Positions 1 to 64,000 of a stretch of DNA of 64,000 nucleotides are shown in pieces. The stretch's first letter is position 1, and each line of letters opens with the position of its first letter. The notes beneath the pieces are model-generated. The model saw nothing but the letters and a program-made list of their open reading frames with translations. It was not told the origin of the DNA and searched no databases. The DNA lies in assembly GCA_016185945.1 (NCBI GenBank), contig JACPMR010000012.1, positions 1 through 64,000 on the forward strand, given 5' to 3'. The position numbers and the translations under genes were made by a program. The stretch is from Candidatus Woesearchaeota archaeon (GTDB lineage: Archaea; Nanobdellota; Nanobdellia; Woesearchaeales; GW2011-AR4).

Positions 1-445
1 TTTTCTTTAGTTCATTTGGCAAATGCAGCAAGCACGAAGTGCAATCAGCGTTAGGAGCGAAAAATAACATTGGCGGCAAACTGAGTGCAGAGGAAATTTC
101 CCATGCGAAGTGTGGGGAATTTCCTTTGCGAATAGGGTTTTCACCAAGAAAACCCGTGTTTGCCTGCCCTTGTTGTTATTTTTTGCGACGACTGAAATAT
201 CTGCATTTCAAACTAAAGAAAAAAATTGAGTATAACAGCCTATAACCTAAAGTCTTTAGATTTTAAGGTTATAAGGCTTAAATGCCTTGGATTTGATTGC
301 CCATAACCTGTTTTTCTGTATCCATTGCGGAGTTGGTAAATAAGTTGCTACTAGTTATTTTCTATATCGAAAATTACCACTGGACACTGGACATCTCTGC
401 ATGAATTATTTAAACCTTAGATGCTCATGGAGTAATGTGATTAAC

Positions 446-1276
446 ATGGATATTTCAGAATTGATAAGGAAAGAAGGGCTTAGAAGAGGATTAAGCCACA
501 GGACGATAAGGACTTACAGGCAATGTGTCAGAAAATTCTTCAATTGGCGCAGAAAGGAGCCAAATGAAATCAAGAAAGCCGATGTTAAGTCCTATCTTGA
601 CATTATGATTGAGAAAGGTGAGTGCGGCAGCACAATAAATGTAAACTTGAACGCATTGAAGTTTTTTTACGGGAATATCTTAAACAAGCGGCTAATGATA
701 AATATAAGATATTCAAAAACCCCGAAAGCGCTGCCAATAGTTTTGACTAAGGAAGAGATTACAATGCTGCTCAATTCAATAAGCAACCCAAAGCACAAGC
801 TTATGGCAAAGCTGATGTATTCTGCAGGGTTAAGGGTGAGCGAGCTTGTTCATCTCAAGCCGGAACATCTGGAAATAGAAAATGGCTACGGGTGGGTGAG
901 GCACGGCAAGGGCAACAAGGACAGGATGTTTGTCATAGCGGAGAGCATCAAGGAAGAACTGGCGTCATACATCTCAAAAGAATGCGTGTCTTCTGATTCT
1001 TATATATTTAGAGGATTCAATGGCCATATTACCACAGCGTCTGTAAGGTCTGTAATAAAAAATGCAAGGAAGAATTCCAAAATATCCAAGCATGCCCATC
1101 CGCACACTTTGCGGCACAGCTTTTCAACTCACCTTATAGAGAACGGAAGCAGCGTTGCAGAAGTCCAGTCATTGCTCGGGCACAGCAGCGCAGAAACAAC
1201 AATGGTCTATCTTCATATTGCCTCTCCAAAAATGATTGGCACAAGAAGCCCGATTGACAGCCTTCAAATGATGTAG
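446..1276 (+). CDS. xerA: Tyrosine recombinase/integrase (XerA-like)
   Basis: SAM-like N-terminus plus catalytic motifs: AGLRVSELVHL (Arg I), GKGNKDR, HPHTLRHSFSTHL, LGHSSAETTMVYLH. ORF opens at 401; ATG at 446 (MDISELIRKEG) is the likely start. Confidence 0.9.
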   Translation: MDISELIRKEGLRRGLSHRTIRTYRQCVRKFFNWRRKEPNEIKKADVKSYLDIMIEKGECGSTINVNLNALKFFYGNILNKRLMINIRYSKTPKALPIVLTKEEITMLLNSISNPKHKLMAKLMYSAGLRVSELVHLKPEHLEIENGYGWVRHGKGNKDRMFVIAESIKEELASYISKECVSSDSYIFRGFNGHITTASVRSVIKNARKNSKISKHAHPHTLRHSFSTHLIENGSSVAEVQSLLGHSSAETTMVYLHIASPKMIGTRSPIDSLQMM

Positions 1277-1350
1277 CTGAAGAGATTATTAAAAATTAGA
1301 AAAGCTAAGAAAAACATGCTAAGATAATTTGGTATAAAATTTAATATTAT

Positions 1351-2505
1351 CTAATCCAAAAACTCAATGCCAAGGTGCTGCTCAATTTCCTTCTTTTTCT
1401 TCTCGGCAGTTTTTTTGGTAGAGCCGAATATCTGTGATGACTTGACCCCTGTGACAATGAGCATTGTTCTTATTGTCTTTTCCATGTCCTTGTAGATTTG
1501 GGCGCCCCATATCACTCTTGCGTCCTCGTCAAGCTTTTCCGTTATGGTTTCAACAACTTTCCTTGCCTCATCAAGCGTCATGTCCTCGCCGCCAATTACA
1601 TTAATCAAAGCGCCGTTTGCTCCTGAAATGTCAACATCAAGCAATGGGTTGTTAATGGCCTTTTCAACTGCCTCAACAGCGCGATTTTCTGTATCAGATT
1701 CGCCAACACCAATCAATGCGACTCCCCCGCCCTTCATGACAGCCCTTATGTCGGCAAAGTCAAGGTTCACCAATCCTGCTTTTGTGACAAGCTCTGCAAT
1801 TCCCTTCACAGAATTTGTCAGTATCTCATCAGCAACCTTGAAGGCAGTATGCAACGGCAATTCAGGCGCCAACTCCAGCAATTTATCGTTTGGGATTACT
1901 ATTAAAGTGTCAACAACCTGCTCCATCTTTTCAAGCCCGATAACAGCATTTTCATATCTCCTGTGCCCTTCCATTGAGAATGGCATTGTCACAATCCCAA
2001 CAACAAGGCAGCCAAGCTTTTTTGCAACCTCTGCAACTACAGGAGCAGAGCCAGTTCCTGTCCCTCCACCTAAGCCGCAAGTCACAAAAACCATGTCGCA
2101 GTTTTGCAAGGCTTTCTTTATTTCAGGCTCCTGCTCTCGGGCTGCTTCTTCTCCCAACCTCGGCTCAGAGCCAGCGCCTAAGCCTTTAGTAAGCTCTCTT
2201 CCTATGAGGATTTTCTTATGAGCAGTAGTATAAAGCAAGTCCTGCGCATCTGTGTTGATAGCAATTGTCTCTGCTCCGACAATGCCAACTTCAGACATCC
2301 TGTTGATTGTGTTGTTGCCTCCGCCGCCGCAGCCAACCACCTTTATTGTGGCCCTTTGCCTTGCAAGCAGCTGCTCGAGTTCGGCATCAATGTCAGCAAC
2401 GCTTTTATCAGGCTGGATAGGCTTTCTCTCTATAGAAAGAAGTTTGGGATTGTCGTTCATCTCGACTTCCATTGCCTGCTCAATGATGGACTTCACAAAA
2501 CTCAC
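1351..2505 (-). CDS. ftsZ: Cell division protein FtsZ
   Basis: Tubulin/FtsZ motifs VVGCGGGGNNTINRM, GLGGGTGTGSAPVVAEVAK, NDKLL. Confidence 0.97.
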   Translation of the reverse strand: MSFVKSIIEQAMEVEMNDNPKLLSIERKPIQPDKSVADIDAELEQLLARQRATIKVVGCGGGGNNTINRMSEVGIVGAETIAINTDAQDLLYTTAHKKILIGRELTKGLGAGSEPRLGEEAAREQEPEIKKALQNCDMVFVTCGLGGGTGTGSAPVVAEVAKKLGCLVVGIVTMPFSMEGHRRYENAVIGLEKMEQVVDTLIVIPNDKLLELAPELPLHTAFKVADEILTNSVKGIAELVTKAGLVNLDFADIRAVMKGGGVALIGVGESDTENRAVEAVEKAINNPLLDVDISGANGALINVIGGEDMTLDEARKVVETITEKLDEDARVIWGAQIYKDMEKTIRTMLIVTGVKSSQIFGSTKKTAEKKKKEIEQHLGIEFLD

Positions 2506-2564
2506 CCTTTTATTGCTTTTTATTATTCTGGAATGGTTATAACTAATATTTAAATTTATTTGTT

Positions 2565-3224
2565 TTAATCTTCAAGAATAGTAAATTCCACCTTTTTGAT
2601 AGATGGGATAGTCCTTTCTGCCGCTTTCCCAAATTCATCCTGGGCTTCTTTCGGCAGCTTTTCCTTGAGCCTTATTTCAGCAATGCCGTCTTTTATCTCA
2701 ATGCCCGCTTCTCTTATGTGAAAATGCAGCTTCAGCAATGCGCTTACCTTTTCCTTGTCGTCCTCTACAATCCTGTTTATCTTTATATTGTATACCAAAT
2801 CCTTCCCTGAAAGGGGATGGTTGAAGTCAACAAGAACTCTGCCGCCGCTTACTGTCTTTACAATGCCGAACACACCATCGATGTTGAGCTGCAATCCCGG
2901 CACTGGCTGTATGTTTTGCTTGCTGAACTTGTTCAATGGAATCATCTGGATGAGCTTTGCATCCTTTTTGCCGAAGGCGTCTTGCGAGCTTATGCCAAAA
3001 GTATACTCCTTGCCTGTCTCCTTGCCAACCATGTGCTCATCAAGCGCCTTGAGCAGATTGGCTTCTCCAACGCAAATGACAACAGGGCTGTAATCTGCCT
3101 CCTTGTCATAGAGATCGTTTGTCTTTGCAATATTTTCGCTTGTGGTGTCAAATACTGCATTGTCATCCTTTGTGCTGCCGGTATATTCTATCTCCACAAA
3201 ATCGTGCTTTTTTACAACTGCCAT
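2565..3224 (-). CDS. FKBP-type peptidyl-prolyl cis-trans isomerase (SlyD-like)
   Basis: KHDFVEIEYTGSTKDDNAVFDTT..., GRVLVDFNHPLSGKDLVYNIKI; likely start MAVVKKHD at 3224 inside the longer ORF (to 3311). Confidence 0.88.
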   Translation of the reverse strand: MAVVKKHDFVEIEYTGSTKDDNAVFDTTSENIAKTNDLYDKEADYSPVVICVGEANLLKALDEHMVGKETGKEYTFGISSQDAFGKKDAKLIQMIPLNKFSKQNIQPVPGLQLNIDGVFGIVKTVSGGRVLVDFNHPLSGKDLVYNIKINRIVEDDKEKVSALLKLHFHIREAGIEIKDGIAEIRLKEKLPKEAQDEFGKAAERTIPSIKKVEFTILED

Positions 3225-3331
3225 AAGAAATGGATTTTGAACAACAAAATCGTTTATAAAGTTTTCTGAATCATACGTCTCATTAAAATAATCGATAGAT
3301 TTAAATACCAATTGATATTTTTATATATCAA

Positions 3332-3850
3332 ATGATAGAAAAATCTACCATCGAGAAGATTTTGGAAATATTTTTTGAGAATCCTTCAAGAGAATTTCAT
3401 CTTAGGGGGTTATCCAGATTACTAAAATTTTCGATGCCAACAATAATCTCGACTACAGATATTCTAGCTAAAGAAAAATTAATAATAAAAATTAGAAGTA
3501 AGGTATTGACTAAAGTTAAGGCAAACAGGGAAAACATTAATTTTATTAGATTAAAGCGCTTGCATAATCTTGAAAAGATTTATGCTTCTGGAATTGTGGA
3601 TTATCTCTCAAATGCTTATAATTACCCCAAACTTATAATCCTCTTTGGAAGCTTCTCTCGCGGAGATGATATAGAAACATCTGATATAGATATAGCGATA
3701 ATAACAAACAAAAGGCTTAGCTTGGACTTTAAAAAATATGCTGAAATTTTGAAAAAGAACATAAATATACATGAAATTGATTTAAGTAAAATAAGCGATG
3801 AATTTAAGGCAAACCTTAAAAATGGAATCGTTTTGGAGGGCTCATGGTAA
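3332..3850 (+). CDS. Winged-helix plus minimal nucleotidyltransferase (MNT) protein
   Basis: N-terminal wHTH and nucleotidyltransferase motif GSFSRGDDIETSDIDIAI. Confidence 0.85.
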   Translation: MIEKSTIEKILEIFFENPSREFHLRGLSRLLKFSMPTIISTTDILAKEKLIIKIRSKVLTKVKANRENINFIRLKRLHNLEKIYASGIVDYLSNAYNYPKLIILFGSFSRGDDIETSDIDIAIITNKRLSLDFKKYAEILKKNINIHEIDLSKISDEFKANLKNGIVLEGSW

Positions 3851-4257
3851 AAGAATTTGAATTCTTTTTACATAAAGGAGAAGTCAAAAAACAGCAGCCT
3901 GATAAAAATCTGTCAAAAGCCACTTTTAAGGACAGCTTGGAGCGACTTGAGTTGGCTAAATATTTGTTGCAAAAAAGCAAACCAAAGTATATTCTTGAAA
4001 ACGCATACGAGGCTATGCGAGAAGCAGCTGATTCACTACTTTATTCGGAAGGTTTTAAATCATTCTCCCACGAGGCATCCATTGTGTACCTCCTCAAAAA
4101 AGGATTCAATGAACAAGATGTCATGGAATTTGACAGATTTAGAAAGATACGCAATGGCATTAAGTACTATGGCAGAGATTGTGACGAGTCAGATGCCAAA
4201 TTAGCAATTCAGTTGGCGGAGAAAATCATAGATAAGGTAAAAAGGATATTAAAATAA
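3844..4257 (+). CDS. HEPN domain protein, partner of upstream MNT gene
   Basis: Overlaps the MNT gene by 7 nt; HEPN-like helical protein with FRKIRNGIKYYG. Confidence 0.8.
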   Translation: MVKEFEFFLHKGEVKKQQPDKNLSKATFKDSLERLELAKYLLQKSKPKYILENAYEAMREAADSLLYSEGFKSFSHEASIVYLLKKGFNEQDVMEFDRFRKIRNGIKYYGRDCDESDAKLAIQLAEKIIDKVKRILK

Positions 4258-4280
4258 ATTGGCATTACACAAATAAAATT

Positions 4281-4816
4281 TTATCTTTTCTTCTCCACAA
4301 ACTCCACAATCTTATCCACAACCTGATTTGGGGCTATATTTGTCGTATCAATAAAAAAGTTATACAATTTTTTGTCAAGATAATCCGTGCCATAATACTT
4401 CATGTATCTTTTCTGCTCGCTCTCCTCCCTTTTTTTGATGTTCTTTATTGTTTCATCCAAATCATTGCTTTTTTCGTGCTCCCTGTTGTCTTTCAGGATT
4501 CTTTTTGCCCTTTCTTCATCATCTGCTTCCAGGAAAACTTTGATATCTGCATGGGGAAGAAAGCTGTCAATCTGCCGTCAACAACAAAGTTGTCTTTTTC
4601 TTGTCCAAGCTCTTTTAATTTATCATCAAGCTCCAAGTCAATTGACTTGTCTTGTTCTGCAAGCTGATTTAGCTCAAGGAGGGTTATGCCCTTTTCTTTG
4701 GCCATCGCCCTCATCAAATCGCCGATAGAATAATGCTTAAGATTGAGTTTGTGAGCAAGCAGTTTTGCCACAGTGCTTTTTCCAGTGCCTGCCTTTCCAG
4801 AAATTGTTATTCTCAT
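4281..4816 (-). pseudogene. cmk: Cytidylate/adenylate kinase-like (CMP kinase), frameshifted
   Basis: MRITISGKAGTGKSTVAKLLAHKLNLKHYSIGDLMRAMA...VVDGRLTAF, then continues only in another frame as PHADIKVFLEADDEERAKRILKDNREHEKSNDLDETIKNIKKREESEQKRYMKYYGTDYLDKKLYNFFIDTTNIAPNQVVDKIVEFVEKKR*. Confidence 0.8.
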
Positions 4817-4953
4817 ACAGTGCTGATATAGGAATTGGTATTTATATTTTGTTTTTTTTTGCTTTTTTCATTTGCGATTTTTACATAATTTATAAATTTT
4901 GATTTCTTACATTTCAAAAAAGTTTTTAAACCACAATTCTTTCTGCTTTTGCT

Positions 4954-5817
4954 ATGAAGCAGACATTGCTGGATAAAGTAAGCATCTTTTTGCTAAGGAA
5001 AGGATTTACCCTAAAAAATCTAACAAGGGCTTGCTTTGATATTTTAGCAAGAAAAAACAGCCAGATTCTTTTAATCAAAGTTCTTGAGGACGCAAACTCC
5101 ATAAGCAGGCAGTACACAGAGGAGATGAATGCTGTCGCTTCTTACATGAATGCTTCTCCATTGATAATTGCAGAAAAAGCAGGTGACAAGCTGGAGAATA
5201 ATATTGTGTATTCAAGATTTGACATGTACACTTTGAACTTGAGCACATTCGTGCAGTGCATTGACAACAAGTTTCCTTTCATAAAAAGGGGAAAAGCAGG
5301 ACTGACAGCGTCTATTGTCGGGAAAAAACTGAAGGAGAAAAGGGAGGAGCTGGGTTACTCACTAAACGCATTGTCCAAGAAGCTTGGAGTGACAAGCAGG
5401 ATGGTTACAAAGTATGAAAATGAAAATTCTGAAGTCACAATCAACAAGGCAATGAAGATATACGATGTGCTTGGGCATCAGGTTTTCAGCCAGATTGAGG
5501 TATTCACGCAGAGGGAGCAGGGAGAGAGCAAGTTCGAGACAGCAGTTTCAAAAAAATATATGGAACTTGGCTTTGATGCAACCGAGACAAAGAAAACTCC
5601 CTTTGACATAATAGCAAAGAAGGACAAGGAGATAATCCTGACTGAGGTTAGCGACAAGGTAAATCCTCAATTGCAGTCATTGTCCAAATTGATTGAAGCA
5701 GACAATCTTGTTATTTTCAAAAAGAAAAAGCCAAAAGACATACCTGCAATGACAAAAAAAGAATTCATGGACTTTGAGAAGGCAAATGAACTGGTTAAGT
5801 TTCTGAAGGAGTTTTGA
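4954..5817 (+). CDS. Archaeal HTH-type transcriptional regulator with restriction-endonuclease-like flanking domains
   Basis: Central HTH GKKLKEKREELGYSLNALSKKLGVTSRMVTKYENENSEVTINKAMKI. Confidence 0.75.
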   Translation: MKQTLLDKVSIFLLRKGFTLKNLTRACFDILARKNSQILLIKVLEDANSISRQYTEEMNAVASYMNASPLIIAEKAGDKLENNIVYSRFDMYTLNLSTFVQCIDNKFPFIKRGKAGLTASIVGKKLKEKREELGYSLNALSKKLGVTSRMVTKYENENSEVTINKAMKIYDVLGHQVFSQIEVFTQREQGESKFETAVSKKYMELGFDATETKKTPFDIIAKKDKEIILTEVSDKVNPQLQSLSKLIEADNLVIFKKKKPKDIPAMTKKEFMDFEKANELVKFLKEF

Positions 5818-5869
5818 AAAACAATTAATTTTAATTCTAAAATTTTCAATAATCGGCTTTTGCTTTTCT

Positions 5870-5945
5870 AAAAAACAATGAGTAAATCTTTTTATTTCAA
5901 TCACTAAGGCTTCCTAAAAACAATGATTAGATATTTTTAAATCAA
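5870..5945. repeat. Two degenerate tandem copies of a ~48-nt AT-rich repeat
   Basis: CTTTTCTAAAAAACAATGAGTAAATCTTTTTATTTCAATCACTAA followed by GGCTTCCTAAAAACAATGATTAGATATTTTTAAATCAAAAAACT. Confidence 0.5.
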
Positions 5946-6185
5946 AAAACTGGCTTCCCTGTCGATGTCATTGTGAGGAGGGAACCACAGCCTCTTCTGT
6001 TGCACTATTCAGTTTACATTCAAGTGCTACTGCACTGCGGGGCACCCATTTTACTTTATTGTGCTAATGGGTCGCCATCGTGATTGATTTTATATGTTAT
6101 TGAAATTTGTTACTTGATAAATATTGAATAAAACTATTTTTTACCGAAAGCTTTAAATATAACTGATTTATTCATTTTATATAAA

Positions 6186-6257
6186 ATGGCACATAGCAAT
6201 AAAATGGGATTAAGCATTATTTCTCTGATTTTGCTAGTGCTGATTATCGTGGCTTAA
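6186..6257 (+). CDS. Micro-ORF, 23-aa single-TM peptide
   Basis: MAHSNKMGLSIISLILLVLIIVA*; TATA-like TTTATATAAA immediately upstream of ATG (possible leaderless start). Confidence 0.45.
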   Translation: MAHSNKMGLSIISLILLVLIIVA

Positions 6258-6310
6258 AAGCCACCTTTACTTGTTTAAAAATTCTACAAGGTTAAAGGTG
6301 ATAACAATTA

Positions 6311-6400
6311 TGGTTCATGCTAAAATCATGCAAAAAAATCAAATGAAATCAATTTCAACCATCAACATACTGATTTTGCTAGTGATTATTATTTTGTGAA
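6311..6400 (+). CDS. Micro-ORF, 29-aa single-TM peptide
   Basis: MVHAKIMQKNQMKSISTINILILLVIIIL*; preceded by SD-like AAAGGTGATAA. Confidence 0.45.
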
Positions 6401-6487
6401 GGCTGCTTTAATTCTGGCCTTTGCATTGAAAGAAATGAGGTAATGCTACAAAATGAAAAACAAACAACAAATGGAGGATGATGGGGA

Positions 6488-6790
6488 ATGAGCGGTTCTG
6501 ATACAACTATAGGCAAAGTTATTCAGGCATTAACTTCACAAGGACATGGAATTACTACATTAAAATTGCCAGCAGGACTAAATGGTTTTACTGCAAATGG
6601 CGCTCCGGAAAGTATTGTGCCTCTTTTATCAGTTGTTTATAATGGACAACCTCAAAGCAAATTTATTCCAGCAGCCACAAAACCAAATGGACTAGAATCA
6701 CAACACGTAATATTTGCTTTGATGGACACATACAACCATCTAAATCCTGATTTGAGTGACCCTTTGATGGTTGCTTACAATTATCAATAA
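6488..6790 (+). CDS. Hypothetical protein (100 aa)
   Basis: Complete ORF preceded by GGAGG. Confidence 0.6.
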   Translation: MSGSDTTIGKVIQALTSQGHGITTLKLPAGLNGFTANGAPESIVPLLSVVYNGQPQSKFIPAATKPNGLESQHVIFALMDTYNHLNPDLSDPLMVAYNYQ

Positions 6791-6812
6791 AAATTGGAGG
6801 TGATAAGATAGG

Positions 6813-6869
6813 ATGAAATTCGACACAATGAACTTCGAAGACACAATGGAAGAATTCAGGGAGAAGTAG
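6813..6869 (+). CDS. Micro-ORF (MKFDTMNFEDTMEEFREK)
   Basis: 18 codons; strong SD GGAGGTGAT 8 nt upstream of ATG; stop 2 nt before the next gene. Confidence 0.5.
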   Translation: MKFDTMNFEDTMEEFREK

Positions 6870-6871
6870 AG

Positions 6872-8680
6872 ATGAGCTTGCTTGAAGAAACTCTTCAAAT
6901 CCCTAGGGGGTTTGATGTACCTAGGGTATACAACAGTAGTACAAGGAATGGAAAAACCGGTAATACGCTATTACTAGATAACTTTCTTGGTTGGGGGGCT
7001 AATTTGTTTTTTCTTACAAATGGTGGAGGTGCCGTTCATGTACATGAGCATGTGCGCCCATTCACAAGCCTTGCTGATTTAGTTACAGGCTATCCTATCG
7101 GATATGTTGTTAATGAAACTACAGCAGCGTATGCTGCACTAGGCTACTCGCTTGCATCTGGTAGAATAGGCATTTGTAGTTTTACTACTGGAGGTGCTGC
7201 GGATTTAGTTGGACCTGCAATTATAGACGCAAAAATGCATAATATCCCCGTAATTTTTTTAGGTGCACTTAGTGCCTCGACAGCAGGAAATAATGCACCT
7301 CTGCAAGATACAACAATAAATGGTTTTAATACAGTTGAAGCAATGAAGGCAAGACTTGGTGATGGTTGTCAAGTAATCGATAAAGCAAGCGCTATAGAAA
7401 GTGTATTATACCATGCAAGAGAAAGACTTGCAGATTCAAAGCCCGTAGTCGTTCTATATCACTCTGACATTTTATCTCAAAGGGTTCCGTGGTTTCAGGT
7501 TCCTTGGGAAGATAAACCTCAACAAGTTGATGAACTGACTTTAGAAAATTTAATATCCAATTTTCCCCACCAAACCAATGGAAGACGAGTAGTAATATTT
7601 GTGGGTGAAGAAGCTGCAAGATACAAAGGTATCCAAGAACTGACTACAACTCTTGCCCGAATGTTAAAAGCTCCAACAATTTATACACCTACCGGGGTTT
7701 CAGCTGTCTCACAAGAAAATGAGTTCTCAGCAGGACATGTAATGTTAGGGCATAATGATTATTCTTTCAAATTATGGAGAAGCCTGAAGCCTGAAGAAAC
7801 AGTAATAGTTGTAGGACCTGAACCACATGAATATTCAACAAATCAAGAAAAATTAGGAGCAAATGCTGTTGTTATTACTAATTATAAAGATCCGTACGGT
7901 TCAGTTAATGGCAGCTTTCGACATAGAGTAGCAGGCAACTACACTCATATTAGAGGACCTATTGATGTTGTGTTGAGAAATATGATTCAAAGGTTAAGTG
8001 GTATGCACTTAGTAAGGCCAAATGTTGAAATTCCCAGAGATTTGAATGAGTCGCAGTATCAAGCACCTCCCGAAGAATTTACAAATATGCAAGTGTTCTA
8101 TAGAAGCCTTGCTCGACATATACCGAAGCCCGCGATTTATATTGGTGATGTATGCAGAGGTTATAAAGACCCTCAAAATAGTTTGCAACGCCCAGTTGAA
8201 GGATTAAAATTTTTGTATGTACACCAAGGTTCATTGATGGGACAAGGAGCAGGACAGGCACTTGGAGTAAAGTTGGCACTTCCCAACCATTATGTATGTT
8301 TAGTCACAGGTGATGGTTGCTTTGAATATTCTGGAGCAGCATTAGGTCGTATGGCAAATCAAAATTTACTTTTCATTGTTTTACATGATGGTACTCACGG
8401 ACTTGTTAGTTGGGGCTTAAGTAAGATTAAACCTTATTTGCCCAACTCTAGAAAATTAACAGATGTGCCATCAAATGATTATGTTATGATGGCCAAAGCC
8501 CAAGGTTGGGAAGCTTACGATTTACGTCCCGATCTTAGCAATATGGGAGAACTAATGAGAAGATTTGCCTCATTAAAAGGAAGATCTATGCTAATGCGTG
8601 TGCCAGTATTTCCTGATGATGATTTAGGCCAGAATCCGAGGTTATATGGATTAGGAAGACAAGGTCAAGCTAATCTATGA
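6872..8680 (+). CDS. Thiamine-pyrophosphate-dependent enzyme (acetolactate synthase/decarboxylase-like)
   Basis: Cofactor-binding Glu region NETTAAYAALGYSLASGRIGICSFTTGGAA; GDGCFEYSGAALGRMANQNLLFIVLHDGTHG (GDG...N-type motif). Confidence 0.85.
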   Translation: MSLLEETLQIPRGFDVPRVYNSSTRNGKTGNTLLLDNFLGWGANLFFLTNGGGAVHVHEHVRPFTSLADLVTGYPIGYVVNETTAAYAALGYSLASGRIGICSFTTGGAADLVGPAIIDAKMHNIPVIFLGALSASTAGNNAPLQDTTINGFNTVEAMKARLGDGCQVIDKASAIESVLYHARERLADSKPVVVLYHSDILSQRVPWFQVPWEDKPQQVDELTLENLISNFPHQTNGRRVVIFVGEEAARYKGIQELTTTLARMLKAPTIYTPTGVSAVSQENEFSAGHVMLGHNDYSFKLWRSLKPEETVIVVGPEPHEYSTNQEKLGANAVVITNYKDPYGSVNGSFRHRVAGNYTHIRGPIDVVLRNMIQRLSGMHLVRPNVEIPRDLNESQYQAPPEEFTNMQVFYRSLARHIPKPAIYIGDVCRGYKDPQNSLQRPVEGLKFLYVHQGSLMGQGAGQALGVKLALPNHYVCLVTGDGCFEYSGAALGRMANQNLLFIVLHDGTHGLVSWGLSKIKPYLPNSRKLTDVPSNDYVMMAKAQGWEAYDLRPDLSNMGELMRRFASLKGRSMLMRVPVFPDDDLGQNPRLYGLGRQGQANL

Positions 8681-8772
8681 ATTTTAAACACTAAAATTTT
8701 CCGAAATCTTTATATACATTCATTTTCTTTTCTGCTTTAGTGGTGTTGGTTTTACAATTATAAAAAAAGAGG

Positions 8773-9423
8773 TTGATTGCAATGGAAGAGGAATTTGCTT
8801 ATAAGGATATTTCTGAATTGAAAAAAGAATTTGAAGGAATGAAAGGAAGAAAGGAAATTTCTACGACAGAGCTTCATGATGCCGTGCAGAAGCTTGCGCA
8901 GACAATGACTGACATGCTCGAGGTTTTCGGCGCAGCGGCAGAGCAGATGCAGCTTGAGGAAAAAGAGCACGAGGCAAGCGCCAGAAAGCATGAAATGATG
9001 CTTTCAAAACTGGACAGGATAATTGACCAGAACAAAACCATTGCAGAGGGGATGGTCGAGATTGTTGAGATGGTAAAGGAAAAATTAGTTCCGGCAAAGG
9101 AAGAGACAATGTTCAAGCCAAGAGAAGAGCCGTTTTTTAAGCCAAGGCTTGAGCCACAACTGTTCAAGCCGCAGCCGGAATGGCAGCCAAGGTCTGAGCC
9201 GGCGCAGAGAACGCAGCCGATAATGCCGCCTTATCAGATGCCAACGCCGCAAATGCAACAGCCTATGATGCCGCCTCCTTTGACAACTCCGCCATCAGCT
9301 CCTGATTTTGGAATGCCCCCAATGGAGCCGACTCCTTCGCCAGATTTGGATTTTGAGGGGCTGGACTTAGGCTTGGAGGAAGAGCCGAAGAAGAAGGGAT
9401 TGTTCGGAATGTTTAAGAAATAA
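8773..9423 (+). CDS. Coiled-coil protein with Pro/Met-rich linker and C-terminal short motif
   Basis: Heptad-like N-terminal half, PPYQMPTPQMQQPMMPPP linker, KKGLFGMFKK tail. Confidence 0.65.
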   Translation: MIAMEEEFAYKDISELKKEFEGMKGRKEISTTELHDAVQKLAQTMTDMLEVFGAAAEQMQLEEKEHEASARKHEMMLSKLDRIIDQNKTIAEGMVEIVEMVKEKLVPAKEETMFKPREEPFFKPRLEPQLFKPQPEWQPRSEPAQRTQPIMPPYQMPTPQMQQPMMPPPLTTPPSAPDFGMPPMEPTPSPDLDFEGLDLGLEEEPKKKGLFGMFKK

Positions 9424-9519
9424 GTTTTATCCGTTGATTGAGAGAATAATATTTAATTGGAATGCCTCAATGGAAAAGGCAAGAAGCACAAGAACATTAA
9501 ATTCGTCGAATTATTAAAA

Positions 9520-9597
9520 ATTTCAATCCGCCTTCGGCAAAAGATAGTGCTCGCTCCTCACTCCCTGCCAATCGTTCGGAGCTCGCCTATACATTCA
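9520..9597 (+). repeat. Intergenic repeat family A, copy 1
   Basis: TTTCAATCCGCCTTCGG ... GCTCGCCTATACATT. Confidence 0.75.
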
Positions 9598-9612
9598 ATA
9601 AATCAATAAAAA

Positions 9613-10101
9613 ATGGAAACTGTACAATCACCAACCTCATTGAGGCATTTTGCAAAGCATCTTTTTCTTGTAGGCAGAGTTTATGTGGAAAGAAAAAAAG
9701 CAAGGGAGGATGTTGACAACCATCTGCAAAAAATGAGAAAATCTGTAATAAGGATGAGCCTGACTTACAGCGACATAGACAGGCTAAGGCAAAAAATCAA
9801 GAATCTTATCAATTGGGAGAGAAAATATTCAAAACTTTTCAAAGCCCCAGACAATGAGACGGAGGATTTAAAGAGGCAGATAAGGGCGCTTGAAGGGGAA
9901 TTAGCCGAAGAAAGAGAGGAGAAACATACGATAATCAGCGAGAACAATGAGAGAATTGCCCAATTTACAGAGTCATTTAACAGCGTCAAAAGCCAGATGA
10001 AGCATTTGCATCTTGACAAGCTGAGAAGGCAGCAGAGATTAAAGGCGCTGGAGAGCAAGATAAGGGAAAAGGTAGACGTGCACAGGTATTTTCATTCTTA
10101 G
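9613..10101 (+). CDS. Coiled-coil hypothetical protein
   Basis: Complete ORF, strongly helical/charged. Confidence 0.65.
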   Translation: METVQSPTSLRHFAKHLFLVGRVYVERKKAREDVDNHLQKMRKSVIRMSLTYSDIDRLRQKIKNLINWERKYSKLFKAPDNETEDLKRQIRALEGELAEEREEKHTIISENNERIAQFTESFNSVKSQMKHLHLDKLRRQQRLKALESKIREKVDVHRYFHS

Positions 10102-10124
10102 ATTGTTCTTTTTAGGTACTTGAA

Positions 10125-11036
10125 TTATCGACCAAAATAAGTAACTACATCATTTAGTGGGGAATATAATCTTCCTTCTTGCATATCATGCGGTAATGCA
10201 CCAAATCTGAAAAAGATATCAACAATTTCTCTGGTGTTTCTATGCAGCAAAGGTTTCATCAAATCAAATACAGTATCGATTTTACGTTTCAGCTCTAATT
10301 CTAAGTCTCTTGGAATAGTGCCTCCTACTTGTTCTGCCATCCTTTTATAGATAGGTAAATAATTATGATGAAATTCTCTCTTTAACATATCCCAAAATTC
10401 GTGCCAAAAAGAACCAAATATATTTCCTGAAAGCCTATTCACTTCTTTGGTTTTTACATAGATTGAAATAGCCTCTCTTAGTAACATAAGCTCAAGTTCA
10501 TAAGCCTCACGCAGAGCCATTGGACCAGTAAAAAATTCAAGCTGATGTGATTTGGCATATTGGAATTGAGTTGAACTAGTTAATTCCTCATAATGTATAA
10601 ATGTTCTTCCTAAGCCTTTTCCATCTACAAATACAACTCCAGTATCTGAAAAAGGTCGTATTGTAAAAAAAGCTCTTGATACATAAAATCCTCTTGTTTC
10701 AGTTGGGCGATGAAGCACCTTTCTGACTATTGGCTTAAAATTTGGAAAGATGAATCCAACAGCATAAGGATAAAATCCAGTTGCAATAGCATAAGGTAAT
10801 AATACGTTATCTTCAGTCATAAAGATAGCACCATTAAAATCCTCTTCTTTAAAAGCCTCACTAAAAGTAATGCCTTGAAGCTCGTTTAGACTATCTACTA
10901 AATCTTCTAATCTTCCAGCAGAAATTTGATGTTTGGCATAGAGAAAAGAATCAACTATGTGTGGAATCTCTCTTACTTTAAATACAGCATGCTCCATGCT
11001 TGTTTCTAAATCCCGTTTACTACGATTGAGTAACAT
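10125..11036 (-). CDS. Hypothetical protein (303 aa)
   Basis: Long ORF, no recognised family. Confidence 0.6.
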   Translation of the reverse strand: MLLNRSKRDLETSMEHAVFKVREIPHIVDSFLYAKHQISAGRLEDLVDSLNELQGITFSEAFKEEDFNGAIFMTEDNVLLPYAIATGFYPYAVGFIFPNFKPIVRKVLHRPTETRGFYVSRAFFTIRPFSDTGVVFVDGKGLGRTFIHYEELTSSTQFQYAKSHQLEFFTGPMALREAYELELMLLREAISIYVKTKEVNRLSGNIFGSFWHEFWDMLKREFHHNYLPIYKRMAEQVGGTIPRDLELELKRKIDTVFDLMKPLLHRNTREIVDIFFRFGALPHDMQEGRLYSPLNDVVTYFGR

Positions 11037-11085
11037 GATATATTGAGAAAAAGGTTAGTTTAATTAATTTATCGCTTATCAATTC

Positions 11086-11268
11086 TTACAAATCCCTCGC
11101 CATAATCGTGTTTCTTTGGTTCTGCTTTGCCCTTTTGCATGCCTTTTCAACAATTTTTTTGACTTCCTCTTCCAAAGCTTTGTAAAACTCGTCAGAAACG
11201 CTTAACGGCTTTCCGTCAAGCTTTGCATGCTCCTTTACTTGGGATTTAACTATAACTGATTTTGTCAT
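11086..11268 (-). CDS. Small histone-fold protein (DUF1931-like)
   Basis: VKEHAKLDGKPLSVSDEFYKALEEEVKKIVEKACKRAKQNQRNTIMARDL resembles archaeal histone-fold/DUF1931 halves. Confidence 0.65.
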   Translation of the reverse strand: MTKSVIVKSQVKEHAKLDGKPLSVSDEFYKALEEEVKKIVEKACKRAKQNQRNTIMARDL

Positions 11269-11281
11269 TGTGAGTTTTTGT

Positions 11282-11433
11282 TTATTTTTTGTTGATTATT
11301 GGAAAAAATATACTTCTATACTCGCATTTATTACACTTGTGCGCATTAAATTCAGACTGCTCACCAAAATCTGCCGTGAAAAATCCGGGCTCACATCCTT
11401 GCTTTTGCATTTAGGGCAGATTTTTTGTTTCAT
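11282..11433 (-). pseudogene. Zinc-ribbon protein, frameshifted
   Basis: MKQKICPKCKSKDVSPDF then, one frame over, FTADFGEQSEFNAHKCNKCEYRSIFFPIINKK*; the two CxxC knuckles lie in different frames. Confidence 0.6.
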
Positions 11434-11440
11434 CTATTAT

Positions 11441-13111
11441 TTATTGTTGTGGGCTTATTGCCATGTCAAAGTCTATTACTCTAACTATAGGTTTGTTGTT
11501 TACCATTAGCACAACAAAATTGCCATGGTGTGGATGTCCATGAATTATGCCATTTCTTTCTAATTCTTTAATTATTTTTATTTCTTGTGAATGTACTTCG
11601 TTTTCTAATGTAGGATATTTTTCAATGAATTCGAGTATCCCTTCTCCAGCATATTTAGTAACTACAGAAACTAACTCATTTCCTTCAGAGTCTTTACTTT
11701 TTCTTTTGTATACTCTTATTATTTCTTCACAAGGAATTCCTACTTTTACTGCTTTTTCCCATGCTTCAAAAGCTTGTTTACGAATAATTCGAATTATATA
11801 GCCTGTTAGCCTTCCCCCTAAAGGAACTAAAACACTGCCGGTTTTTTTGAATGGGAGTCTTACTATCTTTTTATCTAATGGTCTAAGGCTTCCAAGTCCT
11901 TCACTAATAATCTTCTTAGTATAAACACTATCACCGAGTAATTCGAAATAAGCCCTTGCAATATCTAACAAAATGTAAATTTCTTGAAAGGACGAAATTC
12001 TACAGGTTGCCAAACCTTTAAGGAAAGACTCACCAAAACTTATGGGTCTATATTGACTCAACTGCAATAATAATGGTCTAAATTGTCTTAAATCTTCTAA
12101 GGTATTTATTATATTTTTGGATGCAAATAAATCAAATTTAACAAATGGTTCCATGAGTTCTTTTTCTATATCACTAATAATGTCTACCAATTCCTTACCG
12201 ATTTTAACAACACCGTATCTTTCAATAATTTTTTCTAAATTGAGTAAACCTTCAATCACATTTAAGAAAAAATTATTGAAGTACAAACCATAAACATTCT
12301 TAGGTATTTTATACCATGCATAATTAAGTATTTCCATTAAATCTAAAAAGTCATATTTGCTAACTAAATGTTCTCGTTCTCGTTCTTGAGGAAAGAACCC
12401 AGCGCTTATAAGTGTATAATCTGTGCGGTTTAATGCCGACACTATCTTTGTTAATCCATTATACAGACCTTCTCTTTCAATTATAATTCTGCCTAAGTAT
12501 CTACATAAAAAAAGATCAAAAACATAAAATACAATTTCTGGTTTGTTAGATTTGACTATTCTAAGAATGTTATCTAATCCATAATCAAGCAGTATTTTCT
12601 CACACCAACTCAACATCCTAAATAACGTGTGCACTCTATTTGGTTCTATTATATTGATTAGTGTGCGGGTAGCTTCCCAATTCGAAATAAGGTAATCTCC
12701 TAAACTATGATGTTCTCGAAAATTAAAGTCAAGTTGTTCTAATAAGCTTTTTCTTTCATCATAAAGTTTTGCTTTCTCACATTCAAGGTCCAAAATAATC
12801 CTCCTTATATCAAAGTCAATTAATCTTATCCATTCAGATTTTGATTTGACTCTATTTATATGAGTGATTAAAATTCTTATATCAGAAATTTCTTTGGAGT
12901 ATCTGTACTTATCGGTTCTGTAGTAATTATGTAATCTCTTTAAAATAAAAGCAACTCTCTTAACTTTATCTTTTAACTCACGAAAATCGTGCTTTACCTC
13001 ATCAGTCCAAATATAGGCAATATCTCTTTTAATACGCTTAACAACATCACTCCAATAAAATTTAATTTTATTTTCTATTTCGGACAATCTTGATAAGTCA
13101 TCTTCTACCAT
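11441..13111 (-). CDS. Large hypothetical protein with C-terminal protein-kinase-like/APH-like catalytic loop
   Basis: C-terminus GIIHGHPHHGNFVVLMVNNKPIVRVIDFDMA matches HGxxHxxN and DFD motifs of kinase-fold proteins. Confidence 0.6.
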   Translation of the reverse strand: MVEDDLSRLSEIENKIKFYWSDVVKRIKRDIAYIWTDEVKHDFRELKDKVKRVAFILKRLHNYYRTDKYRYSKEISDIRILITHINRVKSKSEWIRLIDFDIRRIILDLECEKAKLYDERKSLLEQLDFNFREHHSLGDYLISNWEATRTLINIIEPNRVHTLFRMLSWCEKILLDYGLDNILRIVKSNKPEIVFYVFDLFLCRYLGRIIIEREGLYNGLTKIVSALNRTDYTLISAGFFPQEREREHLVSKYDFLDLMEILNYAWYKIPKNVYGLYFNNFFLNVIEGLLNLEKIIERYGVVKIGKELVDIISDIEKELMEPFVKFDLFASKNIINTLEDLRQFRPLLLQLSQYRPISFGESFLKGLATCRISSFQEIYILLDIARAYFELLGDSVYTKKIISEGLGSLRPLDKKIVRLPFKKTGSVLVPLGGRLTGYIIRIIRKQAFEAWEKAVKVGIPCEEIIRVYKRKSKDSEGNELVSVVTKYAGEGILEFIEKYPTLENEVHSQEIKIIKELERNGIIHGHPHHGNFVVLMVNNKPIVRVIDFDMAISPQQ

Positions 13112-13143
13112 GTTAATAATCTATTTTACTCCACATGCCGTTT

Positions 13144-14832
13144 TCAATCATGCGTATACCAAAACCTTAACTTATCACTTTTCTTTTCATCCAATCTGCA
13201 AAACCCGAATCTGGTAAATTGGACTACCTCATTAACTTTCAAGCCTCTAACCATCGGCTCTGCAAGCCCTTTCTTTATTTCTTTGTTCGGCATCAAAACC
13301 TCAACCTTGACCAAATCCTTCTGCACAGGCAGCCAATGGATTATCTTGTCGCCCTGCTTTTTGTATTTTTCATATTCAAGCGAATCAAAAATAAACTTGT
13401 TTTTTATCTTTTTAAAATTTAAACAATCCATTAATCTGTATAACTTACCGTCTTTAAAGTCCTTGAAATCCTTCTCTGCAACATAAAACTTGTCCTTTGT
13501 CTTGAATTTTCTAGAACCCCTTTCCTTATGCTCGGGATGCAATTTCAATTCGCAAGTTTGCTCAGGCGCATTTTCTATCCTTATTTCTTTCGGGCTTTCA
13601 ACAAAGAAATAGCGGTTGCATTTTGCATCAAGCAGTCTCCTGTTATGCGCAATTAAGTCATCCCATGTCAAAACAGATTCTGTTTTTGTCAAGCCAGTTG
13701 AAAGCACAAAATTCTTTATTGCTTCCGGCAAAAATCCCCTTCTTCTCAATGCAACCAATGTTGTAAGTGAAGGGTCATCCCAGCCGATAAGCTGTTTTTT
13801 TTGCACTTTTTCCCTTATAATCCTGCCAGAGCTTTCTACTCCCTCAAGATTGAATCTTGCGAACTCATAGATTTTAGTTTCCTTGAAGCCCGCCATTGTC
13901 TGGATTAATCTCTGCAATTCATTTCTCAGCTCAAATTCCTTGCTTCTTAACCTATGGGTTACACCTTCAATGCCGTCCATTATGGAAGTTTCAAAATCAT
14001 AGGTTGGCCATACCCTGTATTTTTTCTTCTGCCTTGGATGAGGCTCATCTATTACCCTAAATATGACAGGATCTCTCAGAGCAGTGTTTGGGCTCTGCAT
14101 GTGCCCTTTTAGTCTTAAAACATACTTGCCAACTCTTGACTTGAACATTTCATGCCATTTCTCAAGATTTTTTTCAGGCAAAGCGTACCTGCATTGGCAC
14201 TCTGTTCCATTCTTCCTGTTTTCCTTGATTGCTTCCTGCTTGCAGGAGCACACATATGCATGATTGTCTTTTATTATCTTTTCAGCATAGTTGTAGAACT
14301 CCTGCATGAAGCCAGAGGCATAATCAACTTTGTCTGGTTTTATGCCTAGCCAACCATAATCGTCTATATGGATTTTGTAGAATTCGTCTTGCGCAAGCTC
14401 GGGATTTGTATCTTCAAACCTCAAGTAGAAAGTGCCATTATGCCTTTTTGCAAGCTCGTAATTGACGATTATGGCTTTTGCATGCCCTATATGGGGGTAT
14501 TTGCTCGGCTCTGGAGGAAAAGCTGTTACTACCTTTTGCCCTTCCCTTATGGCTATGAATGCAAAGATGTCCTTTTCTTCTCTTTCTTCCTTCTTTTCAA
14601 GAAGCTCTGGAGCCAATTCCTGCAGCTTTTGCCCCTGCTTTTCAAGTGAAAGCTTGTTGATATCCTTTATGACACTTATTATTTCCTTGCTTATTTCCCT
14701 TGCTTTTTCCCTTAAATCAGGGTTTTCAGCAAGAACCTTGCCTATGACAGCTCCTGGATTGGCTTTGCCCTTATACTTTATGGCGTTCTGCAAAGCGTAC
14801 TTTTTTATTGTTGCTTTCAGGGAATCTTGCAT
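13144..14832 (-). CDS. gltX: Glutamyl-tRNA synthetase (archaeal type)
   Basis: FPPEPSKYPHIGHAKA, FYLRFEDTNPE, class I aaRS; likely start MQDSLKATIKKYALQNAIKYKGKANPGAVIG at 14832, not the 15093 ORF start. Confidence 0.93.
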   Translation of the reverse strand: MQDSLKATIKKYALQNAIKYKGKANPGAVIGKVLAENPDLREKAREISKEIISVIKDINKLSLEKQGQKLQELAPELLEKKEEREEKDIFAFIAIREGQKVVTAFPPEPSKYPHIGHAKAIIVNYELAKRHNGTFYLRFEDTNPELAQDEFYKIHIDDYGWLGIKPDKVDYASGFMQEFYNYAEKIIKDNHAYVCSCKQEAIKENRKNGTECQCRYALPEKNLEKWHEMFKSRVGKYVLRLKGHMQSPNTALRDPVIFRVIDEPHPRQKKKYRVWPTYDFETSIMDGIEGVTHRLRSKEFELRNELQRLIQTMAGFKETKIYEFARFNLEGVESSGRIIREKVQKKQLIGWDDPSLTTLVALRRRGFLPEAIKNFVLSTGLTKTESVLTWDDLIAHNRRLLDAKCNRYFFVESPKEIRIENAPEQTCELKLHPEHKERGSRKFKTKDKFYVAEKDFKDFKDGKLYRLMDCLNFKKIKNKFIFDSLEYEKYKKQGDKIIHWLPVQKDLVKVEVLMPNKEIKKGLAEPMVRGLKVNEVVQFTRFGFCRLDEKKSDKLRFWYTHD

Positions 14833-14941
14833 AAAATCCAAAAATAGAAAGTTATTTAAATAACTTATGCTACGGCAAAAGTGCACAAGGACTAAAGGGG
14901 TTGTTTTTGATTTTCTCCCTTTTGATTTTATCGGGGGAATT

Positions 14942-15154
14942 ATGGGACGGAAAACTTCTACAATACCAAAAGCATCTGTTGCAAGAATCTTAATTAAAGC
15001 AGGCGCAAAAAGGGTTTCTGAAGGCGGGGTTGCTGCATTTACCGAAGTCCTTACAGACATCGCAGTCAAGATTTCTTCAAAAGCATCGGACATTGCAAAG
15101 CACGCTGGAAGGAAGACAGTGCATGAAGGGGATGTCAGGCTTGCTTCTAAGTAA
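14942..15154 (+). CDS. Archaeal histone
   Basis: MGRKTSTIPKASVARILIKAGAKRVSEGGVAAFTEVLTDIAVKISSKASDIAKHAGRKTVHEGDVRLASK. Confidence 0.93.
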   Translation: MGRKTSTIPKASVARILIKAGAKRVSEGGVAAFTEVLTDIAVKISSKASDIAKHAGRKTVHEGDVRLASK

Positions 15155-15181
15155 AATTTGTAATTATTTCTTTAATTAAAA

Positions 15182-15262
15182 TTTTCAATCCGTCGCTTCG
15201 CGACAATATTTACTGCTCGGCAAAACTTTCCCCGCCAATCAGTTTTGCCTCGCCTATACATT
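15182..15262 (+). repeat. Intergenic repeat family A, copy 2
   Basis: TTTTCAATCCGTCGCTTCGCGAC ... CCTCGCCTATACATT. Confidence 0.75.
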
Positions 15263-15396
15263 GTAACATCAAAAGCTGGTCTCCTTTATCACGAATTCTT
15301 ATAAAGGACGCTCTCGTATTGATTGAATTTTTTATATAATTTTAATATGATTTTTAAGAAAATCTTTTAAACAATACATTTTTCTAGTCAACTAAT

Positions 15397-15527
15397 GGGC
15401 CGGTAGTTAAACCTGGTAAAGCATTGCTCCAGATTAATGCGCCCTTGGCTAGGGTGACTAGAGTGGAAGACTACTCTTGCTCTTTAGGCTCCGGGTTCAA
15501 AGCAGTGTGAAAATCCCGGCCGGTCCA
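15397..15527 (+). tRNA. tRNA-Ala-like gene, probably GGC anticodon, with several insertions
   Basis: Acceptor GGGCCGG/CCGGTCC with G3:U70 (Ala identity), discriminator A; T-stem CCGGG/CCCGG with T-loop TTCAA[AGCAGTGTGAAA]AT; possible anticodon arm CGCCC-TTGGCTA-GGGTG; 131 nt total. Confidence 0.65.
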
Positions 15528-15538
15528 TTTTGTCAAAA

Positions 15539-16354
15539 ATGAAGATACTCTACACAGCAGACATCCACGGGAACGAAGAATTCTGTAAAAGATTGCTGAA
15601 AAAAGCAGAAGATGAAAATGCTGATGCAATAGTTATAGGGGGTGATTTATGCCCTAGAAATGGCGATACAATAAAAGAAAAAATCAACAGCCAGAAACAT
15701 TTTCTTGAAAAGTTTTTGATTCCATTATTCAAAGAATTCAAAATTAAAAACAAAAACAGGGAAATATATGCAATAATGGGCAATGATGATTTCAAAGTAA
15801 ATCTTGAAATATTGGAAAAAGCAGAAAAAAACAAAATATTGCACTCAATCCACAAAGAATCAATAAAGTTAAATAAACTGAGCATTGCAGGATACAGCTT
15901 CGTAAATCCAACCCCGTTCAGATTGAAGGATTGGGAAAAGCCGGATTTTGAAGGTGATAGATTACCTACACAATTATTCAACGAAGAAATAAGAAGCGTT
16001 GAAAAGGAAAATGGGACAATTCAAGAAGATTTAAATGGATTAAAAAGATTGTCAAATCCGAAGAAAACAATTTATGTGATTCATGCTCCGCCATACAACA
16101 CAAAACTTGATATTGTGACAACCGGCACCCATGTCGGAAGCAAGGCGGTAAGAAAATTTATAGAAGAAGAGCAGCCATTTTTGACTTTACACGGACACAT
16201 ACATGAAAGCCCAAGGATGAGCGGCTCATGGCACGACAAGATTGGAAAAACAATCTGCATCAATGTTGGGAGCAGCTATCCAGAGGATAAACTGAATTGC
16301 GTAATAATCGATGCTGACAAATTGGATAAAATAAGATATTTGGAGTTAGAATGA
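15539..16354 (+). CDS. Metallophosphoesterase (calcineurin-like)
   Basis: ADIHGNEEF, GGDLCP, GNDDF, HAPPY, HGHIHESP motifs. Confidence 0.85.
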   Translation: MKILYTADIHGNEEFCKRLLKKAEDENADAIVIGGDLCPRNGDTIKEKINSQKHFLEKFLIPLFKEFKIKNKNREIYAIMGNDDFKVNLEILEKAEKNKILHSIHKESIKLNKLSIAGYSFVNPTPFRLKDWEKPDFEGDRLPTQLFNEEIRSVEKENGTIQEDLNGLKRLSNPKKTIYVIHAPPYNTKLDIVTTGTHVGSKAVRKFIEEEQPFLTLHGHIHESPRMSGSWHDKIGKTICINVGSSYPEDKLNCVIIDADKLDKIRYLELE

Positions 16355-16839
16355 TAGGCATAATCTCAGATACCCATGAAAATGAAGAGGCAATCAAAAG
16401 AGCTGTCAAAGTATTCAAGGACAGGAAAGTTGAGTTTGTTGTGCATTGCGGCGATATAATAAGCCCGCCGATGCTTGAGCACTTCAAAGAACTGAAAATG
16501 AAGATTGTCTATGGTAATAATGACGGCGAAAGGGTTGGATTAAATAATAAGGCAAGCGAATATGGATGGGAAGAAGTAACAGATGAAAAAGAATTCGAAT
16601 ACAAAGGCAAAAAGTTTTATGTATATCACGGCACTAAAAGGGAAAAGCTTTATGCAGCAATCAAAAGCAATAAATATGACTACATCCTGACAGGGCATAC
16701 ACATATTAAAAGGAACGATAAAATAGGAAAAACAAGGGTTATTAATCCAGGCGCATTGTTCAGGATTTATCCTTATACAATTGCATTGCTTGATGTCGAT
16801 AAAGACGAGGTTGAGTTTGTAGAGGTGAAGATGAAGTAA
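16351..16839 (+). CDS. YfcE/MJ0936-family phosphodiesterase
   Basis: ISDTHENEEA, HCGDI, GNNDGE, YHGT, GHTH. Confidence 0.9.
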   Translation: MIGIISDTHENEEAIKRAVKVFKDRKVEFVVHCGDIISPPMLEHFKELKMKIVYGNNDGERVGLNNKASEYGWEEVTDEKEFEYKGKKFYVYHGTKREKLYAAIKSNKYDYILTGHTHIKRNDKIGKTRVINPGALFRIYPYTIALLDVDKDEVEFVEVKMK

Positions 16840-17252
16840 TGGACGACTGCATTTTTTGCAAGATTGTTGAGGGAAAAATCCCTGCAACGAAAATTTATGA
16901 AGACGATAAAGTTATTAGTTTTCTAGACATAATGCCGGCAAACAAGGGGCATTGTTTAATTGTTCCAAAAAATCATTCACCAACTCTTGTTGAGATGCAT
17001 GAAGAAGATTTAACTGCAACTGTAAAGGCGGTAAAAAAAATTGCAAGGGCATTATCGTTAAGCTTCGGGAATGCAAGCTTCAACATGGTGATGAACAACG
17101 GCAAGGAAGCAGGGCAGATTGTGAATCATGCCCACATCCATCTTATCCCAAGATTCCAGAAAGACAGGCTGAGGTTGAAATGGAGCCATCTGAAGTATGA
17201 AGGAGAGGAAATGAACGATTATGCAGGGAGGATAAAGAAGTTTATAGAGTAA
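16839..17252 (+). CDS. HIT family hydrolase (intact triad)
   Basis: CIFCKIVEGKIPATKIYEDD ... VNHAHIHLIPR. Confidence 0.92.
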   Translation: MDDCIFCKIVEGKIPATKIYEDDKVISFLDIMPANKGHCLIVPKNHSPTLVEMHEEDLTATVKAVKKIARALSLSFGNASFNMVMNNGKEAGQIVNHAHIHLIPRFQKDRLRLKWSHLKYEGEEMNDYAGRIKKFIE

Positions 17253-17295
17253 TTCAGTAACCTTTTTAAAACAAAATCTTATTCTTTTTGACAAT

Positions 17296-17433
17296 GCCGA
17301 AGTAACTCAGCCTGGTTAGAGTGATGCTCTCATAAGGTATAACCTGAAAGGCAGCGCAAATTAAAGATTTGCTGGTCTTTCTTCGCTTCGCTCAGAAAGG
17401 CATAAGTCGGGAGTTCAAATCTCCCCTTCGGCA
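17296..17433 (+). tRNA. tRNA-Met (CAT) with canonical 37/38 intron (~17335..17397)
   Basis: Acceptor GCCGAAG/CTTCGGC; anticodon stem ATGCT/GGCAT with loop CTCATA|A; T-arm GGGAG TTCAAAT CTCCC; 138 nt, 75 nt after 63-nt intron removal. Confidence 0.85.
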
Positions 17434-17483
17434 TTTATTCCAACCAAAAATTTTTAATAATCCAGAATTTACTCTTTATTCAG

Positions 17484-18044
17484 GTGATTTCCATGGAAAT
17501 GAACACTCAAAACTTGAAATTGAAGATTGGCGACAAGGCGCCTGATTTCAGTTTGCCCGGGGCTGATGGAAAAGCATATTCCTTAAATGATTTCAAACCC
17601 AAAAAAATTCTGGTGATTATCTTCATGTGCAATCATTGCCCTTATGTGCAGGCATATGTTGAGAGGATGAAAGCAATCCAAAGCGATTTTGGAGTTAAAA
17701 GCGTGCAAGTGGTTGGAATTAATTCCAATGACGAAGTCAATTATCCAGATGACAGCTTTGACAAGATGGTTGAGTTTGCAAAGCAGAGAAAGCTGAACTT
17801 TCCATATTTAAGAGATGAAGATCAAAAGGTTGCAACCACCTATGGCGCCCAATGCACGCCTGAATGCTTTGTTTTTGATTCTGAAAGAAGATTAAGGTAT
17901 CATGGCAGGATTGACGATAATTATAAGGATGAGAATGCAGTCAAAACTTATGACTTGAGGAATGCGATAAATGCATTGATACACAACCAGAAAGTGCAGA
18001 TTGAATTGACGCCAGCGATTGGATGCTCAATAAAGTGGAGATAA
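17484..18044 (+). CDS. Thioredoxin-fold peroxiredoxin-like (AhpC/TSA) protein
   Basis: [46 protein letters not shown]. Confidence 0.88.
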
Positions 18045-18046
18045 CT

Positions 18047-19045
18047 TTATTTCAAATTCTCCAAAACTTTCTCATAATTGTACTTTAGTGCCTTATTGTC
18101 AGGATGCTTTTTTAACTGCTCCTCTAGAATTTTCTTCGCCTGCTCAAACTTTCCCATCGACATATAGATAACTGCAAGGTTATTTGCAGGGCTTGGATTA
18201 TCTGGGTTATGCTTCATGCTTTTCTTGAAATATTCTATTGCCCTGTTCTTGTCGTTCATCTCTAAGTATATTTTTGCTATCTCTGAAAATACTAACTTGT
18301 AGTTTGGACTGAGCTTTGCTGTTTTCTCAAAATACTTCAATGCATTGCTGAAATCATTTCTGCCAAGGTACATTCTTGCTGCCTGGTAATTGTATCTGGG
18401 GCTTTCTGGGTTTTCCTCCAATTGCTTCAGAATTATTTTAGAGTATTGCCCTGTTTTTTCACCAATCAAGTTTTCATTTTTCAAAGAACCGAAATGATGC
18501 AGCACAACATCAAGTTTTGTGTATTTTAGTCCTTTTTCATTTATTGAATCTTCAACCAATTCATGAACCCTGTGCTTGAAATGCAATCCTAACCTATTTT
18601 TGAATAATCTAACCAGAGAATGAGAGATATAGAATGGGTATTGGCTTACTAGTTCAAAATCCGAATCATTCTTTACAGCGCTTTCAAATATATTGTTTGT
18701 ATAAGAACGCTGCTCCAATGAAAAGCCGACAAATTCATTTGCATCTTTTACATTTTTTATTTTTTCCAAATCTTTTTGCCCTATTACCTCATCAGCATCA
18801 AGCACAAATATCCATTCCTTTGTTGCATGCTTCAAGCTTTCATTTCTTGCAGCACTGAAATCATCAATCCATTTGAAATCATAAACTTTAGCTTTAAACT
18901 TCTTTGCTATCTCCTTTGTCTTGTCCGTGCTGCCTGTGTCGACTATAATGATTTCAGCTACTATATCTTTGACAGAGTTCAGGCACTGCTCTAAATATCT
19001 CTCCTCGTTCTTTGTTATCATACATAATGAGATTGTTTGGGACAT
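18047..19045 (-). CDS. Glycosyltransferase family 2 with C-terminal TPR repeats
   Basis: ISLCMITKNEERYLEQCLNSVKDIVAEIIIVDTGSTDKT; TPR-like repeats. Confidence 0.9.
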   Translation of the reverse strand: MSQTISLCMITKNEERYLEQCLNSVKDIVAEIIIVDTGSTDKTKEIAKKFKAKVYDFKWIDDFSAARNESLKHATKEWIFVLDADEVIGQKDLEKIKNVKDANEFVGFSLEQRSYTNNIFESAVKNDSDFELVSQYPFYISHSLVRLFKNRLGLHFKHRVHELVEDSINEKGLKYTKLDVVLHHFGSLKNENLIGEKTGQYSKIILKQLEENPESPRYNYQAARMYLGRNDFSNALKYFEKTAKLSPNYKLVFSEIAKIYLEMNDKNRAIEYFKKSMKHNPDNPSPANNLAVIYMSMGKFEQAKKILEEQLKKHPDNKALKYNYEKVLENLK

Positions 19046-19061
19046 TTTTAGTTTTATTATT

Positions 19062-19119
19062 TATAGGCGAAGGGGTTAATGCCCCTGAGCACTATCGTTT
19101 GCCGAAGGCAGATTGAATT
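19062..19119 (-). repeat. Intergenic repeat family A, copy 3 (inverted, short)
   Basis: TATAGGCGAAGGGG ... GCCGAAGGCAGATTGAATTT. Confidence 0.6.
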
Positions 19120-19225
19120 TTTTATTATTATATTTGTTAAAGTTTTCCTTTAGCTCTTTCCTTTCTTGCTGTTTGCCTCGCCAATAGGGCAATTTCAATA
19201 AACAATTATTTCTTCAAAAATAAAA

Positions 19226-19341
19226 CGCCAAGGCCCGGACTTGCATGCGGATGCATGCTCGCATTCCGCAATTTGAACCGAGAAGCCCTTGCGGGCAGCG
19301 GTTTTCGAGACCGCCGCAATACCAGATTCTGCCACCTTGGC
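19226..19341 (-). tRNA. tRNA-Ser (CGA) with 32-nt T-loop intron
   Basis: Acceptor GCCAAGG/CCTTGGC; anticodon arm GCGGT-CTCGAAA-ACCGC; long variable arm; T-stem CTCGG/CCGGG; T-loop TTCAA[ATTGCGGAATGCGAGCATGCATCCGCATGCAA]GT. Confidence 0.88.
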
Positions 19342-19379
19342 ACTACAAAGAATAAGTTGCTTATTTTAAAACCTTTACC

Positions 19380-19496
19380 TTAATGGTCAGAACAGTCCCA
19401 CTTGAAGCCGCAGTTCGGGCAGATTATCTTGCATTGCTTTTCGTACATTTCTGTATTACAAATCTCACAATTTATTTTTTCAGATTTGTCCTTCAC
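19380..19496 (-). CDS. Small zinc-ribbon protein (GTG start)
   Basis: VKDKSEKINCEICNTEMYEKQCKIICPNCGFKWDCSDH*; not in the supplied ORF list. Confidence 0.7.
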   Translation of the reverse strand: MKDKSEKINCEICNTEMYEKQCKIICPNCGFKWDCSDH

Positions 19497-19836
19497 ACTT
19501 GACACCAAACGAGCCATAGCTTAAAGTAAGGTTGAACTTTTTGCATAAAAGATTCATTACTATTAAATTTTTCTCTGAGGTGTCCTTTACAACGCACTGC
19601 CTGAATCCTGCATTGTCCCAATTGGAAATGCCCTCAACTTTGTTACAGAATGTAATGAAATCACTTGGCTTTTCTACATTGAAGGTTTCATTTGCGCTTT
19701 TTATCTCCTTTTCGATTTTTTTAACGTTTTCAGGAGTTGTAATAAAAGCCCAGAACAAGCTTGTAAGCACAACACCTATGATTAAAGCCCCGACAAATAT
19801 AGCCCATGCTTCAAGCTCTGTATAGGTCTTCGCCAT
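19480..19836 (-). CDS. Small membrane protein
   Basis: N-terminal TM segment AIFVGALIIGVVLTSLFWAFI. Confidence 0.6.
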   Translation of the reverse strand: MAKTYTELEAWAIFVGALIIGVVLTSLFWAFITTPENVKKIEKEIKSANETFNVEKPSDFITFCNKVEGISNWDNAGFRQCVVKDTSEKNLIVMNLLCKKFNLTLSYGSFGVKCEGQI

Positions 19837-19873
19837 TATGCAGCAGAAGTGAAAGTGGCTTTAAAAAGGTTAA

Positions 19874-19980
19874 TGCTCCTGTCGGGACTTGCATGCGCAA
19901 GTATGCTCGCTTGCGACAATTTGAACCCGAGTCGCGGCCTCGAGAGGGCCGCATGATTGTCCGGACTACACTACAGGAGC
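19874..19980 (-). tRNA. tRNA-Glu (CTC) with 32-nt T-loop intron
   Basis: Acceptor GCTCCTG/CAGGAGC; anticodon loop CTCTCGA; T-stem TCGGG/CCCGA; T-loop TTCAA[ATTGTCGCAAGCGAGCATACTTGCGCATGCAA]GT; 75 nt mature. Confidence 0.88.
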
Positions 19981-20064
19981 AAAAATAATAGGAAGTTCTG
20001 GGACTTTTTAAAAGTTGAGGTTGCGGATAAAGGAAATAATATAAACTAATCAATTCCCGCACTT

Positions 20065-20400
20065 TTGATGCACATTTCAAAGAAATACGGCCAGAGCAAG
20101 GTTGATGAATGCCCTTTCTGCCGGAAACAGGCAACAACCATGAACAGGCAAGCCGTGCCGGTGTGTTCAAAACACAAAGAAGAACTTCTTGACGGCATGA
20201 AATGCGTTTGCGGCTCGGAACTTGAAGTGCTTAATGGCAAATTCGGCGTTTTTTTCTCGTGCATGAAATGCGGCAACATGAACATGAGGAAAGTTTTGGA
20301 ACTCAATGCAGTAAAGCCAAAAATGCAGAATCTTTCTCAAAAAACCCGATCAGGTGGGGAAATTACCGTGAGGAGCGATGACCCAAGGTATTTTGACTAA
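20065..20400 (+). CDS. Zinc-ribbon protein (Cys-rich)
   Basis: CPFCRKQ...CSKH...CVCG...CMKCG. Confidence 0.7.
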   Translation: MMHISKKYGQSKVDECPFCRKQATTMNRQAVPVCSKHKEELLDGMKCVCGSELEVLNGKFGVFFSCMKCGNMNMRKVLELNAVKPKMQNLSQKTRSGGEITVRSDDPRYFD

Positions 20401-20596
20401 GCATATTGGATTGAACACATTCCTTAGGATCATCGGCGTTGAAGGAACAGGCGGCATAATCAAGAATATCATCCGCTCGGGCTCTGTCAAGGTCAATGGA
20501 GAATCTGAAACAAGAAACAAGAGAAAACTGCATGCAGGCGATGTTGTCGAATATCTTGGAAAGAAGTATGCAGTTGAAGAGAAACTGATAAGATGA
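20378..20596 (+). CDS. S4-domain RNA-binding protein
   Basis: GIIKNIIRSGSVKVNGESETRNKRKLHAGDVVEYLGKKY is the S4 fold signature. Confidence 0.75.
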   Translation: MTQGILTKHIGLNTFLRIIGVEGTGGIIKNIIRSGSVKVNGESETRNKRKLHAGDVVEYLGKKYAVEEKLIR

Positions 20597-20770
20597 ACTA
20601 CAAAGGGCTGGAACTGGACAAATTCTAGGAAGACGCGATAAAAAATATCGAGCAGAACAGGTCTGTGGTAGTTTCAGCGCCGACAGGCTAAGGCAGGTAA
20701 AGAGCGCCACGGGTGACAGGAGCCTAAAGGATATTGCTTTCGAACTGCCAGAAGATTGTAGAGGATTGTG
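20593..20770 (+). pseudogene. Degraded 5' end of a superfamily II (Ski2/DEAD-like) helicase
   Basis: MNYKGLELDKF*EDAIKNIEQNRSVVVSAPTG*GR: Q-motif/Walker A (APTGSGKT-like) with in-frame TAG and TAA. Confidence 0.6.
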
Positions 20771-20931
20771 TTGGGGAGTTTGACACGATTTGACTTTCTT
20801 ATGCGATCGCTGTTATATTCTTTGTCAGTTACGGAAGTTCTGGCAAATTTCGAACCGAAAAATTGAGAAAAAGACCGAGCAATAAAGCACGAAGTGCAGT
20901 AAACTAATAGAAGAAAAGGCGGGACTTCCCT

Positions 20932-21537
20932 TCAATCTAAAAAATAATTAGCTTGTTTTATTTGTTTTGTTATGGGTTTAATTGTTTCTGGAGTTAATTG
21001 AAGATGGAGGTCTGGTCTACTAACTTCATTTGGACTCATGTCAAATAATACTATCCCTAATAAAGATTCTCTCCTTTGACTAACATCTTTTTGCCCATAA
21101 ACTGTATAGGATAGTTCACTATATGCTCTCCCATCAACAATCAGAACTGCAAGACTTATGCCATTAGGAGCACCAGACCAAGTATAAGGTTTTATTACGT
21201 CATCTCTTAAAGCAGGATTAGCCCACATTACGTCTTTTCCTTGATATCCTGCTTTAGCAATTTTTCCATTAGGATCTATATTTCCATCAAGAACACTTTG
21301 ATCCGACCTATCATTACCATTTGTAGCACAATTAATTAATAAATTATCAATCCCATGAAACAATTTGCTTTCTCCACCAAAATCAGGAACAGTACGTAAT
21401 AGCAGGTAATCTGGCATTTTTGCCACTAAAGTTTTTAGTGCTTCATCTAATTTTTTTTGAAGACTTGTTTCTACACTACTTCGGTCTTGATATTGTAATC
21501 TAAAAGGATAACCATCATATACAAATATATCTATCAT
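20932..21537 (-). CDS. Hypothetical protein (201 aa)
   Basis: Complete ORF, no recognised family. Confidence 0.55.
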   Translation of the reverse strand: MIDIFVYDGYPFRLQYQDRSSVETSLQKKLDEALKTLVAKMPDYLLLRTVPDFGGESKLFHGIDNLLINCATNGNDRSDQSVLDGNIDPNGKIAKAGYQGKDVMWANPALRDDVIKPYTWSGAPNGISLAVLIVDGRAYSELSYTVYGQKDVSQRRESLLGIVLFDMSPNEVSRPDLHLQLTPETIKPITKQIKQANYFLD

Positions 21538-21703
21538 TAATATTGTGAGATTGTAATGGGTATATAAGTTTTTCTATTTGTACTTACTTATTAGTGATGT
21601 CATTATCTAAAAGTCCGCCTCTTCTATTTTTAGGTCTTTTTCTCAATTGAATATAACTTGGAATAATGCGTAGTTTTTTAAATGAACTTGCCAGAACACA
21701 TCC

Positions 21704-22459
21704 ATGAAGCGGGGATTCTGGATTGTTGTTAAGGACATCATCAGGAAGGCAGATATTATCTTGGAAATTCTTGATGCAAGGATGCCTGACCTCACCAGAA
21801 ATAAGCATCTGGAGCAGTATGTAGCAGTTTCGGGAAAAAGGCTGATACTTGTCATAAATAAAAAAGATTTGATATCCGAGAATGCAATCAAGGGTATAGA
21901 AGAAAGATATTCTGGCCAGAATTATGTGCTCGTGTCCTCAAAGAGCCACAGGGACATGAACAAATTTATCGGGCTGATAAAAAGCAAATCAAAAAAGGAT
22001 AAGCTGAAAGTGGCTTTTATCGGCTACCCAAATACCGGAAAGAGTTCTTTGATAAACATTCTGTCCAGAAGTGGGAGGGCAAGAACAAGCTTGGAATCGG
22101 GCCTGACAAGGGGAATTCAGCTTATTTCAGGAAAAGGCGGCCTTATGCTTATAGACACTCCGGGAGTTGTGCCTTATGAGGGCAGGGAAGAGGTCATGCT
22201 GGGATTGACATCAGCTATCAGCCCCGATAAGCTAAAGGATCCTGAAGCCGTTGCATATGAGCTGCTGGGTATATTCAAGAAAAGCAACCCGCTTGCCCTG
22301 AAAGAAGAGTACGATCTTGATGCCGGCCTTGATGCAGAAGAATTATTGCTGGAATTTGGAAAGAAAAGGCACATGCTCAGGAAAGGCGGGTTTGTTGATG
22401 AGAGAAGGGCAGCGATACAGCTCCTCACCGACTGGCATAAAGGCAGGATAAGGATTTGA
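21704..22459 (+). CDS. Circularly permuted GTPase (YlqF/HSR1_MMR1 type)
   Basis: NKKD preceding GYPNTGKSSLINIL and DTPGV: permuted G4-G1-G3 order. Confidence 0.92.
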   Translation: MKRGFWIVVKDIIRKADIILEILDARMPDLTRNKHLEQYVAVSGKRLILVINKKDLISENAIKGIEERYSGQNYVLVSSKSHRDMNKFIGLIKSKSKKDKLKVAFIGYPNTGKSSLINILSRSGRARTSLESGLTRGIQLISGKGGLMLIDTPGVVPYEGREEVMLGLTSAISPDKLKDPEAVAYELLGIFKKSNPLALKEEYDLDAGLDAEELLLEFGKKRHMLRKGGFVDERRAAIQLLTDWHKGRIRI

Positions 22460-22519
22460 GAAAAAAACCAGACTCCACTACAGGAACAATTGAAACAAGA
22501 AGTTTAATATCAAAATAAA

Positions 22520-22674
22520 CGCCGGGACTGGGACTTTCGAATAACAATCTGTGTTAAGTCAGGCAACAAGCATAGCTCTATGCCTTAGTGTCAGATAGGT
22601 TATTTTTGAACCCAGATATCCTTGCGGAAACAGGCTTTCCAGGCCTGCGCAATACCAGGTTATGCTATCCCGGC
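22520..22674 (-). tRNA. tRNA-Ser (GGA) with ~71-nt T-loop intron
   Basis: Acceptor GCCGGGA/TCCCGGC; anticodon arm CAGGC-CTGGAAA-GCCTG; T-stem CTGGG/CCCAG; T-loop TTCAA[AAATAACC...GTTATTCGAAA]GT; 84 nt mature. Confidence 0.85.
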
Positions 22675-22834
22675 ATAGAATTTAGCGTATATTTTTCATT
22701 TATAAATGTTTGTTGAGAAACCGAATGTAAAACTTATTAGAAAAATCACTCAATCTCTATATTCAAACCCTCAGGCAGCGCAAATCATAGATTTGCTGGC
22801 CATTCGGGTTTGAAATAAATGTATAAGGAAAAAG

Positions 22835-23152
22835 TTACTCTATCATTTCTATTTCAATATTCAAACCCTCAGGAATAGGAACCCTCATCACAAGCCTTAA
22901 AGCCCTTTCATCAAGCCCCAAGTCAATCAATCTTTTATGAATTCTCATTTCGTATCTTTCCCATGTTGCTGTTCCCTCGCCGTCAGGGCTTTTCCTTGTT
23001 GTAACTTTAAGCCTTTTAGTAGGCAAAGGGATTGGGCCTCTCATATCAACTCCTGTTTTTTCAGCTATATCCTTGATGTAGCTGCACACTTCATTGATTT
23101 TGTTGATGTCAATGCTTGCCAGTTTTATTCTTGCTTTCTGCATTTTGATCAC
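22835..23152 (-). CDS. rpsJ: 30S ribosomal protein uS10
   Basis: [73 protein letters not shown]. Confidence 0.97.
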
Positions 23153-23235
23153 TTTTTGGAGTTGATATGCATTTAGTGCATCATGGTAATTTTCAGGTTA
23201 CCGTGATCCTCGAGACGAGGAAAAAATGAAAATAA

Positions 23236-24522
23236 TCACTTCTTAATTAGGTCGATGCACATTCCTGCTGCAACTGTAACTCCTGAGTCACGCACAGCAA
23301 ACCTTGCCATTTGGGGAATCTCTGCCTGCTTCTCTATGCACAATGGCTGTATAGGCTTGATTTTGACAACAGCTGCGTCGCCATTCTTTATGAAGTCAGG
23401 CTTCTCTTCCTTTGTTGCGCCTGTCGCAGGATCAAGCTTTTTCACTATCTCAGTGATTTGGCACGCAACCTGCGCTGTGTGAACGTGGAATACTGGAGTG
23501 TAGCCGACAGTTATAACAGTCGGATGGTTCAAGACAACCATCTGCGCTGTGAATTCTGTTGCAACAGTTGGTGGATGATTTACATGCCCAAGAACATCGC
23601 CTCTTGCGATATCTTTCTTTTCTATGCCCCTTACGTTAAAGCCAATGTTGTCGCCAGGCTCAGCTTGGTCAAGCTGCTCATGGTGCATTTCTATTGTCTT
23701 GACTTCTCCTGTTATGCCTTTGCCTTCCCTTGCAGGAACTACAATTATCTTGTCATTGACTTTCATTACACCAGTCACAACTTTGCCGACTGGAACTACG
23801 CCAATGCCTGTGATGTTGTAAACATCCTGTATAGGCAATCTTAATGGCAGCTGGGTTGGCTTCTGCGGCTCTTTTAGTATGTCCAATGTCTCAAGCAAAG
23901 TTCCGCCCTTGTACCACGACATATGCTCTGTTTTCTTTGCAACGTTATCGCCAGGGAATGAAGCGCCTGCAACAAATGTTATGTCCTCGGTCTTGTAGCC
24001 GACTAGTTTAAGCTGCTTTAAAACCTCTTCCTTGACTTCATTGAATCTTTTCTCTTCATATTTTGCCATGTCCATCTTGTTGACGTAAATAATCAACTGG
24101 TTGACTCCCAAAGTTCTTGCCAAAAAAATATGCTCTTTTGTTTGGGCCTGCACGCCATCTCCCGGGTTCGCAGAAACAACAAGAACAGCGGCATCTGCCT
24201 GGGCAGCGCCTGTAATCATGTTTTTAATGAAGTCCTTGTGCCCCGGCGCGTCTATAATTGTGAAGTAATATTTTGGTGTTTCAAACCTCTTGTGGCTCAA
24301 GTCAATTGTAAGCCCCCTTTCCCTTTCTTCCTTTAAGTTATCCATTACGAATGCGAACTCAAATCCAACCTTGCCAAGCTCTTTAGCCTGATCTTTCAAT
24401 TTTCTCATGGTTTGCTCGTCAATGTTGCCCGTGTCGTACAGCAATCTTCCTACTGTTGTTGATTTTCCGTGGTCTACGTGACCGATAAACACAAGATTCA
24501 TGTGCGGTTTTCCTTTGGCCAT
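23236..24522 (-). CDS. tuf: Translation elongation factor EF-1 alpha
   Basis: [36 protein letters not shown]. Confidence 0.98.
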
Positions 24523-24663
24523 TTTGCTGATTAACCTCCGTCTATTAAATTATGAATTTTAGCTCTATTGGGAAACTTATTTTATTTAAAAAGGTTGTGG
24601 TTTTTATGAGGGAAAAAGAATATTAGAAATGTTTAAATATGATTTAAAAAAGTTGCCATAAAG

Positions 24664-25632
24664 GTGGAATTTATTTTAAAGGTTTTTAGAGTATTTGTAC
24701 TTCTAATTACTATAATAATATCTCTGAGTTCTGTAAATGCTTATGATTTAAGTGAGTACCCATCACCGTTTATTAAGAATGGTAAGTTTGATGGGGTATT
24801 AGTGGTTGGAGATACAGCTCCAGCGGAGGAGGTAATAGCACTCTCTGATATCATAGCTTCTTTACAATTTTTAGTTTTGGATAGAATGGCAAAAGATAAT
24901 GTAGGCATAGATAGTCTGTACGAAGGACAAACAAGGACATACAGTTTTGGAAATATCTATTATGAGGTAACCCTAAGTTTTGTAAATACAGAGACAGCCC
25001 AGTTTATAATAAATGGAATGACTACAAAAATTCTCTTACCAAATGAATTTGAAAGATTACCAGATGGAAAAATACTGACTTTGGTAGGTATAAAAAATGA
25101 TAATGGATTGTACGCCATTTTAGCTTTTAGCGACAGGGAACTTGATGCAAAAGATATCCTTATTGAAGTAGGAACAGCAAAATTAGCAAGCGAAGTGGAG
25201 AATATACAAAAAGTTAATTCAATCCTTGTAGGACATGCTTGCAATAATCCATTAGTTGCTGTAGTTAGTGGAAGAACAGACTGTAAGGGGGGTTATGAAA
25301 AAAATGTGGGGCTAATCGAAACATATGAAATGCCTAATGGTAAAGTTTCCTTGGTTGTTACTGGTTATTCTACAAAAGATACACTAAATGCAGCAAATGT
25401 TCTTTCCTATTTTCAAGACTATAAAAATAACTTAAAAGGCGAAAAAGTAAAAGTGATGAAAAAAGGGGGAAAATTAATAGTAGAACAATATTTTTCAGAT
25501 GACACTAAAAAAAGTTATAAAAAAGAGTATAATAATAATTTTGGAGGCAGCATAATAATATTTTTAATATTGGTTATAATGTTAATAATTTTGATTTTTA
25601 TTACAAAGAAAAAAACAAAAGCAAAAAAGTAA
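24664..25632 (+). CDS. S-layer-like secreted/anchored protein (GTG start)
   Basis: N-terminal signal-like segment, VVVGDTAPAEEVIALSDIIASLQF typical of archaeal S-layer N-terminal domain, C-terminal TM plus KKKTKAKK. Confidence 0.7.
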   Translation: MEFILKVFRVFVLLITIIISLSSVNAYDLSEYPSPFIKNGKFDGVLVVGDTAPAEEVIALSDIIASLQFLVLDRMAKDNVGIDSLYEGQTRTYSFGNIYYEVTLSFVNTETAQFIINGMTTKILLPNEFERLPDGKILTLVGIKNDNGLYAILAFSDRELDAKDILIEVGTAKLASEVENIQKVNSILVGHACNNPLVAVVSGRTDCKGGYEKNVGLIETYEMPNGKVSLVVTGYSTKDTLNAANVLSYFQDYKNNLKGEKVKVMKKGGKLIVEQYFSDDTKKSYKKEYNNNFGGSIIIFLILVIMLIILIFITKKKTKAKK

Positions 25633-25664
25633 GATTTAAATACACATTAACGATAATCTGCTTT

Positions 25665-26528
25665 TTGGGGTGGAAAATGCCGTCAGACAAAAAATTACCA
25701 GATGAAAAAAATCCTTTTGCCAAAAAATCTCTTAAGGATACTGAATATGTTTTAAAAATAATTAAAAATATAATCATAGGATTTATTATATTAATTTTAA
25801 TTTGGAATTCGTTTTTTGTAGTGCCGGCAGGGTATAAAGGAGTTATATTCAATGTATTTGCAGGAACAAAGGATAAGACTTATGATGAAGGGCTGCATTT
25901 TAAGCTGCCATTTTTCGAGAAAGCATTTAGATTTGAAGTTAGAACCCGAGTTTTTAATGACGAAGCATCAGCGGCTTCTAAAGACTTGCAGATAGTTTCA
26001 ACACGCGTTGCTTTAAATTATCATATAAATAAAGACAAAGTTAATGATTTATTTAAGAACATAGGCCCAGAGTATGAAGTAAGAATAATTGACCCCTCCA
26101 TTCAAGAAGTTGTGAAGGCAACAACGGCAAAGCACATTGCAGAAGAATTAATAACAAAAAGACAGCTTGTTAAAGACGAGATAAAAGCAAATCTTAAGGA
26201 CAGGCTTGCAGGCTATTATATTACTCTTGACGATTTGTCAATAACCAACTTTGATTTTAGTGCTGAATTTAACAAAGCTATCGAAGCAAAAGTTACTGCT
26301 GAACAAAATGCATTAAAGGAACAAAATAACTTGAAAGTTGTGGAGTTCCAAGCGCAACAAAAGATAACACAAGCAAAAGGTGAGGCAGAAGCGATAAGAA
26401 TAGTTAATGAGGAATTATCAAAAAGTCCAAGGTACATTGATTACTTGACAATCCAAAGATGGGATGGCAAGATGCCTCTTGCCCTTGGAAGTGGAAGCTT
26501 ATTATCTATTACGGGTCAGCAGAAATAA
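25665..26528 (+). CDS. SPFH/band-7 (prohibitin-like) protein
   Basis: VVPAGYKGVIFNVFAGTKDKTYDEGLHFKLPF...; coiled-coil AQQKITQAKGEAEAIRI. Confidence 0.92.
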   Translation: MGWKMPSDKKLPDEKNPFAKKSLKDTEYVLKIIKNIIIGFIILILIWNSFFVVPAGYKGVIFNVFAGTKDKTYDEGLHFKLPFFEKAFRFEVRTRVFNDEASAASKDLQIVSTRVALNYHINKDKVNDLFKNIGPEYEVRIIDPSIQEVVKATTAKHIAEELITKRQLVKDEIKANLKDRLAGYYITLDDLSITNFDFSAEFNKAIEAKVTAEQNALKEQNNLKVVEFQAQQKITQAKGEAEAIRIVNEELSKSPRYIDYLTIQRWDGKMPLALGSGSLLSITGQQK

Positions 26529-26571
26529 GGAACTAAAATTTAATATACTTTTTTAATTTACTTTTTTTAAT

Positions 26572-27231
26572 ATGTTCGACCATTTCACAAAGGAAAAATC
26601 AGATTTTCTCAAAAAGAAAGACAAGAGCAAGAAGGGCAGTGTAGATGATGATATAAAGGAGATTGTTGATATTATCAATTCAAAAAAAGATTACTACACA
26701 ACAAGCAGCTGCGCTGGAAGGATTGTTTTGCTGGAGATAAAATCAAAAAGAAAAGATGAATGTGACTGGATTTTTATAAAGCATGATAAAGTTAAATTTA
26801 ACGAGATTGTTGAATCATTAAAAAAACATTACGATAAAAATAATCGAACCCGAGAGCTTCCTCTGAAAGTCAGCAAGAAAGAGGAGACCAGCTTTGGAAG
26901 TACTGCCAAAAATCAGATATGGTTCAAGCAGCAGCCGTTAATCCTTCATGTTGCTTGCAGAAATCTTGATGCAGCAAAAAAATTGCTTGATGTTTCAAGA
27001 AAAATATTCAGGAGAGCTGGAATAATTGGAATAACAAACAGAAAAGTAATGGTTGAAATAATAGGAGATGAAAGGTTGGAGACAATAATTGCAGATAAAA
27101 ATTTTGTGGCTGATGAAAGTTATATCAAAAATTTAATAAAATATGCAAATGAGAATTTTTTTGAGAATAAAAGGAAGAGTGAGAGATTTTTGAAAATTTT
27201 GAGGAAAATTCACATCACTATAATTGACTAA
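26572..27231 (+). CDS. taw3: tRNA wybutosine-synthesizing protein Taw3
   Basis: DIKEIVDIINSKKDYYTTSSCAGRIVLLE ... EPLILHVACRNLDAAKKLL-type motifs. Confidence 0.88.
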   Translation: MFDHFTKEKSDFLKKKDKSKKGSVDDDIKEIVDIINSKKDYYTTSSCAGRIVLLEIKSKRKDECDWIFIKHDKVKFNEIVESLKKHYDKNNRTRELPLKVSKKEETSFGSTAKNQIWFKQQPLILHVACRNLDAAKKLLDVSRKIFRRAGIIGITNRKVMVEIIGDERLETIIADKNFVADESYIKNLIKYANENFFENKRKSERFLKILRKIHITIID

Positions 27232-27233
27232 AA

Positions 27234-27629
27234 ATGGAAGAAGACTTTTACTTGGACACTTCAATTTGGCTCGATTTTTACGAAAAAAGAGAAGAGAATG
27301 GGGAGTTAGCTTTTAAATTAATCTTGAAGATTATCAATCAAAATCTCAAAGTAGCTTATTCTGACTTGCACATCAAAGAATTCAAAAATCTAGGTTACAC
27401 CCAAAACGAGATTAATTCTATTTTAAGCATAGTTAAACCAAACAATATAAAACACATTCATATTTACAGGGAACAAAAGGAAGAAGCCAAAAAGACGGCA
27501 AGACAGAGAAATGTTCCAGAAGGTGACATCTTGCATGCAATATTATGTAGAGACAACAACTTGCAGCTAATATCTAGAGACCTTGATTTTGAAAAGTTAA
27601 AAGATATAGCAAACCACAGAAATAATTAG
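27234..27629 (+). CDS. PIN domain ribonuclease
   Basis: YLDTSIWLDFYEKR ... VPEGDILHAILCRDNNLQLISRDLDF. Confidence 0.8.
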   Translation: MEEDFYLDTSIWLDFYEKREENGELAFKLILKIINQNLKVAYSDLHIKEFKNLGYTQNEINSILSIVKPNNIKHIHIYREQKEEAKKTARQRNVPEGDILHAILCRDNNLQLISRDLDFEKLKDIANHRNN

Positions 27630-27697
27630 GTATAATAGCTGTGGTTTGCTATCTTGCCAAACACAACTATTTGTTAAAAGATTATTGTGGTTGGCAA
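27606..27697. repeat. Two successive strong inverted repeats
   Basis: ATAGCAAACCACAG...CTGTGGTTTGCTAT then TTGCCAAaCACAA...TTGTGgTTGGCAA. Confidence 0.75.
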
Positions 27698-27726
27698 TAT
27701 CTCTAAATCTAAATTACCAGAAGATT

Positions 27727-27981
27727 TTATTTAAGCTCTTTATCTATTTCCTTAAAAGCCTTTTCCCTGGCTATATGCAGTTGTGCATCAGTCGTTTTTC
27801 TCTTTGAAGCCCCATACAGCATTTTTGCCCTAAGCAGCAATTCCTCTTTTTCCAAATCTTTTATTTTATCCCTTATCGCTTCTCTAATAAATTCCGTTTT
27901 AGTTGTGTATCTATGCCTTTTCATAATCTTTTCTATGTCCTTCAGAAATCTGTCTTCCAATTTCAAGCTTATGGCTTCCAT
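27727..27981 (-). CDS. Ribbon-helix-helix (CopG-like) protein
   Basis: MEAISLKLEDRFLKDIEKIMKRHRYTTKTEFIREAIRDKIKDLEKE. Confidence 0.82.
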   Translation of the reverse strand: MEAISLKLEDRFLKDIEKIMKRHRYTTKTEFIREAIRDKIKDLEKEELLLRAKMLYGASKRKTTDAQLHIAREKAFKEIDKELK

Positions 27982-28071
27982 TTGTATTACTTAATAATAC
28001 TAAGTAATATATAAATGTTTTGGTTTTGGGAAGGGATTGAAGAAGTAACTCGAATCCGACTTTTCAAATAA

Positions 28072-30243
28072 TTAAGCCCCAACCATCGCTTCAGTCAAGC
28101 CTTTTCTGTCTCTAATCTGCTTTATAATCTTTCCTTGCAATTCTTCAGGCAATCTTTCAAACAATTGGTCAACAACTGAAGAAGAGCCTCTGCCGCCTGT
28201 TGCGCTTCTCAGGTCAGAGCTCCAGCCAAACATCTCGCCAACAGGCAGTTTTGCCTTTATAGTTATTGTGTTGCCTTCCTGGACAACATCAAGCAGTTGC
28301 CCTCTTTTGTTGCCGATAAGCTTTGACAAATCTCCTAAATAATCAGCAGGCGCTTCAATCTGCAAAATCTGCAAAGGCTCGAGCATCATTGGGTTAGCGA
28401 GCATCATAGCTCCTCTTATACCTTCCCTTACAGCAGGATAAACCTGCGCAGGCCCTCTATGGATTGTGTCTTCGTGCAGCTTCATATCGGTAAGCATAAC
28501 CTTTACCTTTGTGCACGGCTCTTTTGCCAATGGCCCTGCCCCCATAACATCTTCAAACATATCTGTTACCATCTCAATAACTTCGCCAAGATGAACCTGC
28601 CCACGAGTCATATCCACTAGAAGATTGCCTTTATAGATGTCTTTCACTTTGATGGCGTCCTTTGAATCCATTCCTGCCTCAACAAATGCATCCCTAAGCT
28701 CAAGATCCTTTTTCTTAATCCTCATTTCAGGAATTTTGCCTGATTTTATTGAGTGATAAATTGAATCTTCCAATGGCTCAACTACAAAGAAGAAATGGTT
28801 GTGCTTGTTGGGAGTTTTTCCCATTACTTCAGGGGATTTTTTTGTTATGTTTTCCCTGTAGACAACAATTGGCTCTGATGTCTGCACATCAACAAATTTT
28901 TCTGTCCTGATTCTGTTCTCAATAACCTCGAGATGAAGCTCGCCCATGCCGTGCATTAAATGCTCGCCTGTTTCTTCATTAATCTCGATCTTAACAGTTG
29001 GGTCTTCCTTGCCAACCATTCTCAGCACTTCAATCAATTTTGGCAAATCGCTTGGCTTTTTTGCTTCTATTGCTTTAGTCATAACAGGCTCAAATATATG
29101 GGTTATCTGCTCAAATGGCTCTGTCTCATGCTCTGTTATTGTTTCGCCTACATAAGATTTGATGCCTCCAACTCCAATGATGTTACCTGCAGGAACGTTG
29201 TCAACAATCTCTCTCTTTGCTCCATTATAGATAAAAACCTGCTGAACTCTTGAATTTTGTTTCATTCTGTTTAGATAAACTTCTGTTCCCTTTTTCATTG
29301 TTCCAGAAAATAATCTTCCTGCTGAAATCTCTCCAGCTTGAGGGTCAATGACTATTTTTGTTATGACAAAGAAAATGCCAGCATTTGAATCACATTTTAT
29401 CAAGCCCTGCCCTTCTGGGCCTTCAATTTCGCCCTGCCATATTCTTGGGATTCTGTATGGCTGCGCTATTAATGGATTAGGCAAATGCCTTACTACCATG
29501 TCCAAAACAATTTCATGCAAAGGTGCCTTGTCTGCCAATGGCCGGTAGTTGTCATTTAAGTAGGCTTCAATCACATCCTTGAAAGTTATGCCCTTTTTCT
29601 GCATGTAAGCAATTGACAAAGCCCATTTGTGGAAAGCAGAGCCAAAGCAAACAGAACCATCCTGGACATTAACCTGCCATTTCTCGCCATAGCCTTTTGG
29701 CGCAATGTCCATAATCAATCTGTTAACATTTGCAATTATCTTTACAAACCTCTCCTGCATCTTTTCCGGAGTCAACTGCAATTCTTTGATTAGCCTGTCA
29801 ACCTTGTTAATGAAGAGAACTGGCTTGACTAATTCTCTCAATGCTTGTCTGAGCACTGTTTCTGTCTGTGGCATTACACCTTCAACGCAGTCAACTAGGA
29901 CAATAGCGCCGTCTGCTGCACGCATTGCTCTAGTTACTTCTCCGCCAAAATCAACATGTCCTGGAGTGTCAAGAAGATTAATCAAATATTCATCATTTGC
30001 ATAATTATGAACCATTGAGACAGCTGCTGTGTCTATTGTAATGCCTCTTTCCTGCTCATCTACATGGAAGTCAAGCTTCAATGCCTTGCCTGCCTCTTCC
30101 TTTGACATCATTCCAGCGCCTGCAAGCAAGTTATCAGAAAAAGTTGTCTTGCCGTGGTCAATATGAGCGCATATAGCTATATTTCTAATATAGTCTGGCT
30201 TCTGCATTATACGCATAACCCTGTCAACCATCTTCTCTGCCAT
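28072..30243 (-). CDS. fusA: Translation elongation factor EF-2
   Basis: NIAICAHIDHGKTTFSDNLLAGAGM, DTPGHVDFGGEVTRAMR. Confidence 0.98.
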   Translation of the reverse strand: MAEKMVDRVMRIMQKPDYIRNIAICAHIDHGKTTFSDNLLAGAGMMSKEEAGKALKLDFHVDEQERGITIDTAAVSMVHNYANDEYLINLLDTPGHVDFGGEVTRAMRAADGAIVLVDCVEGVMPQTETVLRQALRELVKPVLFINKVDRLIKELQLTPEKMQERFVKIIANVNRLIMDIAPKGYGEKWQVNVQDGSVCFGSAFHKWALSIAYMQKKGITFKDVIEAYLNDNYRPLADKAPLHEIVLDMVVRHLPNPLIAQPYRIPRIWQGEIEGPEGQGLIKCDSNAGIFFVITKIVIDPQAGEISAGRLFSGTMKKGTEVYLNRMKQNSRVQQVFIYNGAKREIVDNVPAGNIIGVGGIKSYVGETITEHETEPFEQITHIFEPVMTKAIEAKKPSDLPKLIEVLRMVGKEDPTVKIEINEETGEHLMHGMGELHLEVIENRIRTEKFVDVQTSEPIVVYRENITKKSPEVMGKTPNKHNHFFFVVEPLEDSIYHSIKSGKIPEMRIKKKDLELRDAFVEAGMDSKDAIKVKDIYKGNLLVDMTRGQVHLGEVIEMVTDMFEDVMGAGPLAKEPCTKVKVMLTDMKLHEDTIHRGPAQVYPAVREGIRGAMMLANPMMLEPLQILQIEAPADYLGDLSKLIGNKRGQLLDVVQEGNTITIKAKLPVGEMFGWSSDLRSATGGRGSSSVVDQLFERLPEELQGKIIKQIRDRKGLTEAMVGA

Positions 30244-30321
30244 ATTTTATTGCCCCAATAGAATTTTATCAAAAGGATTTTAAGGACATTTTTAAATGTT
30301 TAGATTGTTTTGATACCTATT

Positions 30322-30861
30322 TCACATCGGCACAAAAACAAAGTTAGGTCCGTTTCCAAAAGTTCTGTCATAGAAATTACTTACTCCACCTTTGTCTCGC
30401 ATAAGCGGCGATGTTTCCAACTGGTAAATCAGTTTTAGCGGCATTATTAGAACATGCTTATATTGTATTTGTTTTGTGTCCGGGAAATTTATTACGCCTG
30501 CAACAAAAGCACCATAATCTTCAGGAAGGAGATTGAGCCAAGATATAACTAAAACATTCTGGCCAACTCTAACGTCTTTTTCTAGGTCTGCTAAATACGT
30601 ATGAAGTTGAAAATTGTTAACTTTTAATTTCTTATAGGTATCATTTGGATTTACATTATAAATTTGAAGTTGTCCACACTTTTCTAACAAAGAAGGTAAC
30701 ATTCCTTCTCTGTTCAAAATTTCACTAACAAGATAAACAAAAGAGGCGTCCTTTGCTTGTTGTAACTTAGTTAAAGAGGCTACAAGTTCTTCTAGTGGTA
30801 TAACGCCTTTGGCTTTTTTTGCGCTTGCTAACCATTGCTGAAATGAAATTTGCTCAGGCAT
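30322..30861 (-). CDS. Hypothetical protein (179 aa)
   Basis: Complete ORF, no recognised family. Confidence 0.55.
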   Translation of the reverse strand: MPEQISFQQWLASAKKAKGVIPLEELVASLTKLQQAKDASFVYLVSEILNREGMLPSLLEKCGQLQIYNVNPNDTYKKLKVNNFQLHTYLADLEKDVRVGQNVLVISWLNLLPEDYGAFVAGVINFPDTKQIQYKHVLIMPLKLIYQLETSPLMRDKGGVSNFYDRTFGNGPNFVFVPM

Positions 30862-30890
30862 TTAGAGATGTATTTTTTGATACTTTAAAT

Positions 30891-31253
30891 TTATTTTCCT
30901 CTATAACCAAATTTTTTATCATATTCTTTATGGTTTATAATATCCAGAATAAAACAGATAACCTCTACTAGATCTCCTTTGATTGTGTACAACATTCTCC
31001 AATAATTTGTCAATTCAACTCTCCACAAGTTTTTTGCATTGTATTTTATAATATACTCTTTTGGAATTAGTAGTTTGGGAATATTATTTCCATAGAAAGG
31101 ATTTGCTTTAACAAACTCAATCTTTTGTTTTATTGAGCGCAGTAATTGCATCTCTTCTGTATTTTCTTTTATCTGTTGCCCAACTATGTAATTTAATTTC
31201 TTGTACTCAGAATCAGCCTCATCAAGAAGAATTACCCTAACAGGTTTATTCAT
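30891..31253 (-). CDS. RelE/ParE-like toxin candidate
   Basis: VRVILLDEADSEYKKLN ... NPFYGNNIPKLLIPKEYIIKYNAKNLWRVELTNYWRMLYTIKGDLVEVICFILDIINHKEYDKKFGY, RelE-type ending. Confidence 0.75.
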   Translation of the reverse strand: MNKPVRVILLDEADSEYKKLNYIVGQQIKENTEEMQLLRSIKQKIEFVKANPFYGNNIPKLLIPKEYIIKYNAKNLWRVELTNYWRMLYTIKGDLVEVICFILDIINHKEYDKKFGYRGK

Positions 31254-31531
31254 ACCTCTGTTCCTCTTTTTATCAACTCGTCCAATTCCTTTCTTTCTGT
31301 ATATATCCAAAGAATTCCTTTAGTTCCGATAATAATTTTTCCGCTGAGTTGAAGGTAATCTAGTATTTGAAGTAAAGTTTGATGCATTACCTTTTTAGGC
31401 AGTTTCTTTTTTAATTCCGCCAGTGTCATTAAATCGCCATTCTTTAATACTTCTTCAACCATTAGAATAGTATTTAATGTAGGAGAATGTGCTAATCTTT
31501 CTCTTTTCCTGACTTGTATTGTTTGAGGCAT
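31250..31531 (-). CDS. wHTH antitoxin-like partner of RelE-like gene
   Basis: TILMVEEVLKNGDLMTLAELKKKLPKKVMHQTLLQILDYLQLSGKI wHTH; 4-nt overlap with downstream toxin candidate. Confidence 0.7.
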   Translation of the reverse strand: MPQTIQVRKRERLAHSPTLNTILMVEEVLKNGDLMTLAELKKKLPKKVMHQTLLQILDYLQLSGKIIIGTKGILWIYTERKELDELIKRGTEV

Positions 31532-31725
31532 TTTGTATATCTGATTTATATATATTTACATCTAATGAGTATACACTTATATATAAATGTTTGTGTTTTT
31601 TGAAGAAAATCAATAGCATGAAAATTGATTACTACGTAATTTTTGTGAAGACTTATTTAGGCGAATAGTTGCTACATTGTAAAAAACACTCGAATAATAG
31701 AATTCAAAACCATCATGCAAAAAGT

Positions 31726-32049
31726 TTAATGTGGTGGTCTTCTTGATTGTTTTTGTCTGTCCAGTTCCTCCATAAATGCCTTTACTTCATTTACAAAATA
31801 TACTGGGAAAAAAACTCTAGCAACCGCTAAAATTTCTTGTTCAGTAGGAGCAATATGACTCTCTCTTCTATGACTCAAAGCAGCATAATATACATCAGAT
31901 GGTTTTGGTGGTTCTGTTAGTCGAACCAATTGTCCTGCTACATAAAAACCAAGCGAGTACAAAGAGTCATGAGGGTTTGTTGGAAGATGTTTTTCAGGGT
32001 ACCTTAATTTTTGCATTACTCCTTCCAAATCATTTGCTGCTAATGGCAT
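31726..32049 (-). CDS. Hypothetical protein (107 aa)
   Basis: Complete ORF. Confidence 0.5.
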   Translation of the reverse strand: MPLAANDLEGVMQKLRYPEKHLPTNPHDSLYSLGFYVAGQLVRLTEPPKPSDVYYAALSHRRESHIAPTEQEILAVARVFFPVYFVNEVKAFMEELDRQKQSRRPPH

Positions 32050-32208
32050 GATACTCGCACCATCATGGTATTAGTGTATGATATATAAATATTTCGCAAT
32101 TCTTTACAGAATAGTAGTGATTAGTAACCAAAGAGGACGAGTATATTGAAGCGATTTTTATTGACATTATCAAATTTATAGGCAGAATATGTATTCTATT
32201 AAAATTTC

Positions 32209-32733
32209 TCAAAACACATGCTTCTCATGCACAGTCGAGTAAGAATGAAGCTCTTCCTTTTTGAACCAAAGTCCGATTTCAGCTTCTGCTTCCTTTTTGC
32301 TGCCAGAAGCGTGAATTACGTTCTTGCCTCCAGAGCCTTTCTTTGAGGCATATGCCATACTCAAATGCGCAAAATCCCCCCTTATTGTACCAGGAGCTGC
32401 CTCATGAGGTGATGTATGTCCAACTAATCTTCTGACATTCTCAACAGCATGCACTCCTTCAATAACAAAAGCAACAACAGGGCCTTCTGTAATGAAGTCA
32501 ACCAATTCGTTGAAGAACGGCTTTGACTTATGAGCAGCATAATGCTTTTGCGCGAATTTCCTGTCTATCCAGACCATTTTCATTCCAACTATCTTCAAAC
32601 CAGCATGCTCAAATCTGCTTATAATCTCCCCAACAAGTCCCCTTTCCACGCCGTCTGGCTTTATAATGACTAAGCTTCTTTCGATCATTCTGTTGCTGCC
32701 TCCTGCTTTTCCCTCTTGAACCTTTTGCTCCAT
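32209..32733 (-). CDS. ndk: Nucleoside diphosphate kinase
   Basis: ERSLVIIKPDGVERGLVGEIISRFEHAG, RRLVGHTSPHEAAPGTIRGDF, NVIHASGSKKEAEAEI. Confidence 0.96.
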   Translation of the reverse strand: MEQKVQEGKAGGSNRMIERSLVIIKPDGVERGLVGEIISRFEHAGLKIVGMKMVWIDRKFAQKHYAAHKSKPFFNELVDFITEGPVVAFVIEGVHAVENVRRLVGHTSPHEAAPGTIRGDFAHLSMAYASKKGSGGKNVIHASGSKKEAEAEIGLWFKKEELHSYSTVHEKHVF

Positions 32734-32879
32734 TTTGTCTCCAAAAACTTCCTGCCGAGCTTTATATGGTTCTTTTCACACTTAGTTGAGCAGAAGTATA
32801 AAATCTTTGCGTCTTTTTGCACATACATCTTTCCTGTGCCTCGCTCAATATTGTTTCCGCAAAAAGTGCACTTTGCCAT
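32685..32879 (-). CDS. rpl24e: Ribosomal protein eL24
   Basis: CTFCGNNIERGTGKMYVQKDAKILYFCSTKCEKNHIKLGRK. Confidence 0.95.
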   Translation of the reverse strand: MAKCTFCGNNIERGTGKMYVQKDAKILYFCSTKCEKNHIKLGRKFLETKWSKRFKREKQEAATE

Positions 32880-32917
32880 TTTGTTAATGAAATTTATTTT
32901 GTTGTTCTTATTTTAAT

Positions 32918-33004
32918 TTTTCAATCCGCTTCGCAAATTCTAGTGCGCGTCGGCATTCTGATGTTGAGGAAGCATTCTTTTGTGCTCCTCCTCCGCGCCT
33001 ATTT
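32918..33004 (+). repeat. Intergenic repeat family A, copy 4
   Basis: TTTTCAATCCGCTTCGC ... CTCCGCGCCTATTTATT. Confidence 0.6.
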
Positions 33005-33146
33005 ATTAAATAATTTCAGGCAAACTTTCCTGAGCTGGATTCCCATTCCACCCTTGCTTTTGTTGGGAAGCGACGTTGTTTGAAAATTTTGTTGTTTTAA
33101 TTGATTATTGTATTTTTTGTTTAATTGAATTTTAATATATTGATTT

Positions 33147-33473
33147 TTATCCTGAGCCTCTGCCTGCTTTGCTTAATTGTCCTGCTTCAAACTCTGTTTC
33201 TCTTAGCATTAAAATATCTCCTAGCTGAATAGAGCCCTTGACATTCCTTCTCAGCACCTTGTTTTTGTCCCTGCCCTCCATAATCCTGCACCTTACCTGT
33301 ATTGCTTCCCCTCTTGCGCCTGTCCTGCCGATTATTTCCTCCACCTTTGCAGGGGTTGCAGTAGAGAAATTAACTGCGCCTTTTACTTGCTCTTCCTGTT
33401 GCTGTCTTGGCGCTTTTCTTTTGACTTGTCCTCTGTCTTCCTTCAAATGCTTTGTCGGGTCTTCTCGAGCCAT
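33147..33473 (-). CDS. rps28e: Ribosomal protein eS28
   Basis: [54 protein letters not shown]. Confidence 0.95.
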
Positions 33474-33474
33474 T

Positions 33475-33816
33475 TTACTTTATTTTTTCTGCTATTTCCT
33501 TTATAAGCTGTTTTGCCTCGCCTTCCTGGATAATTGCAACGCTGCCAGTTGGCACATCAATGCCTGCTGCTGTGCCAAGCTCTTCCTTGCTCGGCACTTG
33601 CACGCATGGCACGCCTTTTTCCTCTGCTAGTATTGGAATATGCATTGTTATTTCAGGCGGATTTACATCTTTGGCAATTGCAACAAATTTTGCAATGCCC
33701 TTTTCAATCACCTTTGTTGTTTCATTAGTGCCTTTTATTATCTTTCCTGTAGCTTTTGCTACTTCTATTGCTTCATAAACCTTGTCAGCCAAATCTTTTG
33801 GCGCTTCGAATACCAT
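33475..33816 (-). CDS. rpl7ae: Ribosomal protein L7Ae
   Basis: [70 protein letters not shown]. Confidence 0.96.
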
Positions 33817-33937
33817 TTTATTACCTCCATCATATATGTATGAGGATAAACAAAGAATGCTTACCTCACTCAGCCAACAAACAATGTTGGCTTCATCAAT
33901 CACGGGTATTGTTTTGGAGTATTGGTCTATTTAAATA

Positions 33938-34008
33938 GGTTGCGGAAATCGTAGATTTCCGAGACCTCCCGAAAATTTTTTCAAATTTTCGATAGGTTTC
34001 TACCATTA
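33938..34008. repeat. Short double-hairpin element (family B)
   Basis: GCGGAAATCGTAGATTTCCGAGACCTCCCGAAAATTTTTTCAAATTTTCGATAGG. Confidence 0.6.
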
Positions 34009-34055
34009 CTTTAAAACCAAAAATATTTATATACTCTTGGATATTACATCCAACA

Positions 34056-34742
34056 ATGGAGCTTAAATTAAAACTAAAGAAGAAAAAAGAAAGCAAATCG
34101 GAAACAAAATCAAAACTAACTTCATTCCAAAAGCTTTCATTGCATGCTTTGCAAAAACAAAAACAATTGATTGAACTGAAAGAATGGCTTTTTGTTCTTG
34201 GGTTTATAGGAACTGCCTCTTTCCTGAGAGTTTTGATGCAAGGCTTGCCTAATGTCGAGCCATTAACTTTCTTTGCGGTTTTGGCAGGCTGGCTTTTCGG
34301 AAAAAAGAAAGGAATAATTGTTGGCGCTTCATCGCTTTACATCTCCAATTTTTTTGTTATAGGCGGGCAAGGCCCTTGGACAATATTGCAAGTTTTGGCT
34401 TTTGGAATTGCAGGATTTCTGGGTGGGTTTTTGAGAAAGAAAAGCACAATGCTTGAGGCGGTTGCAGTAATGGTTATTACCACATTAATCTCGCAGATTA
34501 TATTTAATGTTGGCTGGAGTGTTTTGATTGGTTTCAATGTATTGCTTGCATTCGCAACAGGGTTGTTATTTACAATAATACATTTGGTTTCTAATACAAT
34601 CTTCGCATTATTGTTACCAAGCGCAAGAAAATTTGTTGACAATTGGGGTGGTTTTAGTGAGAAAGAGCTTTGTGATTATTACATTAGCAGGATTAATGCT
34701 GGCTTTGATAATCGCAGGGTTAAAGCTGCAAAAGAGCATTAA
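34056..34742 (+). CDS. Multi-TM protein resembling ECF transporter S component
   Basis: Six-TM-like organisation; GWLFGKKKGIIVGASSLYISNFFV..., FGIAGFLGGFLRKK. Confidence 0.65.
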   Translation: MELKLKLKKKKESKSETKSKLTSFQKLSLHALQKQKQLIELKEWLFVLGFIGTASFLRVLMQGLPNVEPLTFFAVLAGWLFGKKKGIIVGASSLYISNFFVIGGQGPWTILQVLAFGIAGFLGGFLRKKSTMLEAVAVMVITTLISQIIFNVGWSVLIGFNVLLAFATGLLFTIIHLVSNTIFALLLPSARKFVDNWGGFSEKELCDYYISRINAGFDNRRVKAAKEH

Positions 34743-35019
34743 TGTCCAAAGCCAAGCAAATGAAGTAAAACTAATAGTAACATCAATCGGCTCAAAAATA
34801 GAAGAAACACATCCAACAGGAAAAACCGCACTTAATTTGCTCGCTGTTAATCATAATATCACATTAAAGAATACTTTCATAGAATGCATTGACAATGTTT
34901 GCGCTGATTCTGGCTACTGGTGGAAATTTTCGGTGAATGAAAAAGAAAGCTCAGAAAGCGCTCATTTTTACAAAGTCAAGGATGGTGATACAATTGAGTT
35001 CAGGTTTGCTAAAAAGTAA
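34659..35019 (+). CDS. DUF4430-like secreted domain protein
   Basis: Signal/TM N-terminus; GKTALNLLAVNHNITLKNTFIECIDNVCADSGYWWKFSVNEKESSESAHFYKVKDGDTIEFRF. Confidence 0.7.
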
Positions 35020-36394
35020 GGTTTTTTTGCTTTTGCTAGTAACAATTATCTTAACAAATACAGCTTTGGCAGCAAAAGTTGGGGTAGTTGTTGAGTTTAA
35101 GAATGGCGATGTCTATAAAGAATGTATTGATGCAGTGGAAAATACTGACGGCTATGATTTATTGCAAAAAACTAAATTGAGTATTCTATGGTCGCCTCAA
35201 AGCGCATTTGGGCAGCTGATTTGCAAGATAAACGGGGAAGGAACTAATGTCCAGGGAAATTTCTGCGAATTCTTTGGAGAGTTCTGGAACTTCAACATTG
35301 CCAAAAACAATGATTGGGCTCATTCTCCAGTTGGGCATAATGGTCCAGGAGGCTGCTGGAATCGCAATGAGAATTCTTTTGTCGGGCATTATTGCACAAG
35401 GGAAGGGGATGTTTTGGGATACAAGTTCACTGACTCAGGAGCACCGCCTTTCATTAGCTTTGATGACATTTGCAACACTAAAACAAGGCTTGGAGTGACA
35501 AGTGCAAAAGCATTTGTAAATGGAAAAAGAAAATCAGGCATTGACGAGAAAGGCGGCACAATAGAGGCAAAGCCTGGCTCTGCAATTAAGCTTGAAGTTG
35601 AAGTTTCAAACAAGTATTCTGAAAACGACAAGACAGAAATAGAAGACATAATAGTTGAGGGTGTGCTTGATTTAAGCTCGGATGTAAGAGATGAAAGCAG
35701 CGAGTTCAATTTGGATGCAAATGACGAGAGGCAAGTAACATTAAATTTTAAGCTACCAGAAAATGAGCCCGAAGGTGAATATAATTTGGAAATCAATGTT
35801 GAAGGAAAAGATAAAAACGACAATAAATACGAGACAGATGTTGACTTTGATGTTGATGTCGAGAAGGAGAGCCATAAAGTTACCTTTAATGACTTGTCAT
35901 TGATGCCTTCTGTGTTAGACTGTAATGCAAACCCGTTGCTTACAGTTGAGCTTGCAAATTCAGGAGATAATGACGAATCCGGAATTTTGACTATTAAAAA
36001 CAATGATTTTGGCATTGATGTTTCTGCGCCATTTTCAATTGCTAAAGATTCCGTTTTTAAGAAATCATATAAATTAAGTATTGACAATGCTCAATCAGGC
36101 ACATACCCATTGGAAATCTCTGCTGTTTACAATAACGGGCAGAAAACAGAGAAAAATTCTGCCAATGTGGTTGTCAAATGCAGTGAATCTGCTTCAACAA
36201 AAACATCATTTAAATCAAGCAATGCAAATAATAACAATAAAAATGCAAAAATCCAATCAACTCCGGCAACATCATTGGCAGTTAAAGAAGAGCCGTTTAT
36301 AATGAAATACAAAACACCAATAATTATTGTTGGAGCAGAAGTTGTGCTCCTGGTTTTCGGTGTAGTGTTCTTGGTGAATTCGTTAAGAAAATGA
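34982..36394 (+). CDS. Secreted, C-terminally anchored DUF4430-like protein with Ig-like stalk
   Basis: Signal MVIQLSSGLLKSKVFLLLLVTIILTNTALA; GYDLLQKTKLSILWSPQSAFGQLICKINGEG...FWNF...; C-terminal TM. Confidence 0.7.
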   Translation: MVIQLSSGLLKSKVFLLLLVTIILTNTALAAKVGVVVEFKNGDVYKECIDAVENTDGYDLLQKTKLSILWSPQSAFGQLICKINGEGTNVQGNFCEFFGEFWNFNIAKNNDWAHSPVGHNGPGGCWNRNENSFVGHYCTREGDVLGYKFTDSGAPPFISFDDICNTKTRLGVTSAKAFVNGKRKSGIDEKGGTIEAKPGSAIKLEVEVSNKYSENDKTEIEDIIVEGVLDLSSDVRDESSEFNLDANDERQVTLNFKLPENEPEGEYNLEINVEGKDKNDNKYETDVDFDVDVEKESHKVTFNDLSLMPSVLDCNANPLLTVELANSGDNDESGILTIKNNDFGIDVSAPFSIAKDSVFKKSYKLSIDNAQSGTYPLEISAVYNNGQKTEKNSANVVVKCSESASTKTSFKSSNANNNNKNAKIQSTPATSLAVKEEPFIMKYKTPIIIVGAEVVLLVFGVVFLVNSLRK

Positions 36395-36410
36395 AGATTT
36401 GTAAATACTA

Positions 36411-37268
36411 TTATTGCGTATGAACTCTTAATACCTCCCGTTTCCTATATATTTGACTGAAGAGTGTTTGGTCCGGAATAAAAAATTCTGGAAGAATGAC
36501 TCTTTGTTTTTCAAAACCCAATCTGCTGATATCTTCCATCCATCTTCTGTACACCATTCTGTCCCTTTCTTCATCCCAAAGCGGAGATTTCTCACACATT
36601 AACCATGCCCCTTCATGCATGCTATCAAACAAATGTCCTATGATTTTTTCTCTACCCTTTTCTGAATAATGCATTAAAACATTCAAAAGCAGGACTACAT
36701 CATAAGTTTGAGGAAGCCTTTCTTCTAAAATATCATAAACAAAGAATCTTATTCTACCTCTGGACTCTTCGGTAAATCTCAAATGCCTAGTATCCTTATA
36801 CCTTCCTTCACTAAGTGTAAAAGCTTCTTCTAGGTTATCAATCTCTAGTGCTTGGAATCTTTTTAAATCGCCGCTTGAAGTACCTGTCCATACTTCATAT
36901 TCTCCAGCTGCAGCAGTATTGATATTTCCTCTATTTACATCGCATGCATCAATCCTTAACCCTTTTCTTATACCCCAATTTCTTAACAAAAGAGAGTAAG
37001 GCTCCTGTCCAGTTGAGCAACCAACAGATGCAACATGGATAACATAGCTACCTGGGTAACTTGGCAAGACAAGCCTTTCAAATGCGCTTAGAACTTGTTC
37101 GTCTCTAAAAAATTGAGTTTGGTCATTGATACCATGATTTCTGAATATCTTTAGTTGTGCTTGAAGCGGTAAACTATCCACTTGAGGATGTTCCTGAAGA
37201 AAATGCTGAAAAAGCTGAGGTTTATGCAATTCAACCAATTCGGCAAGACTAAGCGATTCTCCACCCAT
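36411..37268 (-). CDS. CheR-type methyltransferase
   Basis: FFRDEQVLSAFERLVLP, VASVGCSTGQEPYSLLL, DACDVNRGNINTAAAGEY, NVLMHYSEKGREKI. Confidence 0.88.
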   Translation of the reverse strand: MGGESLSLAELVELHKPQLFQHFLQEHPQVDSLPLQAQLKIFRNHGINDQTQFFRDEQVLSAFERLVLPSYPGSYVIHVASVGCSTGQEPYSLLLRNWGIRKGLRIDACDVNRGNINTAAAGEYEVWTGTSSGDLKRFQALEIDNLEEAFTLSEGRYKDTRHLRFTEESRGRIRFFVYDILEERLPQTYDVVLLLNVLMHYSEKGREKIIGHLFDSMHEGAWLMCEKSPLWDEERDRMVYRRWMEDISRLGFEKQRVILPEFFIPDQTLFSQIYRKREVLRVHTQ

Positions 37269-37362
37269 ATCGTCTATAAACAGACGAGCCTTTTATAAAA
37301 GTTTTGTTTGCCAATAGCCAAAAACAAAAATAATTTAAACATTTCAATTTTTTGTTTTTATT

Positions 37363-38262
37363 ATGCCAACATTTTTTTTCCAGACAGATTTTTTACCCTC
37401 TGCAATCACTTATATAATCTCTTTCATCGCCCTTTTCCTCGGCTCAATCTCAGACTTAAAAACTAGAGAAGTCCCAGACTGGCTCAATTACGGGCTTGTA
37501 TTTTCTGGGTTTGGATTGAACTTGTTGTTTTCTGTAATTTATTCAACTCCTTCATTCATAATAAACAGCATTATTGGATTTTTGATATTCTTTGGAATCG
37601 CCTACATAATGTTCTATGCAGGGCAATGGGGCGGAGGGGACAGCAAGATGATAATGGGACTAGGAGCAATGATTGGCATAGATGTCGGCAATACATCTTC
37701 ACAATTTTTGTTTGCATTTCTTATAAATGCATTGCTTGTGGGAGCTTTGTATGGCTTGCTGTGGAGCTTTTTTCTGATTTTCAAGAACAAGAAAATTTTT
37801 TCCAAGGAGTTCAACAAAATCCTGATGGGGAAAAATATTGTCAAAGCAAAAAAAATGATGCTGGCAGTTTTAATTTTGCTGTTTATCTTGCTGTTTTTAA
37901 TTAAGATATATTACATAAAAATAATGGTCCTGACATTGGCGTTTGTGATGCTGATTACATTTTATCTCTGGATTTTTGTCAAGGCAATCGAAAAGTCATG
38001 CATGTACAAACTTGTCGAGCCGCCTAAGCTTACAGAAGGCGACTGGATTGTCAAGGACATTTATGTCGGAGGCAAGTATGTAACTGGCCCTAAGGAATTG
38101 GGCATCAGCAAAAAACAAATAAAACAACTGATTGAATTTTACAAAAAAAGAAAAGTCAAGAAAATACTTATCAAGGAAGGCATTCCTTTTGTGCCGAGTT
38201 TCCTGATTGCTTTTATTGTAACCTTGATGTTTGGGAATCCGTTGGGATGGTTAGTTGTTTGA
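37363..38262 (+). CDS. Type IV prepilin/preflagellin peptidase (A24 family)
   Basis: SISDLKTREVPDWLNY and GGGDSKMIMGLGAMIG. Confidence 0.92.
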   Translation: MPTFFFQTDFLPSAITYIISFIALFLGSISDLKTREVPDWLNYGLVFSGFGLNLLFSVIYSTPSFIINSIIGFLIFFGIAYIMFYAGQWGGGDSKMIMGLGAMIGIDVGNTSSQFLFAFLINALLVGALYGLLWSFFLIFKNKKIFSKEFNKILMGKNIVKAKKMMLAVLILLFILLFLIKIYYIKIMVLTLAFVMLITFYLWIFVKAIEKSCMYKLVEPPKLTEGDWIVKDIYVGGKYVTGPKELGISKKQIKQLIEFYKKRKVKKILIKEGIPFVPSFLIAFIVTLMFGNPLGWLVV

Positions 38263-38335
38263 TTTATTAGTAATAATCACTTAGTAGTAATTAAAACAAA
38301 AAGTTTTATAAGTAATTGTTATATTTGCTGATTCT

Positions 38336-39553
38336 ATGTTACCAGAATTATCACAGATTTATAGAAGACATAGTAGAAGAATTTCTAACATAGGCTTAGA
38401 ATTAGTTGATGATATAGATGAAAAATTAAAAAATCTGGAAGCTATAGTTGATTCTACAAGAACAGCAAAACAAGAGCTGTTAAGGAGATCGCTTGAAAAA
38501 CAACAAGAAATTGTAGATATAATACGTGACTCCAAAGAAAGCGGTTTTGAATGCAGTTATATGGAATTATTCGCTATAATGGCTATAAGATATGGCTTTA
38601 CTAAAGACAGTCTTTATCAATTTGCCACTGCCTTTAGTGCCATGGCTAACAAAAGGTATTTTCGCAAAGCGGGAGAAAATCCTGGTTTACGATGGGCTTT
38701 ACAGCACGATTTAGTTAGCAGAGTAGAAGAATGCTTAGATAACTTTGAGTCTCCAATAACTTCAAGAGATATAATGAGAAAACTTAATCTGGAAAACATA
38801 AAAAATAATTATTTCAGTATTCGATCAGCTTTAAATCTTTTAGAACTAATAAATAAAGTCATTAGATTACCGCATGTTTCTGAAGAAGGTGTCCCTTATA
38901 TGTGGATAAGTTCTAAGTTTAGAAATTCGAGTAAAACAATTCCTTATTGGAATCTTGCATATATCATCTTGTTGGCTTTGCGAGATGGCGGTGCAATGAC
39001 AAGAGACGATTTGGCTAAAAATCCTCTAGTCTCTAATCTTGCTAGTGTTCATCCATTTCAAGGTCGATTTAACTATATGACGTTTAATACATACGCATTA
39101 GATTTTCTAATACTCGCGGGGCTTGTTGAGTATAAAAAAGGTAAAAGAGTTTCGAAAAAATCTACCTTATATTCGATTACCCCTTATGGTTCAAGTCTAT
39201 TGAGGAACACGGAAAACTGGGGTTATTTAGACGAGGAGCTTAGAGTAGAATTACTTGGAGAGAAATATGTGGGTTTGAGACCTTCAGAAATTATGGCGTT
39301 AAGAAGGATAAGACTTACCGCTTTCATATTTGCTAACCAATATAAATCGACGTACTTACTTTCAAAAATTTTAGGTGTCGGTAGCCATTACGTGAGTCTT
39401 GTAAGATCTGGAAGTATCGATCCTCTAAGATTCTTTAAAGAAGAAACTTTAAGACAGAAATATTATCCTTTAATTTTTAAAGAAGAGCAAAGAGGATTGG
39501 AAATTTATCTCACATTTCGAAGAGAAAGACAAATTTCACAAGCAAAAAACTAA
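38336..39553 (+). CDS. Hypothetical protein (405 aa)
   Basis: Complete long ORF, possible winged-helix segments. Confidence 0.6.
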   Translation: MLPELSQIYRRHSRRISNIGLELVDDIDEKLKNLEAIVDSTRTAKQELLRRSLEKQQEIVDIIRDSKESGFECSYMELFAIMAIRYGFTKDSLYQFATAFSAMANKRYFRKAGENPGLRWALQHDLVSRVEECLDNFESPITSRDIMRKLNLENIKNNYFSIRSALNLLELINKVIRLPHVSEEGVPYMWISSKFRNSSKTIPYWNLAYIILLALRDGGAMTRDDLAKNPLVSNLASVHPFQGRFNYMTFNTYALDFLILAGLVEYKKGKRVSKKSTLYSITPYGSSLLRNTENWGYLDEELRVELLGEKYVGLRPSEIMALRRIRLTAFIFANQYKSTYLLSKILGVGSHYVSLVRSGSIDPLRFFKEETLRQKYYPLIFKEEQRGLEIYLTFRRERQISQAKN

Positions 39554-39564
39554 ATTTATTAATT

Positions 39565-40101
39565 TCAAGGCAGCCTCCTCATCTGCTTCGTGAAATACTC
39601 TTCCTCCTCTTCTGACAGAACAACTTGCTTTGGGGCATGAATCCTTGGCTTTTTCTCTTCTTTCTCGAAATATCCAATATTTTTGGTTTGTTCTTTCAGC
39701 TTCAACTCAACAGTAGACATCTCCTCTTCGCTCATCTGCTTTGGCTGCCATTGCAAGTTAATGCCGTCATTCTCCTTTCTCGGGATTACATTTATCGTGA
39801 AATGCGCAACTGTTTGTCCTGCAGGAACACCGTTTGTAACAAATATATTCGTACCCTGAGCGCCAAGAGACTCGAATATTGCGCTTGATATCTTGTTTGA
39901 AGCCTGAAACAATCTTCCTATTTCGATGTCAGGAACCTGCTCTAATATTGAGTAGTGGTTTTTCGGCATGACAAAGCAGTGCCCGGCGTTTGCACCATTT
40001 ACGTCAAGAACAGCAAGCACCAAATCGTCCTCGTAAACCTTTTTTGAAGGAATCTTGTTTTCAATTATTCCGCATACAATGCAATTTGGTTTTATAGCCA
40101 T
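39565..40101 (-). CDS. HIT-family protein lacking catalytic His
   Basis: CIVCGIIENKIPSKKVYEDDLVLAVLDVNGANAGHCFVMPK ... AHFTINVIPR (HxHxH replaced by HFTIN). Confidence 0.9.
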   Translation of the reverse strand: MAIKPNCIVCGIIENKIPSKKVYEDDLVLAVLDVNGANAGHCFVMPKNHYSILEQVPDIEIGRLFQASNKISSAIFESLGAQGTNIFVTNGVPAGQTVAHFTINVIPRKENDGINLQWQPKQMSEEEMSTVELKLKEQTKNIGYFEKEEKKPRIHAPKQVVLSEEEEEYFTKQMRRLP

Positions 40102-40766
40102 TATTTGACACCAAGCATCTTGGATATGTCGTCCAAATTGATACTGCTTCTTGTTTCTTGTTTAGTTTCTGCTTCGGATTTTTTGCTTTCTTTTTTGGGC
40201 TCTTCTCTCTTTGGTTCTGGGATTTTTGCAGGAATCACTGGCTTTTCCTCTTCGGCTGCCCCGACTAATGCGGCAATCAATTTATTGCCCACCGCTTCGA
40301 TTTCATTCTGGGGCATTTCCTTTTGAGGAAGCACAAAATTAATGCCGTCATTCTCCTTTCTTGGTATTATATGAACCATGAAGTGCTGAGCCCTTTGCCC
40401 TGCTGCAATGCCGTTTGCCACAATTATATTTGTTCCCTGAGCGTCGATCGACTTCAACATGGAATTGGATAGGGACTTTGCCGCCATGAAAACATGCGCA
40501 ACCTCGTCATCAGGAATCTGGGGCATTATTGCATAATGCTCTTTAGTAACAAGAAGAACATGCCCCGGGTTTGCAGGATTTATGTCAAGAATCGCCAAAA
40601 CCTTGTCATCATCATAAATCTTTTTTGACTGAACCTTGCCTGCAACAATTTGGCAGAAAACACATTGCTTTTTCTGGAACTCTTTCAGCTCTTCAGGAGA
40701 CATCTGCTTGATTCTTTCCTGCAGTGCCTTAAGCTGCTCAGGGCTTAACTGCGGTTGTTCTGCCAT
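40101..40766 (-). CDS. HIT-family protein lacking catalytic His, with charged C-terminal tail
   Basis: CVFCQIVAGKVQSKKIYDDDKVLAILDINPANPGHVLLVTKEHY ... QHFMVHIIPR (middle His is Met). Confidence 0.9.
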   Translation of the reverse strand: MAEQPQLSPEQLKALQERIKQMSPEELKEFQKKQCVFCQIVAGKVQSKKIYDDDKVLAILDINPANPGHVLLVTKEHYAIMPQIPDDEVAHVFMAAKSLSNSMLKSIDAQGTNIIVANGIAAGQRAQHFMVHIIPRKENDGINFVLPQKEMPQNEIEAVGNKLIAALVGAAEEEKPVIPAKIPEPKREEPKKESKKSEAETKQETRSSINLDDISKMLGVK

Positions 40767-40809
40767 TTTGTGACTTTAATTCGGATTTTTTTATAAATAT
40801 TATTATTTG

Positions 40810-43800
40810 TCAGCAAAATATATTCATTACAAAGCAACATTTTGAATTTCTGCAGACTTGATACCATCTTTGACAATCTTTGTTGCTGGTGCATTTTCTT
40901 ATGGCGCTTGACAACTCCCTGCAATCTCCTAAGCCACACACTTCGTTTGCTCCGCATGCTTTGTAAATAGTCTCCTGCTTGTTGCAGCTGTCAAACCAAT
41001 AAACAGAGTTGCCAGCACATGCTTTTCTTGCGTGTGTCTTGCACAGCTGATTAACCTTGACATCAAAAGAAGCGCTCTCCCTGAATTCAAGGTCGTCAAC
41101 CTGTGCGGTTACTTTTGAAACGCCGTTCCCGTCTTTTTTAACTAGGCAATCAACATGCTTTTCTATGCTTATGCTGCAGCTGACTAAATCTGAGTTTGTT
41201 TGATCTATAATTGTATAGGCCAAATTTCTCGGATTAGTTTCTTTGTCTTCTGCAAATCTCCACAAGTTCCTTATTACTCTTCTTTTTAATCCAATGCCTG
41301 AAAGCGATACATCTGGCGGATTGCTGATTTTTGGCGGCGTATTTGCTTGTTGCCCTTCTTGTTTTTCTTCCTCTTCTTCCTGCTGTCTTGCTGTCTCTGC
41401 TAATTTTCCGCCTTCTATGAATTCAGCTACTCCAAGCCCTTGTATCGCTGTGCTGCATTCGTCATCCAGCTCTGCGTTCAGCTTGTAAGAGATTTTTTGC
41501 TCTTTGCTTAGCTCTTTGAAATGCCATAATATTAATGGGTCTGATTTTATCTCCACATTGCCTTCTATGTTTTCAGCCAAATACTTGTTTAAATCATCAA
41601 TACAGCTTTTCGGTATAAACTCATAGAACCTGAAATCCTTAACTTCCTCGCCCTTTTTTGGCTTTATCAAAATCTCGACATTGGTTATGCCCTCGCAAAA
41701 AGTAAACTTCCTGAACATCTCTACCTTCTGCCTTGTCAGTTTCATATTTTCCAATTCCCTATCAAGATTTTTTGGGCAGCTGGCGCATCCAAAGTCTATC
41801 GCCTCTCTCACCACTTTTTTTGCCTCTTCCTCGCTTATGTTTATAGGTATGAAAGTGCATTCCGGCTGGTTGCATGCACTTATGATTTTTGCGGATTTTC
41901 CAGTGCTTTCCACAAAAAATGATATTTTCTCAAATTTTGGTATAAAGCAGATGTGGTAAGGATAAATCATCTCGAGATTTCCTGCATGAAATGAGCGCTT
42001 GACTTGTCCTTCCTTAACCAAGAATACATTGTTGCTGCCTCCGCTTTTCAGCGAATCTTTTATCAAAGGAGCATCCCTGAAATCATTTGGATTTATTTTC
42101 TTGTTCAAGTCAAAGAAATAAATCCTGTCCACTTTGCACGGCACATCATAGCTTTGCAGATCTTTTGTGCCAAACCTCAAGCCTTTGTCCAAACCTCTTA
42201 ACTCAATTTCGAATTTTGCAAGCTCCGTCTGGCAAGCCCTGTCCTTTACAGCATTTATCATTTTATAGCCCGCAAACAAAACTGCAATAGAAACGAACCC
42301 GACAAGCGCGTACTTGAAAATTTCCCCTACAAACTGCGCCTTTTTCTGCTTAATCACCCTTCCTTCAAATTTTTTCATATTTTTTATTACCGCGACAAGC
42401 TCCTCATCAATCGGCTCACTCCATTTTCTTTTGTGATATTCCATTACAATTTCGTATAAAAACATTAAATAGCCGCCAATGTAGAACATTATTGACAAAA
42501 TCAGAAAGATTGCCAATATCATTCCAATCAGGAAATTTAGAGTGGATATTGTTGCCAAAATGCCATCATAAAAATAAGCCAGCAGGCTGCTAAAGAAATA
42601 ATAAAGATAAATTGTGTAAAAAACCATGCCTCCGATGATCGAAATCGCATATAGCTCTTTTTTGATTTTTGGCCTGAAACTAAATGCATAGACGATTAAT
42701 CCAAATAATATAGCGACTATTGATACAGCGACGATTACAGTCGATTTATTCGGGAAAAAATCGTCTAAAATTGATTTGCTCTCTAATAAGGGAAGAGACA
42801 GCACATCGATTCCGCCCACTGCTTCGTTCTCCCCGATAACTGCTCCACGTATGGAAAGCTCTGTAATCGGCTGGATTATGTAACCAGGTAAAAGAATGTA
42901 TGCAACAACAGAGGAATAAATAAAAAACAGGAATGCGTTATTTATGTGAAAACCTTTCCTGGAAAACAAGCTTACCCAAACCACCACAGGTATCAACAAG
43001 AATATCATCAACGACAGCGCATTTAGCAGATATGCTATAAACAACGGCACTATTGCAAAACTTGGCATGCTTTTTGCATCTTCCAAAAACAATTTCAGAA
43101 ACGGCACATGCTCATAACGCAATAATCCCAAATAGAAATTTTCTTTTGAAAACACCAGCGAATACGCAAAAACTCCCAAGTCGGACAAAGCATGCAAAAT
43201 AAGCAAGCCCGATATCGCCAATGGCAGGGTTTTTTTGTAGTGAAACAAGGATACGAACTTGCTATAAAGTTTCGAGCTAAAATCTCCTATTTTGAATACA
43301 AAATTATCTGCATGGAATTTTTGACGGTGCATAGAAATTTTGTAAATAAAAAATACAATGCCTGTTGCAATGACGGGGTCGTCCAGCGTGAATTCAAGCC
43401 ATTCAAGGATTATGTTGTAAATGAAATAGTAAAATCCAAGCAGCAATACAAAAATCCAAATGAATTTTACTGGCTTGTTTTTAAGTTCCTTTTGGTGTAA
43501 TGCATACAATAAGCTTGGATGTGATATATTTATTTTTTTTGTTAGATAAAAACTGATAACTAAAATACCCAATACGCCAATATAAAATGTAACTAAGTTT
43601 GTTAAAGGAAGATTATTTGAAAAAAACAGATAAAAGTTATCAACAAATGTTATCACTTTGAATTTAAATGCATCTAAAGACGTGTAGCTTATTATGTCCT
43701 TGAAAAACAATGAGAAGTAGGAAAGCACTATTACAAGATTTGCAGCTTTTGAAGTTTTTCCGAACAAGATTGAAGTTATGTTTAACTTATAAAACAAGTA

Positions 43801-43959
43801 TGTAAAAAGTATAAAGCTTATTGTGTGATCTATCCAGTCAAAGTCAGCTGGAACGCTCCCAAAGTAACCAACTATTCCTATAACCATCAATGCGCCTACA
43901 AAGAATTCCAAAACTCCAAACTCAAGCTTTCTAAGCACCTCTTTTGTTTTTGCAATCAT
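40810..43959 (-). CDS. Large multi-TM protein with Cys-rich C-terminal ectodomain
   Basis: Many hydrophobic segments in first ~570 aa; C-terminus CTSNKDCQRWYQVCRNSKCCFVMNIFC. Confidence 0.75.
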   Translation of the reverse strand: MIAKTKEVLRKLEFGVLEFFVGALMVIGIVGYFGSVPADFDWIDHTISFILFTYLFYKLNITSILFGKTSKAANLVIVLSYFSLFFKDIISYTSLDAFKFKVITFVDNFYLFFSNNLPLTNLVTFYIGVLGILVISFYLTKKINISHPSLLYALHQKELKNKPVKFIWIFVLLLGFYYFIYNIILEWLEFTLDDPVIATGIVFFIYKISMHRQKFHADNFVFKIGDFSSKLYSKFVSLFHYKKTLPLAISGLLILHALSDLGVFAYSLVFSKENFYLGLLRYEHVPFLKLFLEDAKSMPSFAIVPLFIAYLLNALSLMIFLLIPVVVWVSLFSRKGFHINNAFLFFIYSSVVAYILLPGYIIQPITELSIRGAVIGENEAVGGIDVLSLPLLESKSILDDFFPNKSTVIVAVSIVAILFGLIVYAFSFRPKIKKELYAISIIGGMVFYTIYLYYFFSSLLAYFYDGILATISTLNFLIGMILAIFLILSIMFYIGGYLMFLYEIVMEYHKRKWSEPIDEELVAVIKNMKKFEGRVIKQKKAQFVGEIFKYALVGFVSIAVLFAGYKMINAVKDRACQTELAKFEIELRGLDKGLRFGTKDLQSYDVPCKVDRIYFFDLNKKINPNDFRDAPLIKDSLKSGGSNNVFLVKEGQVKRSFHAGNLEMIYPYHICFIPKFEKISFFVESTGKSAKIISACNQPECTFIPINISEEEAKKVVREAIDFGCASCPKNLDRELENMKLTRQKVEMFRKFTFCEGITNVEILIKPKKGEEVKDFRFYEFIPKSCIDDLNKYLAENIEGNVEIKSDPLILWHFKELSKEQKISYKLNAELDDECSTAIQGLGVAEFIEGGKLAETARQQEEEEEKQEGQQANTPPKISNPPDVSLSGIGLKRRVIRNLWRFAEDKETNPRNLAYTIIDQTNSDLVSCSISIEKHVDCLVKKDGNGVSKVTAQVDDLEFRESASFDVKVNQLCKTHARKACAGNSVYWFDSCNKQETIYKACGANEVCGLGDCRELSSAIRKCTSNKDCQRWYQVCRNSKCCFVMNIFC

Positions 43960-44091
43960 TATGCTATTTTTCGGATATTGTTTATTTAAATGTTTTGAAA
44001 TCCTTTGGATTTCAAAGCCCAGAAAATTTTTTCAGAATTTCCTTGGTTGCTAATAAATAAATATAAAAACAAATATAGCTAACTAATCAAA

Positions 44092-44880
44092 ATGACACGA
44101 CTTGTGCTTGATTTGACTAAAGGCATTGATGAGAATGCAGCAGTTTATTTTGAAAAAGCTAAGAAAATAAAGAAAAAGATAGGAGGCGCGGAAAAAGCAT
44201 TAGCTGAAAGCTTAAAAAAATCGAAAGAGCTCGAGACAAAAAAAGAAAAAATAATACTTGAAAAATCAAAGCAGGAAAAACTGAAGGAAAGGAAGCAGGA
44301 GTGGTATGAAAAGTTCAGGTGGTTCATCAGCAGTGAAGGATTCTTGGTTATTGGCGGGAGAGATGCTACTTCCAATGAGATTGTAATAAAAAAGCACACA
44401 GAGCCAAATGACATGGTTTTTCATACTGACATGGCTGGCTCCCCATTTTTTGTCGTCAAAAGCGAAAGCAAGCCAATTGGAGAAAGGACAAAAGAAGAGG
44501 CAGCAGATGCAACATGCACTTTCAGCAGGGCGTGGAAGCTTGGACTGCATACAACATCTGTTTTTTACGTCAGTCCAGGGCAGGTAAGCAAGAAGACAAA
44601 AGCAGGAGAATACATGGGCAAAGGCGCTTTCATGATTTACGGCAAGACAAGCTATATAATCAATAAAATCAATCTTGCAGTTGGAATTACAAAACAGCAG
44701 CAGATTATGTCTGGGCCTTTGAATGCAGTAAAAGCAAATTGCGAAAAATACGTTGTTTTAGAGCAGGGAAATGAGAAGGCAAGCGCTGTTGCAAAATACA
44801 TCCAGCACAAGATTGGCGGCACGATTGATGAGATAATAAGGGCGCTGCCGAGCGGAGAGTTTAAAATAAAGAAGCAATAA
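44092..44880 (+). CDS. NFACT RNA-binding (NFACT-R/DUF814) protein, short form
   Basis: WYEKFRWFISSEGFLVIGGRDATSNEIVIKKHTEPNDMVFHTDMAGSPFFVVK ... VKKYIQHKIGG-type ending. Confidence 0.9.
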   Translation: MTRLVLDLTKGIDENAAVYFEKAKKIKKKIGGAEKALAESLKKSKELETKKEKIILEKSKQEKLKERKQEWYEKFRWFISSEGFLVIGGRDATSNEIVIKKHTEPNDMVFHTDMAGSPFFVVKSESKPIGERTKEEAADATCTFSRAWKLGLHTTSVFYVSPGQVSKKTKAGEYMGKGAFMIYGKTSYIINKINLAVGITKQQQIMSGPLNAVKANCEKYVVLEQGNEKASAVAKYIQHKIGGTIDEIIRALPSGEFKIKKQ

Positions 44881-44881
44881 A

Positions 44882-45688
44882 ATGTTCATTCCAATCCGGT
44901 CAGAAATCCCGAAATTCAAGTGCAATGCATGCGGCACATGCTGTAGCCATATAAGGGGCATTATTCCAAAAGAAGACAGGGAATTCGTCAAGGAGCATGC
45001 GTTCGGAAAACTTCCTGTTGTGCAGCTTGTTCCGGTCGGGCAGATGACGTTTCCATTATGGGACTGGGAGGCAAAGCGCTTTTCAGAATGGCAGCATGAA
45101 GCCAACGTCGATGCAAGGATAAAACCTTTAAGAGCAATTCTTGACTCGAATTCGAACAAAGCAATAATCGTTACATATTTTATGAACGGTCTTACAGATG
45201 CTTGTCCTTTTCTGAAAGAGAACAAATGCTCGATTTACCACACAAAAAGAGCCTATGTCTGCAGATTGTTTCCCTTCAACAGAAGCCCATTTATTAGCCG
45301 AGATGGAATGCAGCTGAAAGAAGGAATGTTCGGAGAGTGTGGTGCGATGGAAAAGATACTGCCTCAAGTCCCGGAAGACTTCAATGAAATGATAAAATTT
45401 TTAAGTGAAGCGTTTCCTGACGGTTCTTTTCTGAATGCAGTGCAAAACGATATTGTTGTAGAATGGACAAACAAAGCCATTATAGATTTAATGAGGAAAA
45501 ATATTATAAAGCCGGCAATGAACTACCCTTATGATTTTTTATCGAAAAGAATTGTAAATGCCAAAAAAATTGACTTCACGGATTTTTTGGTCGAAAGCAA
45601 TTACATGGCAAGAAAGGAAATCGAAGATTTAATAAACAGGTTTGACAATAATACTGACGCAAAAGAGAGAATAGCGCATTATATCTGA
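44882..45688 (+). CDS. YkgJ-family cysteine cluster protein
   Basis: FKCNACGTCCSHIRG, CPFLKENKCSIYHTKRAYVCRLFPF. Confidence 0.88.
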   Translation: MFIPIRSEIPKFKCNACGTCCSHIRGIIPKEDREFVKEHAFGKLPVVQLVPVGQMTFPLWDWEAKRFSEWQHEANVDARIKPLRAILDSNSNKAIIVTYFMNGLTDACPFLKENKCSIYHTKRAYVCRLFPFNRSPFISRDGMQLKEGMFGECGAMEKILPQVPEDFNEMIKFLSEAFPDGSFLNAVQNDIVVEWTNKAIIDLMRKNIIKPAMNYPYDFLSKRIVNAKKIDFTDFLVESNYMARKEIEDLINRFDNNTDAKERIAHYI

Positions 45689-45695
45689 ATTTATC

Positions 45696-46292
45696 ATGAT
45701 GATTTCATCACAGGATATGAGAATTTTAGAGGCAAAAAGCAACATCCCACGAGCAGTTCTAATGGAGAACGCAGGCAAAGCAGTTTACCAAGCGATAAAG
45801 GAAAGATTTGACTTGAAGGACAAAAAAATTCTGATTGTTTGCTATCACGGCAACAATGGAGGAGACGGATTTGTTGCTGCAAGATATTTATGTGAAGAGG
45901 CAGAAACAGACGTTCTTTTCATAGGAGATGAAAGCAGATTAAAAAAAGAGGCGCTGTCAAACTTTAAGAAAATTGAGCGTAATGAAAGGATACAATTTCT
46001 TTTGGATGATGAAGTAGACTTTGACACTTATGATATCGTAGTTGATGCCATACTCGGCATAGGAATACAGGGAAGATTAAACAGGGAAATTTCAGCAATA
46101 ATAGAGGATACGAACAATTCAAGGGCTTATAAAGTTTCTGTCGATATTCCCACAGGCTTGGACCCTGACACTGGAAATATAGTTGAAAAATGCGTTAATG
46201 CAGACTTGATTGTCACATTCCACGACCTGAAAAAAGGGCTTGAAAAATTGCAGGATAAAACTGTTGTAGCAGATATCGGATTGCCAAAATGA
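45696..46292 (+). CDS. nnrE: NAD(P)H-hydrate epimerase
   Basis: MENAGKAVYQAIKE, CYHGNNGGDGFVAARYL, VDIPTGLDPDTG. Confidence 0.92.
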   Translation: MMISSQDMRILEAKSNIPRAVLMENAGKAVYQAIKERFDLKDKKILIVCYHGNNGGDGFVAARYLCEEAETDVLFIGDESRLKKEALSNFKKIERNERIQFLLDDEVDFDTYDIVVDAILGIGIQGRLNREISAIIEDTNNSRAYKVSVDIPTGLDPDTGNIVEKCVNADLIVTFHDLKKGLEKLQDKTVVADIGLPK

Positions 46293-47164
46293 AATTCATA
46301 ACAAAAAAAGAGGTAAAACTTCCGCAGAGAAAGGTTGACGGCCATAAAGGAGACAATGGATTAGTTCTTGCTGTCGGCGGCTCAGAAGATTTTGTAGGGG
46401 CGATTGCGCTTGCAGGGCTTGCTGCTTTGAGAAGCGGCTGCGATTTGGTTAAGATTATTGCACCTGAAAAGGTTGCATTGGCGATAAATGCTTATTCTCC
46501 CGATTTGATAACCGCGAAGTTGAAAGGCAGCCATCTTAAGTTGAAATATTCCAATATTATCAAAAAATCCATGGAAAAATTTGACGTTTTGCTGATTGGA
46601 AACGGAATTGGCTTAAATGCTGAAACAAAAAAATTCTGCAAAAAAGCAATAAGAAGCATAGAAAAATTCAAGGTTATTGACGCAGATGCAATCAAATCAG
46701 TCTCAATGCAAGATGCGGAAAATTCAATAATCACTCCACATTCAAAAGAATTGGAGTATTTTTTAATTAATTCAAGAATTAACAAATCAACAATAAAAAA
46801 AATAAACAAAGAAAAAAATATTATTAAAAAATCTCAACTAATAAAAAAGACAACTCAAAAATTCCTCAATAAAGATAATATAATCTTATTGAAAGGAAAA
46901 ATTGATGCTATTATCTCAAAAAACAAAATTTTTTACAATAAAACAGGCAATGCTGGAATGACAAAAGGCGGCACAGGGGATGTTCTTGCGGGATTATGCG
47001 CTGGCTTCCTTGCGCAGAGCAAGGACTTGCTGCAAAGTGCTATAAACTCGACTTACTTTAATGGATTGATTGGTGACATTTTGCTGAAGAAGAAAAAGGG
47101 ATTTACTTACTTGGCGAGTGATATGGTTGAGGAGATTAAGAGGATTAAATTTTTGATAAAATAA
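46289..47164 (+). CDS. nnrD: ADP-dependent NAD(P)H-hydrate dehydratase
   Basis: HKGDNGLVLAVGGSEDFVGAIALAGLAALRSGCDLVKI, TGNAGMTKGGTGDVLAGL. Confidence 0.93.
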   Translation: MKFITKKEVKLPQRKVDGHKGDNGLVLAVGGSEDFVGAIALAGLAALRSGCDLVKIIAPEKVALAINAYSPDLITAKLKGSHLKLKYSNIIKKSMEKFDVLLIGNGIGLNAETKKFCKKAIRSIEKFKVIDADAIKSVSMQDAENSIITPHSKELEYFLINSRINKSTIKKINKEKNIIKKSQLIKKTTQKFLNKDNIILLKGKIDAIISKNKIFYNKTGNAGMTKGGTGDVLAGLCAGFLAQSKDLLQSAINSTYFNGLIGDILLKKKKGFTYLASDMVEEIKRIKFLIK

Positions 47165-47169
47165 ATAAA

Positions 47170-48006
47170 ATGAATCAGGCAGAACATTTCAAAAAGCTGA
47201 ATGACTACTTCACTAAATCGAGATTGGGTTATGATTTATTCTTAGAAGGCGCTAAGCATTTCGGTTATTATCCAAAAAATAAGAAAATTTCTGAAAAAGA
47301 AGCTCAAATCCTTATGCAAGATTTAATAGGAGAAAAATTAAATTTAAAAAAATCAATGAAGGTTCTTGACGCCGGATGTGGACAAGGAGTTGTTTCAACT
47401 TATTTAGCCAAGAAATTTGATTGCCATATAGACGGAATAACTATGATTAATTTTGAAATTGGAATAGCGAACAAACTTGCTGAGCGTATGAATGTCTCCA
47501 ATAATATTAACTATTCATTAATGGATTATTCAAATACGGAATTTGATAATGAAACTTTTGATGCAATATATACAATCGAAACTCTTTGCCACTCAACAAA
47601 TATCAGAAAAACATTAAAAGAATTTTATAGAGTTTTAAAAAAAGGAGGCAAAGTAGCTTTATTTGAATATAGGTTTGCTGACGATTATCAATTCTCGAAT
47701 TATGAAATGGAATTAGTCAATATTATTATCAATGCCACTGCTTCCCCTAGTTTGCGGGAATTAAGATATAATAAATTTAAGAAAATAGTTGAAGAAGCAG
47801 GCTTTAAAAACGTCAAAGAACAAAACATTACTGAAAATTTTGAACCTTCTTTAAAACGATTAAAAGTGTTTGCATATGTACCTTATCTCTTTGTCAAAAT
47901 TTTTGAACTGCAAAAGTATTTTCCAAATGCGACAATAGCAGTGGAAATTCATAGAGCAGTAGAAAAAGGCTTAGTAAAATATTTTATCCTAACTGCAGAA
48001 AAATAA
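47170..48006 (+). CDS. SAM-dependent methyltransferase (sterol/cyclopropane-type)
   Basis: KVLDAGCGQGVVSTYLAKKF ... LKEFYRVLKKGGKVALFEY. Confidence 0.85.
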   Translation: MNQAEHFKKLNDYFTKSRLGYDLFLEGAKHFGYYPKNKKISEKEAQILMQDLIGEKLNLKKSMKVLDAGCGQGVVSTYLAKKFDCHIDGITMINFEIGIANKLAERMNVSNNINYSLMDYSNTEFDNETFDAIYTIETLCHSTNIRKTLKEFYRVLKKGGKVALFEYRFADDYQFSNYEMELVNIIINATASPSLRELRYNKFKKIVEEAGFKNVKEQNITENFEPSLKRLKVFAYVPYLFVKIFELQKYFPNATIAVEIHRAVEKGLVKYFILTAEK

Positions 48007-48023
48007 TAATTAGAAAATTAATT

Positions 48024-48377
48024 TCATTCCTGAACATACTCTTCGCCTGCTGCAAGGCATATCTCAGCTTTTTTTAATTCTTTCCCGAGATAAGCGGCAT
48101 GGTCAAGCACCCTGAACCAGTTCTTGTTGTGCTCTTTGTTGTACTCGAATATCTCTGTGTACAAGTCCTGGGCTCTCTTGCCCCTGAATTCCTTCAAAAT
48201 CGTGTGATTGTAATCGCATATGCCTACGCCTATTTCTTTTGTATCTGGATAAATCCTTATCAAAACATAGCAGCCGGCATCTCCCCTGTAATCTCTATAG
48301 TCATCGTAGGGCTTTGCCTGTATCACTTCAAAATCAGTTGCCTTTTTCTGCGTTTTGAGCCATTTGGGGCGTTGCAT
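48024..48377 (-). CDS. DUF4346-like protein
   Basis: DAGCYVLIRIYPDTKEIGVGICDYN...HAAYLGKELKKAEICL. Confidence 0.6.
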   Translation of the reverse strand: MQRPKWLKTQKKATDFEVIQAKPYDDYRDYRGDAGCYVLIRIYPDTKEIGVGICDYNHTILKEFRGKRAQDLYTEIFEYNKEHNKNWFRVLDHAAYLGKELKKAEICLAAGEEYVQE

Positions 48378-48520
48378 AACAAATGAATGAATTGTTTGGG
48401 TATTTAAAATGGTTTTTGTTTTTAAAAACAGAAAAACACGACATCAATAAAATACAATTTCAGTTATGACCAAAAGATTTAAATATAAGATAAATCTTAC
48501 CTATCTTATTAACAAGATAG

Positions 48521-48790
48521 GTGAGGAAAATGGAAACAATAATCGAAATGGGAAAAATAAGCTCAAGAGGGCAGATTTCGATACCTGCCGACATTAGAGA
48601 ACGGTTGGGGTTAGAGGAAGGAACAAAAGTATTGTTCTTTGCAGAAGAGGATACTTTATTGATGAAAAAAGTAACTGAGCAGAGCTTTGCAGAGATAACA
48701 AAACCGCTGAAACTGGCTGCAAAGCAGGCTGGAATGAAAGAAAAAGATGTTCCAGCTATGATTCAAAGGTTTAGGAATAAGAGAAGATGA
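48521..48790 (+). CDS. AbrB/SpoVT-type antitoxin (VapB-like)
   Basis: GKISSRGQISIPADIRERLGLEEGTKVLFFAEEDTLLMKK. Confidence 0.88.
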   Translation: MRKMETIIEMGKISSRGQISIPADIRERLGLEEGTKVLFFAEEDTLLMKKVTEQSFAEITKPLKLAAKQAGMKEKDVPAMIQRFRNKRR

Positions 48791-49200
48791 AAATAACTGC
48801 GGATACAAATACACTAATATCGGCTACTTTTTGGCATGGTGCTTCTGACAAGATAATTTCGAAAGCTGAAATAAAGGTGATAGAACTTGTGCTATCAGAT
48901 GATATTCTCAAGGAATATAGCGAAGTGTTGAATTATGAAGAGATTCAAAATAAGATCAAGGATAAGAAATTGGAGATGCAAAGAACCTTAGGAAAGATTA
49001 TTTCAATGTCAACATTGGTTGTGCCAAAAGAGAAATTGAACATAATAAAGGATGATCCCGATGACAATGCCATTCTGGAATGTGCAATAGCTGGAAATGT
49101 TGACTGCATCGTCAGCAATGATAAGCACTTATTGAAAATCAAAAAATTTCAAAATATTCCAATACTAACTCCAGACGATTTTGTAGAAAAATATTTATAG
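48787..49200 (+). CDS. PIN-domain toxin (VapC-like)
   Basis: TADTNTLISATFWHGASDKII ... DPDDNAILECAIAGNVDCIVSNDKHLL; 4-nt overlap with antitoxin. Confidence 0.9.
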   Translation: MKITADTNTLISATFWHGASDKIISKAEIKVIELVLSDDILKEYSEVLNYEEIQNKIKDKKLEMQRTLGKIISMSTLVVPKEKLNIIKDDPDDNAILECAIAGNVDCIVSNDKHLLKIKKFQNIPILTPDDFVEKYL

Positions 49201-49364
49201 ACGGTTACTTCTTTGCACAAAAATGATCGCCTGTTAGTACTGATGCACTACACGCTTACCTACCGATGAAAGTTAGGTAATAGTTTGGAACCACAAAGGC
49301 AAAAGGCGAGCCGATAAGATTCCAAACAAGGCACACAATTTTTTCTCTGTTCCTACTAATGTGA

Positions 49365-50006
49365 TATGCGTTAGCGCAGGGTAATCCTTACAAGTATGTT
49401 GACCCGACAGGTCACATTTTCGGCGGAGCAGAAATAACTATTGGTGAACAAATCCTTATTGGAAGCACAACAGTTGTAGGTTTGACAACTGGAATTGGCT
49501 TGCTTGTTGTTGGTGGATTTGCTGTTAGTCTTCTCATAATTGCGCTTTCTGATAAAAGTGCAAATAATGTTGTTAGCTCAACTAATTTACCAGCTAGTGA
49601 TAATGCCAACAAAGCAGCCGAAATTAATGTACAGGAAGCACCAACAAAAAACCCCGATAATCAAGAGGGACAAGATGAGAGTAGAGGGTTGAATAAAAAA
49701 GAGCAAAATTCTATAGATAAAGTTGACAATATTATTAAAGATCATCTTACAAAACAAGATTTAGAAGGTGCAGCAAAAGATTTGACAGGAAGAGGTTCGG
49801 GAAGAAATCCAAAGACTGGTAAACCATATGACCATTTAAAAGAAGTAAAACAAGCCCAGAAGGGATTAGAAAAGCAAATAAAGCAGTTGATAAAACAATT
49901 ACAAGATAAAAAACTAAGTAAACAAGCTAGAAGAGCTTTAGAGGATGCTCTTGCAAGAGCAAAAAAAGCCCTAGAAGCTAGTAGAGAATATGTTCCCGAA
50001 GAATAA
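49365..50006 (+). pseudogene. RHS-repeat-associated polymorphic toxin C-terminal tip with Ntox28-like RNase domain (5' truncated)
   Basis: YALAQGNPYKYVDPTGHIFGG core signature, two hydrophobic segments, then NSIDKVDNIIKDHLTKQDLEGAAKDLTGRGSGRNPKTGKPYDHLKEVKQAQKGLEKQIKQLIKQL; TGA immediately upstream at 49362. Confidence 0.78.
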
Positions 50007-50018
50007 AAATTGTAGGAT

Positions 50019-50417
50019 ATGTTTAAGATGGTAAAATGGAAAAAGAAGGCATTGGAACTATTTCCTAATTTGAAGATAGAAATTAAAGAAGGGATATACT
50101 CTCTTTTTTTTGAGTTACTTCCAAGCGTTCGAGAAGCTCATAAGCAAAACAATAAAGATGAGTTAAATAAGATATATGGTTTTGCAGAATGGTGTTTTAA
50201 TCAAAAGTCACATTACTATTCTAATGCAGCTGCTGTAGCATTTTATGAACATCTTGTAGATAGAGACGATACAATAAAACATCTCCCCTATTGGGTAAAG
50301 CCTAATGATTTCAAAGATTTATTGGATTTGTTTAAATGGAGACTCGAGAAAAGCAAAAAGAAATACATAGAACTTGTGAATAATTATAATAAAGTTAACA
50401 AAACCAAATTCCATTAA
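50019..50417 (+). CDS. Putative immunity protein (DUF7674-like)
   Basis: Immediately 3' of toxin ORF; LFPNLKIEIKEGIYSLFFELL...IYGFAEWCFNQK...NAAAVAFYEHLVD. Confidence 0.65.
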   Translation: MFKMVKWKKKALELFPNLKIEIKEGIYSLFFELLPSVREAHKQNNKDELNKIYGFAEWCFNQKSHYYSNAAAVAFYEHLVDRDDTIKHLPYWVKPNDFKDLLDLFKWRLEKSKKKYIELVNNYNKVNKTKFH

Positions 50418-50470
50418 AACATAAAACTTGGAAATATAAAAAAAATGGTGATTAAATTTAACTTATTAAG

Positions 50471-50722
50471 ATGGATAAATTTTTTATTATTGTCTTCGCA
50501 GAAGAAAATAATCTACAATATGACGCTAATGGCAATCTAGTGACTGGAGATTCTTATTATAGAGAATACAACGAACTAAACCAGTTAGTTAGAATTAGAA
50601 ATGGAAATGTTTCTACAGGCCAAATTCTGGAAGAATTCACTTGGCATCCTACTGGAGAAAGAACACCGATTAGTCATTTGCTTAACACCCTTCATCACTT
50701 CCACCAGAAGCTTTTAGCTTAG
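50471..50722 (+). pseudogene. Orphan RHS/YD-repeat fragment
   Basis: LQYDANGNLVTGDSYYREYNELNQLVRIRNGNVSTGQILEEFTWHPTGERT then frame lost. Confidence 0.75.
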
Positions 50723-51146
50723 AACATAATTCCTTATTCTTTACATATAACCCGCTTACCTGCTCATTCGCTTCAATCAAGCTATTCTGAACCTGTTGGT
50801 ACATTGAATACAGTTTGTCAAACTTTGCTTTTTGGCTATTCAATTCTGATTTTAAAGCTTCCAACTCAGAGTGGATTCTTTCATTTTCTTGTCTTAACGC
50901 CTCATTCTCTGTTTTCAAGTCAAAGTATTGCTTTTCAATGGCTTCCTTGTCTTTCTGGAAAGTTTCCTTTAAATGCGATGTTTGGTTTAACTGCTCCAAG
51001 ACAACATTGCCAGAAGCTGCTTTAAGATTTTCATGGTCTTTAGAATATTCTACAGATATGTTCTTCAGCTTATTGTCATAGTAAGTGCTAAAGCTTAGGA
51101 AGGGTATTATAGGGATTATGGTTAGGAATAGTAATAGCTTATCCAC
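50682..51146 (-). CDS. Coiled-coil protein with N-terminal TM/signal
   Basis: LLLFLTIIPIIPFLSFSTYY then heptad-rich region. Confidence 0.65.
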   Translation of the reverse strand: MDKLLLFLTIIPIIPFLSFSTYYDNKLKNISVEYSKDHENLKAASGNVVLEQLNQTSHLKETFQKDKEAIEKQYFDLKTENEALRQENERIHSELEALKSELNSQKAKFDKLYSMYQQVQNSLIEANEQVSGLYVKNKELCSKLKASGGSDEGC

Positions 51147-51327
51147 ATCTTTTTTGAATATTTTGATGAGCTACCGCCCTTTAGGTTATTAGGTAAGGGC
51201 AAATATAAAAATTTAATGCAGCCAAATCTCCATCCAAAACCACAACCTTTAAATACTATTATTTAAAATAGTTTTTAAATTAAATTATTAAATATTAAAA
51301 ATACTATTAAAAATACTATTATCAACG

Positions 51328-51495
51328 ATGGTAAAAATCCAAAAGCTTCCTTCTGGGCAACTTGTAATAACGATTCCTAAGCTTCTTGCAGAGTATGAAG
51401 GGCTGAAAAAAGGCGTGGAGCTTGAGTTCAAGAAGCACAAAGATGGATTTTTGCTTGAAATAAAGAAAAAGGGTGTTAAAACTGAAGATAGATGA
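51328..51495 (+). CDS. Small AbrB-like domain protein
   Basis: MVKIQKLPSGQLVITIPKLLAEYEGLKKGVELEFKKHKDGFLLEIKKKGVKTEDR*; not in the supplied ORF list. Confidence 0.65.
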   Translation: MVKIQKLPSGQLVITIPKLLAEYEGLKKGVELEFKKHKDGFLLEIKKKGVKTEDR

Positions 51496-51631
51496 TTTAG
51501 CAAGGTTAATGGGAAAAACAAGAAGTGAAATAGAAGACATACTCAAGAGCAATGACGTAATTGAACTAAACCTTAATGAAAGAAAGCAAAGGCATGTTGA
51601 AGAACAAGACGATTTAAAGATTTACGACTAA
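51473..51631 (+). CDS. Small hypothetical protein (GTG start)
   Basis: VLKLKIDDLARLMGKTRSEIEDILKSNDVIELNLNERKQRHVEEQDDLKIYD*; overlaps upstream AbrB-like gene and abuts the antiporter ATG. Confidence 0.5.
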   Translation: MLKLKIDDLARLMGKTRSEIEDILKSNDVIELNLNERKQRHVEEQDDLKIYD

Positions 51632-53331
51632 TGGCACAGAACATATTTTTTGACATTGGATTTATTGTAATAATATCAACCTTGTTTGCTTACTTAGCCA
51701 GGTTTCTGAAACAACCATTAATACCCGCATATGTAGTTGCAGGCATAGTTTTAGGACCTGTTCTGGGATTTGTCACAAATGTTGATGTCATAAACAACCT
51801 TTCTGAAATCGGTATTGCGTTTTTGCTGTTTATTGTCGGATTAGAAATCAACATAGGAAAACTGAAAGATATAGGGCTAGTTGCTTCATTAGGGGGAGTA
51901 ATCCAAATAGCTGCTGTTTTTGTCCTTACATTTATTGTATCTGTCTTCATGGGATTTTTTTCAACAGAGGCAGCTTATCTTGGATTGATTGTTGCATTCA
52001 GCTCAACAATGGTTGTTGTGAAGCTTCTTTCTGACAAAAGGGAGATTGACACCTTGCATGGCAGGATAATAATAGGCATTTTGTTGCTGCAAGACATTGC
52101 TGCAATATTTGCTTTGTCGATTTTGAGCCAGCAGGGCTTTTCAGCAAACGCATTGCTTTTGTCGCTTTCAAAGGGCATACTAGTGCTTCTTTCTTCTTTT
52201 TTTGCAGGCAGATACATGCTTCCGCCTTTGCTTAGGTATGCTGCTGCATCTCAGGAGCTTTTGTTCATTGCCTCAATTTCAATCGCCTTTTTATTTTCAA
52301 TGATTATAAACTCAATCGGTTTTTCAATTGCAGTAGGGGCTTTTATTGCAGGCATTGTGCTTAATGTTCCATACAATGTTGAAATAATAGGAAAGATAAA
52401 GCCATTGAGGGATTTCTTTTCTGTCTTGTTTTTTGTATCATTAGGTACACAATTAACTCTGGGCAATTTGCAGAATATCATAAGCCCCATTGTGACGTTT
52501 ATATTGCTGGTGATTGTTTTGAAGCCCTTGATTGTCATGTTTTTGTGCTCTTTTTTCGGCTATAGCAGGAGAACCTCTTTTTTAAGCGCAATTTCACTAG
52601 CCCAGATTTCAGAGTTTTCACTGATACTTGCTGCGCAAGGCATGATTTTAGGGCATATCACACAAGACATTTTTTCAATGACAGTTGTGCTTGCAGTAGC
52701 AACAATAGTCCTCTCAACATACTTCATAAATTACAGCGACAAGATATATGCAAAACTTGCCTCATTTTTGGGGATATTCGACAAGCTCACAACAACATAC
52801 AAGTCATTGGAGTACATGCCAAGCAAGATGAAGAATTATGTTGTGCTGTGCGGCTACAATAGAATCGGATACAGCATAATCAAGAGCTTGAGGAGAATGA
52901 GGAAAAACCATATTGTTGTTGACTTTAACCCAGAAGTAGTCAAGAAACTGATTGCTGAAAAAGTGCCTTGCTTATACGGAGATGTTGGCGACATAGAGGT
53001 GTTGGAAAGACTAAGTTTCAAGGACGCTTCAATGGCAATATCAACTGTTCCGAACAAAAACGACAATCTGTTGCTCATACATGAAGCGAAAAAAGCCAAT
53101 CTGAAGGTTGTTGTTTTTGTCACAGCAAACCAGATTGAGGAGGCATTAGAGCTTTATAATGCAGGTGCGGATTATGTGATATTGCCGCATTTCCTCGGAG
53201 GCGAGCATGTATCATTGATACTTGAGAACTTCGGAAGCAATCTGAGTAAACTTTTGGCAAACAAAATCAGCCATGTTGAAGAGCTTGAAAGAAGGCATGT
53301 GCTTGGGCATGAGCATCCTGTGCATCAATAA
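51631..53331 (+). CDS. CPA2 monovalent cation:H+ antiporter with TrkA-N (RCK) domain, KefB-like
   Basis: PLIPAYVVAGIVLGPVLG, IGIAFLLFIVGLEI; C-terminal VVLCGYNRIGYSIIKSLRRMRKNHIVVDFNPEV. Confidence 0.94.
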   Translation: MAQNIFFDIGFIVIISTLFAYLARFLKQPLIPAYVVAGIVLGPVLGFVTNVDVINNLSEIGIAFLLFIVGLEINIGKLKDIGLVASLGGVIQIAAVFVLTFIVSVFMGFFSTEAAYLGLIVAFSSTMVVVKLLSDKREIDTLHGRIIIGILLLQDIAAIFALSILSQQGFSANALLLSLSKGILVLLSSFFAGRYMLPPLLRYAAASQELLFIASISIAFLFSMIINSIGFSIAVGAFIAGIVLNVPYNVEIIGKIKPLRDFFSVLFFVSLGTQLTLGNLQNIISPIVTFILLVIVLKPLIVMFLCSFFGYSRRTSFLSAISLAQISEFSLILAAQGMILGHITQDIFSMTVVLAVATIVLSTYFINYSDKIYAKLASFLGIFDKLTTTYKSLEYMPSKMKNYVVLCGYNRIGYSIIKSLRRMRKNHIVVDFNPEVVKKLIAEKVPCLYGDVGDIEVLERLSFKDASMAISTVPNKNDNLLLIHEAKKANLKVVVFVTANQIEEALELYNAGADYVILPHFLGGEHVSLILENFGSNLSKLLANKISHVEELERRHVLGHEHPVHQ

Positions 53332-53387
53332 AAAACAACAAACTTTAAAAAAGAGGTATCGCAGTAAAATTACAAAAAGAGGACAAA

Positions 53388-54797
53388 ATGCCATTGACAG
53401 AAGGTGACTTGAAAAAATTCGGGTTTGATGAAATAGAGGATAGTGAGGAATTCAGGCAATCAAGGATAAAAACCGGTTACCCGACTCCAGCCAGAAGATA
53501 CAGGATTCACTATGAAGGCTATAATATATCCATTGAAGAGCCATATTTCTGGACATTGCATTACTTGAGATATTTTGGAGGGTTTCCGAGGATAGACAAA
53601 ATAACTGATGTATTTGCAGCTGCTGAAAATTCTGCTTTTTTCGGAGCTTCACAGCAAAGACTGGGATTGCAGCAGGACAAAGTAAGCCAGTTTCTTGCAA
53701 CAATCGGCAAAATGGTTAGGGAGCTTTTCCAGCTTGTAAGGGAGATGAGGATTCTTGATGAAAGATTAAGCTATTATTCTGACAGCTACACAAATAGTCC
53801 AAGTGCTGAAAGCGCTGAAATAACTTTAAAGGGCATTTGGGTTGATTTGGTTGAGCAGGGCGCAAAAAACCCTGCCTCTGTTTATGGAATGGCTAGGGAA
53901 GTGCAGTTTACAACTTTGCCGGATTTGTTTTTCTCTACGCACCCAAAAAAGCAGGAGGATGTTGATATTGTTGTAGAGAAGGAAAGGGGGCAGTTCAACA
54001 GAAAGGTTAGGGAGGTTTTGAAGAGAAAACTAAGAAGCTTCTTGGCATGGAAAGAACATACTTATGAGGAGCTCAAGAACAGGAGAAAATTCACATTGAA
54101 ATACTTGAGGCAGCATTTTGAGATAATAAGGATGTACATGACTTGGGTTAAGCCTTATTTGAAGAACATACAAAGAATGCAGCTTGACCAAAGCAGAGTC
54201 GATACCCCGGATTTGATAGTTGCTTTTGAAAGCTCAATGATTGAAGTTGAGATTCTCGCAATTAAAGGGAAAGACGCAATAAAGCAATGCATTCTGATGC
54301 ACTATCTTTTCAGGACAAGGCCTGAGATGAGCTATTCCCAGGAATACCAAAGAGGGCCTTTGCATCTCGGCAGGGTTGAAATGGATTTTCGGGCATACGC
54401 ATGGACGGATGCAGAGATTGACAACTACAAAAAGATGCGCGAGCATGAAGACATGCAGCTGCTCGGAGTTATAGACGGCTCTGTGAGAGCAGCCTTGGAA
54501 GCGCTTGGGGACGAATTGATGAGATACTTGAAAGAGGCAGGAGAAGAGTTTGTCGAGAAGAAAGAAATGCCTAAGCCGCCTGCAAAGCAAGCAGGGCCTT
54601 TCCTTTCTGTATTTCAGGGATTTGCAGAACTGTTCGGCTCGTTCAGAGCAAAGAAAACTCCTGCGCTGAAAAAGCCATCGCAAACAGATTTGATGAAAGA
54701 GGCAATTGCAAGGAGCAAGGCAGAGGATTCTGTCAAGAAGGTTATGTGGAACACATATCATCATTTCAAGAAGCAGCATGATATGTTGAACTGGTAA
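53388..54797 (+). CDS. Conserved-looking helical hypothetical protein (469 aa)
   Basis: Long intact ORF. Confidence 0.7.
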   Translation: MPLTEGDLKKFGFDEIEDSEEFRQSRIKTGYPTPARRYRIHYEGYNISIEEPYFWTLHYLRYFGGFPRIDKITDVFAAAENSAFFGASQQRLGLQQDKVSQFLATIGKMVRELFQLVREMRILDERLSYYSDSYTNSPSAESAEITLKGIWVDLVEQGAKNPASVYGMAREVQFTTLPDLFFSTHPKKQEDVDIVVEKERGQFNRKVREVLKRKLRSFLAWKEHTYEELKNRRKFTLKYLRQHFEIIRMYMTWVKPYLKNIQRMQLDQSRVDTPDLIVAFESSMIEVEILAIKGKDAIKQCILMHYLFRTRPEMSYSQEYQRGPLHLGRVEMDFRAYAWTDAEIDNYKKMREHEDMQLLGVIDGSVRAALEALGDELMRYLKEAGEEFVEKKEMPKPPAKQAGPFLSVFQGFAELFGSFRAKKTPALKKPSQTDLMKEAIARSKAEDSVKKVMWNTYHHFKKQHDMLNW

Positions 54798-54969
54798 AAC
54801 GGCATTTAATCAAATTCTAATAAAACCATTAACTATAAATATAACCATTTCAATAAAATAATACAAAATCAAAAAACAACATTGACAATAGATTCGATAA
54901 AACAATAATAAAAATCTCAACAAACTCGAGAGCTTCCTTTGAAAGCAAGCGTGAAGAAGGAAACCTGCT

Positions 54970-55046
54970 TTTGATGTTATCAAAAATCACTTTGTGATTT
55001 TTGGGAACGCCAAAAACTTCAAAGAAGTTTTTTAGCGTTTTGGTTA
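54970..55046. repeat. Short double-hairpin element (family B)
   Basis: AAAAATCACTTTGTGATTTTTGGGAACGCCAAAAACTTCAAAGAAGTTTTTTAGCGTTTTGG. Confidence 0.6.
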
Positions 55047-55110
55047 AATGTATAGGCGCCGTGGTTTAATGCCACGGCGCAGTAGAATACGCCGTAGGCG
55101 GATTGAAATT
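55047..55110 (-). repeat. Intergenic repeat family A, copy 5 (inverted)
   Basis: AATGTATAGGCGCCGTGG ... CGCCGTAGGCGGATTGAAATT. Confidence 0.75.
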
Positions 55111-55157
55111 TTAAAATAAATTCAAAATATAAAATTTACAAATAAAAAAGGTGAAAA

Positions 55158-57332
55158 ATGAGATTTAATGCCGGCTATTACGGGCATCATCCTGTAGTGG
55201 ACTATTTCAATGCGATGGATCCCCAGGCATATGGCGAGAAGCCGCCTTATGGCGCTGATTTGGGTGTTAAGGATATTGGAATGAGCGTTCCAATGGGAAT
55301 TTCTGCTGCTAACGTTGCAGGCATTTATTCCAAAATAAGAATGGGTGCTGGCAATATAGAGATTCAGTTCCCAGGCTACAGGATGGGCTCTAGAAATGCA
55401 CAGACTCCTGAAATGCTTGGCGAGGACCAAAGGCAGGCAATAAGAGAGCTGTCAATGGCTAATGAAGTCAAGTTCACAACCCATGCTTCTTTCCAGCTGA
55501 TGGGAATGATGGGCAGGGATGAAAGGGGAAATTTCTCAATCTACAATGCAACACAGGACATGTTTGAGTTAAAGAGGGCAATTGACTTTCAGGCAGATAT
55601 GGGCGGCGGCTCTGTTGTAATTCATTCAGGAGAGTTTGAAAGGCCGATGACAGACATGTATCTTGATGACGAGTCTGGAAGACTTAATCTCGCAAGAGAC
55701 CCAAGCGGAAGATTGCTGTTCAAGCAAGCACACACTCAAGAAGTTGATGCAAGGTTTGAACTGCTTGATGACAGGACGCATGCAAAAATAGAGACAGTAC
55801 AAAAAAACAGGTTAGTGGCGCATCCTGTTTGGTTAAGGGCAGAGCATGACTATGGAGGATATGACAACAGCGATGCAAATGAAGGCGGAGGCAACAAGGT
55901 TTTCATAAGAAAAGGAGACTATATTGATTATACGGGCAGGAAAATAGAAAATCCCTACGACCCCTTAAAAGGAAGAGTTCCAAGATTTGATCCTGACAAA
56001 AGATTGTTTGACGTCAAACTTAAGACTTTTGAGGAATTCAGGCAGGAAGCTGAAGATTACAACAAGTGGTTTGAGCAGAGGAATGGGAGAAAGCCGAATT
56101 ATTATGAAAAGATATATCCGGAAGAGGCGTATGTGAAAGCAACTTTGGATGCGCAGGAAGGAATTGCCCGGGGATGGTCTTTGCAGTGGTCAAAGGAAGC
56201 AGAGTCACTTTTTACAGCTTTAAAGAAAATTGAAGAAGCTAAAAAATTTTACACACAACTCCAGCAAACTACTCCGCCTGAAGAGCAGTGGAAGCTTATG
56301 AGAGAAGATAGGGAACTTTTTAGTCTGACAGGCGGCTTTGCGCCTCCGGAAATGAAAACACCTGTGGAGCTGATAAAGAAAGTAGAATTTGACATTAAGA
56401 GAAGATTAGAATATGATCGTTCGACAGCAGCATCGCAAGAGCAGCAAGCGAAGGACACAAATGAAACAAAGCAACACATTATAACTCCGATAAAAAGGTT
56501 GGAACAGCATGGAGCGCGGCTTTATGCAGAAGCAGGCATTCATGCGCTGAGAAAAACTAGGGACCCCAACAATCCTGTTACTGTTGCGATTGAGCATATA
56601 TTTCCAGAGAGATTTGGGGGACATTTGGAAGAGCTGAAATGGATTATTAAGAAATCAAGGGAGAGGATGGTTGAGCTTTTGACAAAGCCTGAGATTGAAT
56701 ATGGCGCAAGCATGGCACCAGAAGAGATTGACGAGGAAAAATTAAGAAAGGGCTTCAAGCAGCCAAATCCATACTACATGGGCGTAAGCAAGGAAGAAGC
56801 TGAAAAGCTTGCAGAGAGGCACATTAAAGCAACTCTTGATACTGGACATATTAACTTATGGAGAAAGTACTGGCAGGATGATCCAAGATTGACAAGGGAG
56901 CAGAATGAAACTGGCTTCAAGAAATGGGTTCTGGATCAGGTTGAGAGCTTGGCAAAGGAGAAAATGGTTGGTAATGTTCATCTTGCAGACAACTATGGCT
57001 ATCACGATGATCATCTTGCTCCAGGGCAAGGCAACAGCCCGATTAGAGAGATAATGGCTATACTCAAGAGGTATGGTTATGAAAAGGCAGTTACAGTTGA
57101 GCCAGGGGCAGATGCCTCAACTGACTTAAGCGACTTCCATGGATTGATGAAGACATGGCGCTTTTTTGGAAGTCCAGTTTACGGCATGGGCTTCAGAGGC
57201 GTGGGAGTTCCGCAGACATGGGCAGATGTTCAATACTCTTTCTTCGGGCAGAACAAGCCGCCTTACTATGTATTTGGGGCATATGCGCCAAGCAATGACT
57301 GGACGCTTTGGAGTGCAGTGCCGTTGGAGTAA
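55158..57332 (+). CDS. Large xylose-isomerase-like TIM-barrel protein (AP endonuclease/sugar isomerase fold)
   Basis: MGGGSVVIHSGEFERP, IKATLDTGHINLW, VGNVHLADNYGYHDDHLAPGQGNSPIREIMAILKRYGYEKAVTVEPGA. Confidence 0.7.
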   Translation: MRFNAGYYGHHPVVDYFNAMDPQAYGEKPPYGADLGVKDIGMSVPMGISAANVAGIYSKIRMGAGNIEIQFPGYRMGSRNAQTPEMLGEDQRQAIRELSMANEVKFTTHASFQLMGMMGRDERGNFSIYNATQDMFELKRAIDFQADMGGGSVVIHSGEFERPMTDMYLDDESGRLNLARDPSGRLLFKQAHTQEVDARFELLDDRTHAKIETVQKNRLVAHPVWLRAEHDYGGYDNSDANEGGGNKVFIRKGDYIDYTGRKIENPYDPLKGRVPRFDPDKRLFDVKLKTFEEFRQEAEDYNKWFEQRNGRKPNYYEKIYPEEAYVKATLDAQEGIARGWSLQWSKEAESLFTALKKIEEAKKFYTQLQQTTPPEEQWKLMREDRELFSLTGGFAPPEMKTPVELIKKVEFDIKRRLEYDRSTAASQEQQAKDTNETKQHIITPIKRLEQHGARLYAEAGIHALRKTRDPNNPVTVAIEHIFPERFGGHLEELKWIIKKSRERMVELLTKPEIEYGASMAPEEIDEEKLRKGFKQPNPYYMGVSKEEAEKLAERHIKATLDTGHINLWRKYWQDDPRLTREQNETGFKKWVLDQVESLAKEKMVGNVHLADNYGYHDDHLAPGQGNSPIREIMAILKRYGYEKAVTVEPGADASTDLSDFHGLMKTWRFFGSPVYGMGFRGVGVPQTWADVQYSFFGQNKPPYYVFGAYAPSNDWTLWSAVPLE

Positions 57333-57393
57333 AATTTGAAATTCAAACAAATTGAGGTAAATATATAAATTCTAATTAATACAAGGTAAATCA

Positions 57394-57903
57394 ATGACAA
57401 TCGACAAAAAAGAACTTTCAAGGCTTTCTCCTGGGGAAAGAATAAAAAAGCTTAAATTAATGGAGGAAGAGCGTAAAAAAGAAGTTGATGAGATAGAGAG
57501 ATTAATAAGGCAATCAATGCAGGAATTAAAGACGGACAAGATTGCCGAGGAGGTTGCCCCAAGGCAGAGAGAGGTTGACATTTCAAGGCTTTTTGAAACA
57601 ACTGGCGAGGGTTTGGAAAGGACTGCAAGGGAAGAAGCGCCTCCAGTCGCTTTGATGAAAGGCACAAAGAGCTATCAAGCATTTGTGCAGACATACGAAG
57701 CTTATTCCAAACTTACTGAAATGTATGCCTCAGTATCAACGGGCGGAAGCTTGACAGAAGAGCAAGTAAGAGCTATAGGCACTATTGGAGAGCGCCTAAA
57801 CACAGCAGAGCGCTACATGACAGAAGGAGAGAAGGCAGCCAGCAAGCTTGATGCAAGCAGGGCTGTTTTATATAAACTTAAAAAAGAAACTGGATTGTTC
57901 TAA
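57394..57903 (+). CDS. Coiled-coil hypothetical protein
   Basis: Intact ORF. Confidence 0.65.
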   Translation: MTIDKKELSRLSPGERIKKLKLMEEERKKEVDEIERLIRQSMQELKTDKIAEEVAPRQREVDISRLFETTGEGLERTAREEAPPVALMKGTKSYQAFVQTYEAYSKLTEMYASVSTGGSLTEEQVRAIGTIGERLNTAERYMTEGEKAASKLDASRAVLYKLKKETGLF

Positions 57904-58544
57904 GAGGTAGTCGATTTAAGGAGGTACATAACAGGGTCTAGCTTTATCCACATCTTTACCTGCTCCCATTCTGCTGAGGACATGCCTTGCAATGGCACTA
58001 ACGATATTGAAGCAGTCAAGAGCAAGTCGGAAGTTTTTGGCATGAAATATTTTACATATTTTCCAATTTTATCCATTGATTCTTTGCCAATTAAATTAAA
58101 TCCGCTGTCTTCTAAAGCCTTGTTTGCAATTCCAGCATGCTCGTCTACAAGATGCTCATAAGGGTTTTGTGTTTTAAATTTACCCAAATAGCTAAACAAC
58201 TTTCCGTAGTCTACGTAAGAAGTTTGCTGTGATACTCCATAATTTTTTGAAACAGTTCCATAGCCGCCACTAACAATTAATGGTCTACGTTCTTTGATTA
58301 TTTTATAGACTTTATCTTCTTCCTTAGGTTTTGTTTTTTTCTCTCTTTTAGCTCTTTCCAAAGAAGCTTTTATTATTAGGTTTGCTAGTGAAGTTAAAGA
58401 TAATTGTTCAGATTTTTTTACTTCAGCCTTTTGTTTACCTTTGTGTTTTTTACTAGTATTTAGTGTAGGAACTTTTACTGAAACACTTTTCAACTTTACT
58501 TCAGAATGTTCCTTAACCTTATCCGCTAATGTTAATTGAGCCAA
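57900..58544 (-). CDS. Hypothetical protein, paralogue of 58624..59271
   Basis: MAQ(L/S)TL(A/V)DK...GGYGT.S..Y....TSYVDYGKLFSYL...GMSSAEWEQ shared. Confidence 0.65.
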   Translation of the reverse strand: MAQLTLADKVKEHSEVKLKSVSVKVPTLNTSKKHKGKQKAEVKKSEQLSLTSLANLIIKASLERAKREKKTKPKEEDKVYKIIKERRPLIVSGGYGTVSKNYGVSQQTSYVDYGKLFSYLGKFKTQNPYEHLVDEHAGIANKALEDSGFNLIGKESMDKIGKYVKYFMPKTSDLLLTASISLVPLQGMSSAEWEQVKMWIKLDPVMYLLKSTTS

Positions 58545-58623
58545 AAAACCACCATCTTGGATGTTATATCCAACACATATTTATAATTTTTGTTTTCTAA
58601 ATTTATATTGGGAAATAATCAGC

Positions 58624-59271
58624 TTATCTAAGAAATTTTCCTGTTCTGAATCCATAAGCCACAGGGTCAAGCTCCATCCAGAGCCTGAATTGCTCCCATT
58701 CTGCTGAGCTCATGCCAGCTTTTGGCACAAGCGACAATGTGTCTATCCATCCTCCTCGGGTATATTTAATACGCTGGGTTATTCTGTCCAATGTTTCTGC
58801 ATTAAGCACAGTAAATCTGCTATCTTCCAATGAGCGGTTTGCCATTGCAATGTGGTCTTCACCTTGGCTTTCATAGGCATTTTTTGCTCTGAATCTAAAC
58901 AAATAGCTGAATAGTTTCCCGTAGTCGATATAAGAAGTGGTAGGAGCGGTGTTATAGCCTCGAGAAGATGTTCCGTAGCCTCCATCTGCGCTTAAAGGCG
59001 TATCCTCTTTTACAGCCTTATATTGTTTTTCCTCTGCGGTCTGTTTGCCCTTTCTGCCTTTTTTAGCTCTTTGAATTGCAGCCTTTATCAGAATGTTGAC
59101 TACTGAAGACAAAGTTGAAGAAATCTGCAAATTTGGCTTTTTCTGCTCATCAAGCTTTTGTTTAGTGCCTTTTTCTTTTTTAGCTTCAAGTTTAGGCACT
59201 TTTACTATTGCTTTTTTTAGTTTGATTTTAGAAAATTCCATTAATTTATCAACTAATGTTGATTGAGCCAA
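58624..59271 (-). CDS. Hypothetical protein, paralogue of 57900..58544
   Basis: As above; shared TSYIDYGKLFSYL and GMSSAEWEQ(F/V) blocks. Confidence 0.65.
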   Translation of the reverse strand: MAQSTLVDKLMEFSKIKLKKAIVKVPKLEAKKEKGTKQKLDEQKKPNLQISSTLSSVVNILIKAAIQRAKKGRKGKQTAEEKQYKAVKEDTPLSADGGYGTSSRGYNTAPTTSYIDYGKLFSYLFRFRAKNAYESQGEDHIAMANRSLEDSRFTVLNAETLDRITQRIKYTRGGWIDTLSLVPKAGMSSAEWEQFRLWMELDPVAYGFRTGKFLR

Positions 59272-59552
59272 AAAATCACCTCAGAATCATTTGTAAGCAC
59301 TTTTTTCCAATATTTATAATTTTGTTTTCACTTGTTTGTGGTTTTACAACAAAGTATTTAAATAAAGTTTAATGCTTATCTTTTGCTGATTGGAAAAATC
59401 GTTTTTATTGAAAAATTTATTATTTATTGAGATGCCCGTGACTTGGCGAGCGAGTCTCTCGCGAGCCTCGCATGCCACTGTCAAAGGCAAGAAGCACTAA
59501 ATACATTAACTGAAGGATAACTTTGACTGAAAAGATAATGAAAATTTTAAAA

Positions 59553-59688
59553 ATTCAATCCGCTTCGCAAATTTTACCCTCAGTGACTTGTGAGCGAGTT
59601 CGCTGTTGCGTGCGAGAACGCTCGCACGCAAGCGTTCAGGTCGAGCTCACTCGCATGCCACGGGCATTAACCCGACTCGCTATACATT
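59553..59688 (+). repeat. Intergenic repeat family A, copy 6 (long form)
   Basis: TTCAATCCGCTTCGC ... GACTCGCTATACATTGAATAAA. Confidence 0.7.
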
Positions 59689-59722
59689 GAATAAAAATAA
59701 TAAAATATATTAAATATTCAAA

Positions 59723-60256
59723 ATGAACGATGCAGTTTTCCTACAGATAAAAAAAGAGTACGACAATTTCTATCGCGAACTGATGAGAAAAGGCAAGCTG
59801 CCAATGTGGAGCACTTCAAAGGGATTCTGGAATGCATCGATTTCAGATGAAGTTTATGAAGTATTCAAAAGAATCGATTTGCATCAATTCAACAATTTTT
59901 TAGATATAGGAAGCGGCGACGGAAAGGTTGTTCTAATGGCTGCTTTGTTCTGCCAAAGTGCAGAAGGAGTTGAGATTGATGAATTTCTACACAATAAGGC
60001 GGTTGAATTTAAAAATAAGTTCAATATAAAGAATGCAATATTCCATAATAAAGATTTTTTTGAGCATGACTTTTCAAAATATGACATTTTGTTTTCAACT
60101 CCTGATGCTCCGCTTGAAAGAGGGCTTGAGAATAAGCTGCTAAAAGAAATGAAAGGCAAGCTTATCCATTACGGGCATCACTTTCGTCCAAAGTTTTTGA
60201 AGAAAGAGGATAGCTTTTTGGTGAATGGAAGCTTGGTGAGCCTGTACACTAAATAA
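59723..60256 (+). CDS. Class I SAM-dependent methyltransferase
   Basis: FLDIGSGDGKVVLMAALFCQSAEGVEID. Confidence 0.82.
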   Translation: MNDAVFLQIKKEYDNFYRELMRKGKLPMWSTSKGFWNASISDEVYEVFKRIDLHQFNNFLDIGSGDGKVVLMAALFCQSAEGVEIDEFLHNKAVEFKNKFNIKNAIFHNKDFFEHDFSKYDILFSTPDAPLERGLENKLLKEMKGKLIHYGHHFRPKFLKKEDSFLVNGSLVSLYTK

Positions 60257-60332
60257 AAATATTAAATATTACAAGAAAAGATTTTTATATGAGTGGCTTT
60301 AGTTTAACTAAACAAGGAATTTAGGTGGGATT

Positions 60333-60602
60333 ATGAGTTATGATGTGCCTCCAGATTATATAGTAGTGGCAGATGTGCCTCAAGAAGGGTATGGTTTTGT
60401 ACTGGACAGATTAAAAAAGGTAGGTTTAAGTGGGTTAACTAAAATTAATGATGAAACTTCGCGCATGGTGCTAACTGACGCAAAAGGCCCGCTCGAGTTC
60501 ATTGTTAGAACCCATAAAGATGGAAAGCCTGTACTTGAAATATTAGCGCCAAGAGGAGATTATAACAGAGCAAGACAATCGTTAATAGCCTACTTGAATT
60601 GA
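60333..60602 (+). CDS. Hypothetical protein (89 aa)
   Basis: Complete ORF with TATA-like upstream sequence. Confidence 0.5.
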   Translation: MSYDVPPDYIVVADVPQEGYGFVLDRLKKVGLSGLTKINDETSRMVLTDAKGPLEFIVRTHKDGKPVLEILAPRGDYNRARQSLIAYLN

Positions 60603-60625
60603 ATTTTTTAAGACTTTCTGTCTGC

Positions 60626-61462
60626 CTAACTAAAAACCATAGCTCCATACTTCTGCCCTTCTATCTTAACATCGTTAACAGCAAAAGTATTCTTGTCAGC
60701 AATCTTCAATTCCCTGTTTGAAGAAAGCAAATAATACAGCTTGCTTTTTGATGTAGTCAATACATCGCCATAAATAATCTCATCATTGATTTTTTCATAC
60801 TTCCTCAGCAAGAATACACCTTCTTCAATTGTGTAAACAACAATGCCTTGGAGAATTCCTGAAAACATTGCTGCGATTTGTGGTGAATATTTATTGATTA
60901 TTTTCAAGTTATTTTTTGCGATTTTTATTGATTCATTGCAATTAAATTTGCATGGAAAATGGCTTAGCAATGCAATATCAAAATGCCTTGCCGCAATATT
61001 GCTATAGAACGGAAATTCATAACCATTGGAATTTTCAAGCGTTTTTAATGTCAAGTCCGTATTGCTTTCATCAAAATTTTTTTCAAAAAACTCGCAGCAG
61101 CATTTTGGATAGCCAAGCAACAGCCCAAGTTCCTTATGCTTGTTGTTTTCTTCTGATGTTTTAGCTTTTTCTGCGGTATCTTTATCTTTCGATAAATATA
61201 TAAAAAAATAACCTTTTTGTTTTGAATCTTTAGGTATTTTAACTGATTTGTCGGAATAAAACTCGCTTTGGAGGTTTTGCTTCATTACCTTGAAATTCGA
61301 TATTGACGATTCTATTTTATTTTGCTTTAAAAAATCAACCGCTTTTTCAGTTTCATTCTCAAAAACCATTATCCTTGCGCATGGCTTGATGCCTTCAATG
61401 ACGTAAAGAACCTCAAGAGACTTTATAATGGAGTGGAAGACTTGCTGGAGTTTGAAAATCAT
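60626..61462 (-). CDS. DUF483-like protein
   Basis: ELGLLLGYPKCCCEFFEKNF motif. Confidence 0.7.
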   Translation of the reverse strand: MIFKLQQVFHSIIKSLEVLYVIEGIKPCARIMVFENETEKAVDFLKQNKIESSISNFKVMKQNLQSEFYSDKSVKIPKDSKQKGYFFIYLSKDKDTAEKAKTSEENNKHKELGLLLGYPKCCCEFFEKNFDESNTDLTLKTLENSNGYEFPFYSNIAARHFDIALLSHFPCKFNCNESIKIAKNNLKIINKYSPQIAAMFSGILQGIVVYTIEEGVFLLRKYEKINDEIIYGDVLTTSKSKLYYLLSSNRELKIADKNTFAVNDVKIEGQKYGAMVFS

Positions 61463-61595
61463 ATTGTCAGTTTTATCATATTATTTATAATAGTTATGAT
61501 TTGTCACTATCCACTGCCAATAACAAAACCTTTTAAATGTATAACAATAATTTTATAAACAACTAGAGTAAAGAATATTAAAAAAGAGGCAAATA

Positions 61596-62402
61596 ATGAA
61601 ATTTGATATTCCTAGGAAAGAGCATCCTAATCTCGAGCGATATTACAAAGAAGATGTTGACACTGCCTATAGGTTTGCCAATGAAATCTACAAGGAGCTT
61701 GGCAGCTTTATAAGGGCGGTTGTGCTGTTCGGCTCCACTGCAAGAAGGACAAAGCAGTCAGGAGGAGACATAGACATTCTGGTTATTATAGACGATTTAA
61801 TGATGAGCATGTCTCCAGAGGTTGTAGAAGCATACAGGCTGATTGTCCAAAAAACAATTGTGAAGGTTTCTACCAAGATTCATGTAACTACAATGCGCTT
61901 CACTTCGTTCTGGGAATACATGAGGAATGGGGATCCAATAGCAATCAACCTTTTGCGGGATGGTGTTGCTTTGATTGACTCTGGTTTCTTTGATCCTATG
62001 CAGGCATTGCTTAAAAGGGGCAGAGTAAGGCCTACGCAGGAAAGCATATGGACTTACTACACAAGAGCCCCAAATACTCTGCACAACTCAAAATGGCACT
62101 TGCTGCAGGCGGTGATTGACTTGTACTGGGCAGTTATTGATGCGGCGCATGCCGCCTTGATGAAGATTGGTGAAATACCTCCAACGCCAGAGCATGTTGC
62201 TGATTTAATGGAGCAAAAGCTTGTAAAGAAGAAGATGCTTGAACATAAGTATGTCATTGTGATGAGGAACTTTTATAGATTGATGAAGATGGTAACTCAT
62301 AGGGAAATTGTAGAGATTAAAGGCGCTGAATTCGATCATTACTACAAGATTGCAGAGGACTTCGTGCAGAGAATGAGAAGATTTATAGAGCACGGGAAGT
62401 AA
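61596..62402 (+). CDS. Nucleotidyltransferase-domain protein with helical C-terminal domain
   Basis: VLFGSTARRTKQSGGDIDILVIID; C-terminal helical domain. Confidence 0.82.
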   Translation: MKFDIPRKEHPNLERYYKEDVDTAYRFANEIYKELGSFIRAVVLFGSTARRTKQSGGDIDILVIIDDLMMSMSPEVVEAYRLIVQKTIVKVSTKIHVTTMRFTSFWEYMRNGDPIAINLLRDGVALIDSGFFDPMQALLKRGRVRPTQESIWTYYTRAPNTLHNSKWHLLQAVIDLYWAVIDAAHAALMKIGEIPPTPEHVADLMEQKLVKKKMLEHKYVIVMRNFYRLMKMVTHREIVEIKGAEFDHYYKIAEDFVQRMRRFIEHGK

Positions 62403-62404
62403 GA

Positions 62405-64000
62405 TTATTTTGTAATTTTTGGTTTGCTGCAATCATTTACTTTTATTTCAGATGTTTTTGTATCCCTTAGCCTTCCATCGTCAGAATAAACATTAGCTGT
62501 CATCGGGTAAGTGCCCTTTTTCACATTATTATCGATCTTTAGCTTTATCGAATCTAAGAATGTATTGTCTTCATCGCCAGATTCTATTGAAATGTTTTTT
62601 ATTGTATGTGTAAAGTTTAACTCATTGCTTTTTATTTCCAAAATGATATTTTCCTCATCCTCTTGTCCAATATTTATTACCTCATAAGTTATTGTAACAA
62701 TTCTGTTGCAATTAATTGTTGGAGGTTTTAAATCAAAACCCAAAAATCTTAGGCCATGCTTTTCCTTTTCTACTTCTAGCTTCACTTCGAAATGGCTTCT
62801 GTGCAAAGTGCCATTTTCATCTTCCCCTTCTGCTTCAATCAAAACATCAAAAGTATCTTCGTCAATATCAAGCGGAACATTAAACTTGAATGTGATTTTT
62901 TTGTCATCCTGCGCGCCTAAATCAAATTCTTTGGCTTCTAATTCCAAATCATCCCCGTCATCCATTTCCTCAATTGTAACCCTTAAATCAGTATCTTCTA
63001 TGCTTAAATCATCTTCATCTGAAAAATCGTTTTTTATCTTAACCTTGAACTCAACATTTGAGCCAGGCATAGCTTTTTTTCTAATTCTTGTATTATTATC
63101 AACATTAACTCTTTTATTTCTGATTTTTGCATCCAAATCAATAATCTTAAGTTTACTTCCCGGATTTACAGTTATGTTGGATGACTGGTTTGTTATTGCT
63201 ATAAAATCTGAAGCACTTACATTAACAACGAAAAATCCTATAGATTGTGGAGTGAATATTATCAATCCTCTTGAACTGTCTATCGACATTCCGCTTGCAT
63301 TTGTTTTTATGGAGAAATTCAATACGTCATTATCGGCATCGCTGGCGTCAACGTCATAGGTATGTTCCTCATTAACTGTAGCAGTTAATTTCGGAACAGA
63401 GGTTATTGTTGGTGGAGTATTGTTTGTTATATTTACTAAAATAATCGCCAATTTAGAACCAATCAGCAATCCATCGCTTACAGTAAAATTAATTGTATTT
63501 TTTCCTAAATCTCTGTTTGTTGGTTTCCAAGAAATTGCCGCAGCTGAATTGTTGATTTTTGATATTAAAATATCAGAGTGATTCGCTGAAAATATCAATG
63601 CGTCATTATCCAAATCGTTTGCAGTAATGTCAAAGCTCGAATTTATGTTTTTTGAAAATGTTTTGTCTGGTATTGCATCTAAAATTGGAGCTCTATTGAA
63701 ATTAGTTACTATAACCGCCCATTTCATTGAAACTTGGTTTGATGCAGGGTCATTTATTGTCGCATTTACTGAATGGGTTCCATTGGCATTAAAATCCGGC
63801 GAGTAGGAGAAATTGGCAATATTTGTGCCATTCAATTTTCCATCTATGAGCCAAGTAAAATCCAGCTTTGTGTCGTCTGGGTCAGTGGCATTAACACTAA
63901 ACTTTAAAGTTGAATTTTCAGTTATTGTTTGGGTTAAACTTGGTGGAGAGAACGAAACAATGTAAGGGCTGTTGTTTACAAATATGTTAAATAAACTATC
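62405..64000 (-). CDS. Large Ig-like/cadherin-like surface protein (5' end beyond window)
   Basis: Repeats NEEHTYDVDASDADNDVLNFS, FDITANDLDNDALIFSA; frame remains open to the window edge (FTWLIDGKLNGTNIANFSYSP...). Confidence 0.82.
   Translation of the reverse strand, partial: DSLFNIFVNNSPYIVSFSPPSLTQTITENSTLKFSVNATDPDDTKLDFTWLIDGKLNGTNIANFSYSPDFNANGTHSVNATINDPASNQVSMKWAVIVTNFNRAPILDAIPDKTFSKNINSSFDITANDLDNDALIFSANHSDILISKINNSAAAISWKPTNRDLGKNTINFTVSDGLLIGSKLAIILVNITNNTPPTITSVPKLTATVNEEHTYDVDASDADNDVLNFSIKTNASGMSIDSSRGLIIFTPQSIGFFVVNVSASDFIAITNQSSNITVNPGSKLKIIDLDAKIRNKRVNVDNNTRIRKKAMPGSNVEFKVKIKNDFSDEDDLSIEDTDLRVTIEEMDDGDDLELEAKEFDLGAQDDKKITFKFNVPLDIDEDTFDVLIEAEGEDENGTLHRSHFEVKLEVEKEKHGLRFLGFDLKPPTINCNRIVTITYEVINIGQEDEENIILEIKSNELNFTHTIKNISIESGDEDNTFLDSIKLKIDNNVKKGTYPMTANVYSDDGRLRDTKTSEIKVNDCSKPKITK

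Follow-up and report, generated by a model that had tools for sequence, protein, structure and literature searches.

Setting of the locus

Does an archaeon that carries an RHS-type toxin tip, an immunity gene and a further piece of RHS coding sequence hold a toxin cassette in waiting, or the remains of a toxin system that has decayed? Here we address this question for one locus in the window, by which we mean the whole stretch of 64,000 nucleotides analysed, bases 1-64000 of a 154 kb contig. The assembly amounts to 1.5 Mb in 24 contigs and is 90.7% complete. The window encodes aEF-2 (1037 bits), an archaeal GltX and an archaeal RqcH, and is therefore placed in the archaea; membership of a large, family-rich order with small genomes suggests a DPANN-like lineage.

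In three genomes of the same genus (G015, G017 and G006) blastn synteny and alignment show the site to be empty, with the DUF4346 gene (48024-48377 in the window) directly adjoining the AbrB-type gene (51328 in the window). We therefore identify the DNA between these two genes in the window as an insert of ~2.8 kb. Different genes occupy the site in G004, and both flanks of the insert are syntenic with same-genus genomes. The insert contains a vapBC pair, a stretch of 164 bp, RHS remnants and a gene for a coiled-coil protein, laid out as follows.

48445..51210, no strand: the ~2.8 kb insert, from the DUF4346 gene to the AbrB-type gene, by blastn synteny and empty-site alignment; edges approximate
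48521..48790, plus strand: AbrB/MazE-type antitoxin, vapB-like (PF04014, 1.5e-10)
48787..49200, plus strand: PIN_3 toxin, vapC-like (PF13470, 2e-17)
49201..49364, no strand: 164-bp single-copy stretch abutting the RHS junction, neither rRNA nor RHS remnant
49365..50006, plus strand: orphan RHS C-terminal tip, an open frame lacking both an ATG start and a signal peptide
49365..49415, plus strand: RHS-associated core end, YALAQGNPYKYVDPTGH, with PxxxxDPxG junction motif, aligned with the tips of relatives
49494..49550, plus strand: hydrophobic segment, candidate membrane span (19-residue mean hydropathy 2.56)
49692..49994, plus strand: Ntox28 domain (PF15605, PDB sequence match, Foldseek)
50019..50417, plus strand: DUF7674 protein of 132 aa, likely cognate immunity protein (PF24722), 12 nt after the toxin stop
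50471..50722, plus strand: ORF in which a second short secreted RHS gene starts (5′ part, core start to ~50665) and is then truncated
50682..51146, minus strand: membrane-anchored coiled-coil gene at the right island border, a family found beside RHS genes in G017, G007 and G008

A perfect TATA-like box was found upstream of the vapB-like gene in a TATA scan. The 164-bp stretch contains two inverted repeats (TTACCTA/TAGGTAA and TTTGGAA/TTCCAAA), matches nothing in Rfam, rRNA or relatives and shows no special fold. A suggestion made by eye, that it is a 23S rRNA remnant, was ruled out by Rfam and by direct comparison with the 23S of relatives. The coiled-coil family is genus-wide (18 of 20 same-genus genomes) and combines an N-terminal hydrophobic anchor, a coiled coil and a C-terminal Cys; its closest copies (L096:5364-5849, L043:4450-4941 and L097:4165-4650) adjoin RHS, vapBC or DUF2283 genes. 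Since copies in G017, G007 and G008 adjoin RHS genes, the RHS array and the coiled-coil gene probably moved together.

The orphan tip carries an Ntox28 domain

The tip frame, YALAQGNPYKYVDPTGH..., is open over 213 codons from 49365 to its stop at 50006. It follows directly on a stop at 49362-49364 and contains no ATG anywhere; the TTG at 49482 that was listed as its start is merely a mechanical one. The junction motif PYKYVDPTGH lies at the start of the fragment, within 49365-49415, and a six-frame scan of the window gave a single match to the core-end pattern NP.[KR][YF].DP[TSDN]G, against none in 20 shuffles. From the core end the tip runs through the hydrophobic segment and a polar linker into the Ntox28 domain. 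Thus the RHS core ending and the hydrophobic stretch behind it, both proposed in an earlier note on this DNA, were borne out by the junction motif, the alignment to relatives' tips and the hydropathy of 49494..49550.

The same note had suggested an Ntox28-like domain, and the Pfam search placed PF15605 well above its cut-off (E=2.5e-13; 50.5 bits against 25; profile positions 11-111 of 113). The only convincing PDB sequence relatives of the tip are the CdiA-CT entries of uropathogenic Escherichia coli 536 (5J5V and 5J43; best E=4e-7), whose active site is formed by D155, W176, H178 and E181 (PMC9086364). The equivalents in the window, given by first codon base, are D at 49758, Y in place of W at 49827, H at 49833 and E at 49842. 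D, H and E are thus identical (QDLEG, PYDHLKEV) and Tyr stands for Trp176; the family motif [DN]HxxE is likewise present. An AlphaFold2 model from single sequence reached a pLDDT of 87.3, and its top two Foldseek matches were 5j43_B and 5j5v_B (E 0.003 and 0.018; probability 1.00; TM 0.74 and 0.68 by target length), in agreement with the all-alpha fold of CdiA-CT 536. Sequence and model together suggest that the domain is probably a tRNA-cutting enzyme.

Unlike the E. coli toxin, the tip is RHS-borne rather than CdiA-borne, is archaeal and adjoins a DUF7674 gene as immunity candidate. Moreover, it lacks the C-terminal GxGI peptide through which the E. coli 536 toxin docks on CysK (PMC9086364), ending instead in EYVPEE, and CysK dependence is therefore not expected. 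A CysK-independent Ntox28 toxin is known: Tox28 of Ruminococcus lactaris (PMC9086364), a bacterial tRNase, is described as needing no CysK, which is what we predict for the tip.

No further Ntox28 above cut-off turned up in the phylum sample (382 genomes) or in the order (362), and the tip was thus probably acquired from outside. Two scans of GTDB representatives gave no close homologue of the tip. Viral contigs held no match for the toxin or the immunity protein, phages gave none, and plasmids gave only an Ntox28 fragment of Rhizobium etli. A candidate in G516 was dropped, being below cut-off and without the DHxxE motif. The lack of another Ntox28 above cut-off in the order and phylum samples, together with a 2012 survey that listed Ntox28 solely from bacteria (PMC3482391), is what might be expected of bacterial contamination or an assembly chimera. 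However, the segment lies in the interior of a long contig with aEF-2, archaeal GltX and RqcH, its flanking genes are clearly archaeal and syntenic with the genus on both sides, same-genus families include both the 5′ RHS piece and the coiled-coil protein, and codon use is host-like. We consider contamination or a chimera very improbable; the archaeal assignment in the earlier note holds, and contamination, which it had named as a ground for refutation, does not apply. Host-like codon use also speaks against a very recent acquisition from a distant donor, with the caveat that the genes are short.

A candidate immunity gene follows the toxin

The gene 12 nt downstream encodes a DUF7674 protein well over the cut-off of PF24722 (E=2.6e-14; 53.7 bits against 27). 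The family named in the earlier note is thereby confirmed, as is a position suited to immunity; that the protein is the cognate immunity protein is likely, judged solely by this position. Only one further DUF7674 gene above cut-off turned up in 295 genomes of the order, in G102, with neither RHS nor toxin beside it, and the pairing with Ntox28 was seen nowhere else in these genomes. A fold search with the immunity protein gave no match, the model being of low confidence, and PADLOC reported nothing for the RHS or immunity genes.

The open frame, the hydrophobic segment near its beginning and the closeness of the immunity gene would also suit a different arrangement, in which a 174-aa product from TTG 49482, comprising the membrane segment and Ntox28, would form a membrane-linked toxin-antitoxin pair with co-expressed DUF7674. 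However, TTG is the only start on offer, and no TATA-like box lies 18-45 nt upstream. Moreover, the G007 tip (L096:16-834) likewise has a hydrophobic segment after its core end, so that the segment belongs to the design of RHS tips. We therefore think such a pair improbable.

A second RHS gene begins downstream

The piece at 50471 matches part of an intact gene in G007, a genome of the same genus (L096:1362-1556), with 64.6% over 65 aa in tblastn (E=7e-26), and the Pfam RHS_repeat profile PF05593 below its cut-off (E=0.024; 15.5 bits against 22). That G007 gene (L096:1293-2618, 441 aa) begins with a signal peptide, followed by the core start shared with the window; we therefore interpret the piece as the opening part of a second RHS gene of this short secreted type. 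RHS similarity ends at ~50665 and the coiled-coil gene follows. A displaced RHS repeat piece had been suggested here; the RHS homology stands through G007, but rather than a displaced tip it is a 5′ gene start cut by deletion. The hydrophobic start of the piece (MDKFFIIVFA) is much shorter than that of relatives in alignment, and the signal peptide of this second gene may thus be damaged too.

Intact arrays in relatives

An intact array is found in G007 (L096:1-5849). It consists of a toxin tip, a membrane immunity candidate, the complete short secreted RHS gene and a second immunity candidate, and further holds RHS fragments, a DUF2283 gene and a transposase remnant. The complete RHS gene has a lipase-like tip just below cut-off (PF01764, E=2e-4). 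The components of this array match those in the window, with the same flanking coiled-coil gene. A perfect TTTAAATA box lies 30 nt upstream of the ATG in both presumed immunity genes.

Short secreted RHS genes of the order (G007 L096:1293-2618; G008 L044:1164-2495; the G076 array L049) share the core and the junction motif with the window; in contrast to it, they are complete, carrying a signal peptide and toxin domains of other kinds. In G007 the toxin and the gene behind it also stand in the order seen in the window, with the same coiled-coil gene alongside. In G076 (L049:3547-14143) two large RHS frames are followed by a tandem row of six short secreted RHS genes (~350-410 aa) whose tips differ, with little or no space left for separate immunity genes. 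A main RHS locus in G017 (L043:7462-12266) combines SpvB, FG-GAP and TcdB_midN with RHS repeats and is divided among overlapping frames.

The TIGR03696 profile matched in 51 of 295 genomes of the order at E<=0.01, and in 45 of them over cut-off. The majority (89/112) of the RHS core matches over cut-off that were counted lie in open frames of 250-600 aa, with 14/112 in longer frames. Almost every complete short gene at the loci inspected has a signal-peptide-like start (by eye), a core of ~120 or 225 aa and a variable toxin of ~180-250 aa; single-core proteins of this size would be too short for the usual RHS cocoon. We do not claim these short archaeal RHS genes as previously undescribed. A 2019 review notes colicin-D-type systems (PMC6393860), and Methanosarcina acetivorans has RHS polymorphic toxins with cassettes (PMC3482391) that are alike by description, although those are stalked, full-length and in a methanogen.

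A probable remnant rather than a cassette

Taken together, these data lead us to propose that a tandem array of short secreted RHS toxins, on a small island with vapBC and the coiled-coil gene, has eroded at this locus to a remnant in which the toxin is most likely silent and the immunity gene may still be read. We put the probability of this reading at roughly 0.7. What remains would be the 3′ end of one toxin gene with its DUF7674 immunity gene, plus the 5′ end of the toxin gene behind it. In G007, which shows the intact state, a gene codes for a signal peptide and a single core of ~225 aa that leads into a variable toxin of ~200 aa; an immunity gene comes next.

The layout is that of bacterial orphan rhs-CT/rhsI and cdiA-CT/cdiI modules (PMC3150448), in which a toxin fragment with a junction motif and without start signals is followed by an immunity gene. 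The earlier note's description of an orphan module is upheld by the junction motif, the missing start signals and the DUF7674 gene close behind. Such a layout, the open toxin frame and the presence of main RHS genes in same-genus G017 and, partly, G008 would also fit a live silent cassette, in which tip and immunity gene are kept as a reservoir that exchanges the toxin of a main RHS gene by recombination across the RHS core; the incompleteness of the assembly leaves room for such a recipient. However, the search for a full-length RHS gene elsewhere in the genome, proposed in the earlier note, found none in the 90.7% complete assembly, nor any other RHS core (Rhs_assc_core) or second copy of the segment. 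This absence of a full-length recipient sets the window apart from the bacterial modules, as does the 5′ start of a second gene. Moreover, merely 51 nt of core homology are left upstream, and both outer edges of the RHS remnants pass straight into non-RHS DNA, which is more in keeping with deletion than with a cassette bordered by recombination homology. TATA-like boxes are also missing before the tip and immunity gene of the window, where even the best candidate has 4 mismatches; at random places a perfect box turns up 1% of the time. We therefore favour a remnant, given the lack of an RHS core elsewhere, the non-RHS edges and the loss of 5′ ends and promoters; of the two readings left standing by the earlier note, decay is the better supported and a cassette is unlikely.

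Against erosion speaks that the tip frame is fully open and its active site intact. Either decay of the toxin is recent or the toxin is still selected. That DUF7674 was seen paired with Ntox28 in no other genome also weighs against the proposed reading.

If the Ntox28 domain is made and delivered, it would cut tRNA inside a neighbour; the producer itself would be protected by DUF7674, which would bind the toxin and block it. In the eroded locus the toxin would be silent, with neither start, signal nor promoter, and the vapBC promoter could drive read-through into the immunity gene. An immunity protein made in this way may guard against kin with the same toxin. In the orphan module of E. coli EC93 the toxin fragment is apparently not made whereas the immunity protein is (PMC3150448).

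The window holds the sole Ntox28 toxin above cut-off in the samples of its archaeal order and phylum that were searched. More broadly, polymorphic toxins in archaea were called rare in a survey of 2012 (PMC3482391), yet 45 of 295 genomes of this order have RHS cores above cut-off. We tentatively suggest, as a possibility well short of an established view, that this DPANN-like order has a major standing class of weapons in short secreted single-core RHS toxins, arranged in tandem arrays of which some have immunity genes under their own promoters, and that a bacterial-type tRNase tip circulates among them. The intact G007 array offers a clean system in which to test whether tiny archaea fight their neighbours with secreted toxins.
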